Shown: positions 1 to 64,000 of the stretch, in pieces
Layout: every line of letters starts with the position of its first letter
Position numbering within the stretch: the stretch's first letter is position 1
NCBI RefSeq assembly: GCF_008087665.1
Contig: NZ_CP042912.1
Coordinates: 4,526,001-4,590,000 of the forward strand
DNA length: 64,000 nt
Direction: 5' to 3'
DNA from: Mariniblastus fucicola
Lineage (GTDB): Bacteria > Planctomycetota > Planctomycetia > Pirellulales > Pirellulaceae
The notes under the pieces: generated by a model
Databases searched by the model: none
What the model was told of the DNA's origin: nothing
The model's input: the letters and a program-made list of their open reading frames with translations, nothing else
Made by a program: the position numbers and the translations under genes

Positions 1-784
1 ACTCGACGGTGAACCAGTAGATCCGTCCGGCGTAAGTCAGCAACTGATCTGCATGCTTGTTAATCGCCTGGATCTCGATCGCGTCCGTGACGCCAACCAG
101 TCGTTGATCGCGTCGTTCGTAAATCAGATCGCGAGCCCGACCGTGGTTTTGCATTACATTGGCAACGGCTGGAATCGTGAACGTTGCAACGTGACCAGCA
201 ACATCATGCCCAATGTCAGGCTCTTCAAGATAGTCCGTCCCCAGCGGGCGCATGAACGTTGTCACAGGAAAAAATCGCCGCGAGTGACAGGTGAAAAAAA
301 GCTCAGCCGGAATGATCTCCTTGACGGTCGCCAGCTGCCATCCCGTTTGCTGATAGATGCGTGCGTTGAGCAACCAGTAGTTCGGAATCATCGCCGCTCC
401 GATCTCGAACAGCGCTTCTCCCTGCAAATATTCGCGACAGGCGAACTCATGTTTCGTTTTCTGCTGCTGAGCGACCAGGCAGGCCCAGCTAAGATGTTCC
501 TCGAACGTGTAACCGTCGTAATTTTGCGAGTTCGCGTAGTGCTTCAAATCAACCGTCAGGTCAGTGAACTCGCCAATGCTGAACTGTTCGCCCGCGGCGC
601 ATGCCTCCAGATAAGACTGGCGCTTTTCTACAGGAATCGGCCACGGAACATCTTCATTGTCGAGCGTCTGACTCAACAAGGCCACTAACTCATCGTGCGG
701 TATCGGCCCGACAGCAGACAGCTCGATTCCGTTCTGGTCGGCGAAGCGTTGATAGTCGTCCTGATTGAAGATTGATATGCTCAT
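1..784 (-). CDS. phhA: Phenylalanine 4-monooxygenase (aromatic amino acid hydroxylase), C-terminus cut off by window edge
   Basis: Reading the minus strand from the ATG at 784 gives 261 codons open to the window edge. The protein is a pterin- and iron-dependent aromatic amino acid hydroxylase; in bacteria this family normally converts phenylalanine to tyrosine. The iron site is visible as HDVAGH (His193, His198), just after the FFPVTTFMR and DYLEEPDIGHD stretch. The third ligand, Glu261 of YWFTVE, is the last residue in the window. No N-terminal ACT regulatory domain is present, as usual for bacterial enzymes. The start overlaps the hemC stop by four bases (ATGA), so translation is probably coupled to hemC. 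The remaining C-terminal part lies outside the window. Tyr or Trp specificity cannot be excluded from sequence alone. Confidence 0.9.
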   Translation of the reverse strand, partial: MSISIFNQDDYQRFADQNGIELSAVGPIPHDELVALLSQTLDNEDVPWPIPVEKRQSYLEACAAGEQFSIGEFTDLTVDLKHYANSQNYDGYTFEEHLSWACLVAQQQKTKHEFACREYLQGEALFEIGAAMIPNYWLLNARIYQQTGWQLATVKEIIPAELFFTCHSRRFFPVTTFMRPLGTDYLEEPDIGHDVAGHVATFTIPAVANVMQNHGRARDLIYERRDQRLVGVTDAIEIQAINKHADQLLTYAGRIYWFTVE

Positions 785-1719
785 GGCTCCGACTTTGCCG
801 CGGCCAACAGTTTGTCGGCTCCGGCGGCGATCAATTTTTCCGCTACGGAAATTCCAAGTAGCTCATAGTCATTCAGCGGCGCCGAATCACTGGCCTCGGT
901 TCTTATTTTACCATCCCGGCTGAGCACGACACCGGTGAGCGTCAGCGTAGTTCCGGTTATATCACAACGAGCCCCGACCGGAGCCAGGCAACCTGCAAAC
1001 AGCCGCCGCAACATCGCGCGTTCGGCCAACGCAGACGAAAAACTTTCGGGGTGATTCAATTTGGCAACCGCCGCAACGGTGGCTTCGTCGTCGGCCCGCG
1101 TTTCCAGCCCGAGTGCTCCCTGGCCAACCGCCGGCAACAGCACGTTTCGATCAAAGCGAAATGAAATTCGGTCGGCCAGTCCCAACCGTGTCAGGCCCGC
1201 TGCCGCCAATACGATCACGTCGAACTCGCCCGAATCCAGTTTCGCCAGTCGCGTGTCGACGTTGCCGCGAATGTCCCGGATGTCGAGATCCGGACGCAAG
1301 TTCAGAATCTGGGCGGCACGACGAACTGAGCCTGTTCCTACGATGGCTTTCTGCGGCAGCGACTCCAGTGAATTGAGCGTGGAACCGACGGGCCCGCAAA
1401 TCGCGTCTTCGGTTGTTTCTCGTGGCGGAATCGCGGTAATCGAAAGTCCATCCGCATCTTCGGTGGGCAAGTCTTTCAAGCTATGAACCGCCAAGTCGAT
1501 TTCTTTGGCGTCGAGCGCGACCTGAAGTTGCTTTGTGAACAGGCCCTGACCGCCGATCTGAGCCAGTGGTCCGGTCTGCACATCTCCCTGCGTTTTAATC
1601 TGGATCAGTTCGACGACGTTGCCAAGTTTCTCAAGCTCAGCTTTGACCCAATTGCTTTGCCACATCGCAAGTTTACTGCCGCGAGTTCCAAGTCGAATGG
1701 TTTGGGGAGTGGAAGACAT
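781..1719 (-). CDS. hemC: Hydroxymethylbilane synthase (porphobilinogen deaminase)
   Basis: This 312-residue cytosolic enzyme polymerises four porphobilinogen units into hydroxymethylbilane in heme and tetrapyrrole synthesis. The N-terminus has the family signature LGTRGSKLAMWQ, the middle has HSLKDLPT, and the C-terminal third has FAGCLAPVGA, where Cys244 should carry the dipyrromethane cofactor. Length matches the family. The ATG at 1719 sits right before the signature, so this start is secure. The downstream phenylalanine hydroxylase start overlaps its stop by four bases, a pairing of genes with no obvious shared pathway. The 144 bases between it and comF probably carry its promoter; I could not pick one with confidence. 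Confidence 0.97.
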   Translation of the reverse strand: MSSTPQTIRLGTRGSKLAMWQSNWVKAELEKLGNVVELIQIKTQGDVQTGPLAQIGGQGLFTKQLQVALDAKEIDLAVHSLKDLPTEDADGLSITAIPPRETTEDAICGPVGSTLNSLESLPQKAIVGTGSVRRAAQILNLRPDLDIRDIRGNVDTRLAKLDSGEFDVIVLAAAGLTRLGLADRISFRFDRNVLLPAVGQGALGLETRADDEATVAAVAKLNHPESFSSALAERAMLRRLFAGCLAPVGARCDITGTTLTLTGVVLSRDGKIRTEASDSAPLNDYELLGISVAEKLIAAGADKLLAAAKSEP

Positions 1720-1863
1720 TTTGAATCTTGGGGCTGCAGTCGCTGTTCGTTTTGGTGTGTCAGTCGAAGCAATTCGACATCGAAATCGCGCCGTTCAACT
1801 TTGAACACGCGACGGCAACATCCTAACGCTCAGCGTCGGTCGCATGAACAGGGCTGGGCAAAT

Positions 1864-2637
1864 TCAGCCGTCCGTGCGAGGCCGAAAGCTTCCCGTTCCG
1901 CGGGCCACGATGGCACAGTGTGCAGATGCGGCACCTGACTTTCGCAGCATCTTTGCCAATTCGCTAAGGGTTGCCCCGGAAGTCATCACGTCGTCCACGA
2001 TCACGACCCGTGCTTTCTCGACGGTCACCAGTGGCTTGAGCGTGAACGCATTTTTGACGTTCGAAAACCGTTTGGGCCCGGACAAGGTTCCTTGCTTGTC
2101 CGTCAATCGCTCGCAGCGCAACATTCCGTCGGCGATCGCCACACCGGTGGTTGATCGAACTCCTTCGGCGATGACGGCGGAAGCATGAAACCCGCGTTTG
2201 AACCGTCGCCACCAATGAATCGGAACGGGAATCAGGAAGTCGACGTGTTCAAAAAATTCCTGCTGCAATAATCTCAAACCGAGCAAGCGTCCCAACTGAA
2301 ACGCAAGCGATTCGTTCATGTCCCGTTTTAAATCAAGAATCATTCGCTTCAGTAATCCATGGTAGTTGCCTAGCGCGACCGCCGAATCAAATCGCAGTGG
2401 CAGGTCATGACACAGAGCACATCGGTCGCCGAAAGAAGCAGGGCGTTTGATATACGACCCACATTTGGGACATCCCTGTTGCCAGGATTCAGGAAGTCGA
2501 ACCCAGCAGTCGTCGCACCAGTTGGATTCAAATCCGTGTTCGACGAGTTTTGGAGATCGGGGCAAAGGTTCTTCGCAACCGACGCACGCAGCGGGGTACA
2601 GCAATGAAGCCATTTGATTGAGGCTTTGACGAATCAC
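1864..2637 (-). CDS. comF: ComF family protein (double zinc ribbon plus phosphoribosyltransferase fold)
   Basis: A 257-residue ComF-type protein. The N-terminal part has paired cysteines (CVGC, CDDC, CPKC, CALC) that fit the zinc-ribbon region of this family. The C-terminal part has the PRPP-binding loop VVIVDDVMTSGAT at about residues 209-221 and the upstream segment LIPVPIHWWRRFKRGFHAS. ComF proteins are linked to DNA uptake and to DNA processing in competent bacteria, but their biochemical role is poorly defined, so the role here is inferred by family only. The longest frame starts with GTG at 2637; an ATG at 2613, nine codons in, is an equally plausible start. It lies upstream of hemC on the same strand and is divergent from the permease at 2781. 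Confidence 0.88.
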   Translation of the reverse strand: MIRQSLNQMASLLYPAACVGCEEPLPRSPKLVEHGFESNWCDDCWVRLPESWQQGCPKCGSYIKRPASFGDRCALCHDLPLRFDSAVALGNYHGLLKRMILDLKRDMNESLAFQLGRLLGLRLLQQEFFEHVDFLIPVPIHWWRRFKRGFHASAVIAEGVRSTTGVAIADGMLRCERLTDKQGTLSGPKRFSNVKNAFTLKPLVTVEKARVVIVDDVMTSGATLSELAKMLRKSGAASAHCAIVARGTGSFRPRTDG

Positions 2638-2780
2638 GGCGGGGAACTGCCTGGACGGCAGCGATGGGGAGGAGGCCGAATTGACGCTAGCAAAAAATGC
2701 TCTGCTTGCGCCGCTGAACTGCTTCTACAATCCGTCGTAAGAAAGCTCGATCCATTCCAATGTAACGATTACGAAAAACT

Positions 2781-3914
2781 GTGACCATCCTCGACCGATA
2801 TCTTCTGTTCCTGTTCCTGAAGATCTTCTTGGTCTGCTTCACCAGTTTCGTTGGTCTGTTTTTGGTCATTCATCTTTTCAGCAACCTCGACGAACTGGCG
2901 GCGTTGGCCGAACCGAGCGGAGGTTGGACGCAGTTGTTGGCAGATTTCTACATTCCAAGAATCGCCGAACTGTTCGACAAAACGGCCGCCGTGCTGGTGC
3001 TGATCTCAGCCATTTTCGCGGTCAACATGATGCAAAAACGTCGCGAACTGCTGGCTATCGAAGCCGGTGGCATCACACTCCTGCGAGCCATCCGTCCGAT
3101 CATCGTGGCCGCCGTTTGCATCATTGGACTGACAGCCGTCAATCGCGAGTACGTCATTCCGACGCTTAAAGATCGACTCGTTCGCACGCCGCAAAACTGG
3201 CTGGACCAGGGCAAAACCGACATGCTTGTCCAGCAGGATTCCGCGACGGGCATTCGTGTTCGCGGCAAGGAAATTTTGCTGTCTGACAAAATGATCGTGG
3301 AACCCAACGTCCAGATCCCGGCTTCCATCAGCACCAAATTCAGTCGCCTCGCAGCCGCTTCGGCGTCGTTTGAATCGGCCGACCAGACCCATCCTGCCGG
3401 CCTGCGATTGAAACAGGTCAGCCAGCCGACGTCGCTGGCAAGCTTCCGTTCGATCGTGACCGAGACGACGCCCGTTGTCTATTCGCCGTCAGACGCTCCG
3501 TGGCTCGAAGCAGACGAGCTGTTCGTTGTGAGCGACATTTCACTGGAAGAAGCAGCGTTCGGCAATCGACTGGCGTTGTATCGCACGACTCCTGAAATGA
3601 TGGCTGCCGTCCGCAAGCCACGTAGCTGGTTTGGAAACAATCAAAAAGTTGGCTTGCACGTTCGCATACTCCAACCGTTCCTTGACATGACGCTGCTGCT
3701 ACTTGGTCTTCCATTGGCAATGTCAAATTCGGAACGAAATATTTTCGTGGCCGCAGGAATCAGCTTCTCTGTCGTCGCTGCCGTTTCGGTCGTGACGCTG
3801 GCCAGCCAATCACTCGGGACCTACAACCTGATCCAACCGGCGGCTCTGTCTGCCTGGATTCCGCTATTGGTTTTCGTTCCGCTGGCCGTACTCTCCGTGG
3901 GACGGCTACGCTAG
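2781..3914 (+). CDS. LptF/LptG family permease (YjgP/YjgQ)
   Basis: A 377-residue inner-membrane protein of the LptF/LptG family, which forms the transmembrane part of the ABC machine that extracts lipopolysaccharide and sends it to the outer membrane. Two hydrophobic blocks at the N-terminus (about residues 8-30 and 55-75), one near 100-120, then a roughly 160-residue polar domain (the periplasmic beta-jellyroll region of the family) and three hydrophobic segments at the C-terminus (about 295-375) match the family layout. The start is GTG, preceding MTILDRYLLFLFLKIF-like residues; no in-frame ATG fits as well. Only one such gene is present here, so LptF cannot be told from LptG. It is divergent from comF. 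Confidence 0.85.
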   Translation: MTILDRYLLFLFLKIFLVCFTSFVGLFLVIHLFSNLDELAALAEPSGGWTQLLADFYIPRIAELFDKTAAVLVLISAIFAVNMMQKRRELLAIEAGGITLLRAIRPIIVAAVCIIGLTAVNREYVIPTLKDRLVRTPQNWLDQGKTDMLVQQDSATGIRVRGKEILLSDKMIVEPNVQIPASISTKFSRLAAASASFESADQTHPAGLRLKQVSQPTSLASFRSIVTETTPVVYSPSDAPWLEADELFVVSDISLEEAAFGNRLALYRTTPEMMAAVRKPRSWFGNNQKVGLHVRILQPFLDMTLLLLGLPLAMSNSERNIFVAAGISFSVVAAVSVVTLASQSLGTYNLIQPAALSAWIPLLVFVPLAVLSVGRLR

Positions 3915-4067
3915 TCACTGTTTGGTTAACTCAATTCGAGCACGACACGCAGCGAATGAGTGAGTCGGAAATTTGGGCGTAGACTCACTCGTTGCACTCT
4001 TACGCTTCGAGCTTGTTTTATCTGACATTGCCCAGGTTTCTACTGCGGACCTTAAATATCGAACAGA

Positions 4068-4098
4068 CTCTTGCGGGAGCACGAAACTCCCGCAAGAG
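4068..4098. terminator. Perfect 12-bp hairpin between convergent genes
   Basis: CTCTTGCGGGAG and CTCCCGCAAGAG form an uninterrupted 12-bp stem with a 7-base loop. It lies 22 bases past the stop of the minus-strand PEP-CTERM gene and 153 bases past the plus-strand permease. There is no long T-tract on either side, so it may act as a bidirectional or factor-assisted terminator. Confidence 0.6.
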
Positions 4099-4120
4099 CC
4101 CGTCGACAAGGAACATTTCG

Positions 4121-4825
4121 CTATTTTCGACGACGCAGCAGAACCAGTCCGACCAGGCTGACCAGCAATGCTGACGATGGCTCCGGCACAGAGCTGATCG
4201 CGGTTACGGTCCGGTTGAAACCGACAGCCGTTAGCGGATCGTTGTTGATGTTTCCCGTCGAAAGAAAGACTTCGAGATCGTCTGGCGAAGTGAATCCGGT
4301 ACCTGAACCGTCCGCGAAAATGTTGCCCGCGAATGTTGCGGTTTCCTGGGTGTACATTGTCGTGCCGGCGACACCCGGGCCCTGGAGCGTCAAGCTAAAC
4401 GTGGTCGAGACCGACATGTCTGCCGAAACCAGATTGCCGTTATCACTGACGATGTTCGAAAGCTGACCAGAGAAAGTCGCGCCCGGCCCCAAGCCTGTTG
4501 CAAAAATATCGTAGGGGCCCAACGCAGGGTGGGTTTGAGAAAAGACTGCTGAGAAGTCCGTGATATCAGCGACTCCGCCAGCCTCATCCGCCCAGTCAAC
4601 AGTGAACGAACCGACGGCGCTAAGATCAAACACGGTGTCAGCAGGAACGTTAAACGGAGCACCCGTCAGGGGAGAACCGTCCGTAACTCGCACCTGCTGA
4701 TCGGCGACAGCATCAACGGTGAACGAATCCGCCATCAACTGAGCCGACAGTTCATTCTGTCCGGCGAGCATCATCAAAAGACAAAACGAAAGCGCGACAG
4801 AGGAATATTTCAAGATGCTTCTCAT
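4121..4825 (-). CDS. PEP-CTERM sorting domain protein
   Basis: A 234-residue exported protein of unknown function. From the ATG at 4825 the protein begins with a typical signal peptide (MRSILKYSSVALSF, then a hydrophobic run ending near LSA). The C-terminus carries VPEP, a hydrophobic helix and the terminal RRRK, which is the PEP-CTERM tripartite sorting signal recognised by exosortase-type enzymes. The body is rich in Ser, Thr, Gly and Asp with alternating beta-like patterns and no recognised catalytic motif. The frame extends 15 codons further upstream to a TTG, but that would put charged residues ahead of the signal peptide, so the ATG is preferred. No exosortase gene lies in this window. 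Confidence 0.85.
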   Translation of the reverse strand: MRSILKYSSVALSFCLLMMLAGQNELSAQLMADSFTVDAVADQQVRVTDGSPLTGAPFNVPADTVFDLSAVGSFTVDWADEAGGVADITDFSAVFSQTHPALGPYDIFATGLGPGATFSGQLSNIVSDNGNLVSADMSVSTTFSLTLQGPGVAGTTMYTQETATFAGNIFADGSGTGFTSPDDLEVFLSTGNINNDPLTAVGFNRTVTAISSVPEPSSALLVSLVGLVLLRRRK

Positions 4826-5171
4826 GGTATCGATCCCGCGGCAAACTAGATTGATAAACTGACTTTTCAAAAGCCACTTTTTGATCGTAGTCCGCCAGTC
4901 GTCGCGTCGTCATGCCCAACCGTCCCGTTAATCGCAACAAATACTATTGCGAAACCGACAGGGAAATTTCCGACGCCCAAAGCACGTCGCGGTGCAGAAG
5001 AAACCAACCAAACAAATTGAATTTTCCCAATTTGCTCGAAGACCGTCGCAACAGAAACTCAGCCTTATCGGACGAATGGTCGGTCAAAGCCAAACATGTT
5101 CACGCGAAGACAATCGATCGCACGTATTCGTCTCTCACCTCGCATTCGTCAATGCCTAGCTTGAGGTAGCC
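4826..5171. other. Noncoding gap upstream of PEP-CTERM gene
   Basis: About 346 bases between the end of the phosphatase gene and the PEP-CTERM start. Open frames here have no signal peptide, domain or ribosome site that would support them. It should hold the PEP-CTERM promoter on the minus strand, but I see no convincing pair of -35 and -10 boxes. Confidence 0.5.
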
Positions 5172-5975
5172 CTAGATATCCAGGTGTTCCTGCATTGCAG
5201 TGAACAGCTCTTCCGTCGCGGCAGCACAGAATTTGGGTTCGAAGAAATCGACCTGACCGCCGTCAAGTGTCTTCATCACAGCACCGGACTCTTTGAGGAT
5301 CAGCCAACCGGCCGCAATATCCCAACAGTTCAAACCAGTCGCCCAATAAGAATCTGATCTGCCGCAAGCCACGAAGCACAAGTTCAAGGCTGCAGAACCA
5401 AGTCGTCGGATGCTGCCTGCCTGGCCAAGGACTCTCAGAAATCGCTCGACTTCAGGGTGATGCCGATCCACGCTGCTGGAGAAACTGCACACCACGAGGG
5501 CTTTTCCAATTTCGGTGCAACGGCTGTGAGAAATGGCTTTTCCGTTGAGTGTCGCGCCGCCGCCAGAGACCGCGCTGAACATTTCGCCGATGACGGGATC
5601 GTAGACGACACCCGCGATCGTCTCGCCGCCATAGCGGAGCGCGATCGAAACGGAAAACGAATTCAGTTGGTGAACGTAATTTACGGTCCCATCAAGAGGA
5701 TCAACAACCCAACAGAAGACGCCAGGTTTGGTCACGAGGGACTTGTCCGTTGACTCTTCACCCAGAAACTCGTGATCCGGAAAATTCCCCAACAGATACT
5801 CGCTGATCGCCTGCTGAGAATCGAAGTCCGCCTGAGTCACAAGGTCACGCGGCCCCTTTTCGCGGACATCAACCTTGCCCATCCATTCGATTAGCTTATC
5901 GCCGCCGAGTTTGGCCGCAGCCACGGCAGCTTCAAGAAACTCGTTTTTTTGTTGTTGAGAGATATTGTTGGTCAA
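5172..5975 (-). CDS. Inositol monophosphatase family protein
   Basis: A 267-residue magnesium-dependent phosphatase of the inositol monophosphatase / FBPase-like fold. The metal site motifs are all visible: LGEES at about residue 70, DPLDGTVNY near 92-100 and the C-terminal CWDIAAGWLI motif. Family members hydrolyse inositol 1-phosphate, histidinol phosphate, or 3'-phosphoadenosine 5'-phosphate; the substrate here cannot be assigned. The apparent start is TTG at 5975, because an in-frame stop lies two codons upstream and the next ATG is well inside the conserved N-terminal helix. It stands alone between two minus-strand genes. Confidence 0.9.
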   Translation of the reverse strand: MTNNISQQQKNEFLEAAVAAAKLGGDKLIEWMGKVDVREKGPRDLVTQADFDSQQAISEYLLGNFPDHEFLGEESTDKSLVTKPGVFCWVVDPLDGTVNYVHQLNSFSVSIALRYGGETIAGVVYDPVIGEMFSAVSGGGATLNGKAISHSRCTEIGKALVVCSFSSSVDRHHPEVERFLRVLGQAGSIRRLGSAALNLCFVACGRSDSYWATGLNCWDIAAGWLILKESGAVMKTLDGGQVDFFEPKFCAAATEELFTAMQEHLDI

Positions 5976-6096
5976 CGTTTATCCAATCAGGAAGAAAATT
6001 TTGCGGTGTTGCTTGGAGCGGCAAGCAGTGCATGTTAAGCTTTGTTCATCATACCCGGAGCAAGGACATTCTTTATCGGCCTCTTTTCTGTTCCGG

Positions 6097-6132
6097 CCCC
6101 GCCGTACTGTTCGCAGTGCGGCGGGGTTTTTT
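6097..6132 (+). terminator. Strong rho-independent terminator with TTCG loop, orphan on plus strand
   Basis: CCCCGCCGTACTG and CAGTGCGGCGGGG form a 13-bp stem (one T-G wobble) closed by a TTCG tetraloop and followed by six T residues. This orientation terminates plus-strand transcription, yet both flanking genes are on the minus strand. On the minus strand the hairpin lacks a following T-tract. It therefore suggests a short plus-strand transcript starting in 5976-6090. Confidence 0.75.
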
Positions 6133-6165
6133 ATGCGCTGGCCTCTGCATCATACGCGCTGCCCG

Positions 6166-7515
6166 CTAAGTCAGTTTTGCTTTCACCAGTCGTTCTGCCA
6201 AGTCAAAATCGATTGATGCAAGTTCGTCAACGCCATCGACCAACTGGTTGAGAATCTCTTCCTGCACAACACCCTGTCGCTTTGCTTCTGCGTATGGCAA
6301 GTTGTGAAACATCACCAGAGAGTATCTCGGGATGAAGGTTTCCGGAAATCGTTTTTCCAACTCAAACCCGATAGCTTTTTTAAGGTGGAACTTGGGGTCG
6401 ATAACACTCTTCTGCATCGTCGTATGATTTTCAATCGCCATGTCGGCAATCGCATCGGCGTTCGGTTTCCGCAGAGCGCTGAACTCAGGTAGAACAGCTG
6501 CCCAGTCCTCGTCGTACTCATTGAGCAGCCGTAGCAACTCACTGCAATCCTCGAAACCCGAGTTCATTCCCTGCCCATGAAACGGAACGATCGCATGCGA
6601 GGCGTCTCCGAGGATCAAGCCGCAATCAGTATGGTGCCATGGTGAACAGCGGACCGTCCCGAGGATACCGGTCGGGTTGTTGGCGTAGTCCTGTTCGAGT
6701 TCGGGCATCAAAGGAATTGCGCTGGGAAAGTGCGTTTCGAAAAAAGCCTTTACCGCGTCGACGCTATCAAGCGACTGGAAACTCGGCTCGCCTTCTTTAT
6801 GCAAAAACAGCGTCACCGTGAAACTTCCGTCGAGATTCGGCAACGCGATCAGCATGAAGCCGCCGCGAGGCCAAATGTGCAGTGCCTCTTTTTCGATTTG
6901 GTAGGCTCCGTCGACACCGGCTGGGATTTCCAGCTCCTTGTAGTCGTGTTCGAGAAACTCGGAAGTACTCTCGCCGCCGGTCGCGGCAATCAGGTCGCGG
7001 CGCACGCGGGAGCCGGCACCATCAGCTCCAATAACCAGATCGAACGATCTTTCTGTCGTTGATCCATCGACCGTACTCTCGAATTTCGCCACGCGGTTCT
7101 CGAAGTCGATGCCGGCGCATTTTTGGTCAAAGTGAACGTGCACCGGTTCGGCAACGACGGCTTCGTTGACCATCAGGTTGTTTAACTCGCCTCGCGGAAC
7201 CGAGTAGATGACTTCGTGCTCGCGTTGTCCGTATGGAGAAAACTGCATCGAACCATCCTGTTGATGCAACATGCGGCCACACATTGGGATCAGCAGCGGC
7301 TTGACTTTCTCGTAGAGCCCGGCGTCTTGCAAAGCTTTGATGCCGCGTGATGAAAGAGCCAGATTGATCGAGCGTCCGGACGCGACACCCCTGTTCCTTT
7401 CGTCGCTGCGACGTTCGAAAAGGTCGACTTCGTATCCGCGTTTGCCAAGCATCACGCCCAACAATGAGCCGACCAGTCCAGCACCGACAATGACAATTTT
7501 CTTTTCCCGAACCAC
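6166..7515 (-). CDS. kmo: Kynurenine 3-monooxygenase
   Basis: A 449-residue FAD-dependent monooxygenase that hydroxylates L-kynurenine to 3-hydroxykynurenine using NADPH and oxygen. The N-terminal dinucleotide-binding motif is GAGLVG (Gly11, Gly13, Gly16), followed by DLFERR at the end of beta-2. The second FAD motif, LGDASHAIVPFHGQGMNSGFEDC-like, lies at about residues 300-322 and its GQGMN element is typical of this enzyme. Two C-terminal hydrophobic membrane-anchor helices known from the eukaryotic enzyme are not evident. The start is GTG at 7515, two bases after the stop of tryptophan 2,3-dioxygenase, so the two genes are almost certainly co-transcribed and act in successive steps apart from formylkynurenine hydrolysis. 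No kynureninase or formamidase is in the window. Confidence 0.93.
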   Translation of the reverse strand: MVREKKIVIVGAGLVGSLLGVMLGKRGYEVDLFERRSDERNRGVASGRSINLALSSRGIKALQDAGLYEKVKPLLIPMCGRMLHQQDGSMQFSPYGQREHEVIYSVPRGELNNLMVNEAVVAEPVHVHFDQKCAGIDFENRVAKFESTVDGSTTERSFDLVIGADGAGSRVRRDLIAATGGESTSEFLEHDYKELEIPAGVDGAYQIEKEALHIWPRGGFMLIALPNLDGSFTVTLFLHKEGEPSFQSLDSVDAVKAFFETHFPSAIPLMPELEQDYANNPTGILGTVRCSPWHHTDCGLILGDASHAIVPFHGQGMNSGFEDCSELLRLLNEYDEDWAAVLPEFSALRKPNADAIADMAIENHTTMQKSVIDPKFHLKKAIGFELEKRFPETFIPRYSLVMFHNLPYAEAKRQGVVQEEILNQLVDGVDELASIDFDLAERLVKAKLT

Positions 7516-7517
7516 GA

Positions 7518-8618
7518 CTATTCGTCTCCGCGGAAGAAGAAACCGAGCTCCTTGCGAACCTGCTTTGGCAACGGCGGCAGGTCCTCGCGAGGAATCAACA
7601 GCGTGGACAGATTGAACAAATCCAGAAAGACTCTGTTCTTTTTGGTTGTCGCTTCGAGGTAACCGGTTCCTGACGATCCACCAGTCCCGATCTTTGTTCC
7701 CAGCATTCGATGCACCATTACGGCGTGTCGTTGTCGCCAGCGAGTAAACAGGCTGTCGATATCAACCAACAACGTGAGAAACCGAAACCCGGTGTACAGC
7801 AGTGGCTCGTCGCGATACAGATTGATAAACAGAGCCGCAAGGAATCCTTTGTGGGAAAACCGGAGCTCGCCGGCGTCACGAAGTTCGTTGTAACGGTCTT
7901 CATCGAGCATCGACTCGAACCGTTTCCGCGTGTTCTCTACTTCAGCCAACTGAAACTGTTTGTCTTTATCCGAAAGCGTACGGTTGTCTCGAATGATCCG
8001 GGCATCGGAGTCGAGCATCTTTTCAACAGCCTGGCTGTAGGACTCCCAGAAATTGAATCCGCCGATGTTGAACAACGGAGCCCGCTGCAACCAACGATCG
8101 ACCAGTTCCAGAAGGTTCGGACGTTCTTCGACTTCGGCCAACCGTTTCTGGTCGGAGTACGACAATCGCGTTTTGAAGAAAGCACAGTCGGACGCAATGC
8201 GATTCTCCTGCCGAATCCCCATCATGATTTCAATTCGCTTGAACATGATGCTTTGGAAGCCCGACGCCGGAACCAACAGGTCACGGAACTCAAGAAAATC
8301 CAGCGGCGTGATCGTTTCGATGACTTCGATCTGTTCGATCAGGACTCGCTGGATCGTTTTGATACGAGCAAGAAGATGCAACATGCGTCCCATCTTTTTG
8401 TCTTCGACGACTTCGCTGGAAAGAATCCGAATGATCTCATGAAACTCAAACACGATCTGCTTGAACCACAGCTCATAGGTCTGATGCGTAATGATGAACA
8501 GCATCTCATCATGAGCCGGTTTGCCAACCTTTTCGCTTTCGAGTTCCTGGGCATCAAGGATCTTGTCCAAGCGCAGGTATTCCCGGTAGTACAACCCGGG
8601 AGGTTTCTTGTCGTCCAT
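7518..8618 (-). CDS. kynA: Tryptophan 2,3-dioxygenase
   Basis: A 366-residue heme dioxygenase that opens the indole ring of L-tryptophan to N-formylkynurenine, the first step of the kynurenine pathway. Family marks are the ITHQTYELWFKQ segment containing the distal His45, the LLVPASGFQS segment near residue 115, the heme-ligand region RHAVMVHRMLG near residue 300, and GTGGSSGTGYL directly after it. The N-terminus LYYREYLRLDKIL is also typical. The ATG at 8618 gives the expected length. It lies 39 bases after the exported oxidoreductase and two bases before kmo, consistent with one transcript. The upstream sequence is A-rich and lacks a clear Shine-Dalgarno site. Confidence 0.95.
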   Translation of the reverse strand: MDDKKPPGLYYREYLRLDKILDAQELESEKVGKPAHDEMLFIITHQTYELWFKQIVFEFHEIIRILSSEVVEDKKMGRMLHLLARIKTIQRVLIEQIEVIETITPLDFLEFRDLLVPASGFQSIMFKRIEIMMGIRQENRIASDCAFFKTRLSYSDQKRLAEVEERPNLLELVDRWLQRAPLFNIGGFNFWESYSQAVEKMLDSDARIIRDNRTLSDKDKQFQLAEVENTRKRFESMLDEDRYNELRDAGELRFSHKGFLAALFINLYRDEPLLYTGFRFLTLLVDIDSLFTRWRQRHAVMVHRMLGTKIGTGGSSGTGYLEATTKKNRVFLDLFNLSTLLIPREDLPPLPKQVRKELGFFFRGDE

Positions 8619-8657
8619 TTTTATCTTGAAGTTGGTGGTGTTGGCGGGCGAAAGACG

Positions 8658-9983
8658 TTACCAAATTTTTCGCTTGCCGTTTTTACCAGGGATGGCGACA
8701 CGATCGGGTTGGTAGTCGGCATCATCATAGGAATCCGGCCCCAGCACCACTTCTGATTTTAGATATTCGTCCCAAACGATCTTTTTGCCGGTGTAGGCAG
8801 CGTCGCGAGCCATCAACGCCATCAGGGTGCTGTTGACCATGTACGATCCGTTGTTGATCGGAGCGCCGGTGCGAATGCTTTTCAACAACGCGATATGTTC
8901 ATTGACATACATCCGTCCGCCCTTTTCCGGCCCCTTGTATTTCCACTCGCCGTCGGCGTTCTGGATTGAAAACGAAAGGATTTTGGCGATACCATCGGTC
9001 CCGTAAACCATGTCGTCGGTCTGGTTAAAACAGCCTGACATCTGTCGGCATTGTGAAAAGGCTTTGCGGCCGTCGGCCCACTCGAAGTTCGTCGCAAAGT
9101 GGTCGTAGACGTTGCCCCATTTTTCTTCCGTTCGCGCAAGCCGTCCGCCCATCGCGTGGCAGGAAACCGGAGGCACATCGCCCATCAACCACAACGCTTT
9201 GTCGATCGAGTGAATGTGTTGTTCGGCCGTATGGTCGCCGCTGAGCCAACTAAAGTACAACCAGTTGCGAAGCTGGTTTTCCATCGAAGACCACTCGACT
9301 CCCTTGGGTGGTGTGCGATACCAAAGCGTTCCCGTCAGATAGTTCGTTTCGATGGCTCGGATGTCGCCGATGGCTCCTTCCTGAATTCGCCCGATGACTT
9401 CGTTGACGCCGCCACTGTAGCGCCAGCAAAGCCCTGAAACCACGCTCAGCCCTTTGCTCTCTGCTTCTTCACAGGCTGCCAAAACACGACGGGCTCCTGG
9501 CACATCAACCGCAACCGGTTTTTCGCAGAACACGTGCTTGCCGGCGCGAACCGCAGCTTCCATTTGGGCCGGACGAAAATGAGGCGGCGTCGCCAACAGC
9601 ACAACATCGATGTCGGCATTGACCAATCGCTCGTGACAATCCACACCGGTGAAGATGGTGTCGTCAGTCACCTTGAGGTTGTCCGGATGCTCGGTCTTGA
9701 GCGCGTCCACGGTAATGTCGACCCGGTCACGAAAGGCATCAGCCAAAGCTCCGACTTGAGTCCGCGAATCGGCTTCAATGACATTCATCAATGCTCCGGT
9801 ACCGCGACCGCCGCAACCAACCAGTCCAACTTTTATCGCGTCATCAACGCTGTTGTGATAGCCAAACGCCGGGCGTGGCAAAGCAGAGGCTGCCGCGGCG
9901 CCTACGGACATCGCGGTCCCAGCCGCAAGAAAACTGCGTCGTGAGCTGTTTGTGGTTGTTTGATCGGTCGGTTCTCGGTGCAT
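8658..9983 (-). CDS. Gfo/Idh/MocA family oxidoreductase with Tat signal
   Basis: A 441-residue NAD(P)-dependent dehydrogenase-like protein, probably periplasmic. The N-terminus has a twin-arginine signal (SRRSFLAAG followed by an Ala-rich hydrophobic stretch). The Rossmann motif VGLVGCGGRGTGAL follows at about residue 48, and the family lysine motif EKPVAVD is visible at about 145-160. Members of this family oxidise or reduce sugars and related alcohols; Tat-exported members are very numerous in planctomycetes and their substrates are mostly unknown. The open frame runs 106 codons further upstream, but the ATG at 9983 has a GGAG ribosome site eight bases away and puts the Tat signal at the N-terminus. 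It may head the tryptophan dioxygenase and kmo transcript, though a shared role is not obvious. Confidence 0.9.
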   Translation of the reverse strand: MHREPTDQTTTNSSRRSFLAAGTAMSVGAAAASALPRPAFGYHNSVDDAIKVGLVGCGGRGTGALMNVIEADSRTQVGALADAFRDRVDITVDALKTEHPDNLKVTDDTIFTGVDCHERLVNADIDVVLLATPPHFRPAQMEAAVRAGKHVFCEKPVAVDVPGARRVLAACEEAESKGLSVVSGLCWRYSGGVNEVIGRIQEGAIGDIRAIETNYLTGTLWYRTPPKGVEWSSMENQLRNWLYFSWLSGDHTAEQHIHSIDKALWLMGDVPPVSCHAMGGRLARTEEKWGNVYDHFATNFEWADGRKAFSQCRQMSGCFNQTDDMVYGTDGIAKILSFSIQNADGEWKYKGPEKGGRMYVNEHIALLKSIRTGAPINNGSYMVNSTLMALMARDAAYTGKKIVWDEYLKSEVVLGPDSYDDADYQPDRVAIPGKNGKRKIW

Positions 9984-10057
9984 AGGATAACTCCATCGGC
10001 TAAATTGATTCAGATTGCATTCTGACTGTCGTTGCAGAGAACTACAAGGCAAACTGC

Positions 10058-10528
10058 GTGAACGAGATCGCAAAATCCTCAGTTGGCGAAGCTTCGGTCG
10101 CGGATGCGTTTCGAAGTCCGCCACCAGATGCTTCGACGAAAAAGACCGACGGGTTGAGGCTGCGGATTCATCGGCAGCAGCCTTTGCTTGTTCGACGGAT
10201 TCAACCCATCGGTTGGGCCGCGTTTTGGGCGGTCTTTTTTCCCAACGCAACCGTCGTCGAGCTTTCCGGAAAAATGAATGTGACTTTAAAAGTCTATCCA
10301 ACCCACGTCCAAATCGAAAAGCGTCGCTGGTTCAGCGGCAAGGGAGTTCTGGCGAGATACAGCGTGTCGATTCCCGTCTATGACGAAATCGGTGACGTCC
10401 CGGTGTTCACGATGCAGATCCGCAGCGCGCTTGCGTTTCTGTATCCTTTTGTACCAATGCACGTCGAAGTGACGCTTGATGATGAAGCGATTTTCGCCCA
10501 AGGCAGATTCGAAGGTAAAGCCGGCTAA
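10058..10528 (+). CDS. Hypothetical protein
   Basis: A 156-residue protein I do not recognise. The first 50 residues are polar and low in structure; the rest (from about GWAAFWAVFFP) is a compact alternating beta-strand pattern with one possible hydrophobic segment (ALAFLYPFVPM). The start is uncertain: GTG at 10058 gives the full frame, while an internal ATG at 10274 would keep only the beta-rich half. It is divergent from the oxidoreductase and its stop overlaps the stop of the convergent DUF1570 gene by two bases, an arrangement that supports a real gene. Confidence is limited because no domain or motif backs it. Confidence 0.5.
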   Translation: MNEIAKSSVGEASVADAFRSPPPDASTKKTDGLRLRIHRQQPLLVRRIQPIGWAAFWAVFFPNATVVELSGKMNVTLKVYPTHVQIEKRRWFSGKGVLARYSVSIPVYDEIGDVPVFTMQIRSALAFLYPFVPMHVEVTLDDEAIFAQGRFEGKAG

Positions 10529-11673
10529 CGCAGTTTTTTGACGTAGATCAGAAACGCTTTGTCCAGCCGATCGAGTTCGCCGAAATGTTCCTTGAACTCC
10601 TCCAGCCGAGTTGCAGCGGAGACTTTGACGCCGGGCGGTTTGTTCGAGATCGCTTTGACGTACCGACGAGTTTTCTTCGTGTTGCGATTGAGCAAAAAGT
10701 GCATCAATGCCCAGGATTCCGCGTAGGCATCGAATGCTCCTTCGCCCCTGAATCGCTCATCGGACGCAATCAGCGTTTCCAGAGAGTTCGCAGGTCGGTT
10801 CGGAATGTACCGTCTGAGCTGAGCCATTCGATGGTCGTTCACAAGCCCTGGCCGATGCCAGCCGATGCCGTTGTCAGGGTCCGGCGTTTCGAACCAGTTC
10901 GCGATGCCCTCGTTGAGCCACAGTGGTGCATCCGCCAGGCGAGTCTGCATGCCGCGATTGAACATCAATTGATGCGTGCCCTCATGGATAATCGTTGTTA
11001 CCATCGGAATGGCTTCAGGTTTCTTCAGCACGTCCTTCAGTCTTCTTTTCTTGCCGCCGTCGCCCAGATCGAAAGTCAAATCGTACATCGCCACTCGATT
11101 GGTCAGCTGACTGTAGTGCGCAATCATCGACCCGGGCTCGGTTCCCAGTTCGCGGACCACGTAGCGATCGTACTCAGGTCGCGAACCAAACACGACGACA
11201 GCCAAAGGAAATCGCGAATCGGTCAATCCATTCCTGAGCTTCGTCCGACCGAACTTCTGAAATTCCTTGAACAGTCGTTTCTCGTAGAGATCTTCAATCC
11301 ATTGAGCGAATTCCAGTTCCGTCTTGTACGCAATCACGTAGTTTTTCGTGCTGTGAATTCTGAAACCATCCGGCAGATCAGCCAAAAGCGACTGCCCCAG
11401 TTCGTCGTGGTTCATCGGCGGAGTTTTCTCGACTCCTTTGTCCAGCGACACGATCCGATCTGCCGTAAAGATATGAAGCTGACCGTCGGTCCCTTCAAAC
11501 AGGATGCTTTTGTCACGGGCTTCCAGCAGAAATTCGCCCTCGATCGAAACTTCTTCGCCATCACGTTCAATCACCAGCGTGTCAGCGCACACAACCGACG
11601 ACGCGGCGCACACAACGACAGCGATCGCCAACGTGATCACGCGCAGTTTGAGTCTAAAGAATTCCTGTTTCAT
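10525..11673 (-). CDS. DUF1570 domain protein, metalloprotease-like, secreted
   Basis: A 382-residue exported protein. A signal peptide spans about residues 1-30 (hydrophobic run ending VVCA). At about residues 228-232 there is HEGTH, followed 20 or so residues later by LWLNEGIANWFE, which is the HExxH...E pattern of zinc gluzincin peptidases and the hallmark of the planctomycete DUF1570 family. The N-terminal 60 residues after the signal form a short beta-rich segment rather like the SLA1 or SHD1-type modules often found in these proteins. Zinc binding and peptidase activity are inferred; no substrate is known. It is convergent with the small hypothetical gene at 10058 and lies 27 bases after the ABC permease on the same strand. 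Confidence 0.82.
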   Translation of the reverse strand: MKQEFFRLKLRVITLAIAVVVCAASSVVCADTLVIERDGEEVSIEGEFLLEARDKSILFEGTDGQLHIFTADRIVSLDKGVEKTPPMNHDELGQSLLADLPDGFRIHSTKNYVIAYKTELEFAQWIEDLYEKRLFKEFQKFGRTKLRNGLTDSRFPLAVVVFGSRPEYDRYVVRELGTEPGSMIAHYSQLTNRVAMYDLTFDLGDGGKKRRLKDVLKKPEAIPMVTTIIHEGTHQLMFNRGMQTRLADAPLWLNEGIANWFETPDPDNGIGWHRPGLVNDHRMAQLRRYIPNRPANSLETLIASDERFRGEGAFDAYAESWALMHFLLNRNTKKTRRYVKAISNKPPGVKVSAATRLEEFKEHFGELDRLDKAFLIYVKKLR

Positions 11674-11700
11674 GTTCTGTTCCGTGCAGCGTTCCTGTCC

Positions 11701-13320
11701 TTATTCTACTCTTATTCGCCGAGTTCCGGCAAAGCAGATCTGTGCAAAGACGCCAAACAGAATGACAGGCAAAAGCGTCACAAGCGTCAGCGCGGCCGTC
11801 GACTCGTTGACTCCGGCGTGCAGCATTCCCAACGCCAGTCGCGGGACGCTGTCCATGCCCGGCGGAAGGACCATTTGGGTCGCCGAAAGTTCCGCAAATG
11901 AAAACGCTGCCACGAGAAACCATGCGCCAAGATTCGATCGCCACTGAGCGAAAATTGCGAAATGGAGAAACTGACTCCAGCTCGACACTCCGTTGAGCGT
12001 TGCTTGTTGCCGTTGATCGCTGGAGACCTGTGAGGCCAAAAACCAGAAAACCGGGATCGCGAGAGGCAGACAAAAAAGTGCATTCGCAATGACTGGGGCG
12101 GTGATCGTTCGGTCATAAAGATATTGAACTGCGGAAATTTCAGTTGCATTGAAAAGCTGAGCCACCAACAGGCCAATCGAAGGTCCGGGAGCTGCCGCCA
12201 ATATCCCAAACACCAGACCGATAACTGCTTTTCCAAAAAGTGAGTTTCTGCCGAACCAGACCAATGGCATGGCAATCGCGCACACGACCGATGCGGCGAC
12301 GAACGCGATTAACAACGACCAAATGAACTCGTCCTGAAAGTCAGTGAAAACGCGAGAGATAGCGTTGATCGCTGACGAACCATCCCAGGTCGCGACAGGC
12401 TGTCCCTCGACTCGAATTACGGAAAAGCCGACTCGACCGATCAGATTAGCCAATGGAACCGCGACAACGACCAGCAACAGCACAATGCCCGTCACGTTCA
12501 CAGCCGGCCGGTTCTTTCGAAACCGCATGGGGCGAAGCGATTCACTCCGTTCGATCGATCGACTGAGAGAGCCAAACGCGAACATCGCAGAAGCCGCCAG
12601 CCAGGCGACCGTCAACAGGGTAATGCCCAATCCGAGGTTCTGTGCCGCAGCGAGCTGTTCGGGAGTCCACGCGGTTCCAATCGCGTTTAGCTGTCCAAGC
12701 GAATAGCCAAGGTAGACTTGCTCGGAAAGCGTTCCAATTTGATAGATGTCGGTGACCGCAATCTCGCGAGCACATCCGATCATGGTCCAAAGTGTGGCGG
12801 CGAGCGTAACGGGCAGGAATCGCCACACCAGAATTCGCAGACTGGCTTCGGTCGCGTTTGTCTCCAGTCGCAAAGCGTCTTCCCAGTCTTCGGATCCGCT
12901 GCGCAGCACGACGAGAAACAGTACGGCGACTTGAGGTGCGGCGACCATCGAATGAATCCAGATCGCTGCGGGCCAGCGCGAAAGCACTGGCTTGAGCACG
13001 TCGCCAAAACTGTTTGTCAGCAGCCCGAGTTTGCCAAAAGCGGCATCCCAGGCACTGACCTGAACAAATACCGGCAGCAAGACACCGACGATGCAGAAAG
13101 TTCGAACCGTTGCGGCGACGATTCCGCGTCCGTTGGCGATCCACGCGAGCAAAACGCCGATCGGAATCGCGAACAAAGAGGTTGCTGCTCCAAGACTGAT
13201 CGTGCGCCACGCGATGGCTCGGTCGCCGGGCGTGAGGAACAGGAACAGGGAGGCAAAAAGAGCCAGCGAAACCAGACACCAGGCAGCGAAGAGGACTTTC
13301 TGGTTCAATGCGAGCTTCAT
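11701..13320 (-). CDS. ABC transporter permease with two fused membrane domains (iron/thiamine type)
   Basis: A 539-residue inner-membrane protein with about twelve hydrophobic segments arranged as two homologous halves, as in FbpB/AfuB ferric iron and ThiP thiamine permeases. The first half carries a cytoplasmic EAA-like loop around EDALRLETNATEASL. Such permeases work with a periplasmic binding protein and an ATPase, but neither lies next to it: upstream is a coiled-coil exported protein and downstream the DUF1570 protein. The substrate therefore cannot be deduced. The ATG at 13320 starts just before the first membrane helix. The gene may be an orphan whose partners are encoded elsewhere. 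Confidence 0.8.
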   Translation of the reverse strand: MKLALNQKVLFAAWCLVSLALFASLFLFLTPGDRAIAWRTISLGAATSLFAIPIGVLLAWIANGRGIVAATVRTFCIVGVLLPVFVQVSAWDAAFGKLGLLTNSFGDVLKPVLSRWPAAIWIHSMVAAPQVAVLFLVVLRSGSEDWEDALRLETNATEASLRILVWRFLPVTLAATLWTMIGCAREIAVTDIYQIGTLSEQVYLGYSLGQLNAIGTAWTPEQLAAAQNLGLGITLLTVAWLAASAMFAFGSLSRSIERSESLRPMRFRKNRPAVNVTGIVLLLVVVAVPLANLIGRVGFSVIRVEGQPVATWDGSSAINAISRVFTDFQDEFIWSLLIAFVAASVVCAIAMPLVWFGRNSLFGKAVIGLVFGILAAAPGPSIGLLVAQLFNATEISAVQYLYDRTITAPVIANALFCLPLAIPVFWFLASQVSSDQRQQATLNGVSSWSQFLHFAIFAQWRSNLGAWFLVAAFSFAELSATQMVLPPGMDSVPRLALGMLHAGVNESTAALTLVTLLPVILFGVFAQICFAGTRRIRVE

Positions 13321-13403
13321 AGCGACAGTTTAACTTCGATCCCGCCGCGGTGGCAGCCTTGCGGCCCAATTCCGATCCGCTGGCTGGAATCCTATGCCGC
13401 AAT

Positions 13404-14588
13404 TTACTTTCGCAGATCCCGCGTGATCTCCAAAAAGGCTTCCTTGACCTTCAGGTTTTCAAACGGTTTCAGGTCCGGGACGGTCAGGTTCGTGATCGCG
13501 TCGAAGGCGCGACGACTGGTCGCCATCAGCGATGCCACGTCCTTGCTCAAGGCAACAGTCCTGTACGTATTCACCGCGGTCAAAATGTTGCGTCGGCACT
13601 CAAGATTGGCGTTCATCATCTGGTGCTTTTGATGGGCCAACCCTTGTTTGTAGAGCATCACCGCGTCGTAGGTCACTTGATTGGAGGCGATGTTGTTGTT
13701 CAGAATCTCCGCGTCGCCGCCGGCTTTGATCGCGCGTTCGGCTTCTTCGATATTGATCATCGCTTTTTGCGCAAACGCGTCGAGTTTCGGATAGTACTCG
13801 TCGTCCACGTTGTCGATGAACTTGTTTTGCAAGCGATCGACCGTCTTGAGCAGCATCAAATAGACGCCGTAGTATCGCTTTGCCGCGTCCAGATCCTCGC
13901 CCGTTTTTTCCGTTAGCTCTTCCAGCTCAAGCGCGAAATTTTTGGCATTGTCGAAGATGATGGAAACGCGAATGAACTCGTCGCCGGTGATCGATTCGAG
14001 CAGAATGTCAATTTGTTCAGCGTCGAGTTTCAGTCCGATGCCTTCGAGCTGTTCGACCAGCTTCTGTTTCTCGTCAGCGATTTGCGATTCGAACTCAACG
14101 ATCTGTTCTTTTTTGGCTGCGATCTTTTCCTCATAGCCCTCGCGAGTGACCGCCAGCGGATTGTAGGTAGACTCGGGAGCCGAAATTTTCTTGCGTTCGT
14201 AGATCGTCAGTTCTCGTTGCGCCGCGCTGATTTTCTGACGCAGTCCCGCAACGATTTGACGCTGATCACTGATACTGGAGATGCCGAGCGCGTCCGAAGC
14301 CGCATCGAGATAGCCTTCGATTCGAGTTTGTTGGGCTTCCTGGGAACGGCTGAGGAAATCGTAGAAAGCGATGTCTTTCGATTCCTTGAGCTCTCCTTTT
14401 TCATCGAACATGTCGAGGGCTTCACTTAGCGATTCATGAGCCTGCTCAAAGAAGCGACTAGTGTCACGCCGTTCTTTTTCCAACATCTCTTCGGTCTGAA
14501 AAGCGCCAACGGGCGGCGCGAAAATCGCGCTGAGGGTAACCAAAGCCATCCCAATCATGGTCGTGCGTTTTCGGGTATTTTTTCCCAT
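13404..14588 (-). CDS. Exported coiled-coil protein of unknown function
   Basis: A 394-residue protein I cannot assign. It begins with a basic start and hydrophobic run (about residues 9-28) ending near PPVGA, consistent with a signal peptide. The mature part is almost entirely alpha-helical and highly charged, with long heptad-like stretches at about residues 100-180 (Glu, Lys, Gln rich) and repeated Glu/Lys/Leu patterns to the C-terminus. There are no catalytic motifs and no second membrane helix. The gene is flanked by the ABC permease downstream and the redoxin fusion upstream, all on the minus strand, with gaps of 83 and 110 bases. A structural or periplasmic scaffolding role is possible but speculative. 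Confidence 0.65.
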   Translation of the reverse strand: MGKNTRKRTTMIGMALVTLSAIFAPPVGAFQTEEMLEKERRDTSRFFEQAHESLSEALDMFDEKGELKESKDIAFYDFLSRSQEAQQTRIEGYLDAASDALGISSISDQRQIVAGLRQKISAAQRELTIYERKKISAPESTYNPLAVTREGYEEKIAAKKEQIVEFESQIADEKQKLVEQLEGIGLKLDAEQIDILLESITGDEFIRVSIIFDNAKNFALELEELTEKTGEDLDAAKRYYGVYLMLLKTVDRLQNKFIDNVDDEYYPKLDAFAQKAMINIEEAERAIKAGGDAEILNNNIASNQVTYDAVMLYKQGLAHQKHQMMNANLECRRNILTAVNTYRTVALSKDVASLMATSRRAFDAITNLTVPDLKPFENLKVKEAFLEITRDLRK

Positions 14589-14698
14589 CGTTTTGTCTTT
14601 GTGTTGGTGGAAACGGTCGCCGCCCCAAATTATAGCCTTTCGGCCAAAAAAACCGGGACAGCCTACCTTCCATTCGCTCGGCAGGCTGGAATATTTGA

Positions 14699-16681
14699 TT
14701 ATTCGGCCGAACCGTACAGTTGGCTCAACAACTTTTTCAGCCCCAGCATGTTGTCCCGCAAAGCGATCTCTGAATCCAAATCATCGCGATGGTCGATGAT
14801 CCCGATCGGGCCGGCATAGCCGGACGCAATCACGGTGCGAATCATGTCGGCTTCATACTTGCCCTCGCCGATGGTCAGAATTTTGTTCTCCAGGGTTTCC
14901 TCATTTACGATCTGCGGCTCGACCATTCCGTTGAGGTTCACGCAATAAAGGTAGGGCAGCATGACATTAAATCGAGCTTCGAAATCCTCGACGTCGCCGT
15001 GTCCGTGATGGAAGTTGTAGACGATTCCCACGTGATCAGAATCAGGTTGAGTCGCGCGGATGTGTTTGACGACAGCAACCATGTTTGCGGGGTCGCCGGT
15101 CCATCCGCCATGATTGTAGAGAGCGAACTTGAGTCCAAGTTCACGCGTTTTGTCGACCATCTTCTTGAGGTGTTCCGCCGTCGCAACAACTTTCTCCTCC
15201 TGAGTTCCCGATGGCTTGAATTGCATGTAGTGCCAAATCTGGGGCTTGATGCCGTGCTTGCGAATCAGTGGCTCCATCGAAGGATGCCAATTGAAGAAAG
15301 TGAAGTACTCGATGCCGTTCGCTTTGTACGCCAGGATCTCCCGTTCGAACTCCTTCAAATGGCGTTCGCGCCACGCATAAGCGCTTCGTTTGAGCCCGAG
15401 GTCGAAGATCATTTTTGCGCGATCTTCTGGCGAACGCTTTTTGGAATCAAAAGCGACCGTGCACCAGGGCACCAGATTCCCGGTTTTGAAATTGTCTCCC
15501 GGAGTTGGCTTGGTTGCCGGTGCAGATTCTGAAATTTCGACCTTGTCGCTCGCGAAGGTGCGTCCAACGCGATCCGCGATCGCCTGCTTCAATTCCGTCG
15601 GATCGATTTGGCCTTGCTTGCGAAACACAACCTTTCCTCCCGGAGCGTAGATTGCGGTGTACGGAAATCCGCCTTCCCATTCCGGGTCCAACGTTTCAAA
15701 AAGTTCGTCCCGCTTCCCGGAGTTGAACAACACATTGCGACATGAGACGTTCGTCTTTGTTAATACTCGCAACGCTTTGTCCTGGTCTTTCAGTTCATCC
15801 ACGCTGACCGTAACCATCTCAAACTTGCGGCCGCGGTACATTCGATTGATCGTGACGAATTCGGGAAGCTCTTCAAGGCACGGGCCACACCACGTCGCCC
15901 ACACGTTGACCACGCGTAGCTTGTCCGTGTCGTTGGCGGCGATGGCTTTGAGCTTTTCCAAATCGATCACGCTCAGACTGACCGGTTCTTTGTCCCATTT
16001 CGCGAGATAGCGTTTGTGGTCTTCGCGTTTGGTAAACCATTTTGTGGAACAGCCAAAGACACGTGTCGTTTCGACGGGCACGGCTTTGTCAGCAAGCAGT
16101 GCATCAATTGCATTTCGAGCGTCGTGAACTTTCGGATTGCCTTCTTCTGAGTCATCGATTCGACCTTTGTAACGGAGCTTGCGTTCGGCGTCGAAAATGA
16201 ACACGTGCGGTGTCGCCAACACGCCATACGAAAGCGAAACTTTCTGAGTCTCGCCATCGAACAGGTAGGGAAACTTGAAGCCAGCTTCCCTGGCACGGAT
16301 CTTCATGTCTTCGAGAGTATCGCCAAGGTCAGAATATCCAAGCTCGTCCAAGCGCACGGCTTTGGGATCGTTTGGCGAGATACCAACGATTGCGACTCCC
16401 TTCGCGGCGTAGTCCTCAACCATTTTGTTGAGCCGTTCTTCGTAGGCCTGTGCCGTTGGGCAGTGATTGCAAGTGAAAACAACCATCAGCACTTTTTTGT
16501 CCGCATAGTCGGCGAGCTTGTGATTCTTGTCGTCGACTCCGGGCAGATCAAAATCCGGGGCCGCATCGCCGATATTGAGTTTGGTGAAACCATCGGGATT
16601 GGATGACTGCTGAGCGAACGTTTCCGACTGAAAACAGATCAGCAGAACAACAACGACAAGTCTCAGGACAAAACTTTGCAT
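14699..16681 (-). CDS. Exported fusion: redoxin + thioredoxin-like + xylose isomerase-like TIM barrel
   Basis: A 660-residue protein with three modules. After a signal peptide (about residues 1-23), module 1 (about 36-200) is an AhpC/TSA-type redoxin with a CNHC pair (Cys71, Cys74). Module 2 (about 225-380) is a TlpA/ResA-like thioredoxin with the classic WCGPC motif near residue 264. Module 3 (about 420-655) resembles the xylose isomerase-like TIM barrel of sugar phosphate isomerase/epimerases (SAYAWRERHLKEFE, YNHGGWTGDP, YNFHHGHGD, GIIDHRDD). The two redox modules suggest extracytoplasmic disulfide or thiol chemistry; the barrel suggests a carbohydrate step with metal-binding His/Asp/Glu. 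The frame is open 24 codons further upstream, but the ATG at 16681 has AAGGAG before it and a signal peptide after it. Linking the activities is inference. Confidence 0.82.
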   Translation of the reverse strand: MQSFVLRLVVVVLLICFQSETFAQQSSNPDGFTKLNIGDAAPDFDLPGVDDKNHKLADYADKKVLMVVFTCNHCPTAQAYEERLNKMVEDYAAKGVAIVGISPNDPKAVRLDELGYSDLGDTLEDMKIRAREAGFKFPYLFDGETQKVSLSYGVLATPHVFIFDAERKLRYKGRIDDSEEGNPKVHDARNAIDALLADKAVPVETTRVFGCSTKWFTKREDHKRYLAKWDKEPVSLSVIDLEKLKAIAANDTDKLRVVNVWATWCGPCLEELPEFVTINRMYRGRKFEMVTVSVDELKDQDKALRVLTKTNVSCRNVLFNSGKRDELFETLDPEWEGGFPYTAIYAPGGKVVFRKQGQIDPTELKQAIADRVGRTFASDKVEISESAPATKPTPGDNFKTGNLVPWCTVAFDSKKRSPEDRAKMIFDLGLKRSAYAWRERHLKEFEREILAYKANGIEYFTFFNWHPSMEPLIRKHGIKPQIWHYMQFKPSGTQEEKVVATAEHLKKMVDKTRELGLKFALYNHGGWTGDPANMVAVVKHIRATQPDSDHVGIVYNFHHGHGDVEDFEARFNVMLPYLYCVNLNGMVEPQIVNEETLENKILTIGEGKYEADMIRTVIASGYAGPIGIIDHRDDLDSEIALRDNMLGLKKLLSQLYGSAE

Positions 16682-17068
16682 GACGGGGCTCCTTGGGTCA
16701 GATGAGTGGCCGACATCATAACATCTGCAAATAGGGCAAACCATTCGCGGCATTGCGTTGCAAAGCGGGATCGATCTCCTGAGACTTCGAGTTCACGACT
16801 GTCCATTCGAACCGCGTGAACGTTCGATCCGGAATCGTTCATGGTCAACTTGTTCGTAAAAACGCAGTATGCAGACTGACGTTGAAGTAAACTTCCTGAC
16901 GGGACGAAAGTCCGAATTAGACGTGGGCTCGCCGAGAAATCTGCGAGCTTTCTTGGGCGCAAGAACTGGCCCACGATCTGAATCTTTGCAAAATGACCTA
17001 CACTCAACGCGAAGATTTGGCCCGAGCGTCCGGCACACGAACGACAATCTCAAGTCATACTGTTATCC
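16682..17068. other. Divergent intergenic region
   Basis: 387 bases between the fusion gene (minus) and a membrane protein gene (plus). On the minus strand TATGAT at 16720-16715 is a good -10 candidate, 34 bases before the fusion start; the matching -35 is weak. I see no supported small gene or hairpin. Confidence 0.4.
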
Positions 17069-17908
17069 ATGAGAACCGAAACAGCCAAACACGATTTTTT
17101 GATGTCGCAAGAGTTGAACTCCGCCGTCAACACCAAGTCGATTCCGTCAAAATTCAAACATTCGTGGGGAAGCACCCTTCACTGCGCAGTTGCAACGATC
17201 CTGATCGCAACTTCGGTGCTCCTCCTTATATCAGTCGGCAACTCAGTGTTCATCTGGTTGTTGCTTGCAGCAGGATTGATTTTCCTGTGCAGCGAAATTT
17301 TGGCAGCAGCAATGCCTTCTTCGATCAAACAGCGATCTATCGCCAATTGCGTTCGAGCAGATGGAACCTGGTCCATGGGTCGGGCTTCGAATGAGAGGGC
17401 GTCATTGTCAAGGTTCAAGTCGAACATGGCATTTGTGATCTTCCTGTTCGTTGCACCTAGCCTGTTTGGAGTTTGGGTGTTCAACAAAGAAGTCATCCCG
17501 CTGGGAATCGGCGCCGAAGCAATCAGCTCAATCAATGTTGATCCGAACACGTGGAAAAACAGTCTGCAGGACGACGAGCAACGCTTTAACAAGTGGCAGA
17601 AGTCAACGACTTTGACTTCGAGATTGGACACGAACGATCACAAACAATTCCTCTGGAATTCGTGGCCGTTTTTTTTGCTCGGCGTTTTCATTTGGTGCGG
17701 CGTCATGGTGACCATGCTTTCGAAATACTATCTGTATTCGCTGCGCAAGCTAAAGGAATCGGTTTATGCTCGCGCGAGTGACTATCGTTGGCGAGACCTT
17801 TCGCGTCAGCCTATGATCGACGAACATCCTAAACGACGCTCCCGTGGGCAAAAATCGCGGCGCTCCCGTCGAGAGAATACGTCGGCCACGGGAACATCAA
17901 GCCACTGA
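17069..17908 (+). CDS. Membrane protein of unknown function
   Basis: A 279-residue protein with four hydrophobic segments in two pairs (about residues 38-60, 62-85, 118-140 and 200-222). The stretch between the second pair is polar and presumably extracytoplasmic. The last 60 residues are strongly basic (SRGQKSRRSRRE-like) and would lie in the cytoplasm. No family is recognised. The ATG at 17069 gives the full frame; an ATG at 17102 is an alternative. It converges on mutS with a 13-base gap. Confidence 0.6.
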   Translation: MRTETAKHDFLMSQELNSAVNTKSIPSKFKHSWGSTLHCAVATILIATSVLLLISVGNSVFIWLLLAAGLIFLCSEILAAAMPSSIKQRSIANCVRADGTWSMGRASNERASLSRFKSNMAFVIFLFVAPSLFGVWVFNKEVIPLGIGAEAISSINVDPNTWKNSLQDDEQRFNKWQKSTTLTSRLDTNDHKQFLWNSWPFFLLGVFIWCGVMVTMLSKYYLYSLRKLKESVYARASDYRWRDLSRQPMIDEHPKRRSRGQKSRRSRRENTSATGTSSH

Positions 17909-17921
17909 ACCCGACAAGGCT

Positions 17922-20525
17922 CTAGTCGCTAATTTCATCCTTGAACTGCTGCAGCATCTCCAGCGCGGCAATGGGAGTCAGATGATTGGGTTCGAGCGTG
18001 CGGATCCGTTCAAGCAGCGGGTGGTCGGCTTCGAAAAGCGTCATCTGAATTCCACCGGATCCATTACCAGATGACTTGATGGCTTTGCGGTTTTCGTCGA
18101 CGTCATTCTTGGTTTCCAAACGGTCGAGAATCTTTTCCGCACGTCGATTGACCCATGAAGGTACTCCTGCCAAACGGGCAACATGAATTCCATAGCTCTT
18201 GTCCGCGCTGCCTGGAACGATTTTGTGAAGGAAGACAATTTTCTCTTCCCACTCGCGAACCGAAACGTTGTAGTTGCTGACGCCGCCAAGATCTGTTTCG
18301 AGCGCCGTCAACTCGTGATAGTGCGTCGCGAACAGCGAGCGGCAGCCGATCTGATCGTGCAAGTATTCGACGATCGCCCAAGCAAGAGAAACGCCATCGT
18401 AGGTGCTCGTTCCGCGACCAATTTCATCCAAAATCACAAGCGACCGACTTGTCGCGGTATTCAGGATTCTTGCCGTCTCCGTCATCTCGACCATGAATGT
18501 ACTTTGGCCACGCGAAAGCTCATCGCTGGCTCCGACCCGAGCAAAAATCTGATCAACGACGCCAATTTTGGCCGACGTCGCCGGAACAAAGCTACCAATT
18601 TGAGCCATCAACGTGATCAACGCGACCTGGCGAATGTACGTACTCTTACCCGCCATGTTGGGGCCAGTAATTAGGTGCAGGAACCCGCTCTCTTCATCAA
18701 CGTTGGTATCGTTAGGCACGAAGGCTCCCAGCGGCTGCATGATGTCGAGAACCGGATGCCGGCCAGCGACAATATTCAACGTCGAATCGGAAACCATTTC
18801 CGGGCAGCAGTAATTTTGCTCAGACGCCAACTGAGCCATACCGCAGAGCGTATCGAGAGTCGCGATGATCGCCGCGTTTGTCTTGAGTCGCGAAATCTGT
18901 GAACGCGCGAACTCACGCAAGCCGTCGAAAATTTCCAGCTCGCAAGTTGCCGCCTGCTCATCGGCAGTGAGAACTTTTTCCTCGTACTCTTTAAGTTCCG
19001 GCGTGATGTAGCGTTCCGCGTTTTTGAGCGTTTGTTTTCGAATGAAGTTGGCGGGAACTTTGTCCTTGTGGGTATTGGTGACTTCGAGGTAATAACCAAA
19101 GACTTTTGTGAATCCGACTTTCAGGCTGGGGATCCCGGTCGAGTCACAGATTGACTGTTGATAGTTCGCAATCCACTGCTTGCCGCCGGCTGCAAGTTTT
19201 CGAAGCTCATCGAGTCGACTGTCGTAGTCGTCTCGAATGAAATTGCCGTCTCGAAGATGAGGCGGACAGGCTTCGATCAAAGCCTGTTCCAATTCGGCGC
19301 GAAGTTCCGCGCAAAGATCCAACTCGGCCTCAAGGCTGTTGAGCAGTTTGCTTTTTCGGTCTGTAAGTTTGGCCTTGATGAGTGGAATCTTTCCAAGCGT
19401 TTGGCCGATCCCCGAAAGGTCTCGCGGTGACACCCGACCAGTCGCGACTTTGGCGATCAAACGCTCCAGATCAAAGATCCCCTTGAAGCACTCACGGATC
19501 TGGGAACGCAACGTTCCGTTGTCAACAAGCTCCCGGACCGCTTCGTGTCGCGAGCGGACCTGCTCGATATCAACCAACGGCGTCGTCAGCCATTGCCCGA
19601 GAAGACGGCTGCCCATCGGAGTTTGGCTGCGATCGATCACGCCAAACAGCGAACCATCACTATTTCCGGTTCGCAGCGTTTGATTGATTTCCAGAGAACG
19701 CCACGTTGCCGAATCGATTTTCACGTAGTCAGAAATGTGAAACGGGCGGATCGAGTCAACATGTTCGAGCACAGACTTCTGCGTTTCGCGCAGGTACTCA
19801 ATGACGGCTCCGGCGGCGCAAACAGCGGCTGGTCCGAAACCATCGATCGCGAACCCGTCGAGAGTTGCCACGTTCAACTGCTTGTGCAACAAGTTTTCGC
19901 AGGCTTCGTGCCCAAACGCCCAGTTCGGCCTAACGGTTCGAGCCCCCAATTCAAACGCGACAAGCAATTCATCCAAAGACTCTCCGACCTTCTCAGGCAG
20001 CAAAATCTCAGCCGGATTGAGCCGTTGCAACAGCCCCTCAAGTCCTTCTGTGGAGACGGCCGTAACCGCGAACAGGCCTGTTGAAATATCGGCCCATGCC
20101 ACACCGAACTGATCGCCTACTTTCTTGTCCAGGTAGCGGGCGGGAAACACTGCTGCGAGGTAATTGCTTTGCGTTGGATCGAGCAAGTCAGAATCCAAAA
20201 TCGTTCCTGGCGTAACTAACTGCGTAATCTCACGCTTGACCAGGCCCTTTGCTTTTTTTGGATCTTCGACCTGCTCACAAACGGCGACCCGGTGTCCTTT
20301 TTTGATCAGCTTGGCAAGGTACGAATCGAGTTGGTGATGGGGGAATCCTGCCATAGGAACCGTGTTGGCTTTGTCCCGACTGGTAAGTGTCAGCCCCAGA
20401 ACTTTGGCAGCTTTCTTCGCGTCGTCATGAAAGAGTTCATAGAAGTCGCCCATGCGAAAAAATAGCAGGGCGTCGTCACAAGCCTTCTTGGCTTCGTGGT
20501 ACTGTTTCATCATTGGAGTTGTCAT
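17922..20525 (-). CDS. mutS: DNA mismatch repair protein MutS
   Basis: An 867-residue MutS1-type protein that binds base mismatches and small loops and starts repair with MutL. The mismatch-contact motif GDFYELF is at about residue 27, where Phe and Glu insert beside the mispaired base. The C-terminal ATPase has Walker A GPNMAGKST near residue 625, the D-loop STFMVEM region and Walker B VILDEIGRGTSTYDG, followed by the FATHYHEL signal. Length is normal. The ATG at 20525 starts directly before the TPMMKQY element that is standard at the MutS N-terminus. No mutL is adjacent; the downstream neighbour is convergent. Confidence 0.98.
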   Translation of the reverse strand: MTTPMMKQYHEAKKACDDALLFFRMGDFYELFHDDAKKAAKVLGLTLTSRDKANTVPMAGFPHHQLDSYLAKLIKKGHRVAVCEQVEDPKKAKGLVKREITQLVTPGTILDSDLLDPTQSNYLAAVFPARYLDKKVGDQFGVAWADISTGLFAVTAVSTEGLEGLLQRLNPAEILLPEKVGESLDELLVAFELGARTVRPNWAFGHEACENLLHKQLNVATLDGFAIDGFGPAAVCAAGAVIEYLRETQKSVLEHVDSIRPFHISDYVKIDSATWRSLEINQTLRTGNSDGSLFGVIDRSQTPMGSRLLGQWLTTPLVDIEQVRSRHEAVRELVDNGTLRSQIRECFKGIFDLERLIAKVATGRVSPRDLSGIGQTLGKIPLIKAKLTDRKSKLLNSLEAELDLCAELRAELEQALIEACPPHLRDGNFIRDDYDSRLDELRKLAAGGKQWIANYQQSICDSTGIPSLKVGFTKVFGYYLEVTNTHKDKVPANFIRKQTLKNAERYITPELKEYEEKVLTADEQAATCELEIFDGLREFARSQISRLKTNAAIIATLDTLCGMAQLASEQNYCCPEMVSDSTLNIVAGRHPVLDIMQPLGAFVPNDTNVDEESGFLHLITGPNMAGKSTYIRQVALITLMAQIGSFVPATSAKIGVVDQIFARVGASDELSRGQSTFMVEMTETARILNTATSRSLVILDEIGRGTSTYDGVSLAWAIVEYLHDQIGCRSLFATHYHELTALETDLGGVSNYNVSVREWEEKIVFLHKIVPGSADKSYGIHVARLAGVPSWVNRRAEKILDRLETKNDVDENRKAIKSSGNGSGGIQMTLFEADHPLLERIRTLEPNHLTPIAALEMLQQFKDEISD

Positions 20526-20937
20526 GACGAAAATTTAACAATCAAGCGCGTCCGATTCGACCCTTAAACGGCGTTTAAGAGGACGAAATGGTTCAACTTT
20601 TGAAAGCAGAATTCTGATGGCAGCTCTGTGACACGAAAAACGAACGCACGGCCAACAAAGTCTACGGAAGTGTCAAAGTTTGCGGGACTGATTCCTACGG
20701 CTGTTTTGGCTAACGGGAATCTAGCTGTCGTACGACCCCAGCCCGCAAAACCCAACTCTTTTTTGCAACGCGGATGAGTAAATTTTCAGAAAGTGCAAAA
20801 TTTGAATTCTTGAGAGTTCGATACGCTTTGATATACTACTGCGGCTCTGGCTTAGTGGTGTCGAAGAGCGGCGCCATCATCTTTATGGATATCCATCCTG
20901 CCCCCTGAACCGCATCTGTGTCCTGAGGAGAAATATC
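20526..20937. other. Divergent regulatory region between mutS and the tyrosine kinase
   Basis: 412 bases with no supported gene. The plus-strand half carries a good promoter at 20810-20837 and an untranslated leader of about 95 bases ahead of the tyrosine kinase start. Confidence 0.6.
20810..20837 (+). promoter_or_regulatory. Sigma-70-like promoter of the tyrosine autokinase
   Basis: TTGAGA at 20810-20815 and TATACT at 20832-20837 are separated by 16 bases. This predicts a transcript start near 20844 and a leader of about 95 bases before the GTG start at 20938. Confidence 0.65.
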
Positions 20938-23343
20938 GTGGAACCCAACAACAACCAGATTGGCCAGTATCAGAACCCCAATCAAATGGGCTCCCCCATG
21001 GGCATGCCGCCTGTGATGATGGCTCAGGATGACGACGAAGCAGCTTTTGATTTTTGGGGAGTGCTCAACCGGCGTAAATGGTTGGTGTTCCTCGGCCTCG
21101 TTACTGGCCTCGCACTCGGTGCATTGGTTTACGCCAAAAGCGAAACGATCTACGAAAGTGTTGCCTCAGTTAAAATTGAACCTCGCAATAAACCTTCGAT
21201 CCGAAATCACAGACAAGTGGAATACGGACCAGAAGTGGCTCAAGTTGCCCACGACAAGTTGATCGTCCAACGCTTGATGGTAGAGCAATGTTTGAATGAT
21301 GACGGCGGCAAGCTGAGGCTTCTCAACTCGTTTGATGAAATTCCCAAAGACGATATTGCAGAATATGTGATCAACAATCTTGTTGTTACGCCAGACCCTG
21401 AGGCTCCGTACATTTACGAGATACGCTATACGTCGCCGGACAAGAGCGACGCTCCAACGGTTGTTAATAACCTGCTACAGACGTACGAAGAGACGTTGAT
21501 TCGTCAATACGAAACGGATAAGAACCTCTTCGTCAGTGAATTGAGAAAGTACCAGGACAACTTCAATAATCGTTTCGCTGTCGCCATCGCGGAGCGAAAG
21601 AAGTGGGACGACCAGTACGATGCCCTTCGCATCAATGGAAACAGTAACATTCACGCTGTCATGGTTGTTCAGTTGGCCAAGTCCATGCAGGCGATGCGTG
21701 AAGAACTTGGGAAACTTCAGAACGAACGAGCCAAGAACGAACGGGCAGCCGCATTGGGTCCCGCTGGCATCAGTGCCCGGATTTGGGAAATGCGAGAACA
21801 GCAACAGCTGTCTGGTGAACGATATCAGCCACAACGCGGTTCCCAAACTGCCACCCTGAGAATGAGATTACTAGAAGCAGAGGCTAATGCTGAGCTGATC
21901 CGCCAAAAGGTTGGAACGGGGCATCCGGATCACGAAGCTGCTGTCGTCAGCATTAACATTGTCAAAAAGCAGTTGGCAGAGATGGAAGAAGAAAACTCCA
22001 AAAACTCAGCAGACTTGGATATCCTTCCTGATGAAATCATTTTTGAACGAAAGACGGCGGAAATTGATCAGAGCATCAAAGACGTTTCTCGCATGCTGGC
22101 TGAGCAGGATGAACAATGGCAAATGCACAACAACGAAGCGATCAAGCTGAGCAAGATTGAGCAGGAGATCACCCGTCTGGACGAGCAACTTAAAGAGATC
22201 GGTGCTTCCCAGCGACTTGGTGCTGAGCTATTGCTACAAATCAGCCCCGACGGTGACATCTCCAATTCAAACGGCAATGATGGATACCGTTTTGAGCGAC
22301 TCGCCAACGCCCTTGAAGGGCAGGCCGTTTGGCCAAACTTGCCAATGCTGCTCGGACTCGGCGGCCTGCTTGGTTCGCTGTTCGGGTTTGGACTTGGTTG
22401 CCTCGTTGAATTGGCAGACAAGACTTTCCACAATCCGTCTGAGATCATTCGTCAACTGAACGTTCCATTGATCGGCCACGTCCCGGTCATTGGCCAAAGC
22501 AAACGTTACCTTGTTGAAGGTTCAGCCATCGAGCCAATCGTTTGTTCGTATCACCGACCGAAGTCTCAGGTTTCTGAAGCTTTCCGTGCGGTGAGAACGT
22601 CCCTGTTTTTCAATACGCAGAACCACCAGCACTCGGTAATTCAAATCACCAGCCCGACGCCTGGTGACGGTAAGTCCACGCTGGCTTCAAACCTTGCTGT
22701 CTCGATTGCTCAGTCTGGTAAACGAGTCCTTCTGGTGGACGCCGACATGCGTCGTCCGCGCCAGCACTCGACTTTCGGGATCACGTCCAAGGAAGGCTTC
22801 GCAACCGTGCTTGGCGGACAGTCACACTGGAAAGACTGCGTTTTCGAAGTCGCCGAAATCGAAGGCATGTCGATCATGCCTTGCGGCTCGAAGCCGTCAA
22901 ATCCTGCCGAGCTATGCTCGTCGCCTCAGGTTAAGGATCTGATTGACGAAATGCGAACCGAGTACGACTTCGTCATCATCGATACGCCGCCACTTCTCGC
23001 GGTTACCGATGCTTGCCCGATTGCAGCACGCGTCGACGGCGTCGTCCTTTGTATCCGGATCAAGAAAAACGTTCGTATCAGTGCTGAGCGTTCGACCGAA
23101 ATGCTTCGCAACCTTGGAGCCAACTGTCTTGGTCTGGTCGTCAACGGCGTGGGCCAACAGTCCGGCTACGGAAGCCAATACACCTACGGTGCCTACCGTG
23201 CCGGCTATAGCTACAACGGCTACGGCTATGGCTACGGCTATGGCTACGGATACGGACAAGGTGGCAAGTACTACGATGAAGATCAAAAAGGCCGCAAGGT
23301 CGATCCAAACGTGGCTCAACGAATCGAATCAAAAACGAGCTAG
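20938..23343 (+). CDS. Polysaccharide co-polymerase / tyrosine autokinase (Wzc-type)
   Basis: An 801-residue inner-membrane protein that couples a Wzz chain-length domain to a BY-kinase and would control exopolysaccharide assembly by tyrosine phosphorylation. A first membrane helix lies at about residues 47-66, a long coiled-coil periplasmic section at 70-460 and a second helix at about 466-490. The kinase has Walker A TPGDGKST (about 573-581), Walker A' VLLVDADMRRP (about 598-608) and Walker B FVIIDTPP (about 677). The C-terminus (about 741-780) is a tyrosine cluster with repeated Tyr-Gly pairs, the usual autophosphorylation tail. The start is GTG with AGGAGA eight bases before it. No glycosyltransferase or Wza gene is nearby, so its polysaccharide locus is elsewhere. 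Confidence 0.92.
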   Translation: MEPNNNQIGQYQNPNQMGSPMGMPPVMMAQDDDEAAFDFWGVLNRRKWLVFLGLVTGLALGALVYAKSETIYESVASVKIEPRNKPSIRNHRQVEYGPEVAQVAHDKLIVQRLMVEQCLNDDGGKLRLLNSFDEIPKDDIAEYVINNLVVTPDPEAPYIYEIRYTSPDKSDAPTVVNNLLQTYEETLIRQYETDKNLFVSELRKYQDNFNNRFAVAIAERKKWDDQYDALRINGNSNIHAVMVVQLAKSMQAMREELGKLQNERAKNERAAALGPAGISARIWEMREQQQLSGERYQPQRGSQTATLRMRLLEAEANAELIRQKVGTGHPDHEAAVVSINIVKKQLAEMEEENSKNSADLDILPDEIIFERKTAEIDQSIKDVSRMLAEQDEQWQMHNNEAIKLSKIEQEITRLDEQLKEIGASQRLGAELLLQISPDGDISNSNGNDGYRFERLANALEGQAVWPNLPMLLGLGGLLGSLFGFGLGCLVELADKTFHNPSEIIRQLNVPLIGHVPVIGQSKRYLVEGSAIEPIVCSYHRPKSQVSEAFRAVRTSLFFNTQNHQHSVIQITSPTPGDGKSTLASNLAVSIAQSGKRVLLVDADMRRPRQHSTFGITSKEGFATVLGGQSHWKDCVFEVAEIEGMSIMPCGSKPSNPAELCSSPQVKDLIDEMRTEYDFVIIDTPPLLAVTDACPIAARVDGVVLCIRIKKNVRISAERSTEMLRNLGANCLGLVVNGVGQQSGYGSQYTYGAYRAGYSYNGYGYGYGYGYGYGQGGKYYDEDQKGRKVDPNVAQRIESKTS

Positions 23344-23362
23344 TTTGAATCAAAATCGAGTC

Positions 23363-23414
23363 AGCCCCGCTGTCTCAAGATCACCAAGCCCTGCTTTTCA
23401 GCGGGGCTTTTTTT
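23363..23414 (+). terminator. Rho-independent terminator after the tyrosine kinase
   Basis: AGCCCCGCTG and CAGCGGGGCT form a 10-bp perfect stem around a 26-base loop, followed by seven T residues. It begins 20 bases after the stop codon. Confidence 0.85.
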
Positions 23415-23527
23415 GTGTCCACACCTGAATGCCAGCACTTTCGCTTTCAAATCCATTCGCGTTTTCATGTACTGCATGATTTGCTACCGTCGCAGCGAGT
23501 TTCGCAATTCAATTTTCAGGTATTCCC

Positions 23528-24277
23528 GTGGTGCGACTTCAATCCAGCTACCGCCTCGCATCGGTGACACTGCTCGCAGTCTTTTCGTTGAGCCTGTTTG
23601 GCTGTGCTGAAGGCCAGTTTTGGCGAACAGGCAAATATGCTCCCTGGGTTCGCAAAAAATGGGAGGCCGAAGAGCAGATCGCAGACACACTTTTTGCTCG
23701 CAAAAAACGAATGACTGAAGCTGTCGCGTCAGTTGCTGGTGGAACTGTCGAATCGCAACAGGAAGTCGCACAAAAGCTCTCCGAAGTCATCCTACGCGAC
23801 CCAATTTTGCTACTTCGTCTGCATGCGCTCAAGCTAATCACGTCCCTCGATTGCCCGAAGACCGCCGACACTCTCGCCATCGCCGCCAGCGACCCCTCCT
23901 CGGATATTCGCATCGCGACCGTTGAAGCCCTCAAGCGTATCCCTGGGCAGGACTCGATCTATCAGCTACAGGAAATCCTCGCCAACGACACCGACGACGA
24001 CGTCCGAATCGCGGCGACGCGAGCCTTGGGTAATTTTCAGGGCCAGACGTCAGTTCGAGCACTGGCTCTGGCACTCGAAGACCGAAATCCTGCGTTGCAA
24101 ATCAGCGCGACGGAGTCATTGATGCGGGCGACGGGGCAACAGTCAATCGGACGAGACGTCGCCGCCTGGCAAAACTATGTCCGGCAAGTCGCTCCTGGTG
24201 CCGACGCGCAGACGATTCCGGGCAGCAACGAAGAGCCCCAGATCGCAAAGGAACCTTCTGGCGGAACCTTCCGATAG
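23528..24277 (+). CDS. HEAT-repeat lipoprotein
   Basis: A 249-residue protein with a lipoprotein signal peptide: a hydrophobic run ending in LSLFGC, where the Cys at about residue 26 would be lipidated. From about residue 80 to 205 it contains three or four HEAT/armadillo-like helical repeats with the typical Asp-x-x-x-x-Val-Arg-x-x-Ala pattern (DPSSDIRIATVEAL, DTDDDVRIAATRAL, DRNPALQISATESL). Such repeats usually bind other proteins. The start is one of two adjacent GTG codons at 23528 and 23531; there is no good ATG. The diadenylate cyclase-like gene follows 155 bases downstream, but it seems to have its own promoter. Confidence 0.8.
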   Translation: MVRLQSSYRLASVTLLAVFSLSLFGCAEGQFWRTGKYAPWVRKKWEAEEQIADTLFARKKRMTEAVASVAGGTVESQQEVAQKLSEVILRDPILLLRLHALKLITSLDCPKTADTLAIAASDPSSDIRIATVEALKRIPGQDSIYQLQEILANDTDDDVRIAATRALGNFQGQTSVRALALALEDRNPALQISATESLMRATGQQSIGRDVAAWQNYVRQVAPGADAQTIPGSNEEPQIAKEPSGGTFR

Positions 24278-24291
24278 GCCCGCGGTTAGGT

Positions 24292-24308
24292 ATTCGTCCA
24301 CGACGAAT
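24292..24308. repeat. Short inverted repeat
   Basis: ATTCGTC and GACGAAT form a perfect 7-bp hairpin with a CAC loop, 15 bases past the HEAT-repeat gene and upstream of the next promoter. No T-tract follows, so it may be a weak terminator or a protein site. Confidence 0.35.
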
Positions 24309-24343
24309 GCGCGCGAGCTCTGACCGTTCACACTTTGGAGCGG

Positions 24344-24372
24344 TTGTAAAAAGCAGCACCCGGCTTTAAATT
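24344..24372 (+). promoter_or_regulatory. Candidate promoter of the diadenylate cyclase-like gene
   Basis: TTGTAA at 24344-24349 and TAAATT at 24367-24372 are spaced by 17 bases, about 60 bases before the ATG at 24433. Confidence 0.45.
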
Positions 24373-24432
24373 ATCGTCTCGCAGAAGTATCTGTGTGTCC
24401 GCATTGGCACCTCACCTACAGGCCGCTTACGA

Positions 24433-25389
24433 ATGTTACCCGCGAAGGAACAGAAAAACTTTTTCGCCTTCGTCGACGCCTCACAGAAACTGGCCAAAGC
24501 GACCGATTCTGACGCGCTGCTGGTCCTACTTGAGCGTGAACTCAACTGGGCTCGGCTATCCAAAAAGACGGCCAACCTCGAAGTCCTGGTCGTGGCGACC
24601 CACTCGGAACAGGTCTATCAGTCCGCGATCGAAGCCGAAGTCAAGTCGGTGTTGCTCGAATCGCCAATCATCGACCCCCGAGACCAACTGGCCCAAGCTG
24701 TTTTGGCGAGTGTCGCCGAAGCCCACATGAAAAGCGGCTCAAAACTGATCGCTCTTTTTGATTCCAGCGGTGACGGGGACGCTGTCGACACGATCACAGC
24801 ATTCAGCCTGACGGAAAAGCTGGGTCGCCTGACCGCTCGTGACCTTCGCCAACTCAAAACGAACGTCCCTTTGGAAACTCTTAAAGTCGTCGTCGACCTG
24901 GCCGTTGCGATTGGCCGGGAAGGACGTGAAGGCAAACCGATTGGCACGATGTTTGTTGTGGGCGATCATCGCAAGGTGCTGGAACAAAGCCGGCCTGGCG
25001 GTTACGACTCGGTAAAAGGATACAACCGAAAAGATCGCAGTTTGCACGACGGGAAGACTCGAGAAGGCATCAAGGAAGTCGCTCAACTCGATGGAATGTT
25101 CATCGTTTCCGCAGACGGAACCGTCGAAGCGTCGGCCCGAATCATCGACACGCCTCCGGTTGAGATTACGATGACCAAGGGCCTCGGTTCCCGCCATTTC
25201 GCAGGCGCCGCGATCAGCAAGAACACGAAAGCCATCGCAGTCGTGGTCAGCCAATCCAGTGGCACGGTGCGAATTTTTCAGGATGGAGAAGTCGTCTTGC
25301 GGATCGAACCGCTGCAACGCGCTGCCATGAAATGGAAAAAGCCCGTTCAGACTTCGGCGGTGCCTCCGGAAACTCCTCCCGAAGCGTAA
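24433..25389 (+). CDS. Diadenylate cyclase-like protein (DisA N-terminal domain family)
   Basis: A 318-residue protein whose C-terminal half resembles the DAC domain that joins two ATP molecules into the second messenger c-di-AMP. The nucleotide-binding elements are seen as LDGMFIVSADG near residue 219 (usual motif DGA) and GSRHFAGAAIS near residue 253 (usual motif RHRxA), followed by AIAVVVSQSSGTVRIFQDG, which fits the core strands of the fold. The N-terminal half (about 1-150) is a separate domain of alternating beta and alpha elements that I do not recognise. The DisA helix-hairpin-helix DNA-binding domain is absent, and there are no membrane helices as in CdaA. The Met in DGM and the changed RH motif leave activity open. 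The alpha/beta hydrolase gene starts four bases after the stop. Confidence 0.78.
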   Translation: MLPAKEQKNFFAFVDASQKLAKATDSDALLVLLERELNWARLSKKTANLEVLVVATHSEQVYQSAIEAEVKSVLLESPIIDPRDQLAQAVLASVAEAHMKSGSKLIALFDSSGDGDAVDTITAFSLTEKLGRLTARDLRQLKTNVPLETLKVVVDLAVAIGREGREGKPIGTMFVVGDHRKVLEQSRPGGYDSVKGYNRKDRSLHDGKTREGIKEVAQLDGMFIVSADGTVEASARIIDTPPVEITMTKGLGSRHFAGAAISKNTKAIAVVVSQSSGTVRIFQDGEVVLRIEPLQRAAMKWKKPVQTSAVPPETPPEA

Positions 25390-25393
25390 TACA

Positions 25394-26221
25394 ATGTCGC
25401 TTCTCTCCAAAATTGCCGATCGACTGGTCCTGCTTCCTTCGACCGATCCTGTCGATAGTGGTTCGAATCGACGCGAGGTCGTGCACTCTGCAGATGGCGT
25501 CGAAATCGAAGCCTGGGTTTCCACATGGGGCGATTTCGATGCAACACCGCCGACGCAACGACTAGTCGCGCTGAAGATTCCTGGCACAGGTGGCCGCGCA
25601 GAACGCGCTTCCGCCCATCCCTGCGATCTGATCATTGACGGCACGACGAGCCGTCGAGAAACGGAATCTCCTTTTGCGGCTGCAGAGGTCTGGACGCTAA
25701 ACCATCGAGGCTACGGCGGCAGTACCGGGCCGGCGTCGATTCAGAATTTTGTTCCGACACTGGAACGCTATTGGGAGTTTATCCGACGACGTTACCCGGA
25801 AGAGAAGAAGCTTGCGATCGGCAATAGTCTGGGCTGCATTTCTGCGTTGTACCTTTCGATTTGGAAAGACATCGACGCAATACTGCTTCGTAACCCTCCG
25901 CCAGTTGCTCGGTTGATTTCGAGTCGCCCACGCTACACGTGGTGGAACTTTGGCATGTCCAAAGTCATCGCGGACCAGATTCCCACCGAACTTTCATCGC
26001 TCACAAACGCCGCATTGGCAAAATGCCCTGCGTTGCTGTTAACGTCAGAAAAAGACCGCGTCGTTCCGATTCAATACCAAAACGAAATCAAAGACACTTA
26101 CCTTGGTGAAATAAAACAGTTCATCATCGAAGGCGCCGACCACGACGACCCAATCCCGGAACATCAGGAAGCCGAATATCTCGACGCGATCGACTGGCTT
26201 CGTGAAAAACTGATGTCGTGA
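25394..26221 (+). CDS. Alpha/beta hydrolase
   Basis: A 275-residue cytosolic hydrolase-fold protein. The nucleophile elbow is GNSLG with Ser145. The acid residue is likely the Asp of SEKDRVVP (about residue 220) and the base the His of GADHDD (about 250). The oxyanion region appears around LKIPGTGGR and NHRGYGG. There is no signal peptide. It follows the diadenylate cyclase-like gene by four bases, so the two are almost certainly translated from one mRNA; whether it acts on a related metabolite is unknown. It converges on the NAD(P)H-hydrate epimerase gene with a ten-base gap. Confidence 0.85.
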   Translation: MSLLSKIADRLVLLPSTDPVDSGSNRREVVHSADGVEIEAWVSTWGDFDATPPTQRLVALKIPGTGGRAERASAHPCDLIIDGTTSRRETESPFAAAEVWTLNHRGYGGSTGPASIQNFVPTLERYWEFIRRRYPEEKKLAIGNSLGCISALYLSIWKDIDAILLRNPPPVARLISSRPRYTWWNFGMSKVIADQIPTELSSLTNAALAKCPALLLTSEKDRVVPIQYQNEIKDTYLGEIKQFIIEGADHDDPIPEHQEAEYLDAIDWLREKLMS

Positions 26222-26231
26222 TCGTGCCACT

Positions 26232-26897
26232 CTATTGAACTCGTTCAAAAATCTGATGCGGGGCACCGATGTCGATCACGACAACCTCCCCAAGCCATGC
26301 TTTCGCTTCGAGACTGCCGAATCCGTTTTTCATCGCTACGAAAGTACACGTAACGTTTGCCTTAAACGCGAGGTTACTCTGGCCAGTGTCCCCGTCGAGT
26401 CCCGTTGGAATATCGATGGCTACCCGGATCGCTGAAAGCTCGTTTGCCGCAACGACAGCGTTGGCAAATGGGGCCCGCAATTCTCCGGTCGCTCCCGTTC
26501 CGAGCATTGCATCAATGACCAGGCAATCTGATCGCTTCGACATCGCTGACTTGAACGCGTCAACGCTCCAGTCGGAATCGCACTGAGTTATCGAAGTGTC
26601 CATCTTTTTCAAAACTTCAAAATTAACTTTCGCGTCGCCAGACAGCCCTGCAGAATCCGTTAGCAACAAGACCGCGACTTCAACGCCCGAATTCGCGAGA
26701 TGGCGAGCGATCACGAATCCGTCGCCACCGTTATTTCCGCCTCCGCAGAGGATCACGGTAGGCCGTTGCATCTTCCGTTGCAAAATCTCGCGGACGCAAC
26801 CCGCGCCGGCGTTTTCCATAAGTGCAATTCCGGGAATGCCATAATCTTCGATCGCAATTTTGTCGAACTGGCGACATTGTTGGCAACTGAGTAACAT
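26232..26897 (-). CDS. nnrE: NAD(P)H-hydrate epimerase (YjeF N-terminal domain)
   Basis: A 221-residue enzyme that interconverts the R and S forms of damaged NAD(P)H hydrate so that the dehydratase can repair both. The start MLLSCQQCRQFDKIAIEDYGIPG and the motif CGGGNNGGDGFVIARHL at about residue 57 are typical, as are VIDAMLGTGATGELR and AIDIPTGLDGDTG. The frame is open 43 codons further upstream, but that extension crosses the divergent gene and the ATG at 26897 matches the conserved N-terminus. The kinase-like dehydratase domain often fused to it is absent here. Only 44 bases separate it from the divergent zinc-ribbon gene, so the promoters must overlap. Confidence 0.93.
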   Translation of the reverse strand: MLLSCQQCRQFDKIAIEDYGIPGIALMENAGAGCVREILQRKMQRPTVILCGGGNNGGDGFVIARHLANSGVEVAVLLLTDSAGLSGDAKVNFEVLKKMDTSITQCDSDWSVDAFKSAMSKRSDCLVIDAMLGTGATGELRAPFANAVVAANELSAIRVAIDIPTGLDGDTGQSNLAFKANVTCTFVAMKNGFGSLEAKAWLGEVVVIDIGAPHQIFERVQ

Positions 26898-26941
26898 TGC
26901 GGGTGTTCTTTGGAGTGAGACGGAAAACAGACTGGACGGAA

Positions 26942-27166
26942 ATGCCAATATACGAGTATCAATGCCGAAAGTGCGAATCGGAATTCGAGTTTCTGATTGA
27001 AGGCGACGCGAAAGCCAGTTGCCCAAAATGCGAGAGCAGTAAAGTCGAGCGCCAGCTGAGCATTATCGCTGCTCCGAAAGCCGGATCGGGGTCGCAAACT
27101 TGCGGACCGCCAGTTCCCGGAGGCGGATGTGCTCTGCCGCAATGCGGTTCCGGCGGCGGTGGCTGA
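26942..27166 (+). CDS. FmdB-family zinc ribbon protein
   Basis: A 74-residue protein with the FmdB/CxxC_CxxC_SSSS pattern: MPIYEYQCRKC at the N-terminus and CPKCESSKVERQLS in the middle form a four-cysteine zinc ribbon. The tail is Gly-rich with three additional Cys residues. Family members are small regulators or chaperone-like proteins of uncertain role. The frame continues 15 codons upstream, but the ATG at 26942 has GGACGGA ahead of it and gives the conserved start. It heads a plus-strand run with the LRAT-like and asparaginase genes. Confidence 0.88.
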   Translation: MPIYEYQCRKCESEFEFLIEGDAKASCPKCESSKVERQLSIIAAPKAGSGSQTCGPPVPGGGCALPQCGSGGGG

Positions 27167-27206
27167 GGAATCTAGTCAGGAATGCGTGGTTCACGCACAA
27201 CGAAAA

Positions 27207-27686
27207 ATGAAACAGATCATCATCACCGAACACGAACTCTCCGGAGCCCGTCTTACGATCCCGTTCACCGCGTTGGGAAAACTGGGGCCGAAACATCACG
27301 CGATCGTAGTCGGAGTCCATCGAGTTACCGGGCAACTGTTGGTTGCCGAGCTATCACGAAAGTTTGGTCATCGCGTCGTGCCGATGGAACAGTGGTTCAC
27401 GGACAATAGCAAGTATCTGGCTCTTTTGACGGTCGCGCCAAACGCCGGGACTCGGTCGAACGCCGAAGTTGCCCAGAGCGCGATCGCAGAAGTCGCTGAA
27501 AAACTCGCGGACGACGGAAAACCGGGTTATGACCTGATCTTTAACAACTGCGAGACTTTCGCCGAAAGGCACTCACAGGGCGAATTGGTCAAAGCAAAAC
27601 TCAGTCCGCAAGTCAGAAAGGTTCTGCGAACCGCTGGCGTTGTGATCGCAACCGGAGCGGTGATTCTGGGCAAACGAATCCGATAA
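27207..27686 (+). CDS. LRAT/NC-domain-like protein (permuted NlpC/P60 fold)
   Basis: A 159-residue protein whose layout fits the LRAT-like branch of the NlpC/P60 papain-fold superfamily: a His pair at residues 30-31 (PKHHAIVVGV) followed by a Cys at 115 in FNNCETFAERH, which parallels the NCEHF active-site signature. These proteins are thiol acyltransferases or phospholipases in animals, and of unknown role in bacteria. A hydrophobic C-terminal helix (about 138-155, VVIATGAVILG) could anchor it to a membrane. The frame extends 26 codons upstream into the zinc-ribbon gene, but the ATG at 27207 is preferred. It lies between the zinc ribbon (40-base gap) and asparaginase (34-base gap) genes. Confidence 0.68.
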   Translation: MKQIIITEHELSGARLTIPFTALGKLGPKHHAIVVGVHRVTGQLLVAELSRKFGHRVVPMEQWFTDNSKYLALLTVAPNAGTRSNAEVAQSAIAEVAEKLADDGKPGYDLIFNNCETFAERHSQGELVKAKLSPQVRKVLRTAGVVIATGAVILGKRIR

Positions 27687-27720
27687 GAAACGAATCAGAC
27701 AACTCTCACTGGAGCCTTCA

Positions 27721-28845
27721 ATGATGACGCGTACGCTTGCCGCCGCATTTCTGATCCTTGGTCTTTTCGCCTGTAACGTTCACGGCCAGGAGCCTGCGAA
27801 AACGGCGAATCACGAACCGACTGAACAATGGGCAATTGCGATTCATGGCGGCGCGGGAAGTCTCGACCGGGATATGCCCGAGGAAAAGAAAGCTGCATTC
27901 AAGAAAGCACTGGCGAATGCTCTGAACGTCGGCAAAAAGATTCTGGCCGAAGGCGGCACTTCCCTGGACGCGGTTCAGGCGACCGTGATCGAATTGGAAA
28001 ATTGCGAACTGTTTAACGCGGGTAGAGGAGCCGTCTTCAATCGTGTCGGCATGCATGAACTCGACGCCTCGATCATGGACGGTTCAACGTTAAAGTGTGG
28101 CGCGGTCGCGATGGTCAAGAACACTCGCAGTCCGATTTCGGCGGCCAGACTGGTGATGGAAAACACTCCACATGTACTGCTCTGTGGACCGGAGGCCGAT
28201 CAATTCGCCAAAGAAAACGGTTGCGAAATGGTACACCAACATCATTTTTACACGCCACGGCGGTTCGCGATGCTCAACAAGAAACGAATCAAGATCGGCT
28301 TGAAGCCATTGGACACGCCAGGCTATGAACTTCCTGAATCAGGCGCTTCGTCGTCAAGCGCTTCGTCGAACGGCCATGATGACGGGAGCCTGAATGCCGA
28401 AGCTTCCGAGTCTTTGCAAACCAGGGAATCAGGCGGCAGCACCGTCGGCTGCGTCGCTCTGGACCAACACGGCAATCTCGCTGCGGCAACCAGTACTGGA
28501 GGCCTGACTGCGAAGCTTGGTGGACGCGTTGGAGATTCTCCAATCATCGGAGCTGGAACTTATGCCAACGACACCGTTGCCGTTAGCGGAACCGGAATCG
28601 GCGAGCAATACATTCGGCACAGCATTGCCGCACGGGTCGCGATGCTCATGGAGATCGGGAACCTCGAAATCGATTCGGCGCTGGAGCACTGTCTGACCAA
28701 AGTCCTTGATCCTGAGGACGGCGGATTGATCGCGGTCGATCGCAGCGGCAAAATTTCTTTGCAATCTTCGACGGACTCGATGGCTCGTGGTGCCGCAGAT
28801 TCGTCCGGACGTTTCGAAACAAAGCTCTGGATGGACGAAGATTAA
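27721..28845 (+). CDS. Isoaspartyl peptidase / L-asparaginase (Ntn hydrolase), exported
   Basis: A 374-residue type-2 asparaginase-family protein that should cleave itself and hydrolyse L-asparagine or beta-aspartyl dipeptides. After an N-terminal hydrophobic segment (about residues 5-20, ending LGLFAC, a possible lipobox) comes IHGGAGSL, typical of the family start. The autocleavage site is GGSTVGCVA, with Thr241 as the new N-terminal nucleophile, followed by STGGLTAKLGGRVGDSP and GAGTYAND, the substrate pocket. A Ser-rich linker (about 200-230) precedes the cleavage site, as usual. The ATG at 27721 is followed by a second ATG. It ends the zinc ribbon / LRAT-like / asparaginase run. Confidence 0.93.
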   Translation: MMTRTLAAAFLILGLFACNVHGQEPAKTANHEPTEQWAIAIHGGAGSLDRDMPEEKKAAFKKALANALNVGKKILAEGGTSLDAVQATVIELENCELFNAGRGAVFNRVGMHELDASIMDGSTLKCGAVAMVKNTRSPISAARLVMENTPHVLLCGPEADQFAKENGCEMVHQHHFYTPRRFAMLNKKRIKIGLKPLDTPGYELPESGASSSSASSNGHDDGSLNAEASESLQTRESGGSTVGCVALDQHGNLAAATSTGGLTAKLGGRVGDSPIIGAGTYANDTVAVSGTGIGEQYIRHSIAARVAMLMEIGNLEIDSALEHCLTKVLDPEDGGLIAVDRSGKISLQSSTDSMARGAADSSGRFETKLWMDED

Positions 28846-28996
28846 GCGACCACACAGTCTTGCGATGGGGAGATTGTCGGCAACTTTCTGTCGATTTCGG
28901 TTTTCCATGTCCTATTTTCCACACCCTTGCCGTCTTTAAATGTGGGGGAGCATGTCAACGGGCGTCTCTGAATTCTGTCTCTATGAGGAACCCATC

Positions 28997-29215
28997 ATGA
29001 AAAATGCATCAGGCGAATTTGCAAGCAACCGAGGCAAACGTTGGCCTGCCCCCAATTTAAAACACTCTGGCGATCGACCGTATCAATCAATATCGCAGCC
29101 CGAAAGCGCACCCGGTTTGTTCGAGTACGCCCCCTATCCGCTGGCAATCATACTTGGCACAGCAACGATGTTGCTGTTGATCGCGACACTGAAGTCGCTC
29201 TGGCTCTGGCCATAA
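28997..29215 (+). CDS. Small single-pass membrane protein
   Basis: A 72-residue protein: a polar, basic N-terminal half (MKNASGEFASNRGKRW) followed by one hydrophobic helix at about residues 47-68 (PLAIILGTATMLLLIATL) and a short C-terminus. A GAGGAA site seven bases ahead of the ATG at 28997 supports this start over the ATG further upstream. No family is recognised. It stands alone between the asparaginase gene and the minus-strand VOC gene. Confidence 0.6.
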   Translation: MKNASGEFASNRGKRWPAPNLKHSGDRPYQSISQPESAPGLFEYAPYPLAIILGTATMLLLIATLKSLWLWP

Positions 29216-29264
29216 AATGACGACTGGGATGCAATTCGCCTACAAACCGTCGTCGACGTCGATA

Positions 29265-29771
29265 TTAATCCGGCTGCTGCAAACCGTCAGCATCATGGCA
29301 GATCAGTTCCAAAACATTGCCTTCCGGGTCCTTGAAGAAGATCGCTTTGGCGTTGAGGTTTGCGAAAACTGTTTTGGTCGGATTCAAGCCAAGCTCACTC
29401 AATCGCTCAAACTCTGAATCGTAGTCGCCAGGCAAGATTTCGAAAGCCAGATGGTTTAGCGTCGACCGTCTCACGTCGTGCCCGTCAAAACGTCCTTTGG
29501 CCAGAAAGTGCCGCCGATAGTCAATCAACGCGAGTATCTGCGGATGCCCATTTCTTCCCAACGGTGTATCCGTTTCCGAGATTGTCAGAAACGTTATCGT
29601 GGCTTCGAAACCGGAATCAGAATTGGAATCAGCGTCGACCACGCCTTCACCAGTCGAGCACGCCTCGCCGTGAATCGGAAATCCCAGCACGCTGACGTAG
29701 AACTCTCGCATCTTCGGCAGGTCGCTGACGCTCAGCACAATTTCCGCGGCACCAATGATCGTACGGCTCAT
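29265..29771 (-). CDS. VOC family protein (glyoxalase/bleomycin resistance fold)
   Basis: A 168-residue single-chain protein with two beta-alpha-beta-beta-beta modules typical of the vicinal oxygen chelate family. Visible marks are the start IIGAAEIVLSVSDLPKMREFYVSVLGF, the central HLAFEI strand containing a metal-ligand His, and the C-terminal FFKDPEGNVLELI with its metal-ligand Glu. The function could be a dioxygenase, isomerase or resistance protein; substrate cannot be inferred. An acidic insertion with repeated Asp and Ser lies at about residues 42-55. The ATG at 29771 fits the family start. Confidence 0.85.
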   Translation of the reverse strand: MSRTIIGAAEIVLSVSDLPKMREFYVSVLGFPIHGEACSTGEGVVDADSNSDSGFEATITFLTISETDTPLGRNGHPQILALIDYRRHFLAKGRFDGHDVRRSTLNHLAFEILPGDYDSEFERLSELGLNPTKTVFANLNAKAIFFKDPEGNVLELICHDADGLQQPD

Positions 29772-30022
29772 CGCTTGTCCTCGTTTTTAAAACGGAGCTG
29801 CCTGGTCAGGTTCATTATGCCAAGCTCTAAAGTTTGACGCTTCGAGGGCGGATTTTGTACGCGACGCGTTAAAATAGGTCGAACAAATCGACTGTTCAGC
29901 CAAAGGAAAAGACAAAGCTCAATCTTTCCGAACCAGTGATGGAAAATTGTCCGCAGCTCAACTATTCTGGTGCGGTATTGTCCACACGATTCTATCGGTT
30001 TTTGCCAACCCACGGAAAATTC

Positions 30023-31615
30023 ATGAGCACCGCCACCTCCATTTCAGAGAGCGAACAACGTCCAAGCCAGTTGATGTTTTGGGGCTGTTGGATCGCACTG
30101 ATCACGACCGCCTTCGCGTTCATTTCACGATCATTTATGATCAACACGGCCTCCATGTGGCCCGCCGACTTTGGCATCGACAAAGTTCAGGCTCAGGAAC
30201 TTTTTGGAGCCGGCATCTGGCCGTTTGCGATCAGCATCATTCTCTTCAGTCTGATCATTGACAAAATCGGCTATCGCATCGCGATGGTTTTCAGCTTTGT
30301 TTGCTACGCCGCTTATGCCGCCTTGGCACTGATGGCTTACAGCACAGTAAAAGCCGACGGGCTTTCGGGTGAAGAACTTCTCGCCGCACAGAAAAGTGGC
30401 CTGAATCTTCTCACCATCGGTTCGATCATCCTCGGTTTGGGCAATGGAACTGTGGAAGCCTTTATCAACCCGGTGGTCGCCACGATGTACTCGAAAGAGA
30501 AAACGAAATGGCTGAACATCCTTCACGCGGGTTGGCCTGGCGGACTCGTCCTTGGTGGTTTGATCACGCTTGGACTGGGCAGCTACGCCGAAGCCGACTG
30601 GCGTCTGTTGATCTACATTATCGCCATCCCGGCAGTTATTTACCTGGTCATGCTGATCGGAGCCAAGTTTCCTGTCAGCGAACGTGTTGCCGGCGGTGCA
30701 ACTTACAAGGAAATGCTTGCTGAGTTCGGAGTCATTGGCGCGGCCATCGCTGCCTTCATGATCTTCCGCGAGATCGGAAACGTATTCGCTCTCAATGACT
30801 ACGTCGTGTACGGTCTGATTCTCGCCGCGGTTGTCGCATACGGAATTTACTGTCAGTCACTTGGCCGTCCGTTGATGATCTTCCTTTGCCTGATCATGAT
30901 GCCACTGGCAACAACGGAATTGGGAACAGACGGTGCAATTGGCGGTCTGATGGAGAAGCCTATGGAAGCCCTCGGCGGCAACGCTTTGTGGGTTCTGATT
31001 TACACTTCTTTGATCATGATGATTTTGCGATTCTTTGCTGGTCCCGTCATTAAAGCACTCACCCCGCTCGGGTTGCTCGCCGCGTGTTCTGCATTGGCGA
31101 TCGTCGGACTTTACTCGCTCTCGATGACAACAACAGCACTGGCAATTTTTGCCGCGGCGACTTTGTACGGTGTTGCCAAGACCTACTTTTGGCCAACGAT
31201 GCTGGGCGTGGTTGCCGAGCAGTTCCCGAAAGGCGGAGCATTGACGCTGAACGCCATCGCTGGAATCGGCATGCTGACCGTTGGTATTATCGGCGGTCCC
31301 ATGATCGGAAAAATGCAGGAAGATTCGGCGATCGCCGCTTTGAACGAGCAGCATTCGGCGGTTGTCAGCAAGGTAGAAAAGGAAAACACATGGTTCCTTG
31401 GAGAGTACAAGGCCGTCGATGCGAACAGCGTTAGCGAACTTGAGAACTCGGAAGAAGTTCAGCAAACCATTGACGCGGCCAAGCAAGGTGCACTCGCCAA
31501 AATGTGCGTGTTCCCATTCATCATGTTGGTCTGCTACCTGATCCTGATCGGATACTTCAAATCAAAGGGCGGCTATAAACCAGCAACTCTCGATGGAAAA
31601 CCGGCGGCTCACTAG
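30023..31615 (+). CDS. MFS transporter
   Basis: A 530-residue inner-membrane protein with about twelve hydrophobic helices, consistent with the major facilitator superfamily. The first helix begins at about residue 18. The loop after helix 6 is short. Between the eleventh and twelfth helices (about residues 430-495) there is a roughly 65-residue polar, charged insertion (many Glu, Lys, Asn) that is unusual. Substrate is not evident. The frame is open 29 codons upstream, but the ATG at 30023, preceded by CGGAA, begins just before the conserved first helix. A strong terminator follows its stop. Confidence 0.85.
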   Translation: MSTATSISESEQRPSQLMFWGCWIALITTAFAFISRSFMINTASMWPADFGIDKVQAQELFGAGIWPFAISIILFSLIIDKIGYRIAMVFSFVCYAAYAALALMAYSTVKADGLSGEELLAAQKSGLNLLTIGSIILGLGNGTVEAFINPVVATMYSKEKTKWLNILHAGWPGGLVLGGLITLGLGSYAEADWRLLIYIIAIPAVIYLVMLIGAKFPVSERVAGGATYKEMLAEFGVIGAAIAAFMIFREIGNVFALNDYVVYGLILAAVVAYGIYCQSLGRPLMIFLCLIMMPLATTELGTDGAIGGLMEKPMEALGGNALWVLIYTSLIMMILRFFAGPVIKALTPLGLLAACSALAIVGLYSLSMTTTALAIFAAATLYGVAKTYFWPTMLGVVAEQFPKGGALTLNAIAGIGMLTVGIIGGPMIGKMQEDSAIAALNEQHSAVVSKVEKENTWFLGEYKAVDANSVSELENSEEVQQTIDAAKQGALAKMCVFPFIMLVCYLILIGYFKSKGGYKPATLDGKPAAH

Positions 31616-31641
31616 CTTGGGCAAACTTGCAGATTGATCAG

Positions 31642-31674
31642 ACGCAGCAATCAAATTTGGTTGCTGCGTTTTTT
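31642..31674 (+). terminator. Rho-independent terminator of the MFS gene
   Basis: ACGCAGCAATC and GGTTGCTGCGT pair over 11 positions (one T-G wobble) around AAATTT, followed by six T residues. The final T residues overlap the minus-strand tilS stop codon (31673-31675). Confidence 0.85.
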
Positions 31675-32668
31675 ATTGGCTCAGTCGAATTGTGCCGTCA
31701 ACTTTCTCACAGCCAATCGCTCCCGGGAGCTGGAACAGCGGCACATTCGATTGGTCCAAAACCAGTTGTGCCAATCGATCGAGCTCGCGAAAGCCAAGCT
31801 GTGAAATCGGCCATGATTGATGGCGGAAGATTTGCATGAACAGTTCTCGAAGCAGAACCGCAGGGCACCGCTCTAGCTGCTGGCAATCGATCTCCGCACT
31901 GTCCGCGTGGAGCGTCACGGCCTTGAACAGCCCCAAGGTCTGATCGACCAGGAAAGCATGCTGTTCGGCGGCCTGATTCGCTAATCGCACTACCGAATCA
32001 TCGACCGATCCGAAACGCTCGCGTAGCATCGGAAAAACGTCGTTGCGAATGAAGTTTCGACTGTACTCAGAATTCTGATTCGTGGCGTCCGTTCGCCACG
32101 GCTGATTCCACGATCGCAGCGCCTGCTCAAGTTCGTCTCTGCTAACTTCCAACATCGGCCGCACGATCGTGAGAGATTCATCGACAACTCGAAAGGGTGG
32201 GATCCCAGCCAGGCCCCTAACTCCGGTGCCGCGAAAGAGCCGAAACAACACAGTTTCGACTTGATCGTCGCGATGGTGAGCCGTCGCAATGTAGCGACAG
32301 TTGGTCTTGCGCGCCGTTCGGACCAAAAACTCGTAGCGCTGATTCCTCAGTTCACTTTCTCCGCTCGCACCGCAATCAGGGTCCGCATGCCCGCAGCAAA
32401 ACTTCAAACCCAGCTGATCGGTAAGCTGCCTTACGAAATCAGCGTCACCATCAGATTCCGCCCCGCGCAGGCCGTGATTAAAATGGGCCACGACCAGCGA
32501 ACCAGGGCTGGGGGCGTTTGCCAATCCGATTGCATGCAGTGCTCTCAACAATGCCACACTGTCCGCTCCGCCAGAAACTGCAACGAGCACGTTGAACTGA
32601 AGCCATCGCTCACATGGCCAGGCGATCTGAATCTGTTCAATCATTCGAGTCCTGTGATTGTCTGTCAT
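31673..32668 (-). CDS. tilS: tRNA(Ile)-lysidine synthase
   Basis: A 331-residue enzyme that joins lysine to cytidine 34 of tRNA(Ile) so that the anticodon reads AUA. The PP-loop ATP-binding motif SGGADS is at residues 32-37. The following VAHFNHGLRG and the later ATAHHRDDQVETVLFRLFRGTG segment are also standard. After the catalytic domain there is a helical region (about 220-331), but the separate C-terminal TilS domain found in some species is not obvious. The ATG at 32668 gives a short basic N-terminus. It is convergent with the MFS gene and its stop lies inside that gene's terminator. No hpt or ftsH gene follows, unlike in many bacteria. Confidence 0.95.
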   Translation of the reverse strand: MTDNHRTRMIEQIQIAWPCERWLQFNVLVAVSGGADSVALLRALHAIGLANAPSPGSLVVAHFNHGLRGAESDGDADFVRQLTDQLGLKFCCGHADPDCGASGESELRNQRYEFLVRTARKTNCRYIATAHHRDDQVETVLFRLFRGTGVRGLAGIPPFRVVDESLTIVRPMLEVSRDELEQALRSWNQPWRTDATNQNSEYSRNFIRNDVFPMLRERFGSVDDSVVRLANQAAEQHAFLVDQTLGLFKAVTLHADSAEIDCQQLERCPAVLLRELFMQIFRHQSWPISQLGFRELDRLAQLVLDQSNVPLFQLPGAIGCEKVDGTIRLSQ

Positions 32669-32753
32669 TGATTGGAGTGGGGAAAACCTCTATAGGAAAC
32701 GACAATTCACGAAGCGATTGGTTCTGGCCGCTGGAAAACGGTATGGGAAACAA

Positions 32754-32781
32754 TTGAGTTTTATGGACGTTATGCTACTAT
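32754..32781 (+). promoter_or_regulatory. Candidate sigma-70-like promoter in the tilS-rny gap
   Basis: TTGAGT at 32754-32759 and TACTAT at 32776-32781 are spaced by 16 bases, predicting a start near 32788, directly at the base of a hairpin. Confidence 0.45.
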
Positions 32782-32787
32782 GGAATT

Positions 32788-32860
32788 TGACAGGAGTGGT
32801 CCTTTGGGACGATACCTGTCACTATCGACGACACTGCGGTGCACTCCGTGAGTCGGTTGA
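32788..32860 (+). ncRNA. Candidate structured RNA (two hairpins)
   Basis: The first hairpin pairs TGACAGG (32788-32794) with CCTGTCA (32815-32821), then has an AGTG/GATA internal loop, then GTCC/GGAC (32799-32802 and 32807-32810) around a TTTG loop. The second hairpin pairs CGAC (32829-32832) with GTCG (32852-32855) and CGG with CCG inside. The predicted transcript start falls at the foot of the first stem. This could be a 5' leader of rny more than 450 bases away or an independent small RNA. No terminator with a T-tract was found nearby, so the 3' end is unknown. Confidence 0.3.
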
Positions 32861-33321
32861 AATCAAAAAACGTAGTTGGTAACCCCAACTTTCATTGGCC
32901 CCCTTTTCGGCAAAACAAGCATGGATTTAGTTCGTATGTTGTTGAGCCTTGTTCTTGGGCTGTTTCCGCAATTGTTGCATTTGACTGCCATTCCCTTGGC
33001 GACCGTTCCGCGATCAGGTTCGAGACAGCAACTGCGAGATTACGCCATTGGCCATGACAGGTTGGGTTGGTATCGAGTCACCCTTGAGGTCCGCATTTCT
33101 GGCTGGCCTACGCTGCGAGTCATCGCAATTTCCGATTGGAGTCAATTCAGACCCGGAAAACGAGGGAAGACCCAGGATAATAGACACCGTCAAATAACCG
33201 CCAATGGTCAGAAGCGAGGTTGCCCTTCTGACGCTCCTTCGGACGACCAACGGCGTCGCTAGTTACGCGAAAGATTTCTCCGGTCCATGGGCACCGTTCC
33301 AACAGTTTGGAGCAGGGAGCT

Positions 33322-34860
33322 ATGGATTATTTCTGGTTCACAATTGGATTCCTGGTCGCCGCTGTCGCTGGCGTTGCCTGGACGCTGCTTGCGCCCGGCG
33401 GAGCTCGAAACCGCTCGAAAGCCATTCTCGATGACGCCGATCGGCAGTCGAAAAACATGCTCAAGGAGGCCGATGTCACCATTCGCCAGATGGAGCTGGA
33501 GAAGCAGAAGGAACTGGAAAAGGAGCTGAAACACTCTCGCGACGAATTGCACCAGAGAGAGCGAAAGCTGGACAAACTTGATTCGACGCTGGAACAGAAA
33601 TCAATTGATCTGAACAAGCAGGAAGCCATCGTTGCGGCGTCGCAAAGTCGATTGAAGATCAAGCTGGAGCAAATCGCACAGCATGAAAATGACATCATTG
33701 AAGTGCTGGAGAAACAACGCAAGAAGCTGCACGAAGTCACAGGGCTGAGCAAGGAGGACGCTTCGACGCGACTTTTGAAACTGCTCGAAGACGAACTTGC
33801 TGACGAAGTCGGAGGCAGGATTCTCCGGCACGAAAAACAGATGGAGGAGATCTGCCAGCAAAAGTCGCGTGACATTCTGACAATGACGATGCAACGGCTT
33901 GCTTCGGACCACACGGCGAATCTGACGACCAGCACGATCGACATCCCCAACGATGAAATGAAAGGCCGCATCATCGGACGCGAAGGCCGTAACATTCGGG
34001 CCTTTGAGCAGGAAACGGGCATCGATGTAATCATCGACGATACGCCTGGCGTGGTGATCATCAGCGGATTTGATCCGGTCCGCCGCGAGGTCGCGAAATT
34101 ATCGCTGGAGAAGCTGATCGGGGACGGACGGATTCACCCAACCAGAATCGAAGAGGTGACGCGGGAAACTCAAGCGGAGATCGACCAGATCATCTTGCAA
34201 AAGGGACGCGAAGCGCTTGAGGAAGTCAACATCCACGGTATCAATGATCGCATCATCGAAATGCTCGGGCGACTGCACTACCGGACCAGCTACAGCCAAA
34301 ACGTTTTGCGGCACAGCATCGAAGTCGCTTTCCTGTCCGGCATGCTGGCAGAGATGATGGGCCTGGATGCGGATCTGGCTCGGCGAGCAGGGTTGCTGCA
34401 CGATATCGGCAAAGCTGCAGACCATGAGATCGAAGGCGGACATCCGAAAGTCGGCGCCGACATGCTGAAGCGGGCAGGGGAGTCACCAGAAGTCGTTCAC
34501 GCCGCGCTCGGACACCACGACCAGATACTCGTTGAACATCCGTATACGGTGATCGTCGCGACGGCCGATGCCTGCAGTGCGTCGCGGCCGGGAGCACGCC
34601 GGGAGTCGCTTGATCGATACGTGAAACGGATGGAAGAGCTGGAGTCTTTGGCAATCGAATTCAATGGCGTTCGCCGAGCCTACGCGGTTCAGGCCGGTCG
34701 AGAGGTCCGCGTTGTGGTCGCTTCGAAGGACGTGTCGGACGAAAAAGCAGCCAAGATCTGCCGCGACATTGCTCACGCCTATCAGGAACAACTCTCGTTT
34801 CCCGGCGAGATCAAAGTCGTCGTGATCCGCGAATCGCGTTTTACCGAGTTGGCGAAATAG
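33322..34860 (+). CDS. rny: Ribonuclease Y
   Basis: A 512-residue membrane-anchored endoribonuclease that starts mRNA decay. A single N-terminal helix (about residues 4-24) is followed by a long charged coiled coil (about 30-190). The KH domain lies at about 205-270 ([17 protein letters not shown]). The HD domain has its metal-binding His360-Asp361 in [12 protein letters not shown], with the second motif [11 protein letters not shown] close by. The frame is open five codons upstream from a TTG, but the ATG at 33322 has AGGGAG eight bases ahead of it. The next gene is the ymdB homologue, an order also known in Firmicutes and others. Confidence 0.96.
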
Positions 34861-34988
34861 CTCGAACTGTGAAGCCTGTTTCGCTCTGACGATCACGCGT
34901 TCCATGAATCGATAGCTGCGGTTACGATGTTCGCTTCTCCCACCCCACACTCATTCCACCTCGCACCGGTGGCAACTGAAAGCTTGTA

Positions 34989-35804
34989 ATGCGTATCCTG
35001 TTTCTCGGCGACATCGTAGGAAAACCTGGCGTCGATTTGGTTTGTGAAACCATCCCCGCGTGGCGGCGTGAGTCTTCGATCGACATCGTGATCGCCAATG
35101 CGGAAAACGCTGACAAGGGATCAGGTATTTCGCCCTCGATTTACAAACGGCTCTGCAAAGCCGAGATCGATTGCATCACGCTTGGCGATCATATCTATCG
35201 GAAGAAAGACATCATCGACACGCTTGTGACGCGTGACAATATCGTAAAGCCCTGCAATTATCCTGCGGATGCTCCAGGAAAGAACTGGGTCGTGGTCAAG
35301 TCCGCGACAGGACGAAAAGTCGCCGTGTTCAGCGCGATGGGACGCGTGTTCATGAAGCCTGTCGATTGCCCGTTCACGGCAGTGGAAAGGACGCTGGCCG
35401 AGATCCCGGAAGATGTCAAAATTCGATTCTGCGACTTCCACGCCGAAGCCACCAGTGACAAGCAGCTAATGGGCCGATTTCTCGATGGCAAGGTTACCGC
35501 TGTTTGCGGAACCCATACTCACGTGACGACTGCGGATGAGCAGTTATTGCCTGGAGGCACGGCCTACATCAGCGATGTTGGCATGTCGGGACCACATGAA
35601 AGCATTCTTGGTCGTCGAATCGATCGGGTCATGGAAGCAACATTGACGTTCCGCCCGATTCCGTTTGACGTGGCAAAGGAAAACGTTCAGCTTTCTGGTG
35701 TCGTCATCGAAGTGGAGCCGAAAACAGGACGGTCCAGCGGAATCCGCCGTATCAAAATTACCGAAGCCGACGCCGATCGGTTGGCTGACGGCATGGATGA
35801 ATAG
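34989..35804 (+). CDS. ymdB: YmdB-type metallophosphoesterase (TIGR00282 family)
   Basis: A 271-residue calcineurin-like phosphoesterase; the Bacillus homologue hydrolyses cyclic nucleotides such as 2',3'-cAMP and affects biofilm development. Expected metal ligands are seen at the N-terminus (FLGDIVG, Asp8), in ANAEN (Glu39, Asn40) and in GTHTHV (two His near 175-177). At the position where homologues carry Asn-His (GNH), this protein reads LGDHIYR with Asp67-His68, so one ligand is changed from Asn to Asp. It follows rny by 128 bases, and the two proteins probably act in related RNA turnover. The ATG at 34989 gives the canonical start. Confidence 0.9.
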   Translation: MRILFLGDIVGKPGVDLVCETIPAWRRESSIDIVIANAENADKGSGISPSIYKRLCKAEIDCITLGDHIYRKKDIIDTLVTRDNIVKPCNYPADAPGKNWVVVKSATGRKVAVFSAMGRVFMKPVDCPFTAVERTLAEIPEDVKIRFCDFHAEATSDKQLMGRFLDGKVTAVCGTHTHVTTADEQLLPGGTAYISDVGMSGPHESILGRRIDRVMEATLTFRPIPFDVAKENVQLSGVVIEVEPKTGRSSGIRRIKITEADADRLADGMDE

Positions 35805-36030
35805 CGCGTCACAGTCGTTCCGACCAACAGAGCGTCAAACTCCATTCTTTTTCTTCAGACGCGATCTGCGTCGTCAAAATCGCGATTTTCTGGACTCCAC
35901 CGATCCACGGAATGGCCGCTGTCGAAATGGTGCTGCGACGCCATGTTTGCCAGCATATTCGACGTTGCGTACGTGGCTGCTTTCTTCTACGCTTCGCCGT
36001 CAAATCTGAAATCCAAGGTGGAACGACTCG

Positions 36031-36696
36031 ATGCCGAAACTTCAATCCAACAACCTGTCTCGATGCTTTCTCGCGTGCGTGCTAGCCGCCTGTTTGCTGA
36101 CAACGCCCGGTTGCGTCGGAGCCTTGGCGCAGTTGATTTACACCGTCAAGGGTCACGACGTCCAACCTGCTTACGAGGGGCTCAACGGAAAACGAGTTGC
36201 TGTAGTCTGCGTTAGCGATGCTTCGGCCTACGGACCCGATACGCTGACCTACACCGTCGAACAGGCCGTCGGGATTCTGCTTGCGAATGGACTCAAGGAC
36301 GAAAGCCAAATCATTGCTCCGGCCAGAATTGAAAACTGGCGCGACAGCCATGGCTGGAACGAAACTGAATACGTGGAACTGGGAAAAGGCGTCGAAGCCG
36401 ACATGGTCGTGGCCATCGAAATCGGTTCATACTCGCTGACAGAAGGATCCACTCTGTTCAAAGGTCGTTCAGACGTCACGGTGACGGTCTACGACATCGA
36501 AAAAGACGGACAAGTCCCATACAGCGCGACGCCGCAGCATTTCGTGTTCCCCAAACACGGTCGACCGGCAATCCAAACCAGCGAACGCGAATTTGAAGCG
36601 TTCTACCTGTCGCAGCTAACGACGATGATTGCGAACCACTTCATCGTACACGACAAACTGGAGTCGTTCGCTCGAGACGCGGCGACCATCCAGTAG
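36031..36696 (+). CDS. Lipoprotein of unknown function
   Basis: A 221-residue protein with a lipoprotein signal: hydrophobic segment ending in LTTPGC, with the lipid-bearing Cys near residue 28. The remainder is a single alpha/beta domain (KRVAVVCVSD, VEADMVVAIEIGSYSL, FKGRSDVTVTVYDIEKDG) that resembles the CsgG/DUF4136-like fold of exported lipoproteins, but I cannot name the family with confidence. The ATG at 36031 gives a positively charged N-terminus. A weak terminator-like hairpin follows at 36708-36738. It stands between the YmdB homologue and the TPR protein. Confidence 0.72.
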   Translation: MPKLQSNNLSRCFLACVLAACLLTTPGCVGALAQLIYTVKGHDVQPAYEGLNGKRVAVVCVSDASAYGPDTLTYTVEQAVGILLANGLKDESQIIAPARIENWRDSHGWNETEYVELGKGVEADMVVAIEIGSYSLTEGSTLFKGRSDVTVTVYDIEKDGQVPYSATPQHFVFPKHGRPAIQTSEREFEAFYLSQLTTMIANHFIVHDKLESFARDAATIQ

Positions 36697-36707
36697 CCAA
36701 CGCATAG

Positions 36708-36738
36708 GGGCGACCGCCACGATTCCGCGTCGCCCTTT
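36708..36738 (+). terminator. Candidate terminator after the lipoprotein gene
   Basis: GGGCGAC and GTCGCCC form a 7-bp stem with a 14-base loop, followed by TTTCT. It begins 12 bases past the stop. Confidence 0.5.
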
Positions 36739-36870
36739 CTCAATCGCTACAACCGCGCAAACGCACTGGCCGGTGCCCATTCTCAGGTCGTCTTTCGACC
36801 TCTGTCGAACCAGGAAACTCGGAAAATCCTACGCTTTTCCGACCCAATTTCCTTTCGACCCGAGGGCTAC

Positions 36871-38361
36871 ATGTCATTCTATTTCGACATGCCAATTGAA
36901 GCGTTACAAGAATCTGTCCAGAACAACCCGTTGGAACTCGACCTTTGGCTGACGCTGATCCAAAAGGTTGCCGCCGAAGACTGTTGCGAAAATGCGCTGG
37001 AAGAAGTCTTCATTGCGGAGGACTTTTTCCCGGAAGACAGTGAACTTCAGGCAATCAAATCTCTATGTCTGATGTCGCTGGGAGAAACCCGCGAGGCTCA
37101 CGATCTGCTGCAGCAGGCGTTGCGACGAAGCCCGGGCGATGACGTTCTATCGAGAGTCCTGGAGGAGTTTCTTCCAAACTTCGAAAACGTTTCGCAGGAT
37201 CAAATCCTGAATCCATACGCAATTCGCGAACTGAGCAAGGCTGAGCCATTCGAAGTCGAGTTCATCGAACGGCTGAATTCAACCATCGATCTGATCGATG
37301 CGTTTAACCGGCATGAACACGATCCAGAAAATTTAATCGAACCGCTGGAACGGCACGTGAGGAATTTCCCGCGTGACATCAATACAAAACTCGATCTGGC
37401 CCGACTCTGCTACAACCTTGGCTATCATGAACGTGCCCGGGCGTGGTACGAGATTGTCATCCTGGAAGATCCGTTATGCGCTTCCGCCTATTTCGAACTC
37501 GCAACGATTGAACCGATTGCGGAACGAGCGATGGAGCTGTCCGAAAAAGGACTGGACCTGAGTCCACGATTTGAATGTGGCCGATTCAACTATGCCTGCT
37601 TGCTATTGAAACACGGTTTGCTTGCCGAAGGACGCAACGAGATGCTTCGAATTCCGGCTGACTCGACCTACTACGTTTCGGGGCTGGAAGCGATCGCGAA
37701 TTCGCTGTCTGAAGAAGGCTCCTTTTTGGAAGCGATCAACTTTCAGGAGAAAGTCGTCGCACTCTCAGCTAACAACGCCGAAGCATGGAATTGCTACGGC
37801 CACTTTTTCGCTCAGCTTGGTGACTATGAGACCGCACTCGAACACTTCGATCGCGTCATCCAGATGGATAGTGAGCACATCGACGCGCTCCACAACCGTG
37901 CTCTGATGTTGGGAAAGCTTGGAAAGCACGAAAAAGCTGTCCACGTTCTGAAATATGCTTTGACGATCAAACCCGATAGTGAAGCGATGCTGGTCAATCT
38001 GGCTGTCGAACTGAGCCAGGCCGGGCGAATCGGAGAGGCAATCCGTCTGACGAATGAGTCGCTGACGCATTTCCCAACCCATGCCAGAATGTGGCTGAAC
38101 TTGGGCAGCTTCCATTATCAACTGGGACAGTCGGATGCCGCGATTGAGTGCAGCCAAAAAGCTATCGAACTCGATCCGTCGAAAGAACTTGCCTGGTGGA
38201 ATCTGGCCTGCGCCCATGCTCAGTTGGGCAATCGAAAAGAGTGCCTGTCGGCGTTGACGCACAGCATCGCTCGTCGGCCAGAGCTGGCTGAGCGGGTTTC
38301 GCTTGAAGAAGTTCTACAGCAGTTTGTCGACCAGCCTGAGTTCCAGGACCTGTTGAACTAA
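36871..38361 (+). CDS. Tetratricopeptide repeat protein
   Basis: A 496-residue cytosolic protein built mostly from TPR helix pairs. Clear repeats occupy about residues 290-430 (for example AWNCYGHFFAQLGDYETALEHF, ALHNRALMLGKLGKHEKAVHVL, MWLNLGSFHYQLGQSDAAIECS, AWWNLACAHAQLGNRKECLSAL), with more diverged ones at about 25-110 and 165-250. There is no signal peptide or membrane helix. Such proteins act as scaffolds; the partner is unknown. The phosphotransferase gene starts 27 bases after the stop, so they may be co-transcribed. Confidence 0.88.
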   Translation: MSFYFDMPIEALQESVQNNPLELDLWLTLIQKVAAEDCCENALEEVFIAEDFFPEDSELQAIKSLCLMSLGETREAHDLLQQALRRSPGDDVLSRVLEEFLPNFENVSQDQILNPYAIRELSKAEPFEVEFIERLNSTIDLIDAFNRHEHDPENLIEPLERHVRNFPRDINTKLDLARLCYNLGYHERARAWYEIVILEDPLCASAYFELATIEPIAERAMELSEKGLDLSPRFECGRFNYACLLLKHGLLAEGRNEMLRIPADSTYYVSGLEAIANSLSEEGSFLEAINFQEKVVALSANNAEAWNCYGHFFAQLGDYETALEHFDRVIQMDSEHIDALHNRALMLGKLGKHEKAVHVLKYALTIKPDSEAMLVNLAVELSQAGRIGEAIRLTNESLTHFPTHARMWLNLGSFHYQLGQSDAAIECSQKAIELDPSKELAWWNLACAHAQLGNRKECLSALTHSIARRPELAERVSLEEVLQQFVDQPEFQDLLN

Positions 38362-38388
38362 AAATGGCATCGTCGCTATGATGCTCTG

Positions 38389-39384
38389 ATGAACTGCGAA
38401 TTGCCAACCGATCAAATTGCCAAACTCTGCGGCGCCGAATCGGTTGAGATCGTCGAGTCGATTCAATCGCTCTGGAGCGGCTACGGAGAGATCGTTCGAC
38501 TGCATCTGGTTCCGCAAAACGAAACCGTGGTAGTGAAGTTCGTTTCGCCACCCGAAGATCGGTCCCATAAGTACGGCTGGGAAAGCGATGTGTCACATCA
38601 ACGCAAGCTGAGTTCATACGCGAACGAGCGGGCGTGGTACAACGGTGCCTCATCGGAATGTCGCGAACGCTGCCGCATGGCAAACCTGATCGCCAGCGAA
38701 GCGGTGGAGAATCGTTGGCTGTTTGTTCTGGAAGATCTCGACAAGGCCGGATTTCCCATTCGTAGCAGCGGCGTCAATGAGAGGCAGCTTAATTCCTGTC
38801 TGCGTTGGTTGGCGAATTTGCATGCTTCGTTTCTTTTCGACACGCGGATTCCCAACTCGCAAATCTCGGCCATCGAACATGGACTTTGGCCAACCGGCAC
38901 CTATTGGCATCTGGACACGCGACCGGATGAGTACGATTCGATGCCCGGTGGTGTTTTGAAAAACTCAGCTGCTTCGATCGATCAGAAATTGAACTCCGCC
39001 AGGTTTCAAACCATCGTTCACGGCGATGCGAAATTGGCGAACTTCTGCTTTTCCGAATCTGACGACGTTGCGGTGGTCGATTTTCAGTACGTCGGTGGCG
39101 GGTGCGGTATGAAGGATTTCGCCTATTTCATCAGCAGCTGTTTCTCGGACTCGGAATGTGAATCGCAAGAATCTGATTTACTGCAAACGTATTTTGACTA
39201 TCTGAGTTTGGCGGTCGACGACAAAAGTCTGTTTGACGCGATCGAAGAAGAGTGGCGTTCACTTTATGCGTTTGCGTGGGCCGACTTTCATCGCTTTCTT
39301 GCGGGCTGGTCGCCAGGACACTGGAAAATTCACCGTTACAGCAAACGGCTAACAGAACAGGCACTTGCCCAGTTGCAAAATTAA
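38389..39384 (+). CDS. Aminoglycoside/choline phosphotransferase-like kinase
   Basis: A 331-residue protein of the protein-kinase-like APH/EcKinase superfamily. The catalytic loop HGDAKLANF has Asp213 and Asn218, and the metal-binding Asp is in VVDFQYVGGGCGMKDFAYF about 20 residues later. The N-terminal lobe has VVVKFVSPP, whose Lys could bind ATP, and VLEDLDKAG follows in the hinge region. Substrates in this superfamily are hydroxyl groups of small molecules; the specific one is unknown. Sequence overall fits the ecdysteroid-22-kinase-like branch better than classic antibiotic kinases. Start ATG is at 38389; it converges on purN with a four-base gap. Confidence 0.82.
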   Translation: MNCELPTDQIAKLCGAESVEIVESIQSLWSGYGEIVRLHLVPQNETVVVKFVSPPEDRSHKYGWESDVSHQRKLSSYANERAWYNGASSECRERCRMANLIASEAVENRWLFVLEDLDKAGFPIRSSGVNERQLNSCLRWLANLHASFLFDTRIPNSQISAIEHGLWPTGTYWHLDTRPDEYDSMPGGVLKNSAASIDQKLNSARFQTIVHGDAKLANFCFSESDDVAVVDFQYVGGGCGMKDFAYFISSCFSDSECESQESDLLQTYFDYLSLAVDDKSLFDAIEEEWRSLYAFAWADFHRFLAGWSPGHWKIHRYSKRLTEQALAQLQN

Positions 39385-39388
39385 CGTA

Positions 39389-40009
39389 TTAACGCACCGA
39401 AACAATGCGACCGGCAACAGATACGTCGCCATTTGCGATTCGGTTGATGACGCTGGGCAGCAATTCACATTCGGCCGCAAAAACCCGTGCTGCAAGCGAC
39501 TTTACGTCGTCTCCGCTTTCCACCGGCACCGAAGCCTGGGCGATGATCGGGCCATGATCGTAGTCGTCGTCAACGAAGTGCACCGTGCATCCGGTTAGCT
39601 TACAGCCATAGTCCAAGACGCCTTGATGAACACGAGACCCATAGTTGCCTTTGCCGCAAAACGCCGGAATCAGGCTGGGGTGAATGTTGATGATCCGGTT
39701 TTCAAAATCGTCAGGAATGGAAAGCTGTCGCAGAAAGCCACCCATCACGATCAGTTCGGCGCCGCTGGCTCGCAGTGCATCGAAAATCGCTTCGCTGAAC
39801 GAATGCCGACCGTCAAACTCCTTGTGAGAGATGACTTTTGAGTCAATCGATGCCTCACGTGCGAAATTGAGTCCCTTTGCGTCAGGGTTATTGGAAACGA
39901 CCAACGCAATCTCGGCATCGAGCGAACCTGCATCGATTCGCACAATGAGATTTTTCAGCGTGGTGCCGCCGCCAGAAATCAGAACTGCGATTTTGATCGG
40001 TCGCGGCAT
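39389..40009 (-). CDS. purN: Phosphoribosylglycinamide formyltransferase
   Basis: A 206-residue enzyme that transfers a formyl group from 10-formyltetrahydrofolate to GAR, step three of purine synthesis. The N-terminal IAVLISGGGTTLKNLI binds the phosphate, NIHPSLIPAFCG carries the catalytic Asn and His, and VDDDYDHGPIIAQ contributes the catalytic Asp. Its start codon shares one base with the ileS stop (TGATG), so translation is coupled to ileS. That partnership between purine and tRNA charging genes is unusual and probably positional only. Confidence 0.95.
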   Translation of the reverse strand: MPRPIKIAVLISGGGTTLKNLIVRIDAGSLDAEIALVVSNNPDAKGLNFAREASIDSKVISHKEFDGRHSFSEAIFDALRASGAELIVMGGFLRQLSIPDDFENRIINIHPSLIPAFCGKGNYGSRVHQGVLDYGCKLTGCTVHFVDDDYDHGPIIAQASVPVESGDDVKSLAARVFAAECELLPSVINRIANGDVSVAGRIVSVR

Positions 40010-43000
40010 CAGGATTTTGCCACTGCGAGACCCAGTTTCACAATGACTTCCCCAATCGATTTTTCGACGAAATCCGATCCTGCGTCGGCGAGAGATTTCA
40101 CTTCCAGCGTCTCCGCCAAAGTCTCACCGCAGAGGTAATCACGGTTCTCCTCGATCGCCTTTTTGAAATCATCGTCGTCGGTGCAGATCACCAAAGCAAT
40201 CCGATCAGTTCGCTCGTAATCGTTTGCTTTGCGTTGATCCTGAACCAGACGCACAAGATCGCGAGCCATACCAGCCCGAATCAGATCAGGCGTAAGCTCG
40301 GTCGCCAGCACGACCACCACGCCAGCACCCTGTGCCGCCGCCCAGCCTTCTTTGGCTTGCAAACGAACTTCGACATCGTCGTTGGTCAGCTCGATCGATT
40401 CGCCCTCGACGTCAATCGAAGCCTTGCCGTCGGCCGTCAAAGCAGCCAACATCTCACCGCCATCTGCTTCACCAAACGCCTTTTTTACTTTCGGCATCAG
40501 CCTGCCGACCCGCGGGCCAAGTGCCTTGAAGTTCGGCACGACCTGATAGGTCACGTATTCGTCCGCGTCGAGTGTAAACGTCACGTCACGTACGTTCAGC
40601 TCGGTCTTCAAAAGCTCCGCATGCTGCTCCAACCAGGCTTGATCCTGATCAGAAGTCAGCACCACCGTCACGCCCGACAGCGGCTGACGCACTTTCAATT
40701 TCGCATTCATCCGGGCCGACAAACCAAGCGACGCAATCTGCCGCAGTAGTTCCATGCGGCGCGAAAGGTCTTCGTCGTAGAGCGAATCGTCGGCAACAGG
40801 ATAGTCACACAAGTGAACGCTCAGCGGAACTTCGGCACCTTTGTCACGGAACGACTGAGTCAAATTCTGCCAAATGGTTTCCGTGATGAAAGGCACAAAT
40901 GGAGCATTCAATTTGGCCAGCGCCGCCAGACATTCGTACAGCGTCCAATACGCATCCAGCTTGTTCGGATCCTTCGTGTCCTTGGCCCAAAAACGGTCAC
41001 GGCTGCGACGCACGTACCAGTTACTCAACACGTCGACGAAATGATTCAACGAACGAGCGGCTCCGTAGTTGTCGTAAGCGTCCATCGCGCTGGTGACTTC
41101 AGCGATCGTACGATTCAGCTCGCTGATGATCCAACGATCAAGCTCACTACGTTCACCGACGGGTCGAAACCCTTCGCCGGAAGCCAGGTCTTCATGTCCG
41201 AGTTCGCCCGGCGAAGTCACGGACGATGGATCAAAGCCATCGATGCCGGCGTAGAGCGTGAAGAAACTGTACACGTTCCACATCCGCAGCAGGAATTCGG
41301 GAATGCTTTCCTTGATCGCCCGTTCGCTGTAGATGATTGACGTCCACGGCGGTTGATTGGCGAAGAAATACCAACGCAACGCGTCCGCACCGTAAAGGTC
41401 GAAGATCTCGTTCGGCGGACGATAGTTCCGCAGTCGCTTCGACATTTTTTCGGTTTTGCGAACGACTTTTGAGCCGCAATCTTCGCACTTTTTCGCGTCT
41501 GAACTATGACGTTTTCCGCACTTCACACATACGCTGCCTTCGGCCAACATCAAGCCGAGCACGATGCAGTTTTTGAATGGATGTGGGAAATCGACTTTGG
41601 CTTCACTGCCTTCGTCGTCACCAAACAGCAGAGAACTGATTGCCAATTGCGAGTAAAACCAGCCGCGAGTTTGGTCGAGAGCTTCACTAATGAAGTCGGC
41701 CGGGAACTGAGATTCGAATTCCTCTTTCCCCTGATGCGGATATCCCCACTGAGCAAACGGCATCGCGCCGCTGTCGTACCAGCAGTCGATGACTTCGGTC
41801 ACACGCTTCATCCGTGCACCGTCTTCGAAGGGCGAATCGTAAGTCACCGCATCGATGTAGGGCTTGTGAACTTTGAGGTCCTCGACCAGTTCAGGATTGG
41901 CAGCTTTCGCGGACTCCCAAACTTCTGTTCCGCTCAAGCCAGGCTTTTGCAGCAGTTCATCATAGGAGCCAACCGCATCGTAACGACCGGTGGATTCGCA
42001 TTTCCAGATCGGCAACGGCGTGCCCCAGTAACGTTCGCGCGACAACGCCCAGTCGACGTTGCTTTCGAGAAAGTTTCCGAAGCGACCGTCCTTGATGTGG
42101 TCCGGCATCCAGTTGATTTCCTGGTTGTTGGCCAGCATCGTGTCTTTGTACTGTGTCGTGCGGATGAACCAACTGCGACGCGGATACTGAATCAACGGAT
42201 CGTCATCGGCTCGCCAGCAGAACGGATACTCGTGCTCGTACTGCTCCTGCAAGTACAGCGAGCCGGCATCCTTGAGCGCTCGCAAGATCGGCTTGTCCGC
42301 TTCCTTGACCCACATACCTTCGAAGTCAGGAACCTGTTCATTGAATTTTCCATTGGGAAGGATCGGGCAGATCAGCTCCGGGCCTTCGCCAGGCTCAAAG
42401 CGATCCAACTCCGCCATCAACAGTTCATAGTCGACTTCACCGAAAGCCGGAGCCTCATGCACGGCGCCGGTTCCGCTGTCGGTCGTCACGAAATCGGCTT
42501 GAGTGATCCGCCAACATTTATGCTGAGTTCCGCCATCGACCAACTTACCGGTCTGGTCGCCCATGGACTTGTAGAAGTAGTCAAACGGAGGGCGATAACG
42601 CTCGCCGATCAACTCCGAACCTTTCATCGTCGATTTGATTTCGAGTTCGCGTTTGAGCTTACCCGCGATCGTTTCGACGAGGTCTTTGGCGAAGATCAGA
42701 TTCTGATCGAGTTCGGCGTCGTAGACGAGAGCGTATTCGATATCGTCCTTTACTGCAGCGAACTGGTTCGAAGGCAGTGTCCACGGAGTCGTCGTCCAAA
42801 CCAGCAGCGAGGTGTTGGGAAATTTCTCTTCGTCGAGCATCGGAAAGCGGACATAAACGCTCGGGTCGCGAACGGTTTTATAGCCCTGACCGACTTCGCC
42901 ACTGGAAAGCGCGGTTCCGCCCTGAGCCCACCACCAGATGATTTTGTGGCCTTCGTAGAGCAAGTTGCGATCGAAGAGATTCTTCAGCGACCACCAAACG

Positions 43001-43476
43001 GATTCAACGTAGCTCTGGTGATACGTGACGTAGGCCTCATCGAGCTTGACCCAGAAACCGAGCCGCTGAGTCAGCTCTTCCCACTGCTGCATGTACTGCC
43101 ACACGGACTGTTGGCACTTTTGGATAAAGGGCTCCACTCCGTAGTCTTCGATCTCTTCTTTCGCGTGGATGCCGAGCTCTTTACAGACTTCGACTTCCAC
43201 CGGCAGACCGTGGGTGTCCCAACCGGCTTTGCGTTCGCAGTAGAAGCCTTTCATCGTCTTGTAACGAGGAAACAGGTCCTTGATCGCGCGCGTCAAACAG
43301 TGACCCGGGTGGGGCTTGCCGTTGGCGGTCGGCGGGCCTTCGAAGAAGACGTATTTCGGGCCGCCTTTTCGTCGCTCCAGCGACTTTTGATAGATGTCGT
43401 TTTCGTTCCAGAAGTCGAGCGTTTTGACTTCGTTTTCAGGAAAGCTGAATTTGGAGGTATCGCCTTGCGAGGACAT
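40009..43476 (-). CDS. ileS: Isoleucyl-tRNA synthetase
   Basis: An 1155-residue class Ia synthetase that attaches isoleucine to tRNA(Ile). The HIGH motif appears as HPGH (residues 56-59) and KMSKS as KMSKR (about 674-678). Editing-domain signatures ([10 protein letters not shown]) are seen at about residue 230. Just before KMSKR lies an extra four-cysteine element, [18 protein letters not shown] at about 647-665, probably a small zinc ribbon. The length and C-terminal layout resemble the longer, eukaryote-like IleRS clade. The ATG at 43476 gives the conserved N-terminus [12 protein letters not shown]. purN overlaps its stop by one base. Confidence 0.97.
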
Positions 43477-43780
43477 GCGCGTATCGCAATTTTGGGGTGC
43501 AAAATCAAACCGCTAAATATCCCTCAGCCGTGACCGAATCACAACCCCGCGTTCGAAGTCACAGGTTCGGGGAGAAAGCGATGACAGATCAGACAACCGT
43601 CATCGATACAGGTTCAGGACCGCAGAAGGATGGGGGAAGCAGCAGAATGCCGATGCGACCCAAACGCCGGCCTAATTACGCGACACCGGGATGGTACAAG
43701 GCGCGGTACAAACGAACGGGTGAACGCAAACGAACAGGGGAACGCGAACCGCGGTGGCATATTTTCGTTTGTTTCGTCCA
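43477..43780. other. Noncoding gap between ileS and the csaA-like gene
   Basis: 304 bases. A plus-strand frame from ATG 43581 with a good GGGGAG site runs to 44018, but its second half lies antisense to the csaA-like gene and has no motif, so I do not call it. The ileS promoter should be here on the minus strand. Confidence 0.45.
43710..43745. repeat. Imperfect tandem repeat, two 18-bp units
   Basis: AAACGAACGGGTGAACGC is followed directly by AAACGAACAGGGGAACGC, differing at two positions. Confidence 0.7.
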
Positions 43781-44122
43781 TCATCCTACCCGGGTTCCGT
43801 TTTTCACCACTCCATCCGGCCGTAGCAAAGTAATTATTTTTCCTTCTATTCCACCCAGAACGAGGCATTCACTCATCATATTGGCAATCTGTTTCGGAGG
43901 GAAATTAACCACTGCGACCACCTGCCGACCAACGAGTTCCTCTGGCGAATATTTATCCGTGATCTGGGCGGAGGTTTTACGCTGCCCCAGTTCACCAAAA
44001 TCAAATAGGAGTCGGTAGCTGGGGTTCCTCGCCTCCGGAAAAGGTTCAGCGGACACGACGGTGCCGACGCGCATCTCAACGCGTTCGAATTCAGCCCAGC
44101 TTAGTGGTTTTTTGGTAGTCAT
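43781..44122 (-). CDS. csaA: CsaA-like tRNA-binding / chaperone protein
   Basis: A 113-residue single OB-fold protein of the tRNA-binding domain family (as in CsaA and the C-terminus of MetRS). The family start FERVEMRVGTVVSAEPFPEARNPSY and the core QITDKYSPEELVGRQVVAVVNFPPKQI are recognisable, as is the C-terminal LGGIEGKIITLLRPD. CsaA acts as an export-related chaperone in some bacteria; a tRNA-binding role is also possible. The preceding 47-codon membrane gene overlaps its start by four bases (ATGA), which suggests coupled translation. Confidence 0.93.
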   Translation of the reverse strand: MTTKKPLSWAEFERVEMRVGTVVSAEPFPEARNPSYRLLFDFGELGQRKTSAQITDKYSPEELVGRQVVAVVNFPPKQIANMMSECLVLGGIEGKIITLLRPDGVVKNGTRVG

Positions 44123-44262
44123 TGTTTAAAAGATTGAAGTAGGATGCCCAAAAAGTAGAGCGCAAAACAGCCGACGACTTCAACAAGCGTAACGCCCAAA
44201 AGATCAGCATACTTACCGGTAGAGACCGTCAGCCACTCCGGGGCCGCAAGGAATGCAATCAT
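44119..44262 (-). CDS. Small 47-residue membrane protein overlapping csaA
   Basis: Reading the minus strand from the ATG at 44262 gives a 47-residue frame ending in TGA at 44119, where ATGA is shared with the csaA-like start. The N-terminal third is short and polar (MIAFLAAPEWLTVS), followed by one hydrophobic helix at about residues 22-42 (LLGVTLVEVVGCFALYFLGILL) and a Lys-Gln end. No Shine-Dalgarno site is visible and no family is known, but the coding overlap with a conserved gene and the clear membrane helix support it. It lies 35 bases past the acidic/H1-like gene on the same strand, so the three may be one transcript. Confidence 0.5.
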   Translation of the reverse strand: MIAFLAAPEWLTVSTGKYADLLGVTLVEVVGCFALYFLGILLQSFKQ

Positions 44263-44297
44263 TGTGGCCAGAAGCCAACGCTACCGGCAGAGAAACG

Positions 44298-44732
44298 CTA
44301 CTTCTTGCGAGGCGCTTTCCGTTTGGCTTTCTTCGCAGGCGCGGCTTTTTTGACGGGTGCTTTTTTGGCGGCAGCAGCCTTTTCAGCTTTGGATTTCTTG
44401 GCGTCCGCCGCTTTCTTGGCGGCAGCTTTTTTCGCAGCTGCTGCTTTCTGAGCCGCACCGGCGGAATCAGGAGCTTTCTTTTTCGCCCGAGTCGGATCGG
44501 TCAGATGGCCGAAGTTCTCGTCGAATTCTTTGCCATACTTGTCGTCTTCGAGATCGTACTCTCCTTCGATCTCCTCTTCGAAATCGTCGTCAAACTCTTC
44601 ATCGAAATCCTCCTCCTTGAACTCGTCAACGATGTCGAGATCGAGACCGTCATCGACGACGGTAGCCTGAATCTCTTCGCCCGAAACGAGATTGTCGTCA
44701 GAAGAGGCTGCTTGTTCTTTTTTGTCTACCAT
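44298..44732 (-). CDS. Acidic protein with histone H1-like Lys/Ala tail
   Basis: A 144-residue protein of two opposite halves. Residues about 1-75 are strongly acidic, with runs of Asp and Glu (EEDFDEEFDDDFEEEIEG). Residues about 82-144 are a Lys/Ala/Pro-rich tail of AAKKAAAKKA and KKAPVKKAAPAKK type, as in histone H1 and H1-like bacterial nucleoid proteins. The tail should bind DNA or RNA; the acidic half might bind a basic partner or mask the tail. Its start is the ATG at 44732. Known tails of this kind are a planctomycete and chlamydial feature, but the acidic fusion is less common. It follows argJ by 164 bases on the same strand. Confidence 0.78.
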   Translation of the reverse strand: MVDKKEQAASSDDNLVSGEEIQATVVDDGLDLDIVDEFKEEDFDEEFDDDFEEEIEGEYDLEDDKYGKEFDENFGHLTDPTRAKKKAPDSAGAAQKAAAAKKAAAKKAADAKKSKAEKAAAAKKAPVKKAAPAKKAKRKAPRKK

Positions 44733-44896
44733 TCGAACCAGAATTCAGTCGTATGAGAGTTTGGAGCTGTCGATTGAGGCGATGAAAAGAAATCACCCAT
44801 CTATGTGAATCGCCTCCGGAGCTTAAATAGAGTAGGCATGGGAGGCGGATTGTCAAGGTTCACAATATGTGATTGCCGATTGTAACGATTCTGCTG

Positions 44897-46078
44897 TCAA
44901 GTCGTGTAGAGGGAGTTGAACTTCACATAAGCTTCGTTGAGGTCGCTAGTCCAATGACTGGCCTCACCAGGCCCTGAACCGATCCGGATTTCGATCAAAG
45001 TCTCAAATTCGTCGCTCATCGATTGGCTGAGCTGTTTCTCGTCGAAAGCCAGCGGCTGGCCTTTCTCAAATATGGAACACCCATTGATCGCAAGACACAG
45101 ATGCTCCGGCTTGAACGTCACCGACGTCAAACCGGCGGCCGATGTGATTCGGCCCCAGTTTGGATCCGCACCCGCGATGGCTGTTTTGACCAGATTGCTC
45201 ATCGCGACCGAGCGGCAGATCGTGTCGGCGTCCTGATCATTTTCCGCGCCCGACACTTTTATTGAGATCAAGTGCGACGCGCCTTCTCCGTCAGCCGGAA
45301 TCTGAGTCGCCAGCTCAACGCACAACTCCGTCAGGTTCTCGGTAAACGCCTGGATCGCTTTCCAGTGTTTCATCGGAGCCGGAGATTGTCCGTTCGCCAT
45401 CAGAACCAGCGAATCGTTGGTGCTGGTATGTCCTTCGACGCTGATGCAGTTGAAGCTCTGATCGGCAACACGTTTCAAAATGTCCTGAGCCACCGGAGGA
45501 GTCAGCGATGCGTCCGTGACGACGATCCCTAACATCGTGGCCATGTTCGGGCCGATCATGCCGGCGCCTTTGGCCATTCCGGCCAGCCGAATGGTTTCGC
45601 CTTCGAATTCGAAACTTCGAAACGCCGTCTTGGTACCCTTGTCCGTCGTGAGAATCGCTTCGCTGGCGGACTCAAAATCTTGCGATCCCGCGCCAAGTTC
45701 GCGACTGGCCTGAACGATGCCTTTGGAGACACAATCCATCGGCAACTGATGACCGATCACTCCGGTCGACATGATGCAGACCTGACCGGATGTGCACTCG
45801 ACAGCACCAGCCGTTTGAAATGCCATCTGCTGATTGTTTCGAAAGCCTTCTTCGCCGGTGCATGCGTTGGCGTTTCCAGAATTGACGACGATGGCTGAAA
45901 GATGGTCAGTCGGCGTGATTTGTCGATTCCAGTCGATCGACGCGGCACGAACCACGTTTTGCGTATAGACCCCGGCAGCAACTGCGGGGACATCGGACGT
46001 GATTAACGCAATGTCTTTCTTGCCCGACGCCTTGATGCCGCATGCGACGCCGGAAAATTTGAAGCCTGAAGGAAGCAT
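44897..46078 (-). CDS. argJ: Glutamate N-acetyltransferase / ornithine acetyltransferase
   Basis: A 393-residue arginine-pathway enzyme that moves the acetyl group from N-acetylornithine to glutamate. It self-cleaves before a Thr: the site is in GPNMATMLGIVVTD with Thr181 as nucleophile. Other family marks are the start GVACGIKASGKKDIALI, VVNSGNANACTG and, after the cleavage site, VEGHTSTNDSL. Length is typical. The gene follows argC by 120 bases. With argC upstream, this makes an argCJ pair; argB, argD and argF are not in the window. Confidence 0.95.
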   Translation of the reverse strand: MLPSGFKFSGVACGIKASGKKDIALITSDVPAVAAGVYTQNVVRAASIDWNRQITPTDHLSAIVVNSGNANACTGEEGFRNNQQMAFQTAGAVECTSGQVCIMSTGVIGHQLPMDCVSKGIVQASRELGAGSQDFESASEAILTTDKGTKTAFRSFEFEGETIRLAGMAKGAGMIGPNMATMLGIVVTDASLTPPVAQDILKRVADQSFNCISVEGHTSTNDSLVLMANGQSPAPMKHWKAIQAFTENLTELCVELATQIPADGEGASHLISIKVSGAENDQDADTICRSVAMSNLVKTAIAGADPNWGRITSAAGLTSVTFKPEHLCLAINGCSIFEKGQPLAFDEKQLSQSMSDEFETLIEIRIGSGPGEASHWTSDLNEAYVKFNSLYTT

Positions 46079-46198
46079 CTTGGTCGATCAGTGAAAGTTG
46101 AAAAAACGGAAAACCGATGTCGGCCTCGAGGTGGCTCTGAAATGGATCGATGGCTCCACCGAATTGCACGCCACCGGAAAATTTAATGCATCGCCGAA

Positions 46199-47218
46199 CT
46201 AAAGAAGCCCCAGCGTTTCCTCAAATCCGTGCATTACGTTGAAGTTCTGCACGGCCGCGCCGGAGGCCCCTTTTATCATGTTATCGAGGGCACTGACAAT
46301 GATCGTCGTTCCACGGCAGGATCTTACGGTAATGTCGCAAAAGTTCGTGCCGGAGACGTCTTTCGTGGACGGAATCTGACTGGTCACCCGAACAAATGGC
46401 TCGTGGCGATAATACTCGTTGAGGCAGTCCATTAGCTGATCTTCCTCAATTCCATCGCAGCGTTGCAGGTAAATGGTCGACAGGATACCGCGATCCATCG
46501 GAACAAGGTGAGGCGTAAAAACAGCCTCCGTTTCGGAACCGCAAAATCGATTCAGAATCTGGTCGATCTCGGGCATGTGCCGATGCGTGCCAACTCCGTA
46601 AGCGGTGATCGATTCGTTACATTCGGGAAAGTGAAACTTGAGATTCGCTTTACGGCCCGCCCCGGAAACGCCTGTCTTTGAGTCCACGATCAGAGGGCTG
46701 CTTTGAACGAGTCCGTTCTTGAACAGCGGAGCCAATGGCAGAATCGCGGAACTTGGGAAGCAGCCGGGATTGGCGACCAGTTTGGACGTTTTGATCTGCT
46801 CACGAAACAGCTCGGGAATCCCATAAGCCACGCTGCCGATCCTGGCCGCGTCCGGATGCTCAACACCGTACCAGGTTTCAAACGAAGCCACATCGTTGAG
46901 TCGATAGTCGGCACTGAAGTCGATGACTTTCAGATTGGCGTCCAACAATTGCCCGACCACTGCGGCCGATGCCGCGTGAGGCAAACAGCAGAACACGCAA
47001 TCGACTCCCTCGGGAAACCGATCCATTTCCAAATGCTCAAACCGCAAGTCCAGACGATCGCGCAGTGACGTATGCACGTCCGAAAGATGCGGATGGCTTT
47101 CGTCGCGAGACGTGATCCTTGTGATCTGGACGTTCGGGTGGCGCAACAGCAGCTTGATTAGCTCCAGAGCCGTGTATCCGGTTGCCCCGACGATGCCTAC
47201 ATTGATTTTGTCTGTCAT
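46199..47218 (-). CDS. argC: N-acetyl-gamma-glutamyl-phosphate reductase
   Basis: A 339-residue NADPH-dependent reductase of arginine synthesis. The N-terminal GATGYTALELIKLL binds the cofactor, and the catalytic Cys153 sits in VANPGCFPSSAIL. PHLVPMDRGILSTIY, near the C-terminus, is also characteristic. The ATG at 47218 is nine bases after the stop of the pseudokinase gene, so the two should be co-transcribed, although no direct link to arginine synthesis is known. argJ follows downstream. Confidence 0.96.
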   Translation of the reverse strand: MTDKINVGIVGATGYTALELIKLLLRHPNVQITRITSRDESHPHLSDVHTSLRDRLDLRFEHLEMDRFPEGVDCVFCCLPHAASAAVVGQLLDANLKVIDFSADYRLNDVASFETWYGVEHPDAARIGSVAYGIPELFREQIKTSKLVANPGCFPSSAILPLAPLFKNGLVQSSPLIVDSKTGVSGAGRKANLKFHFPECNESITAYGVGTHRHMPEIDQILNRFCGSETEAVFTPHLVPMDRGILSTIYLQRCDGIEEDQLMDCLNEYYRHEPFVRVTSQIPSTKDVSGTNFCDITVRSCRGTTIIVSALDNMIKGASGAAVQNFNVMHGFEETLGLL

Positions 47219-47227
47219 TGCCGCTGA

Positions 47228-49825
47228 CTACTCTTTTTCCGTCTCTTCGATTTCCACCGTGGTCGCCAACACAATCCGGTGCTGGTCGTCGAGAGCATAC
47301 ATCAACGTGACCGGAATGTCTTTCTCCAACAGCTGCGGAACGACATGTTCGTAATAAGGAGTCAGTTCGGCCTGATCGGTGGCTTTCGTCGCAGCACTCC
47401 GATAGGCCCGTTTCTCATCGGACTTCAAATTGCTGGCCTGAGCCAACCTTGATTTTTCCTGTTCCTGCTTTGCCCGCTGGCGAATCTGGGCCGCGAGCTG
47501 CGGAAACGCCGTGGGATCCTCCAACACGATTCCTGGCTGAGCGGGCGAAGCCTGAATCACCAACGCGGCTTGCAGGATCAGCTGCTTTCGAATGTCCGCG
47601 ATCACGTCGAGCGACAAAAATCGATCGGCGTCTTCGTGAAAGTACATCCGGGCAGGAGCGTTGGGAGTGATTACAGCGGGATCCAACAGGGCTTTCTGTC
47701 GATAGTTTTTCGAATCCAGGCGGTCGAAATCCATCGGCCCAAGCGTGGCTGAAATTGCAACCGGATTTGGCATGTGGGGAATCTCGAACTCAAGTTTTAC
47801 GCTGCCCACTTTTTTGCCAAAACGAAAACCTTCGATCCTGACCGGTTTACGCAAGGCCAGCCAATGAGAGTGTTTGGCCGTCGAAAGTTTGACAAGGCAG
47901 TTGCGAATAAAGTTCGCGGGTTCGACTTCGGCTGCGGCAGGAAGCCAGTTGAATCGAAGCTCGTTGGGCGTTTTCTGCAGTTTCGCAAACACGACCGGCT
48001 CGGATCTCTTTTTCTTCTTGTAGCCGATCTCCCAGGTCTGCCGGTCATCGGTCGATCGGTTCAGGACAAACATCGGTTGGCTTTTGTGTGCCATCGGCGA
48101 CAACAACAGCTCGGCGCCCAGCAAGTGCTTCTTCTCAAGGACCAACTTGCCCAACGAAACCTGCTCGGCACTCGCAATCTCCGGAAGGTCAACGGTCTTT
48201 GGAAAACTCTCGAACGGATCAGCACCCGGCTGCAGAACTTGCTCCACATCTACCGACGTCTTTTTGTTCTCGATCGTAAACGCTTTGGACGTCGTCGACG
48301 TTCCCTCTGACTCGGGCTCACTCTTCTGATCCGCCAATATTGACGGCTCGGTTCCTACGTTCTGCACAACTTCAATCGGCACGGCTTTCGTTTCCGTGGC
48401 CGGTTTATTGAACGTCGCATCTGTCGCCAGTCCGCCGGATCCTGAAAGCGGACCCTTGCGATCACGAAAATCAGGCGAATCGCTTTGGCTTGGAGAGTTG
48501 GATTTGAGATTGGAGGCGGGTTTGGAGTTGCTTCGGGAACTTTCTGATTTCCGCGAACCGGCAGAACTGGCTTCGGGCCTCGAATCGGAAACCGAGGCCG
48601 AAACTTTTTTCGCTTTGCTATCGTCTGCAGGAACGTCCGCCACAGCAACGCCAGTCGGGCTGGCTACCAGACGCGATGCAGCCAAAACGGTCCCGCCGAT
48701 CAGCAGCAGAGCGATGAACGAGCTTGCGCAAATCAGTGCGACGGGATTTCGTCGAGCGATTGACGTCAAGAAGCCATCTGAGCCAGCATCCGACGGCACA
48801 GGCTTATTCGAAACAGGCTTACTCGAAACACCACTGCCAGAAAGTTTAGTCGGCGGCAAACCCACATCGGCACTGGGTCCGGCATCAGAATTACCATCAA
48901 GCGAACCCTTCGCCTCCAACGAATCCGCATTCGACGAAGCGAGATTCAGCCCGTTTGTGACGCGCTGCGCAGCGGTCTCCCGAACGATCTGTTCAAACTT
49001 CGACAACGAAGCTTCTGAATCCGTAACGATGTCGCCGATGGCCGATTGTAGCGAGACATAGCCCGCACTTTCGCGATCAGCGTCATCTACCGCGACCATC
49101 ATGGTTGCCGCGATGGCCTTAAGAGTCGTCAGGTCATCGTTCGCCACGGCAGGATTCTCTGCCAACGCATTCTGAACTGCGAACTGGGTCAAGCCGCGTA
49201 TCTGAGGTTCGCCATTGGGCTTGATAACAACGGTCTTCCCCGAAAGGCCGCCATGCACGACGCCTTTCTTGTGGGCAAACTTCAACCCTCGCAGACATCC
49301 TGCCAGGATCGCAGCGACCGAATCGAACTTCAGCGGTGCCTGGTCGCGAAGAAAGTCTTCCAGCAACGCGCCGCCGGGAGCTTCAGAAACCAGATAGATT
49401 CGATTGCGTTCTTCGTCGATATCGTAAACGTGAACGAGGTTGGGGTGATCGATTTCCGCGAGCTTGCTGCCGAAGGCAAACACTTTCTTTCTGGCTTCGG
49501 GCGTTCCGCAGACGCTTGCCGGCAAGTACTGAATCGAGACGGCTCGAGAAAGTTGACGATGGACGGCGGCGAAGCGATCTCCAAACTCAGCCTTGGTCAT
49601 CCGCTCAGTCAGCAGATAGTTCCCCAGCGTGAGCCGGTTGGCGCCTTTGGCGAGCATTTTGGCTTGCCAGTTCGTCGCCAGTTTTTTGCGAATCAGATCG
49701 CGGGCCAAATCCTTCGAACCGACATCGGGATCGATGCTGTCCAGCCACTTGTCGAGAGCTTCCTTTCCGAGCACGCCACATTTGGCGACGCACTGGAGAA
49801 AATGTTCCCGGTCAACAACGCTCAT
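47228..49825 (-). CDS. Membrane-anchored pseudokinase
   Basis: An 865-residue protein with a serine/threonine kinase-like N-terminal domain (about residues 15-290), a Ser/Pro-rich linker, one membrane helix (about 357-385, NPVALICASSFIALLL) and a large C-terminal exported region. The kinase domain keeps the fold (DHPNLVHVYDIDEERNRIYLVSEAPGGALLEDF and an AHKKGVVHGG loop) but its catalytic residues are gone: the VAIK Lys is Gln (VSIQYL), HRD is HGG near residue 188, and DFG reads RGLTQ. It should therefore not phosphorylate. The C-terminal part (about 560-865) is unassigned. The ATG at 49825 is chosen over an upstream frame. It lies nine bases before argC. Confidence 0.82.
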   Translation of the reverse strand: MSVVDREHFLQCVAKCGVLGKEALDKWLDSIDPDVGSKDLARDLIRKKLATNWQAKMLAKGANRLTLGNYLLTERMTKAEFGDRFAAVHRQLSRAVSIQYLPASVCGTPEARKKVFAFGSKLAEIDHPNLVHVYDIDEERNRIYLVSEAPGGALLEDFLRDQAPLKFDSVAAILAGCLRGLKFAHKKGVVHGGLSGKTVVIKPNGEPQIRGLTQFAVQNALAENPAVANDDLTTLKAIAATMMVAVDDADRESAGYVSLQSAIGDIVTDSEASLSKFEQIVRETAAQRVTNGLNLASSNADSLEAKGSLDGNSDAGPSADVGLPPTKLSGSGVSSKPVSNKPVPSDAGSDGFLTSIARRNPVALICASSFIALLLIGGTVLAASRLVASPTGVAVADVPADDSKAKKVSASVSDSRPEASSAGSRKSESSRSNSKPASNLKSNSPSQSDSPDFRDRKGPLSGSGGLATDATFNKPATETKAVPIEVVQNVGTEPSILADQKSEPESEGTSTTSKAFTIENKKTSVDVEQVLQPGADPFESFPKTVDLPEIASAEQVSLGKLVLEKKHLLGAELLLSPMAHKSQPMFVLNRSTDDRQTWEIGYKKKKRSEPVVFAKLQKTPNELRFNWLPAAAEVEPANFIRNCLVKLSTAKHSHWLALRKPVRIEGFRFGKKVGSVKLEFEIPHMPNPVAISATLGPMDFDRLDSKNYRQKALLDPAVITPNAPARMYFHEDADRFLSLDVIADIRKQLILQAALVIQASPAQPGIVLEDPTAFPQLAAQIRQRAKQEQEKSRLAQASNLKSDEKRAYRSAATKATDQAELTPYYEHVVPQLLEKDIPVTLMYALDDQHRIVLATTVEIEETEKE

Positions 49826-50130
49826 AAATTGGCCCCTGAATTCTGTGCCACGAAGGAAGGAAGTGGTGCCAGAGAGAGGAACAGCTGCAGACTTACCATT
49901 TACTCGACCCAACAGAATTCATTCTGGCATTGGCTCTCCGATTTTTCAAGGTTTCGAATTTACCAGACCAGGGATACGCCAGGCCACGTTCAGCCGTTCG
50001 GTTCAGGGCGTTCACTCATTGCCAACCATATTGCCCGAAGTCCGCGGGCAACTACGATAGCCAGCGGGAGAGCAGAATGATCGGGACACTCGACATCCTG
50101 CTCGGGGTAACGTTTTTTGGATTGTTGTAG

Positions 50131-50544
50131 ATGATTTTGCGCGCTGTTCTGGCTACTTTTCTGTCGCCAGCCTTGTTGTTGGCATTCGTAATGTTTTTTT
50201 TGGTTTCGGGGCCGACTGTTTGCGCCCAAGAGTCTGGCGGGCTGATTTTGCAGGAGGAGCAGGATCCATCGCTCGGCAGCAACCAGCCGATCCCCTTTCC
50301 GGGCCAGTCGGGCCAATCGGACGACGGAGACTTTCTGAACGCGGCTGATGAAAGTGCGGAATCGTCAGCACTACCGACGAATGTGGCGCATCAGGAAACG
50401 AAGGCTCAACAGCAAATTGTCATGCGGACTCTACAGACGATTGGCGGCATGCTGCTGGTCGGCGCCGCTCTGATCATCGCGATCCTTGCCTTCAACAATC
50501 GCAAAGACCAATTTGGAAACTCCAGGCGATCCAACCGCAGATAG
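50131..50544 (+). CDS. Small exported/membrane protein
   Basis: A 137-residue protein with a signal-like hydrophobic run at about residues 8-30 (ending PTVCA) and a second membrane helix at about 100-122 (GGMLLVGAALIIAILAF) ahead of a basic tail. The stretch between is polar and rich in Ser, Gln and Gly. No family is recognised. It starts at ATG 50131, divergent from the pseudokinase, and ends 37 bases from the convergent VWA gene. Confidence 0.65.
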   Translation: MILRAVLATFLSPALLLAFVMFFLVSGPTVCAQESGGLILQEEQDPSLGSNQPIPFPGQSGQSDDGDFLNAADESAESSALPTNVAHQETKAQQQIVMRTLQTIGGMLLVGAALIIAILAFNNRKDQFGNSRRSNRR

Positions 50545-50581
50545 GCGGGGCATCGCACAACCCACCAGTCGTTGAGACTAC

Positions 50582-52615
50582 CTACAGCCGCGGCACAGGA
50601 CGACGTTCTTTGGGATCACGATTCATCATCGGACGACGCTCGAATCCCCTGTCGTTGTTGCCGTTGTTCATACCCGGCTCGCGCGGCTTCGGCGGCTCGG
50701 TATAAGCCTGTCGCCACTCCCAGCCGATCGGAACTCGCAACTCTTTTTCAGCGATCAAGGCCCAAGGAGTCCCCGGATGATCCTTGACGACGCGCGTGAG
50801 ATACATCTTTGCTTTCTCAGCAAGCTGAGCATCACGGCTTCCGGTTTCGACTTTGTTGGACGGCCGCAGCACCCAAGTATTGTTTTGAGGCGTCTTGTCG
50901 TCCTTGGGCGGATCAAACTTCAGCGACGTTTTGACCAACGCCAACATCTCGTTGTAAGTACTGGCTCGTAACTTGGCCGCGATCGCACGCCCAACCGCCA
51001 AGTCGTAACCGGCTTGCCAGCGAGCTTCTTCTTCTTTCTCGCGATCGACTTCACCCGCCTTTAAAGTTCGCATCAGGTTATCGAGGGCTGGCGAAACGAA
51101 CGCCGCGTCCTGCTGTGCTTCACTGACCGAACGCACAAACGTGCCTTCATCGAGTCGTGGAAATCGCAATCGTGGCGAACGAAGCGGTTGACCCGTGCGA
51201 GTAAACTCAGCAGCCTGCACCAACGCCATGCGGGCCCGGTTTTCGACCAAAGTTCTGTTGTAAGTTTGTACCGAAACGTAGCTGGGCTGGTAGCGACGCA
51301 TGATTTCCGGGTCGAAAAAGTAAGTCAATTTTGAGGCGTAGTTTCGAACTTCGCCCCAGCGAACCCGACGTGTTCCCGTCCGGTTCGGGTGGACAGCAAA
51401 GTACAATCCGCCTGTTTCGTAGCACAATCGAGTCAGATAAAACGGTCCGAAGCCAGAATCGATTTGCTCGAGGTCTTCTCCGCCGTTCACGAATCCAAGT
51501 CGCAATCTCTCTGGGCGAGGCGTTTCGGCGCCCTGGTCCACAATCGCGGTTTGCGGAGTCTGGTCGTACTCGGGATCCGGATCAACCCATTTGACTTCCG
51601 TTTCCTCGCGGCCAAACGGAGCTGGAACGCCGATTGAATAAACACTGACTCTTGCGTTGACACAATAGCGAACCGCCTGGTCGGTCAGGTGAACATCGTC
51701 GCCAGCTTCATCGGTGACCAAAATCACCATCACGTTCCGTTCAGGCTTGCCTGTCCGCGGAACCACACGGGCCATCGAGCGATATTTTTTGGCAACGGTC
51801 ATGACGGACTGCATGACGTTTTCTTTTCCCGAGTCATCACGCTGAACTGACGCTACGGCCTTGCGAAGTTTTTCCAGCTCCCAGGTCGGGTCGGGCAGCA
51901 GGGGAGAAACCGTTTGGCCAAACTGATAGATGTCGGTGAGCAAAGGAGGATTGAAATCGCGATCCTGCACGACGGATTGGTCCAGTTCCTGAAACCGTGC
52001 AAGCTGTTGATAAACTCGGTCGAACTGTTTCGCGATCTGTTTCCGCTGAGCCCGCAAGCTCGCTGACTGATCGAACATCCAAACCACCATCAGGTCGCCC
52101 TCGGCCATTCGGTCCCGGATGACTTCGGCGATTCGATCGATCGCACCGCTGGTATGTTTGAGTGATCTACCGGCGACGCCGCGAACTGAAACAGCTTCCA
52201 GCGCAGGCGCTGTTGAGCTGACTTCGGACGTGTACTCAGCCGCGAAGATTTCTCCGGTCTCAAAGTCCGGACTTTCGACCGCAGTTGTTTCGTCGGATAC
52301 AAACTCCAGCATCGGAGTCGCGGCGGCTTCAGCGTTTAATTCGTCTTCGGATTCAGCGCCAAGCTCTTCGATTTCAGTCTCGAAGATATCGAGCTCTTCC
52401 GGAATCAGTTCATCCATCTCGATGACTTCTTCGGTATCGGCATTGATCGCGCCGATGATTCGCGTTGCGGCTTCGGGCACCAGAACTTTGGCCAGCAACA
52501 GGATCAAGCCAAGATGAAAGACCAGGCTGATCATCCAAAACGGCACGTCGGTGTCCAACGGCGTCTCGTACCGACCTGTTTTGATTTGCCACCAACGCTT
52601 GATGCTGTTGAGCAT
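50582..52615 (-). CDS. Membrane-anchored VWA domain protein
   Basis: A 677-residue protein. A membrane helix lies at about residues 26-47 (FWMISLVFHLGLILLLAKVL), followed by a strongly acidic segment (about 60-105) and then a von Willebrand A domain (about 170-400). The metal site motif is MFDQSAS (about 180-186) of type DxSxS, and VILVTDEAGDD supplies the later Asp. The C-terminal part (about 400-677) is helical and basic, with a final Arg-rich, Asn-rich tail. VWA proteins of this kind often work with AAA ATPases or in complexes at the membrane; neither is adjacent. ATG 52615 fits. It is divergent from the hydrolase-like protein at 52768. Confidence 0.82.
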   Translation of the reverse strand: MLNSIKRWWQIKTGRYETPLDTDVPFWMISLVFHLGLILLLAKVLVPEAATRIIGAINADTEEVIEMDELIPEELDIFETEIEELGAESEDELNAEAAATPMLEFVSDETTAVESPDFETGEIFAAEYTSEVSSTAPALEAVSVRGVAGRSLKHTSGAIDRIAEVIRDRMAEGDLMVVWMFDQSASLRAQRKQIAKQFDRVYQQLARFQELDQSVVQDRDFNPPLLTDIYQFGQTVSPLLPDPTWELEKLRKAVASVQRDDSGKENVMQSVMTVAKKYRSMARVVPRTGKPERNVMVILVTDEAGDDVHLTDQAVRYCVNARVSVYSIGVPAPFGREETEVKWVDPDPEYDQTPQTAIVDQGAETPRPERLRLGFVNGGEDLEQIDSGFGPFYLTRLCYETGGLYFAVHPNRTGTRRVRWGEVRNYASKLTYFFDPEIMRRYQPSYVSVQTYNRTLVENRARMALVQAAEFTRTGQPLRSPRLRFPRLDEGTFVRSVSEAQQDAAFVSPALDNLMRTLKAGEVDREKEEEARWQAGYDLAVGRAIAAKLRASTYNEMLALVKTSLKFDPPKDDKTPQNNTWVLRPSNKVETGSRDAQLAEKAKMYLTRVVKDHPGTPWALIAEKELRVPIGWEWRQAYTEPPKPREPGMNNGNNDRGFERRPMMNRDPKERRPVPRL

Positions 52616-52767
52616 ATGTTTACCAAAGAAAAACCCCTGATTCCCTTCTTACAGTCTAGCACTCATACGAAAGCTCGCCAAATTTCGCGAAAAGGTTTTC
52701 TTTGCCGCTCGGCCGTAATTCACTAGAATTGAGCCTGATGCGGGCATATTTTTCCTGAGAGCCAACC

Positions 52768-53970
52768 ATGAACACGTTTAATTTCCCAAACTGTCACTTT
52801 CGATTTCGACGCATGACTTCGGTCGCCTTTGTGCTCGGAGCGTTGATTATTTTGGCTTTCGCATCCGACAGTTTTGCTCAGCGTCGCGGTTCCGTGTTTG
52901 AAAACATGGACAACAAACCGAAACCGACGCCCGGTCAACCAAATTCCAATCCGAACATGCGGCCCGGCGTCACACCCAACGGGGCTCCGAACCGGCAGCA
53001 GCAAAACGCGGAACCTGACGAGTTTGCTCCGCAAGTTGTAACGATGACGGTCAAGGACGAAGGCATCCAGCTGGTCGCGACCTGGTTTCCGCCGATCGTT
53101 GAAGATGAGAAGAAGAAAAAGAAGAAGCCCGCGAGCAGTGTGGCTCAGAACGAAATCGACGAAGAGCCCGGAAAGTCAACGGCTCCGTTTATCCTGGTCC
53201 ATGACTGGACGCGAAATCGCAGCGACATGCTTGCGCTGGCTTTGTTCCTGCAATCAAAAGGTCATGGAGTCATCGTTCCCGACCTGCGTGGTCATGGAGA
53301 AAGCCGCCGCGTCGCGGGCACGACAAAACTTTTGGACCATACGAAGTTCCGCAAAAGAGAAGAGGCATCCGCTGTGGCGGACATCGATCAGTGCAAACGT
53401 TTTCTGCAAGAGAAGAACAATGAAGGCATCGTCAATATCGACTTGCTGAACATCGTCGCCGTCGGAGACTCTTCGCATCTCGCTGTCGCCTGGGCCATCG
53501 CGGATTGGTCGTGGGAACCTGTTGCGGGGATCAAGCAAGGTAAAGACGTCAAGTCGATGATCCTGTTCTCCCCGTCGAAGAAATTTGCGGGCTCGATGTT
53601 GAGGAAGCTGGTCAAGGAGCCGCTGATTTCGGGCAAATTGGCAACTCCATTGCCGTTGCTGGTCGTTTGGGGAGGCCAGTCGGACGTGGATAAGGACTGC
53701 GGGGATTTCGTCGAACTGCTACGCAAGCATCGCCCGGAAGCACCCGAGGGCGATGACCTGGCAAGCCGCTGGATGAATCAGAATCTGTTCGATCTGAAGG
53801 CCCCGACGGCGATGAGCGGCGTTGAACTCGCTGGCAGCCCGAACGCGAAACAGATCTGGGCTTTCGCGAACGACTTTGTTTCCCAGAAAGTTCTGACTTT
53901 CAAGGATCAGTTCCCGTGGCAAATCCGCGGCGCCGATGCTGTCCTGAAAGCCCGGGAAGCACAGGATTAG
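52768..53970 (+). CDS. Exported alpha/beta hydrolase-like protein
   Basis: A 400-residue protein with a signal peptide (about residues 18-38, ending SFA) and a Pro/Asn-rich spacer (about 45-90). A Lys-rich patch (EDEKKKKKKP) is followed by an alpha/beta hydrolase-like region: VHDWTRNRSDMLALALFLQSKGHGVIVPDLRGHGES carries the fold's first strands, and AVGDSSHLAVAW stands where the nucleophile elbow should be. The elbow is GDSSH rather than GxSxG, and a clear acid/base pair is seen only as a GGQSDVDKD stretch, so activity is uncertain. The ATG at 52768 follows the intergenic region shared with the VWA gene. Confidence 0.72.
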   Translation: MNTFNFPNCHFRFRRMTSVAFVLGALIILAFASDSFAQRRGSVFENMDNKPKPTPGQPNSNPNMRPGVTPNGAPNRQQQNAEPDEFAPQVVTMTVKDEGIQLVATWFPPIVEDEKKKKKKPASSVAQNEIDEEPGKSTAPFILVHDWTRNRSDMLALALFLQSKGHGVIVPDLRGHGESRRVAGTTKLLDHTKFRKREEASAVADIDQCKRFLQEKNNEGIVNIDLLNIVAVGDSSHLAVAWAIADWSWEPVAGIKQGKDVKSMILFSPSKKFAGSMLRKLVKEPLISGKLATPLPLLVVWGGQSDVDKDCGDFVELLRKHRPEAPEGDDLASRWMNQNLFDLKAPTAMSGVELAGSPNAKQIWAFANDFVSQKVLTFKDQFPWQIRGADAVLKAREAQD

Positions 53971-54027
53971 TCGCTGGGAATCGAAACGCTGAAACGTTGG
54001 CGTTCCCTCAATCAGTCGAAGAACTAC

Positions 54028-54864
54028 CTAGCGTTGCGTGCGACTTGCACGAGCCCGATCGAGCAATGAAGCTGAGCGGGTTCCGGCCGTTGGCTTCGTT
54101 CCGACAGTCGTTGGTGTTGCCGATTGAACGCTGGCTTTTCGCATTGCACGACATTCGGCACAATCGCAGGCTTTCTTTTTGGCAACGGCCACTGATTGTT
54201 GATTGATCGCAGAAGCGACTGTTGAGGACTGCTTGGCTAGCGGCGAATCGACCAAACCTGCGACGTTGACGCGTGGACGCAGCAGACCGCTTTTCTGCGC
54301 AGACGCGTTTGCGTAGTTCGTTCGCGAGACTTTTCGCTCTGATCCAGCCGAACGTTTGTTCGCAGCGACGGCCATCTTCGACCGACCGGCTTGCTCACGT
54401 TTGGCCGCAGCGATACAGCTTGCACATCCGCACGGGGCAGCCGTCTCAACGACTGATGCTCCTACGTTCGATCCGCAACTGCCGCCATTGCAACATGCTC
54501 CAGCACCATCACAAATACGCTGAGCGATTCGATCACGATCGGTTCTCCATTGAAGCACATCCCAAAACGTACAATGCAGCTTGTCGTCCTGCCCGGTCTT
54601 CCAACAAATGTAAGGCGAGTTCCGTTTGCACTCTTCGCCATCGCAATTGTAAAACGCTCCTGCGTGGCCCGTTTGCAAATTGAACAATCGGCTGCGCGTC
54701 GCTGGATCATCCGGAGCGTACTGGATCATCGAATCGGTGTCGTAGTCGCTGCGCAGCTTGTTCAGGATCTGGGCCTGACCACAGTCCGCCGACCAGGTTA
54801 CGCCGACGAAGGCGAGACATGCGAAAATGAAACATAGCTGGTTGGGAGCGATACTGATTTTCAT
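54028..54864 (-). CDS. Exported cysteine-rich protein of unknown function
   Basis: A 278-residue protein with a signal peptide (about residues 9-30). The N-terminal part (about 35-110) contains a structured region with several Cys; the middle holds a dense cluster CDGAGACCNGGSCGSNVG then CGCASC at about residues 120-155, and CDCAEC near 235. The C-terminal third is basic and low-complexity. The cysteine clusters suggest metal binding or disulfides, but no family is recognised. The frame is open 14 codons further upstream; the ATG at 54864 is preferred because the signal peptide follows it. It is divergent from mqnA. Confidence 0.65.
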   Translation of the reverse strand: MKISIAPNQLCFIFACLAFVGVTWSADCGQAQILNKLRSDYDTDSMIQYAPDDPATRSRLFNLQTGHAGAFYNCDGEECKRNSPYICWKTGQDDKLHCTFWDVLQWRTDRDRIAQRICDGAGACCNGGSCGSNVGASVVETAAPCGCASCIAAAKREQAGRSKMAVAANKRSAGSERKVSRTNYANASAQKSGLLRPRVNVAGLVDSPLAKQSSTVASAINQQSVAVAKKKACDCAECRAMRKASVQSATPTTVGTKPTAGTRSASLLDRARASRTQR

Positions 54865-55085
54865 GGCCGTGCCGGTTGAGTTGCGAAAAGAGCCCTTCGT
54901 TTGCATTTCATCGACGCCACTAATTGGAGAAATCCGCTTTTCCCGAACGCCTGGCAGGGTTTGGCGACCAGGACAACTTGACGCAACCGTCAGAGTCGCT
55001 CATTTGGGTTGGCTCGCCACGGGCAGTACGGTTAAGTTGGTAAACCAGTCCGCTACCGACAATGATCCCGGAATTAGCCAACTCA

Positions 55086-55895
55086 ATGTCCCAACGCCGA
55101 AAACGCATCGGAGCTGTTTCTTACCTCAACACCAAACCGTTGGTGTCGGGGCTGGACATGGTCAACGACCGTTATGAACTGGTATTCGATCTGCCCAGTC
55201 GCCTCGCCGACCGGCTTGCCAGCGGAGAGTTGGACGTGGCTCTGATCCCATCGGTTGAAGCGACGCTGAATCCGGACTATCGAATCGTGTCAGACGCTTG
55301 CATTGGATGCCGCGGACCGGTGTGGAGTGTCAAGCTGCTGTCGAAAGTTCCGCCTGAACAAATCAGGACCCTGGCTTTGGACGAAGGTTCCCGAACCAGC
55401 CGCGCGTTGAGTCGTGTGATTTTGGCGAACAAGTTTCATTGCCAACCGGCGCTGTCGAATTTGTCGATGGAAGCCGAATGGCGCAATTCACCGACCGACG
55501 CGGTTTTGATTATTGGTGATCGCGCCATGAATCTCGACCGGGGCGATTTCGAACACGAATGGGATCTGGGCGAAGTCTGGAACAAGTGGACGGGATTGCC
55601 ATTCGTTTTCGCGATGTGGGTTGCTCGTGAAGCAGATCAACTGGACTTTCTCGCAGAGCTACTTTCCGGTGCTCGCGACCACGGCTTGCAGCAACTGGAC
55701 AAGCTTGCCGCAGAAAACCACGCCGCCTACGGTCTCAGTGAACAGCAGTGCGAGGACTATCTGAAAAACCGACTCCATTTCTGGCTCGGCGCCGACGAAA
55801 AAAGAGCGCTCTGCCTGTTTTTTGAATATGCTTCCGGGCTATCGATCGTTCCCCAAAACACAGAACTTGAATTCCATGACTGCCAAACTGCATAG
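55086..55895 (+). CDS. mqnA: Chorismate dehydratase (futalosine pathway)
   Basis: A 269-residue cytosolic enzyme of the periplasmic-binding-protein-like fold that dehydrates chorismate to 3-enolpyruvylbenzoate, the first step of futalosine-type menaquinone synthesis. Family marks are IGAVSYLNTKPLV at the N-terminus, DVALIPSVEA, RTLALDEGSRTSRALSRVIL and GDRAMN, and LGEVWNKWTGLPFVFAMWVAR near the middle. The longer frame starts at an ATG at 55062; the ATG at 55086 is preferred because the conserved part begins soon after. mqnC overlaps its end by 20 bases. Confidence 0.9.
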   Translation: MSQRRKRIGAVSYLNTKPLVSGLDMVNDRYELVFDLPSRLADRLASGELDVALIPSVEATLNPDYRIVSDACIGCRGPVWSVKLLSKVPPEQIRTLALDEGSRTSRALSRVILANKFHCQPALSNLSMEAEWRNSPTDAVLIIGDRAMNLDRGDFEHEWDLGEVWNKWTGLPFVFAMWVAREADQLDFLAELLSGARDHGLQQLDKLAAENHAAYGLSEQQCEDYLKNRLHFWLGADEKRALCLFFEYASGLSIVPQNTELEFHDCQTA

Positions 55896-57042
55896 CAACA
55901 TTCTGTCGAAAGCCGTCGCTGGCGAACGCTTGACCTTCGAAGACGGTCTCGCGTTGACCACTTGCGATGATCTGGCCGCACTCGGTTCGGCTGCCAATGC
56001 CGTGACGCGACGTTTGCACCCCGAAAACTATCGCACGTACAACATCGACCGAAACATTAACTACACCAACGTCTGCACCGCGGTTTGCGATTTCTGTGCT
56101 TTCTATCGTGGCCCGAAAAGCGACGAGGGCTACGTGCTGCCGCGGGAAGTTCTGCTCAAGAAGATCGAGGAAACGGTGGCTCTGGGAGGCGACCAGATTT
56201 TGCTGCAGGGCGGCTTGCACCCAAAGTTTAAACTCGACTGGTACGAGGAAATGCTGGGCGACATCAAACAGCATTTCCCTCAAATTAACGTGCACGGATT
56301 TAGCCCGCCCGAAATTCACCACTTCACCAAAGTCAACAATCTTTCGCTGCACGACGTCCTGTCGCGACTGAAGGACGCTGGCCTGGGTTCGCTACCCGGC
56401 GGTGGTGCAGAGATTTTGGTTGATCGTGTTCGAGACGAAATCACACGCGGCAAAGTGATGACCGATGACTGGCTCAATGTGATGCGAGTCTGGCACCAAC
56501 TCGGTGGTCATAGCAGTGCGACGATGATGTTTGGCCATGCGGAAACGCTGGACGAAAGAATCCAGCATCTGCAGCGCGTTCGGGACTTACAGGACGAAAC
56601 TGGCGGATTCACGGCGTTCATCTGCTGGACGTTCCAACCCGACAATACGGAGATGTCCGAGTATCCTCCGGCCGGCTCATTTGAGTATCTGAAGATGCAG
56701 GCGATCGCCAGGCTGTTCCTCGACAACGTGCCTTCGATCCAGTCCAGCTGGGTGACTCAGGGGCTGAAAATCGGGCAACTGTCGCTCATGTTCGGAGCCA
56801 ACGATATGGGCAGTTTGATGATTGAGGAAAATGTCGTCGCGGAAGCCGGTACGGTCCACTATCTGACGCTGGACCAGATTCGCGAAGCAATCTCGGAGTT
56901 CGGCTTCGAGCCTCGACAGAGAGACGTGCACTATGAGCTTTTGCCTGAAGAGCATGAGAACCGTGCCGTCAACGCGAACCGAAAGTGGGTTTCGGATCGG
57001 GAAAAAGCGACGCCTGACGCCAGCGTTGTGCAGCTCGCGTAG
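55876..57042 (+). CDS. mqnC: Cyclic dehypoxanthinylfutalosine synthase
   Basis: A 388-residue radical SAM enzyme of the futalosine pathway; it cyclises dehypoxanthinylfutalosine. The cluster-binding cysteines are C67, C71 and C74 in CTAVCDFC, within the RNINYTNVC stretch that separates MqnC from MqnE. QILLQGGLHPKF and GFSPPEIHHF, LPGGGAEIL and SSWVTQG are also typical. The ATG at 55876 gives the usual N-terminus. It overlaps the end of mqnA by 20 bases, so the pair is one operon; mqnB, mqnD and mqnE are not in the window. Confidence 0.93.
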   Translation: MTAKLHSNILSKAVAGERLTFEDGLALTTCDDLAALGSAANAVTRRLHPENYRTYNIDRNINYTNVCTAVCDFCAFYRGPKSDEGYVLPREVLLKKIEETVALGGDQILLQGGLHPKFKLDWYEEMLGDIKQHFPQINVHGFSPPEIHHFTKVNNLSLHDVLSRLKDAGLGSLPGGGAEILVDRVRDEITRGKVMTDDWLNVMRVWHQLGGHSSATMMFGHAETLDERIQHLQRVRDLQDETGGFTAFICWTFQPDNTEMSEYPPAGSFEYLKMQAIARLFLDNVPSIQSSWVTQGLKIGQLSLMFGANDMGSLMIEENVVAEAGTVHYLTLDQIREAISEFGFEPRQRDVHYELLPEEHENRAVNANRKWVSDREKATPDASVVQLA

Positions 57043-57060
57043 CAAAGTCTCAGCCGCAGC

Positions 57061-57093
57061 TTGAGTCCGGTTGAGTCCGGATCACCTGGACTC
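57061..57093 (+). repeat. Tandem decamer with hairpin after mqnC
   Basis: TTGAGTCCGG occurs twice in a row (57061-57080). The second copy pairs with CCTGGACTC (57085-57093) to form GAGTCC-GG / CC-T-GGACTC with a one-base bulge and an ATCA loop. No T-tract follows, so this is at best a weak terminator of mqnC. Confidence 0.45.
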
Positions 57094-57216
57094 TGCCGCA
57101 ATCATTCAATTGTCAGTAAGGCGCTCGCCCCTTCAACAAGGGGATTCTAAGCCTCAATGTGTCCTGTCGGTGGAAAAGTACTCGACTTTACATTTGCGTT
57201 CCGCCGTTCAACGTTT

Positions 57217-57232
57217 GTTAATCCGTATTAAC
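57217..57232. promoter_or_regulatory. Palindromic operator-like site
   Basis: GTTAAT and ATTAAC face each other around CCGT, a perfect 6-bp inverted repeat, 58 bases ahead of the frameshifted PEP-CTERM gene. The size fits a dimeric regulator; no owner is known. Confidence 0.4.
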
Positions 57233-57289
57233 ATTAGCAGCCGGCAATCCCGCTAACCCTCACACATTGACACATTGAATGGAGTACGC

Positions 57290-58200
57290 ATGAACCGCAC
57301 CTGCCTCTTGGCGGCCTTGATTTTGGCTGTAGTAAACTTTGGACCCTCAACCCAAGCTGACGTAATTGACGATTTTGACACCGGTGCCACGGCGGTCGGA
57401 AACATCAACGGCGGCAACGGTGGCTGGAACGCTAAATGGGCATCTGGAACTGACCAACAGATCTCTACGTGAATACGGCGGGAATTGGCGTTGGTGGATC
57501 AAACGCACTCTCGCTGGACGTGATGACGGCTCAGCGATCCTACAACGCAATCAACCAGAATGGCCTGACCGCTGCTGCTGGTGCGGGGAATATCCTGACA
57601 CTGTCAGCCGATTTCCAGGTTTCGATTGGTGGCAATGCATTAGCTAACCAGAACAAAGCGTTTGCTGGACTTCAAATCAGCGACGACGACGACGTGTGGT
57701 GGAGCGGAACCAATCAGGGCGTCACCAAAACTGACTTTACGATTGCTCGTCGCGGTGCAAACGGCCAGATCTTTGGCATCAACGCACCGGGCGCTGCGAT
57801 CGACGGATGGCACAACGTTTCGAACTTTGGATTGGTCGATGGCGTGACTGCCGGAACGAGCGACTGGTTCAAGATGGAAATCGTTCTGACCGACAACGGA
57901 GCAACTTACGATGCCGACTACAACCTGTACGACGCTGGCGGATCCGTCATCCACACATACTCGGCGGCGACAACGTACGCTTCCGGAACAACGCTCTACG
58001 GCGGTTTCACGACCGGATACAATGACGTTGAAGATGGAGCAGGGACTCCTTTGGTAATCAACTCCGTCAACGACGTGACAGGCGTGTCGATCGACAACTT
58101 CTCATTCACCGGCCCCGCAGCCGTCCCTGAACCGACTTCGTTGTCTTTGCTTGCACTTGGTCTTCTCGGAACCGTCGCGTTTCGTCGCAGAAGCCTGTAG
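57290..58200 (+). pseudogene. PEP-CTERM protein gene interrupted by a frameshift
   Basis: The frame from ATG 57290 (GGAGT ribosome site) encodes a signal peptide (MNRTCLLAALILAVVNFG) and a mature start DVIDDFDTG, then stops at 57470-57472. The frame one base back continues from about 57454 to 58200 (NTAGIGVGGSNALSLDV and on) and ends in VPEPTSLSLL, a hydrophobic helix and RRRSL, the PEP-CTERM sorting signal. Joining them requires a minus-one shift between 57454 and 57469, as if one base were lost. No slippery heptamer is visible there, so programmed shifting is unlikely; mutation or a sequence error are the alternatives. If intact, it would be about 303 residues. The mature part resembles a beta-rich lectin/laminin-like fold. 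Confidence 0.75.
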
Positions 58201-58215
58201 TTGATATCATATTCA

Positions 58216-58247
58216 ATGGACGCATCCGGTTGATGCGTCCATTTTTT
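58216..58247 (+). terminator. Rho-independent terminator before the VCBS/ASPIC gene
   Basis: ATGGACGCATC and GATGCGTCCAT form an 11-bp perfect stem with a CGGTT loop, followed by six T residues. It ends 17 bases before the start codon of the next gene. Confidence 0.88.
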
Positions 58248-58264
58248 ATGCGCAAGATGTAGCC

Positions 58265-61200
58265 ATGACTGGTCGCACTCAATTCTTGCTTGTTACGCTT
58301 ACCTGCCTCGTAGCCGTTGCTACCGGCTGTTCCAAATCCGAAAAAGCGCCCGTCGAAGGCGAGCCCGAGAACGCTGTTCGCCAGCCGACGGTTGCGACAG
58401 ACGGGTTCGATCCGTTTCGTGATGGACTGCTTCGCCGCAAGCTTAATTCTGCCAATGCTTCAGCAGACAGCGCGAAGGCGAAAACACAATTTTCGTTGGT
58501 GCTCGATTCTGGAATCGAATTCACCAACACTTTCCCGCGAAACAAAAACAATCGCCTGATCGAAACCGGTTCTGGCGTCGCGATCGGGGACTACGACGGC
58601 GACGGAGAAGCCGACGTGTACCTGCTGGCTGCGGAGGGGCCCAACAAGCTGTACCGTGGATTGGGCGGATTCAAGTTCGAAGACGTGACAGCAACTGCGG
58701 GAGTCGATGGCTCAACGCTGGGTAACGACGCGTTGGCAGCCGGAGCCTCCTTCGCTGATGTCGACAATGACGGAGATCTGGATCTTTTTGTTTGCAACAT
58801 GGCCAGTGCGGACCTGCTCTACATCAACCAGGGCGACGGAACGTTCACTAACGAAGCGGCGCTGCGAGGGATTGGCAAAACCGGAGCCAGTAAAGTCGGC
58901 AGCTTTTGCGATTACGATCTGGACGGAGACCTCGACCTTTATGTCGTGACCTATCGCGACACCACAGACAGTCGCACACCTCAGACGATGACCATTGGAG
59001 ACCGCGTTTACATCCATCCCGACTATCGAAACGCGTTCGGATTCGTCGACGGCAAGATCAAGGAATCCGGGCAGAGTGATTTTTTGTTTCGCAACGACGG
59101 CGAAGGGTTCTTTACTGATGTGACTGCCGAAGCACAGATCATCGATCACGCGATGGGACTTTCGGCGACGTGGTTGGACTACAACGACGACGGTCTACCT
59201 GACCTCTACGTCGCCAACGACGCCTGGCAGTCTGACAGACTTTTCCAGAATCGGGGCAACGGAACTTTCGTTGACTCGCTTCCCTCCGTCACCCGACACA
59301 TGCCGTGGTTTTCGATGGGCAGCGACCAGGGAGACCTCAACAACGATGGCCATGTCGATTTGATGGTTGGCGAAATGTCACCCAGTTCCCATTTCCGTCA
59401 GATGCTGAATCGCGGCAACGTTGACGAGTCTGCCTGGTTTCTCGAATTTGGTGCTCCGCGACAGACCATGCGAAACGCAGTCTATTTGAATTCGGGATCT
59501 GGTCAGTTCATGGACGTTGGACAGATGACAGGTCTCTCCAGTACGAACTGGACCTGGGCAATGCGATTTGCGGACCTCAACAACGACGGGCGACTGGACG
59601 TGTTTGTCACCAACGGGCATGCTCGCGACAGCATGAATGCAGACATCGTCGGCAACTTGGCCAGGCTCAAAGATCAGGGAAAGATCGATAGTCTGTTGGA
59701 AGCAAGGAAAAACGTTCCGCCGTTGCGAGAGAAGAACATGGCGTTTGCAAACCGCGGAAACCTTGAGTTCGAAGATGCGTCGCAAAAATGGGGTTTGGAT
59801 CTGGAAGGCATCAGCCACGGGGTCGCAATGGCGGATCTGGATCACGATGGCGATCTGGATCTGGTCGTCAACAATTTTTACGAACCGGCATCTGTTTATC
59901 GCAATGACTCACAGGAAGGAAATCGGCTGACGCTGTCGCTGCGCAGCCCATCTGGTAACACGTTCGGCTATGGCGCCAAAGTTGAATTGTGGTGCGGTGG
60001 CCAACTTCAAACCAAACACCTGTCGCCTGTTCGCGGTTACCTTTCGTCAGATGAACCCGTGTTGCATTTTGGACTGGGAGCAGCCTCCACGGTTGATCGG
60101 ATGCGAATCACCTGGCCCGGAGGAAACGTTGAGGAGTTCGAACAGCTCGAAGCTGGGCAGCACTATCTGGCGATTGAAACCGCAACGCAATTGGATACTC
60201 CTGCAAAGCCAGAACAGCAGGTCGCAAATTTGGCGTTTTTGGAATCCGAAACGGGGCTGAAGGTTGAGTTCGAGCATCAGGACGGAAAACATGACGACTT
60301 CGCTCGGCAACCGTTGCTGCCCTATCACACGTCGCGAATGGGTCCGGGTATCGCGCTCGGTGACATCAACAACGACGGATTGTCTGACGTGTTCACTGGA
60401 AACGGCAACAATCGACCAGGCTCGCTGAGAGTCAACCGCGGTGCGACGATCTTTGAAGAAATCGATGGCCCGTGGGTGAAGCATTTTCTGCAGGACGACA
60501 TGGGAGTTCTCTTCTTTGACGCCGATGGCGATGGGGATCAGGACTTGCTGGTCACCAGCGGCGGTTCGGAGTACGAATTGGGGCACGAGCAGCTGCGCGA
60601 TCGGCTGTATTTGAACCAGCAAGGAGAAGTTTTCGATTACGCCGAACGATCGCTTCCGCGCACTGGCGTGAGCTCCAGCACCGCTGCGGCGTTGGACTTT
60701 GATCGCGACGGCGACCTCGATTTGATTGTTGGCTCGCGTTCGATCCCGCACAAATATCCGATTGCATCTCCGACCCGATTGTTGCGAAACGAACGAGGCA
60801 CATTTGTCGACGTCAGCTGGAAATCAGCCAAACCTCTGGCCACCGCGGGAATCGTGAACTCGGTCGTGTGTACCGATTTCAACGACGACGGCTGGCCTGA
60901 TCTTGTGTTGGCTACGGAATGGGGGCCGGTCCGATTTCTCCAGAACGACGACGGCAAGTTCCATGATGCGACTGAACGTCTGGGCGTCGCTCCTTTCACG
61001 GGCTGGTGGCGAGGCTTGGCCGCCGGTGATTTCGATAGCGATGGAGACCTCGATTTCGTGGCGACCAATCAGGGGCTGAACACGAAGTATCGAGCGGACT
61101 CGAACCACCCGATTCGTCTGTACTTCGGAGACTTTGACGATAGTGGCCGCATGGATTTAATTGAATCACATTTCGAAGGCGACACTGAATATCCGGTTCG

Positions 61201-62026
61201 CGGGCTGAAAAGCCTTTCGAACGCAATGCCGTTTGTCGGCCAGAAGTTTGAAAAGTTTGTGGACTTCGCGTCCGCTCCGCTCGCTGAGATCTACGACGTG
61301 GACGGACGGCAGTCTGCTTTCAAAGAAGCCAACTACTTGCAATCGTCGATCTTTTGGAATGACGGCAATTCATTTCGCGTCGAGCCGCTTCCCCGGATGG
61401 CTCAGACCAGCCCCGGTTTTGGAGTCGAGGTATTGGACTACGATTGCGATGGCGACATCGACATTTTGATCGCCAACAATTTCTTTGGAGCCCAGCCCGA
61501 AACTGGCCTGATGGATGGAGGACTGGGTGCATTGTTGGCCAACGATGGCGATGGGAAATTCAGCTTCGTTTGGCCTGGCGAAAGCGGTGTTTCGCTGGAG
61601 CAGGATTCAAGCGGACTGGCAGTGGCGGATCTCGATTTCGACGGCGACCTCGACGCAATCGTCTGTGTGCATTCCGGCAAAACACGAACGCTGATCAATC
61701 AAGCCAATCCGGAATCGTTCTGGAAGTTAACCATTTCAGGTGCGAAAGGTAACTCGCGTTCAATTGGCGCTCAGGTTACGGTCACGTTCGGCGATGGAAA
61801 AATTCAGCGCCACGAAGTTCGCGCTGGCGGCAGTTACCTGTCTCAGTCCGCGAGTGAAATCGTGGTCTATGCATCTGATGAAAATCCGATCTCCACGATT
61901 CGTGTTGCGTGGCCTACGGGCGAGATCGTTGAGTTGGGCAAAGAAGATTTGGCGAACGATGGTGAAATCACGATTGACATCACCGACGCGACTTCCGGCC
62001 AAAGCGATGACAGCGCAAAAAAATAA
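58265..62026 (+). CDS. Giant FG-GAP/VCBS and ASPIC/UnbV lipoprotein
   Basis: A 1253-residue exported protein. The signal peptide ends at VATGC, so Cys near residue 22 is probably lipidated. The mature part is built from many FG-GAP/VCBS-type beta-propeller blades with calcium-binding DxDxDG loops (DYDGDGEADVYLL, DVDNDGDLDLFV, DLNNDGRLDVFV, DFNDDGWPDLVL). Two UnbV/ASPIC domains follow blades: the first near residues 560-650 (YGAKVELWCGG, RITWPGGNVEEF) and one at the C-terminus (about 1160-1245, RVAWPTGEIVEL). This CRTAC1-like architecture is common in planctomycetes and is thought to bind surface polysaccharide or proteins. The start is ATG 58265 with a weak ribosome site, only 17 bases past a terminator. 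Confidence 0.93.
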   Translation: MTGRTQFLLVTLTCLVAVATGCSKSEKAPVEGEPENAVRQPTVATDGFDPFRDGLLRRKLNSANASADSAKAKTQFSLVLDSGIEFTNTFPRNKNNRLIETGSGVAIGDYDGDGEADVYLLAAEGPNKLYRGLGGFKFEDVTATAGVDGSTLGNDALAAGASFADVDNDGDLDLFVCNMASADLLYINQGDGTFTNEAALRGIGKTGASKVGSFCDYDLDGDLDLYVVTYRDTTDSRTPQTMTIGDRVYIHPDYRNAFGFVDGKIKESGQSDFLFRNDGEGFFTDVTAEAQIIDHAMGLSATWLDYNDDGLPDLYVANDAWQSDRLFQNRGNGTFVDSLPSVTRHMPWFSMGSDQGDLNNDGHVDLMVGEMSPSSHFRQMLNRGNVDESAWFLEFGAPRQTMRNAVYLNSGSGQFMDVGQMTGLSSTNWTWAMRFADLNNDGRLDVFVTNGHARDSMNADIVGNLARLKDQGKIDSLLEARKNVPPLREKNMAFANRGNLEFEDASQKWGLDLEGISHGVAMADLDHDGDLDLVVNNFYEPASVYRNDSQEGNRLTLSLRSPSGNTFGYGAKVELWCGGQLQTKHLSPVRGYLSSDEPVLHFGLGAASTVDRMRITWPGGNVEEFEQLEAGQHYLAIETATQLDTPAKPEQQVANLAFLESETGLKVEFEHQDGKHDDFARQPLLPYHTSRMGPGIALGDINNDGLSDVFTGNGNNRPGSLRVNRGATIFEEIDGPWVKHFLQDDMGVLFFDADGDGDQDLLVTSGGSEYELGHEQLRDRLYLNQQGEVFDYAERSLPRTGVSSSTAAALDFDRDGDLDLIVGSRSIPHKYPIASPTRLLRNERGTFVDVSWKSAKPLATAGIVNSVVCTDFNDDGWPDLVLATEWGPVRFLQNDDGKFHDATERLGVAPFTGWWRGLAAGDFDSDGDLDFVATNQGLNTKYRADSNHPIRLYFGDFDDSGRMDLIESHFEGDTEYPVRGLKSLSNAMPFVGQKFEKFVDFASAPLAEIYDVDGRQSAFKEANYLQSSIFWNDGNSFRVEPLPRMAQTSPGFGVEVLDYDCDGDIDILIANNFFGAQPETGLMDGGLGALLANDGDGKFSFVWPGESGVSLEQDSSGLAVADLDFDGDLDAIVCVHSGKTRTLINQANPESFWKLTISGAKGNSRSIGAQVTVTFGDGKIQRHEVRAGGSYLSQSASEIVVYASDENPISTIRVAWPTGEIVELGKEDLANDGEITIDITDATSGQSDDSAKK

Positions 62027-62092
62027 CGTGAAAGCGACAACAGATTTGCTTCTGTTTGCCGCCACCACGTTTGCTGACCGGAACGATGTGGA

Positions 62093-62551
62093 CTATTCGT
62101 CCTCAGCACGGAACCACGGAGTCAGTGCGACGTCATAGGCACAGAGTTCTGAATCGCTAAAGTACAAATCGATCTCCCGCTTCGAAGCTTCGACTCCATC
62201 GGACGCGTGAACCAGATTCATTTGACGGCTGCTGCTAAAGTCACCGCGGATGGTTCCGGGAGCGGCCTCAAGGCCGTTGGTGGCTCCCAGCATTTCACGC
62301 ACGACGCGGATCACGTCCAGTCCCTGAACGACCATCGCAACGACGGGGGCTCCGGTGATGAACGCTTCCAAACCTGGATACCAAGGTTTCTCACAATGCT
62401 CTGCATAGTGCTGTTTGGCCAGATCCGGTGAGATCTGAATGAGCTTCATGGCGACGATATCAATCGCCTTAGCTTCAAAACGCGAAATAATGGTTCCGAT
62501 CAGCCGTCGCTGGACGCAGTCGGGTTTGAGCAAAACAAGGGATCGTTCCAT
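62093..62551 (-). CDS. ndk: Nucleoside diphosphate kinase
   Basis: A 152-residue enzyme that equalises nucleoside triphosphate pools by ping-pong phosphate transfer. The phosphorylated His115 is in NLVHASDG, and MERSLVLLKPD is the family start. PGTIRGDF binds the phosphates. Length matches. It ends 67 bases from the convergent giant lipoprotein gene, and starts divergent from the 2-oxoacid oxidoreductase. Confidence 0.97.
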   Translation of the reverse strand: MERSLVLLKPDCVQRRLIGTIISRFEAKAIDIVAMKLIQISPDLAKQHYAEHCEKPWYPGLEAFITGAPVVAMVVQGLDVIRVVREMLGATNGLEAAPGTIRGDFSSSRQMNLVHASDGVEASKREIDLYFSDSELCAYDVALTPWFRAEDE

Positions 62552-62876
62552 TGGGATTTCGACCTGAAAGTTGGGTTTAAAGAGTTTGAAATTTAACGCG
62601 GGAGCGGGATTCTAGCAGAGAAATCCCCCTTCCGAAATTGGATGCTTAGGGTTTAATATAGCGTCAAAAGCCAGCTTCGGCGGACCACGGTGGCAAGCTT
62701 TCACTCACGAAACCTGCTCAAATGCCGCACCCTCTGAAATTGTTGCTGAACGAAACCTGCACTGGCCGCCGAATGCACTCTTGAGACCCTGGCTAATAAT
62801 TATCAATCCATGAGTCGCTTCGCGCACGAACTGTCTGCATTAAAGATCCCCCATTGGCTTTGTTGCCACCCAAACA
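62552..62876. other. Divergent noncoding region between ndk and korA
   Basis: 325 bases without a supported gene. AT-rich stretches (GGGTTTAATATAG, GGCTAATAATTATC) mark possible promoters on either strand but no clear box pair stands out, and there is no obvious terminator or hairpin. Confidence 0.45.
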
Positions 62877-64000
62877 ATGATTCTCCCAACCGATCAGTTT
62901 CCCCCAACTCAAAAACCGTCTGAGTCCGTTTCCGGCGTTACCGTTCGTCTCGCTGGCGATTCAGGCGATGGCATGCAACTGTTGGGAACCCAGCTGACCA
63001 ACACGTCCGCACTTTCTGGAAACGACGTTGCAACGTTCCCGGACTTCCCGGCTGAGATTCGTGCCCCGCGCGGAACGCGAGCCGGAGTCAGCGGATTCCA
63101 GGTTCAGTTTTCGGCCGAGGAAATTTTCACTCCCGGCGACGGGCTCGATGCACTCGTGTGCATGAATCCCGCAGCGCTGATCACGAACATTTCCGATCTG
63201 AAAAAGTCCGGTATTCTGATTGTGAATTCGGACAGCTTCGACGCCAAAGATTTGAAGCTTGCCAAGCTTGAAGTCAGCCCACTCGAAGACGGCACGACGG
63301 ATCCGTATCGCACCATCCATGTGCCGATGACGAAACTGACACGCGGCGCCGTTGAGTCCACCGGTTTGTCGACCAAGTTCGCGGATCGTTGCAAGAACTT
63401 TTTCGCGATGGGTTTGGTGTTTTGGTTGTTCGGCCGCGACGTGGAACCGACGCTGCGTTTTATCGACAACAAGTTTGGCAAGAAAGCTCCTGAAGTTGCC
63501 GAAGCCAACCGGTTGGCGTTGAAGGCTGGATGGAACTATGGCGAAACGACTGAAGATTTCGCTTCGACCTATCAGGTTTCTGCTGCTGAACTTCCGTCGG
63601 GAACTTACAAGAACGTGATGGGCAATCAGGCTCTGGCGTGGGGCCTGGTCGCGGCGGCGAAGCTTAGCGAGAAAGAGCTGTTTCTCGGTTCTTACCCAAT
63701 TACGCCAGCCAGCGACATTCTGCACGAGCTTTCCAAGCACAAGAATTTTGGCGTGCGTACTTTTCAGGCCGAAGATGAAATTGCAGCCGTCTGCTCCGCG
63801 ATTGGCGCGGCATTCGGCGGCTCGATGGCGGTCACGACCAGCAGTGGACCGGGCATCGCGCTCAAGGGCGAAGGCATGGGGTTGGCGTTGATGTTGGAAT
63901 TGCCGATGATCATCATCGACGTACAACGCGGCGGCCCAAGTACAGGATTGCCCACCAAGACGGAACAGTCCGACCTGCTGATGGCGATGCACGGTCGAAA
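62877..64000 (+). CDS. korA: 2-oxoacid:ferredoxin oxidoreductase, fused gamma-alpha subunit, cut by window edge
   Basis: The first 374 codons of an oxidoreductase subunit that, with a beta (thiamine diphosphate) partner, converts a 2-oxoacid such as 2-oxoglutarate to its acyl-CoA and reduced ferredoxin. The N-terminal gamma domain (about residues 15-205) has VRLAGDSGDGMQLLG and FPAEIRAPRGT; the alpha domain starts near residue 245 with MGNQALAWGLVAAAKLS and GSYPITPASDILHEL, then EDEIAAV and TTSSGPGIALKGEG. This gamma-alpha fusion is typical of KorA-type enzymes. The frame is intact to the window edge; the rest of the alpha domain and korB should follow. ATG 62877 gives the usual start. Confidence 0.92.
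   Translation, partial: MILPTDQFPPTQKPSESVSGVTVRLAGDSGDGMQLLGTQLTNTSALSGNDVATFPDFPAEIRAPRGTRAGVSGFQVQFSAEEIFTPGDGLDALVCMNPAALITNISDLKKSGILIVNSDSFDAKDLKLAKLEVSPLEDGTTDPYRTIHVPMTKLTRGAVESTGLSTKFADRCKNFFAMGLVFWLFGRDVEPTLRFIDNKFGKKAPEVAEANRLALKAGWNYGETTEDFASTYQVSAAELPSGTYKNVMGNQALAWGLVAAAKLSEKELFLGSYPITPASDILHELSKHKNFGVRTFQAEDEIAAVCSAIGAAFGGSMAVTTSSGPGIALKGEGMGLALMLELPMIIIDVQRGGPSTGLPTKTEQSDLLMAMHGR

Follow-up and report, generated by a model that had tools for sequence, protein, structure and literature searches.

A likely exported planctomycete protein joining two thioredoxin-fold modules to a xylose-isomerase-like barrel in two genomes of one genus

Introduction

We take the C- and O-glycoside eliminases AgCGD2, PuCGE and AtOGE to belong to the same superfamily as the barrel family examined here. 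According to the available excerpts of two papers (PMC8563793, PMC10628242), these enzymes are barrels with a catalytic-base His two residues past the strand-5 ligand, and they need Mn, held through Glu or His, Asp, His and Glu. The metal ligands of AgCGD2 are given as Glu147, Asp179, His269, Lys271 and Glu305, with His149 as the base and Glu307 behind it (PMC8563793, in excerpt); those of AtOGE are His132, Asp163, His189 and, weakly, Glu233, with His134 as the base (PMC10628242, in excerpt). The same excerpts report that mutation of a ligand or removal of the metal nearly abolishes activity. Our family has the base His at the same spacing as these enzymes, whereas its mapped ligand positions hold Tyr, Asn, Asn and Ile or Leu.

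The redox half of our protein has relatives of two kinds. The structures 2ywi and 3u5r are uncharacterised proteins that, in alignments, have the fold and a C-terminal GCS/GCN-KW motif in common with the first module; 2cvb, named thioredoxin-like as is 2ywo, has the fold in common. Unlike the fused protein, 2ywi, 3u5r and 2cvb consist of a single domain. Modules 1 and 2 by themselves form a common protein of roughly 380-430 residues. Stand-alone redoxin-thioredoxin proteins, among them L060, that of genome G208 (in L166) and L038-L042 from records of Aminicenantes, Acidobacteria and Planctomycetota, have the same two modules in the same order with the same four invariant cysteines, but they lack a barrel and stop where the linker of the fused protein starts.

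Many recently evolved planctomycete proteins have unique domain combinations, as stated in the available excerpt of PMC8567305. A literature search at title and abstract level found no description of the three-module architecture or of the barrel family. Here we examine a gene within a 64,000-nucleotide stretch of Mariniblastus fucicola DNA (the window), for which a sequence-only reading had proposed that one exported chain joins an AhpC/TSA-type redoxin, a TlpA-like thioredoxin and a xylose isomerase-like barrel.

Results and Discussion

Gene and protein layout

The window lies within one 6.57-Mb contig. Translation of the gene from the ATG at 16681 gives 660 residues with no internal stop (Table 1). 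An alternative, longer in-frame start exists at 16753; against it stands the plausible signal sequence, as judged by eye, that opens at 16681, and export of the chain is accordingly supported as likely. All three Pfam domains exceed their cut-offs within this single open frame: AhpC-TSA (PF00578, residues 37-171, E 2.2e-31), Thioredoxin_8 (residues 254-333, E 1.8e-14) and AP_endonuc_2 (PF01261, residues 438-637, E 1.1e-8, 35.5 bits against a cut-off of 31.1). The proposed profile comparison thus bears out a redoxin, a thioredoxin and a barrel in one chain. Below, P0001 is the fused protein of the window, G000 its own genome, and L-numbers denote loci or sequence rows.

Table 1. Features of the fused gene, in window coordinates
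Feature	Residues	Coordinates	Strand	Basis or remark
Whole gene, three modules	660 aa	14699..16681	minus	Open frame; Pfam; same fusion in G211
Likely Sec signal	1-23	16613..16681	minus	Read by eye; TFA|QQ site
Module 1, thioredoxin-like redoxin	32-219	16025..16588	minus	Pfam; 2ywi, 3u5r and 2cvb by sequence and fold
CNHC	71-74	16460..16471	minus	Alignment of 43 rows
C211 in GCSTKW	211	16049..16051	minus	43/43 rows
Module 2, ResA/TlpA/DsbE-like thioredoxin	226-380	15542..16006	minus	Pfam; Foldseek
CGPC	265-268 (WCGPC 264-268)	15878..15889	minus	Both Cys 43/43
Linker	381-398	15488..15541	minus	Fast-changing; dN 0.515 and 39% identity vs G211
Module 3, xylose-isomerase-like barrel	399-652	14726..15487	minus	Pfam; profile-profile comparison
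A436	436	15374..15376	minus	Asp in 81/81 barrels without redox fusion (63/63 + 18/18)
H524	524	15110..15112	minus	Place of catalytic-base His in related Mn eliminases; 65/65 + 18/18

A second genome of the same genus, G211, carries all three modules in one frame (L064:2489-4615) with identities of 86, 79 and 75% in modules 1, 2 and 3, and L064 adjoins MutS and a 394-residue gene as the window gene does. The same fusion with the same neighbours excludes a frameshift or assembly join within the gene, the finding that the sequence-only reading had named as fatal to it. Between the two copies dN (NG86) is 0.114, 0.164 and 0.155 in modules 1, 2 and 3; dS is 2.7 in module 2 (ratio 0.06) and incalculable in modules 1 and 3. 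The fused barrel is therefore still constrained, at a value close to that of module 2. The signal region has diverged to 36% identity over 22 aligned codons (dN 0.664), and we read the low dN of the modules, set against linker and signal, as purifying selection on all three.

Distribution and origin of the fusion

The three-module architecture was found in two sampled genomes only, G000 and G211. With the whole protein as query, a full-length match came only from G000 among the matches listed for 199 family genomes, and likewise in 396 order genomes (E <= 1e-90) and 392 phylum genomes (E <= 1e-80); two of 28 genus genomes carry the fusion. These samples overlap and were drawn from larger groups, G211 having come from the genus sample, and there may be further carriers beyond them. 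The domain-order search in other planctomycetes agrees with the earlier view that the combination is unusual. A genus-level barrel search matched in 14 of 28 genomes and gave one close relative, 76% identical, in G211. A scan of genome contigs gave six loci, with the barrel absent from the DNA examined at each. A 1305-residue frame in G488 was considered as a further fusion and left uncounted, as its extra part seems to be a wrong-frame reading of another gene.

Elsewhere the barrel stands alone or is joined to a SASA esterase, a BNR (sialidase-like) domain, ThuA or cytochrome/cupredoxin proteins. BLAST to partner domains sorted the 64 barrel ORFs other than that of the window into 39 of at most 450 residues with no partner found, 10 with SASA, nine long frames of DUF6797/LamG type (one also with ThuA), two with ThuA, one with BNR, one with the redoxin-thioredoxin pair (L064) and two long frames in which no partner was found. 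Pfam itself names SASA in L044 and L065, BNR_2 in L050, ThuA in L051, L052 and L093, and DUF6797 in L063, L088 and L093.

Trees of the two halves point to the same genus. The barrel tree, built from 65 rows, unites the two fused copies in one clade (100/100), whose sister group consists of ten SASA-fused barrels from the same genus (99/95). For the redox half, a tree of 44 rows joins the two fused copies (100/98) and places the stand-alone protein of G208, also of this genus, as their sister (100/100). Each half thus has its sister among differently built proteins of this one genus, SASA-fused for the barrel and stand-alone for the redox half, which indicates recent partner swapping. The SASA-barrel proteins (L044-L049, L065-L067, L070), whose barrels are the closest in the tree, have the barrel at the C-terminus as P0001 does; unlike P0001, they begin with a SASA esterase domain and keep D436. 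The G208 protein ends in GRTYASDKK, where the fused protein runs on, GRTFASDKVEISES, into the linker.

The redox half

Across 43 aligned redox rows C74, C211, C265 and C268 are invariant, as is P340, the later proline of module 2; position 71 is Cys in 32 rows and Ser in 11, and never Thr. The cysteine counts leave out L001 and L060-L062, duplicates of a row already used, as well as every row, such as L028, that did not show both modules at E 1e-20. Here and in the barrel alignment such row counts are not counts of independent events, because some rows nearly duplicate one another (L038/L040, L031/L034 and eight SASA rows).

An AlphaFold2 model of residues 25-385, built from six sequences, has a mean pLDDT of 69.6; most of module 2 exceeds 80, and some stretches of module 1 fall below 50. 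Searched against the PDB with Foldseek, it matched 2ywi, 3u5r, 2cvb and 2ywo (35% identity class), followed by ResA, CcmG and DsbE-type chains. Module 2 has the thioredoxin fold, the WCxPC-type motif and the later Pro of TlpA/ResA/DsbE-like proteins, and is predicted to exchange disulfides; its description as a TlpA-like thioredoxin with WCGPC is upheld by the Thioredoxin_8 score and by these structural matches.

The case of module 1 is more mixed. The peroxidase motif of AhpC/TSA peroxiredoxins is PxxxTxxC, and it is absent from residues 64-75, where position -3 from C74 is C71 and position -7 is V67. Since the motif is absent and the structural relatives are either uncharacterised or named thioredoxin-like, peroxidase activity is not implied, and we dropped a peroxidase reading despite the PF00578 match. 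The label AhpC/TSA-type redoxin consequently holds for the profile match and the CNHC motif, but not for the peroxidatic motif. By fold and by the conserved cysteines of [CS]NxC and GC, module 1 fits the 2ywi/2cvb thioredoxin-like family. The conserved C74/C211 pair, together with the neighbouring CGPC, suggests an internal disulfide relay between modules 2 and 1.

The redox pair has been joined to another partner in G037, which belongs to another genus of the same family. There it heads a 1625-residue frame (L195:524-5401) that continues with DUF5060 (E 9.8e-20) and an Apiosidase-like catalytic domain (E 5.8e-19). As in P0001, the pair lies N-terminal to a carbohydrate-active module; the C-terminal part is different, C71 is Ser and WCGPC is replaced by NCIPC (L030, L195). 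This redox-plus-glycosidase fusion arose independently of the barrel fusion and is a second link of the redox pair to secreted carbohydrate chemistry.

Three smaller observations concern module relatives. The nine rows L029-L037 make up a separate redox-pair clade: Ser replaces C71, the module 2 motif has TTC or NC instead of TWC, and a long insertion lies close to residue 312. In G000 itself, a 709-residue frame (L004:1303-3432) starts with a module 1 relative and has a long C-terminal part, presumably similar to cytochrome c and copper monooxygenase sequence. Viral contigs contained two weak module 1 relatives, which were left unused.

The barrel half

The third region was predicted to be a TIM barrel, and sequence profiles support this: besides the PF01261 score of P0001, a profile-profile comparison with 18 PF01261 paralogs of its own genome gave a probability of 97.5 (E 4.9e-12). 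PF01261 matches at E<=0.01 in 18 of 19 barrel relatives, several of which fall below the Pfam cut-off as whole proteins (e.g. L044, L050, L063); the absence of any PF01261 match in the complete G211 frame also weighs against a barrel. Modelled by AlphaFold2 from the P0001 sequence alone, the barrel gave a poor model (mean pLDDT 42.6, pTM 0.38). Among solved structures, the profile of the barrel alignment matched 4ovx, a xylose isomerase domain protein, best but weakly (E 0.018), ahead of three weaker matches; 4ovx keeps the canonical Glu in ENHGG, unlike the barrel family. A search of NCBIfam gave only matches far below cut-off or at E >= 0.01. The family is highly conserved, and NCBIfam lacks a good model dedicated to it. 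It occurs in 20 of 294 phylum genomes at E 1e-30, and no relative was found in the viral contigs searched.

Counts refer to a barrel alignment of 65 rows, from which the duplicates L001 and L002 were dropped, to a further 18 phylum barrels (duplicates L174 and L179 dropped) and to 18 canonical PF01261 barrels (L137, the protein itself, and L138 dropped). These own-genome paralogs keep the strand-5 Glu in 12 cases and the strand-6 Asp in 17. Ligand positions were mapped by hand-checked profile alignment of the barrel to the paralogs L120 and L126, and the mapping is sequence-based. Y522 faces the strand-5 Glu in both alignments. N582 faces a Gln at the His position in the L120 alignment, and I629 and H631 face two strand-8 Glu in that with L126. 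As for the Asp, its counterpart is N556 in the alignment with L126; in that with L120, which has a two-residue gap there, it is H558, or N556 if the gap is ignored. The E-x-H, D, H-x-K and E-x-E spacing in the excerpted AgCGD2 data matches Y522-x-H524, N556, N582-x-N584 and I629-x-H631.

Y522, H524 and N582 are found in 65/65 barrels and in 18/18 of the further phylum barrels. Position 556 is Asn in 57 and Ser in eight of the 65, and Asn in all 18. H631 is likewise invariant in the 65 and is His in 16 of the 18; the other two, L191 and L192, have Glu, the letter excerpted for AgCGD2 at the place of Glu307. The metal ligands Glu(His), Asp, His(Gln) and Glu are thus absent from the mapped positions Y522, N556, N582 and I629, H558 being the alternative for Asp, while the base His after the strand-5 ligand is present throughout. 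The barrel family seems to have kept the base His and lost the metal-binding acids. A metal could still be bound differently, through the conserved His 558, 559 and 561.

Within this family the redox-fused barrels differ at particular residues. P410 and D436 are conserved in 63/63 barrels without redox fusion and 18/18 more, and are Ala in the two fused copies only. W463 (63/63, then 12 Trp and six gaps among the 18) is Phe in the fused pair, and I408 (62/63, then 15 Ile and three Val) is Thr. Counted over positions where at least 97% of the other barrels agree, P0001 deviates five times and L064 four times, against a median of zero; L099, which is not redox-fused, equals P0001 with five, and this counts against our preferred explanation below. 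Eight SASA-fused rows have N523S and N556S in common. As judged from these alignments, the barrel family is loosening within the host genus, most of all in the redox fusion. Faster evolution of the whole barrel is not supported: summed from the common node of fused and SASA-fused barrels in the barrel tree, the fused branches (0.75, 0.78) lie within the range of their ten SASA-fused sisters (about 0.62-0.82). The change in the fused barrels is confined to specific near-invariant sites.

A separate observation concerns the neighbours of stand-alone barrels. Those of L056, L079, L081 and L082 directly adjoin a protein of a 741-residue class that recurs in eight loci. It matches AXE1 over cut-off across 47-48 residues (L056, L079), which makes it a lead to the substrate of the barrel.

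Proposed function and alternatives

We propose that P0001 is a secreted tandem thiol-disulfide oxidoreductase whose barrel has been converted, most likely for binding or targeting, a reading that commands roughly half of our confidence. A gene fusion within a single genus would have added the C-terminal barrel to an exported oxidoreductase of two thioredoxin folds. A membrane electron donor would feed module 2, whose CGPC would exchange disulfides with module 1, through C74 paired with C71 or C211. The fused barrel, with its altered pocket (I408T, P410A, D436A, W463F), would not isomerise sugar phosphates; its most likely role is to bind a sugar-like ligand or to bring the redox pair to its target. 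We prefer binding to a conventional isomerase step because the mapped positions lack the canonical ligands and the fused pair has lost an otherwise invariant Asp. Of the two roles once suggested for the barrel, a carbohydrate or sugar phosphate step and binding only, these residues weaken the sugar-phosphate idea and leave binding as the better candidate.

A tentative alternative, which we consider doubtful, is that the barrel is an active 3-keto-sugar or glycoside enzyme that works without the usual Mn site, with H524 as its base, and that the tethered redox pair has a protective role or is coupled with this enzyme. This would account for a base His kept in every barrel row, for H631 at the place of the excerpted AgCGD2 Glu307, with Glu itself there in L191 and L192, for the many invariant polar residues and for family partners that act on carbohydrates; the fused copies also keep H524, His 558, 559 and 561 and most of the conserved pocket set. 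Set against it are the near-inactivity of known eliminases once ligands are mutated or the metal is removed (excerpts of PMC8563793 and PMC10628242) and the loss of D436, P410 and W463 in precisely the fused copies.

It is unlikely that the fusion arose merely by chance, through loss of a stop codon or recombination, with modules that work independently and a tether of little meaning. Such an origin fits a junction that falls exactly at the end of the stand-alone G208 protein and a barrel family that often swaps partners. Yet two genomes retain the fusion, its modules 75-86% identical and each with a low dN, pocket residues are altered solely in the fused pair, and the redox pair is also joined to a glycosidase in G037. 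A bolder version of the binding proposal, to which we would give only a slim chance, holds that the family is a mobile, metal-free offshoot of 3-keto-sugar eliminase/isomerase barrels, and that here it serves as a non-catalytic sensor steering or targeting a two-step disulfide relay; a sugar signal would then set extracytoplasmic thiol chemistry. The chance that the locus is an artefact (a frameshift, an assembly join or a false domain call) is negligible, for it has in its favour only the rarity of the architecture and the whole fused G211 frame, which has no PF01261 match even at E<=1, and it is refuted by G211, where both the fusion and its neighbours recur; the single contig and a barrel that exceeds its cut-off in P0001 also speak against it.

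Taken alone, the fusion is a rare outcome of domain shuffling. Of broader interest is the barrel family, scattered across the phylum, seemingly without the metal site of its superfamily and with the base His kept. Knowing what it binds or does would account for a component that recurs in many secreted proteins, and the fused pair provides natural pocket variants of it. The glycosidase fusion of the redox pair suggests, in turn, that these bacteria bring thiol chemistry and carbohydrate breakdown together outside the cytoplasm.

Genomic neighbourhood

Downstream of the fused gene, 13404-14588 encodes a 394-residue, exported-looking protein that matches no Pfam family at E<=0.01. We did not adopt an operon reading, since this neighbour is present in 26 of 28 genus genomes and the fusion in two of 28. 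G134, which keeps the block from the 394-residue gene to tryptophan dioxygenase, has no relative of the fused gene in the 18 kb examined. Scans for consensus promoters and terminators gave fewer sites than in shuffled sequence. No operon partner pointing to the function of the fused gene was found, which counts against the binding and targeting proposal. Further along the window, two adjoining minus-strand frames (6166-7515 and 7518-8618, within 6166-8618) presumably encode relatives of kynurenine 3-monooxygenase and tryptophan 2,3-dioxygenase, respectively.
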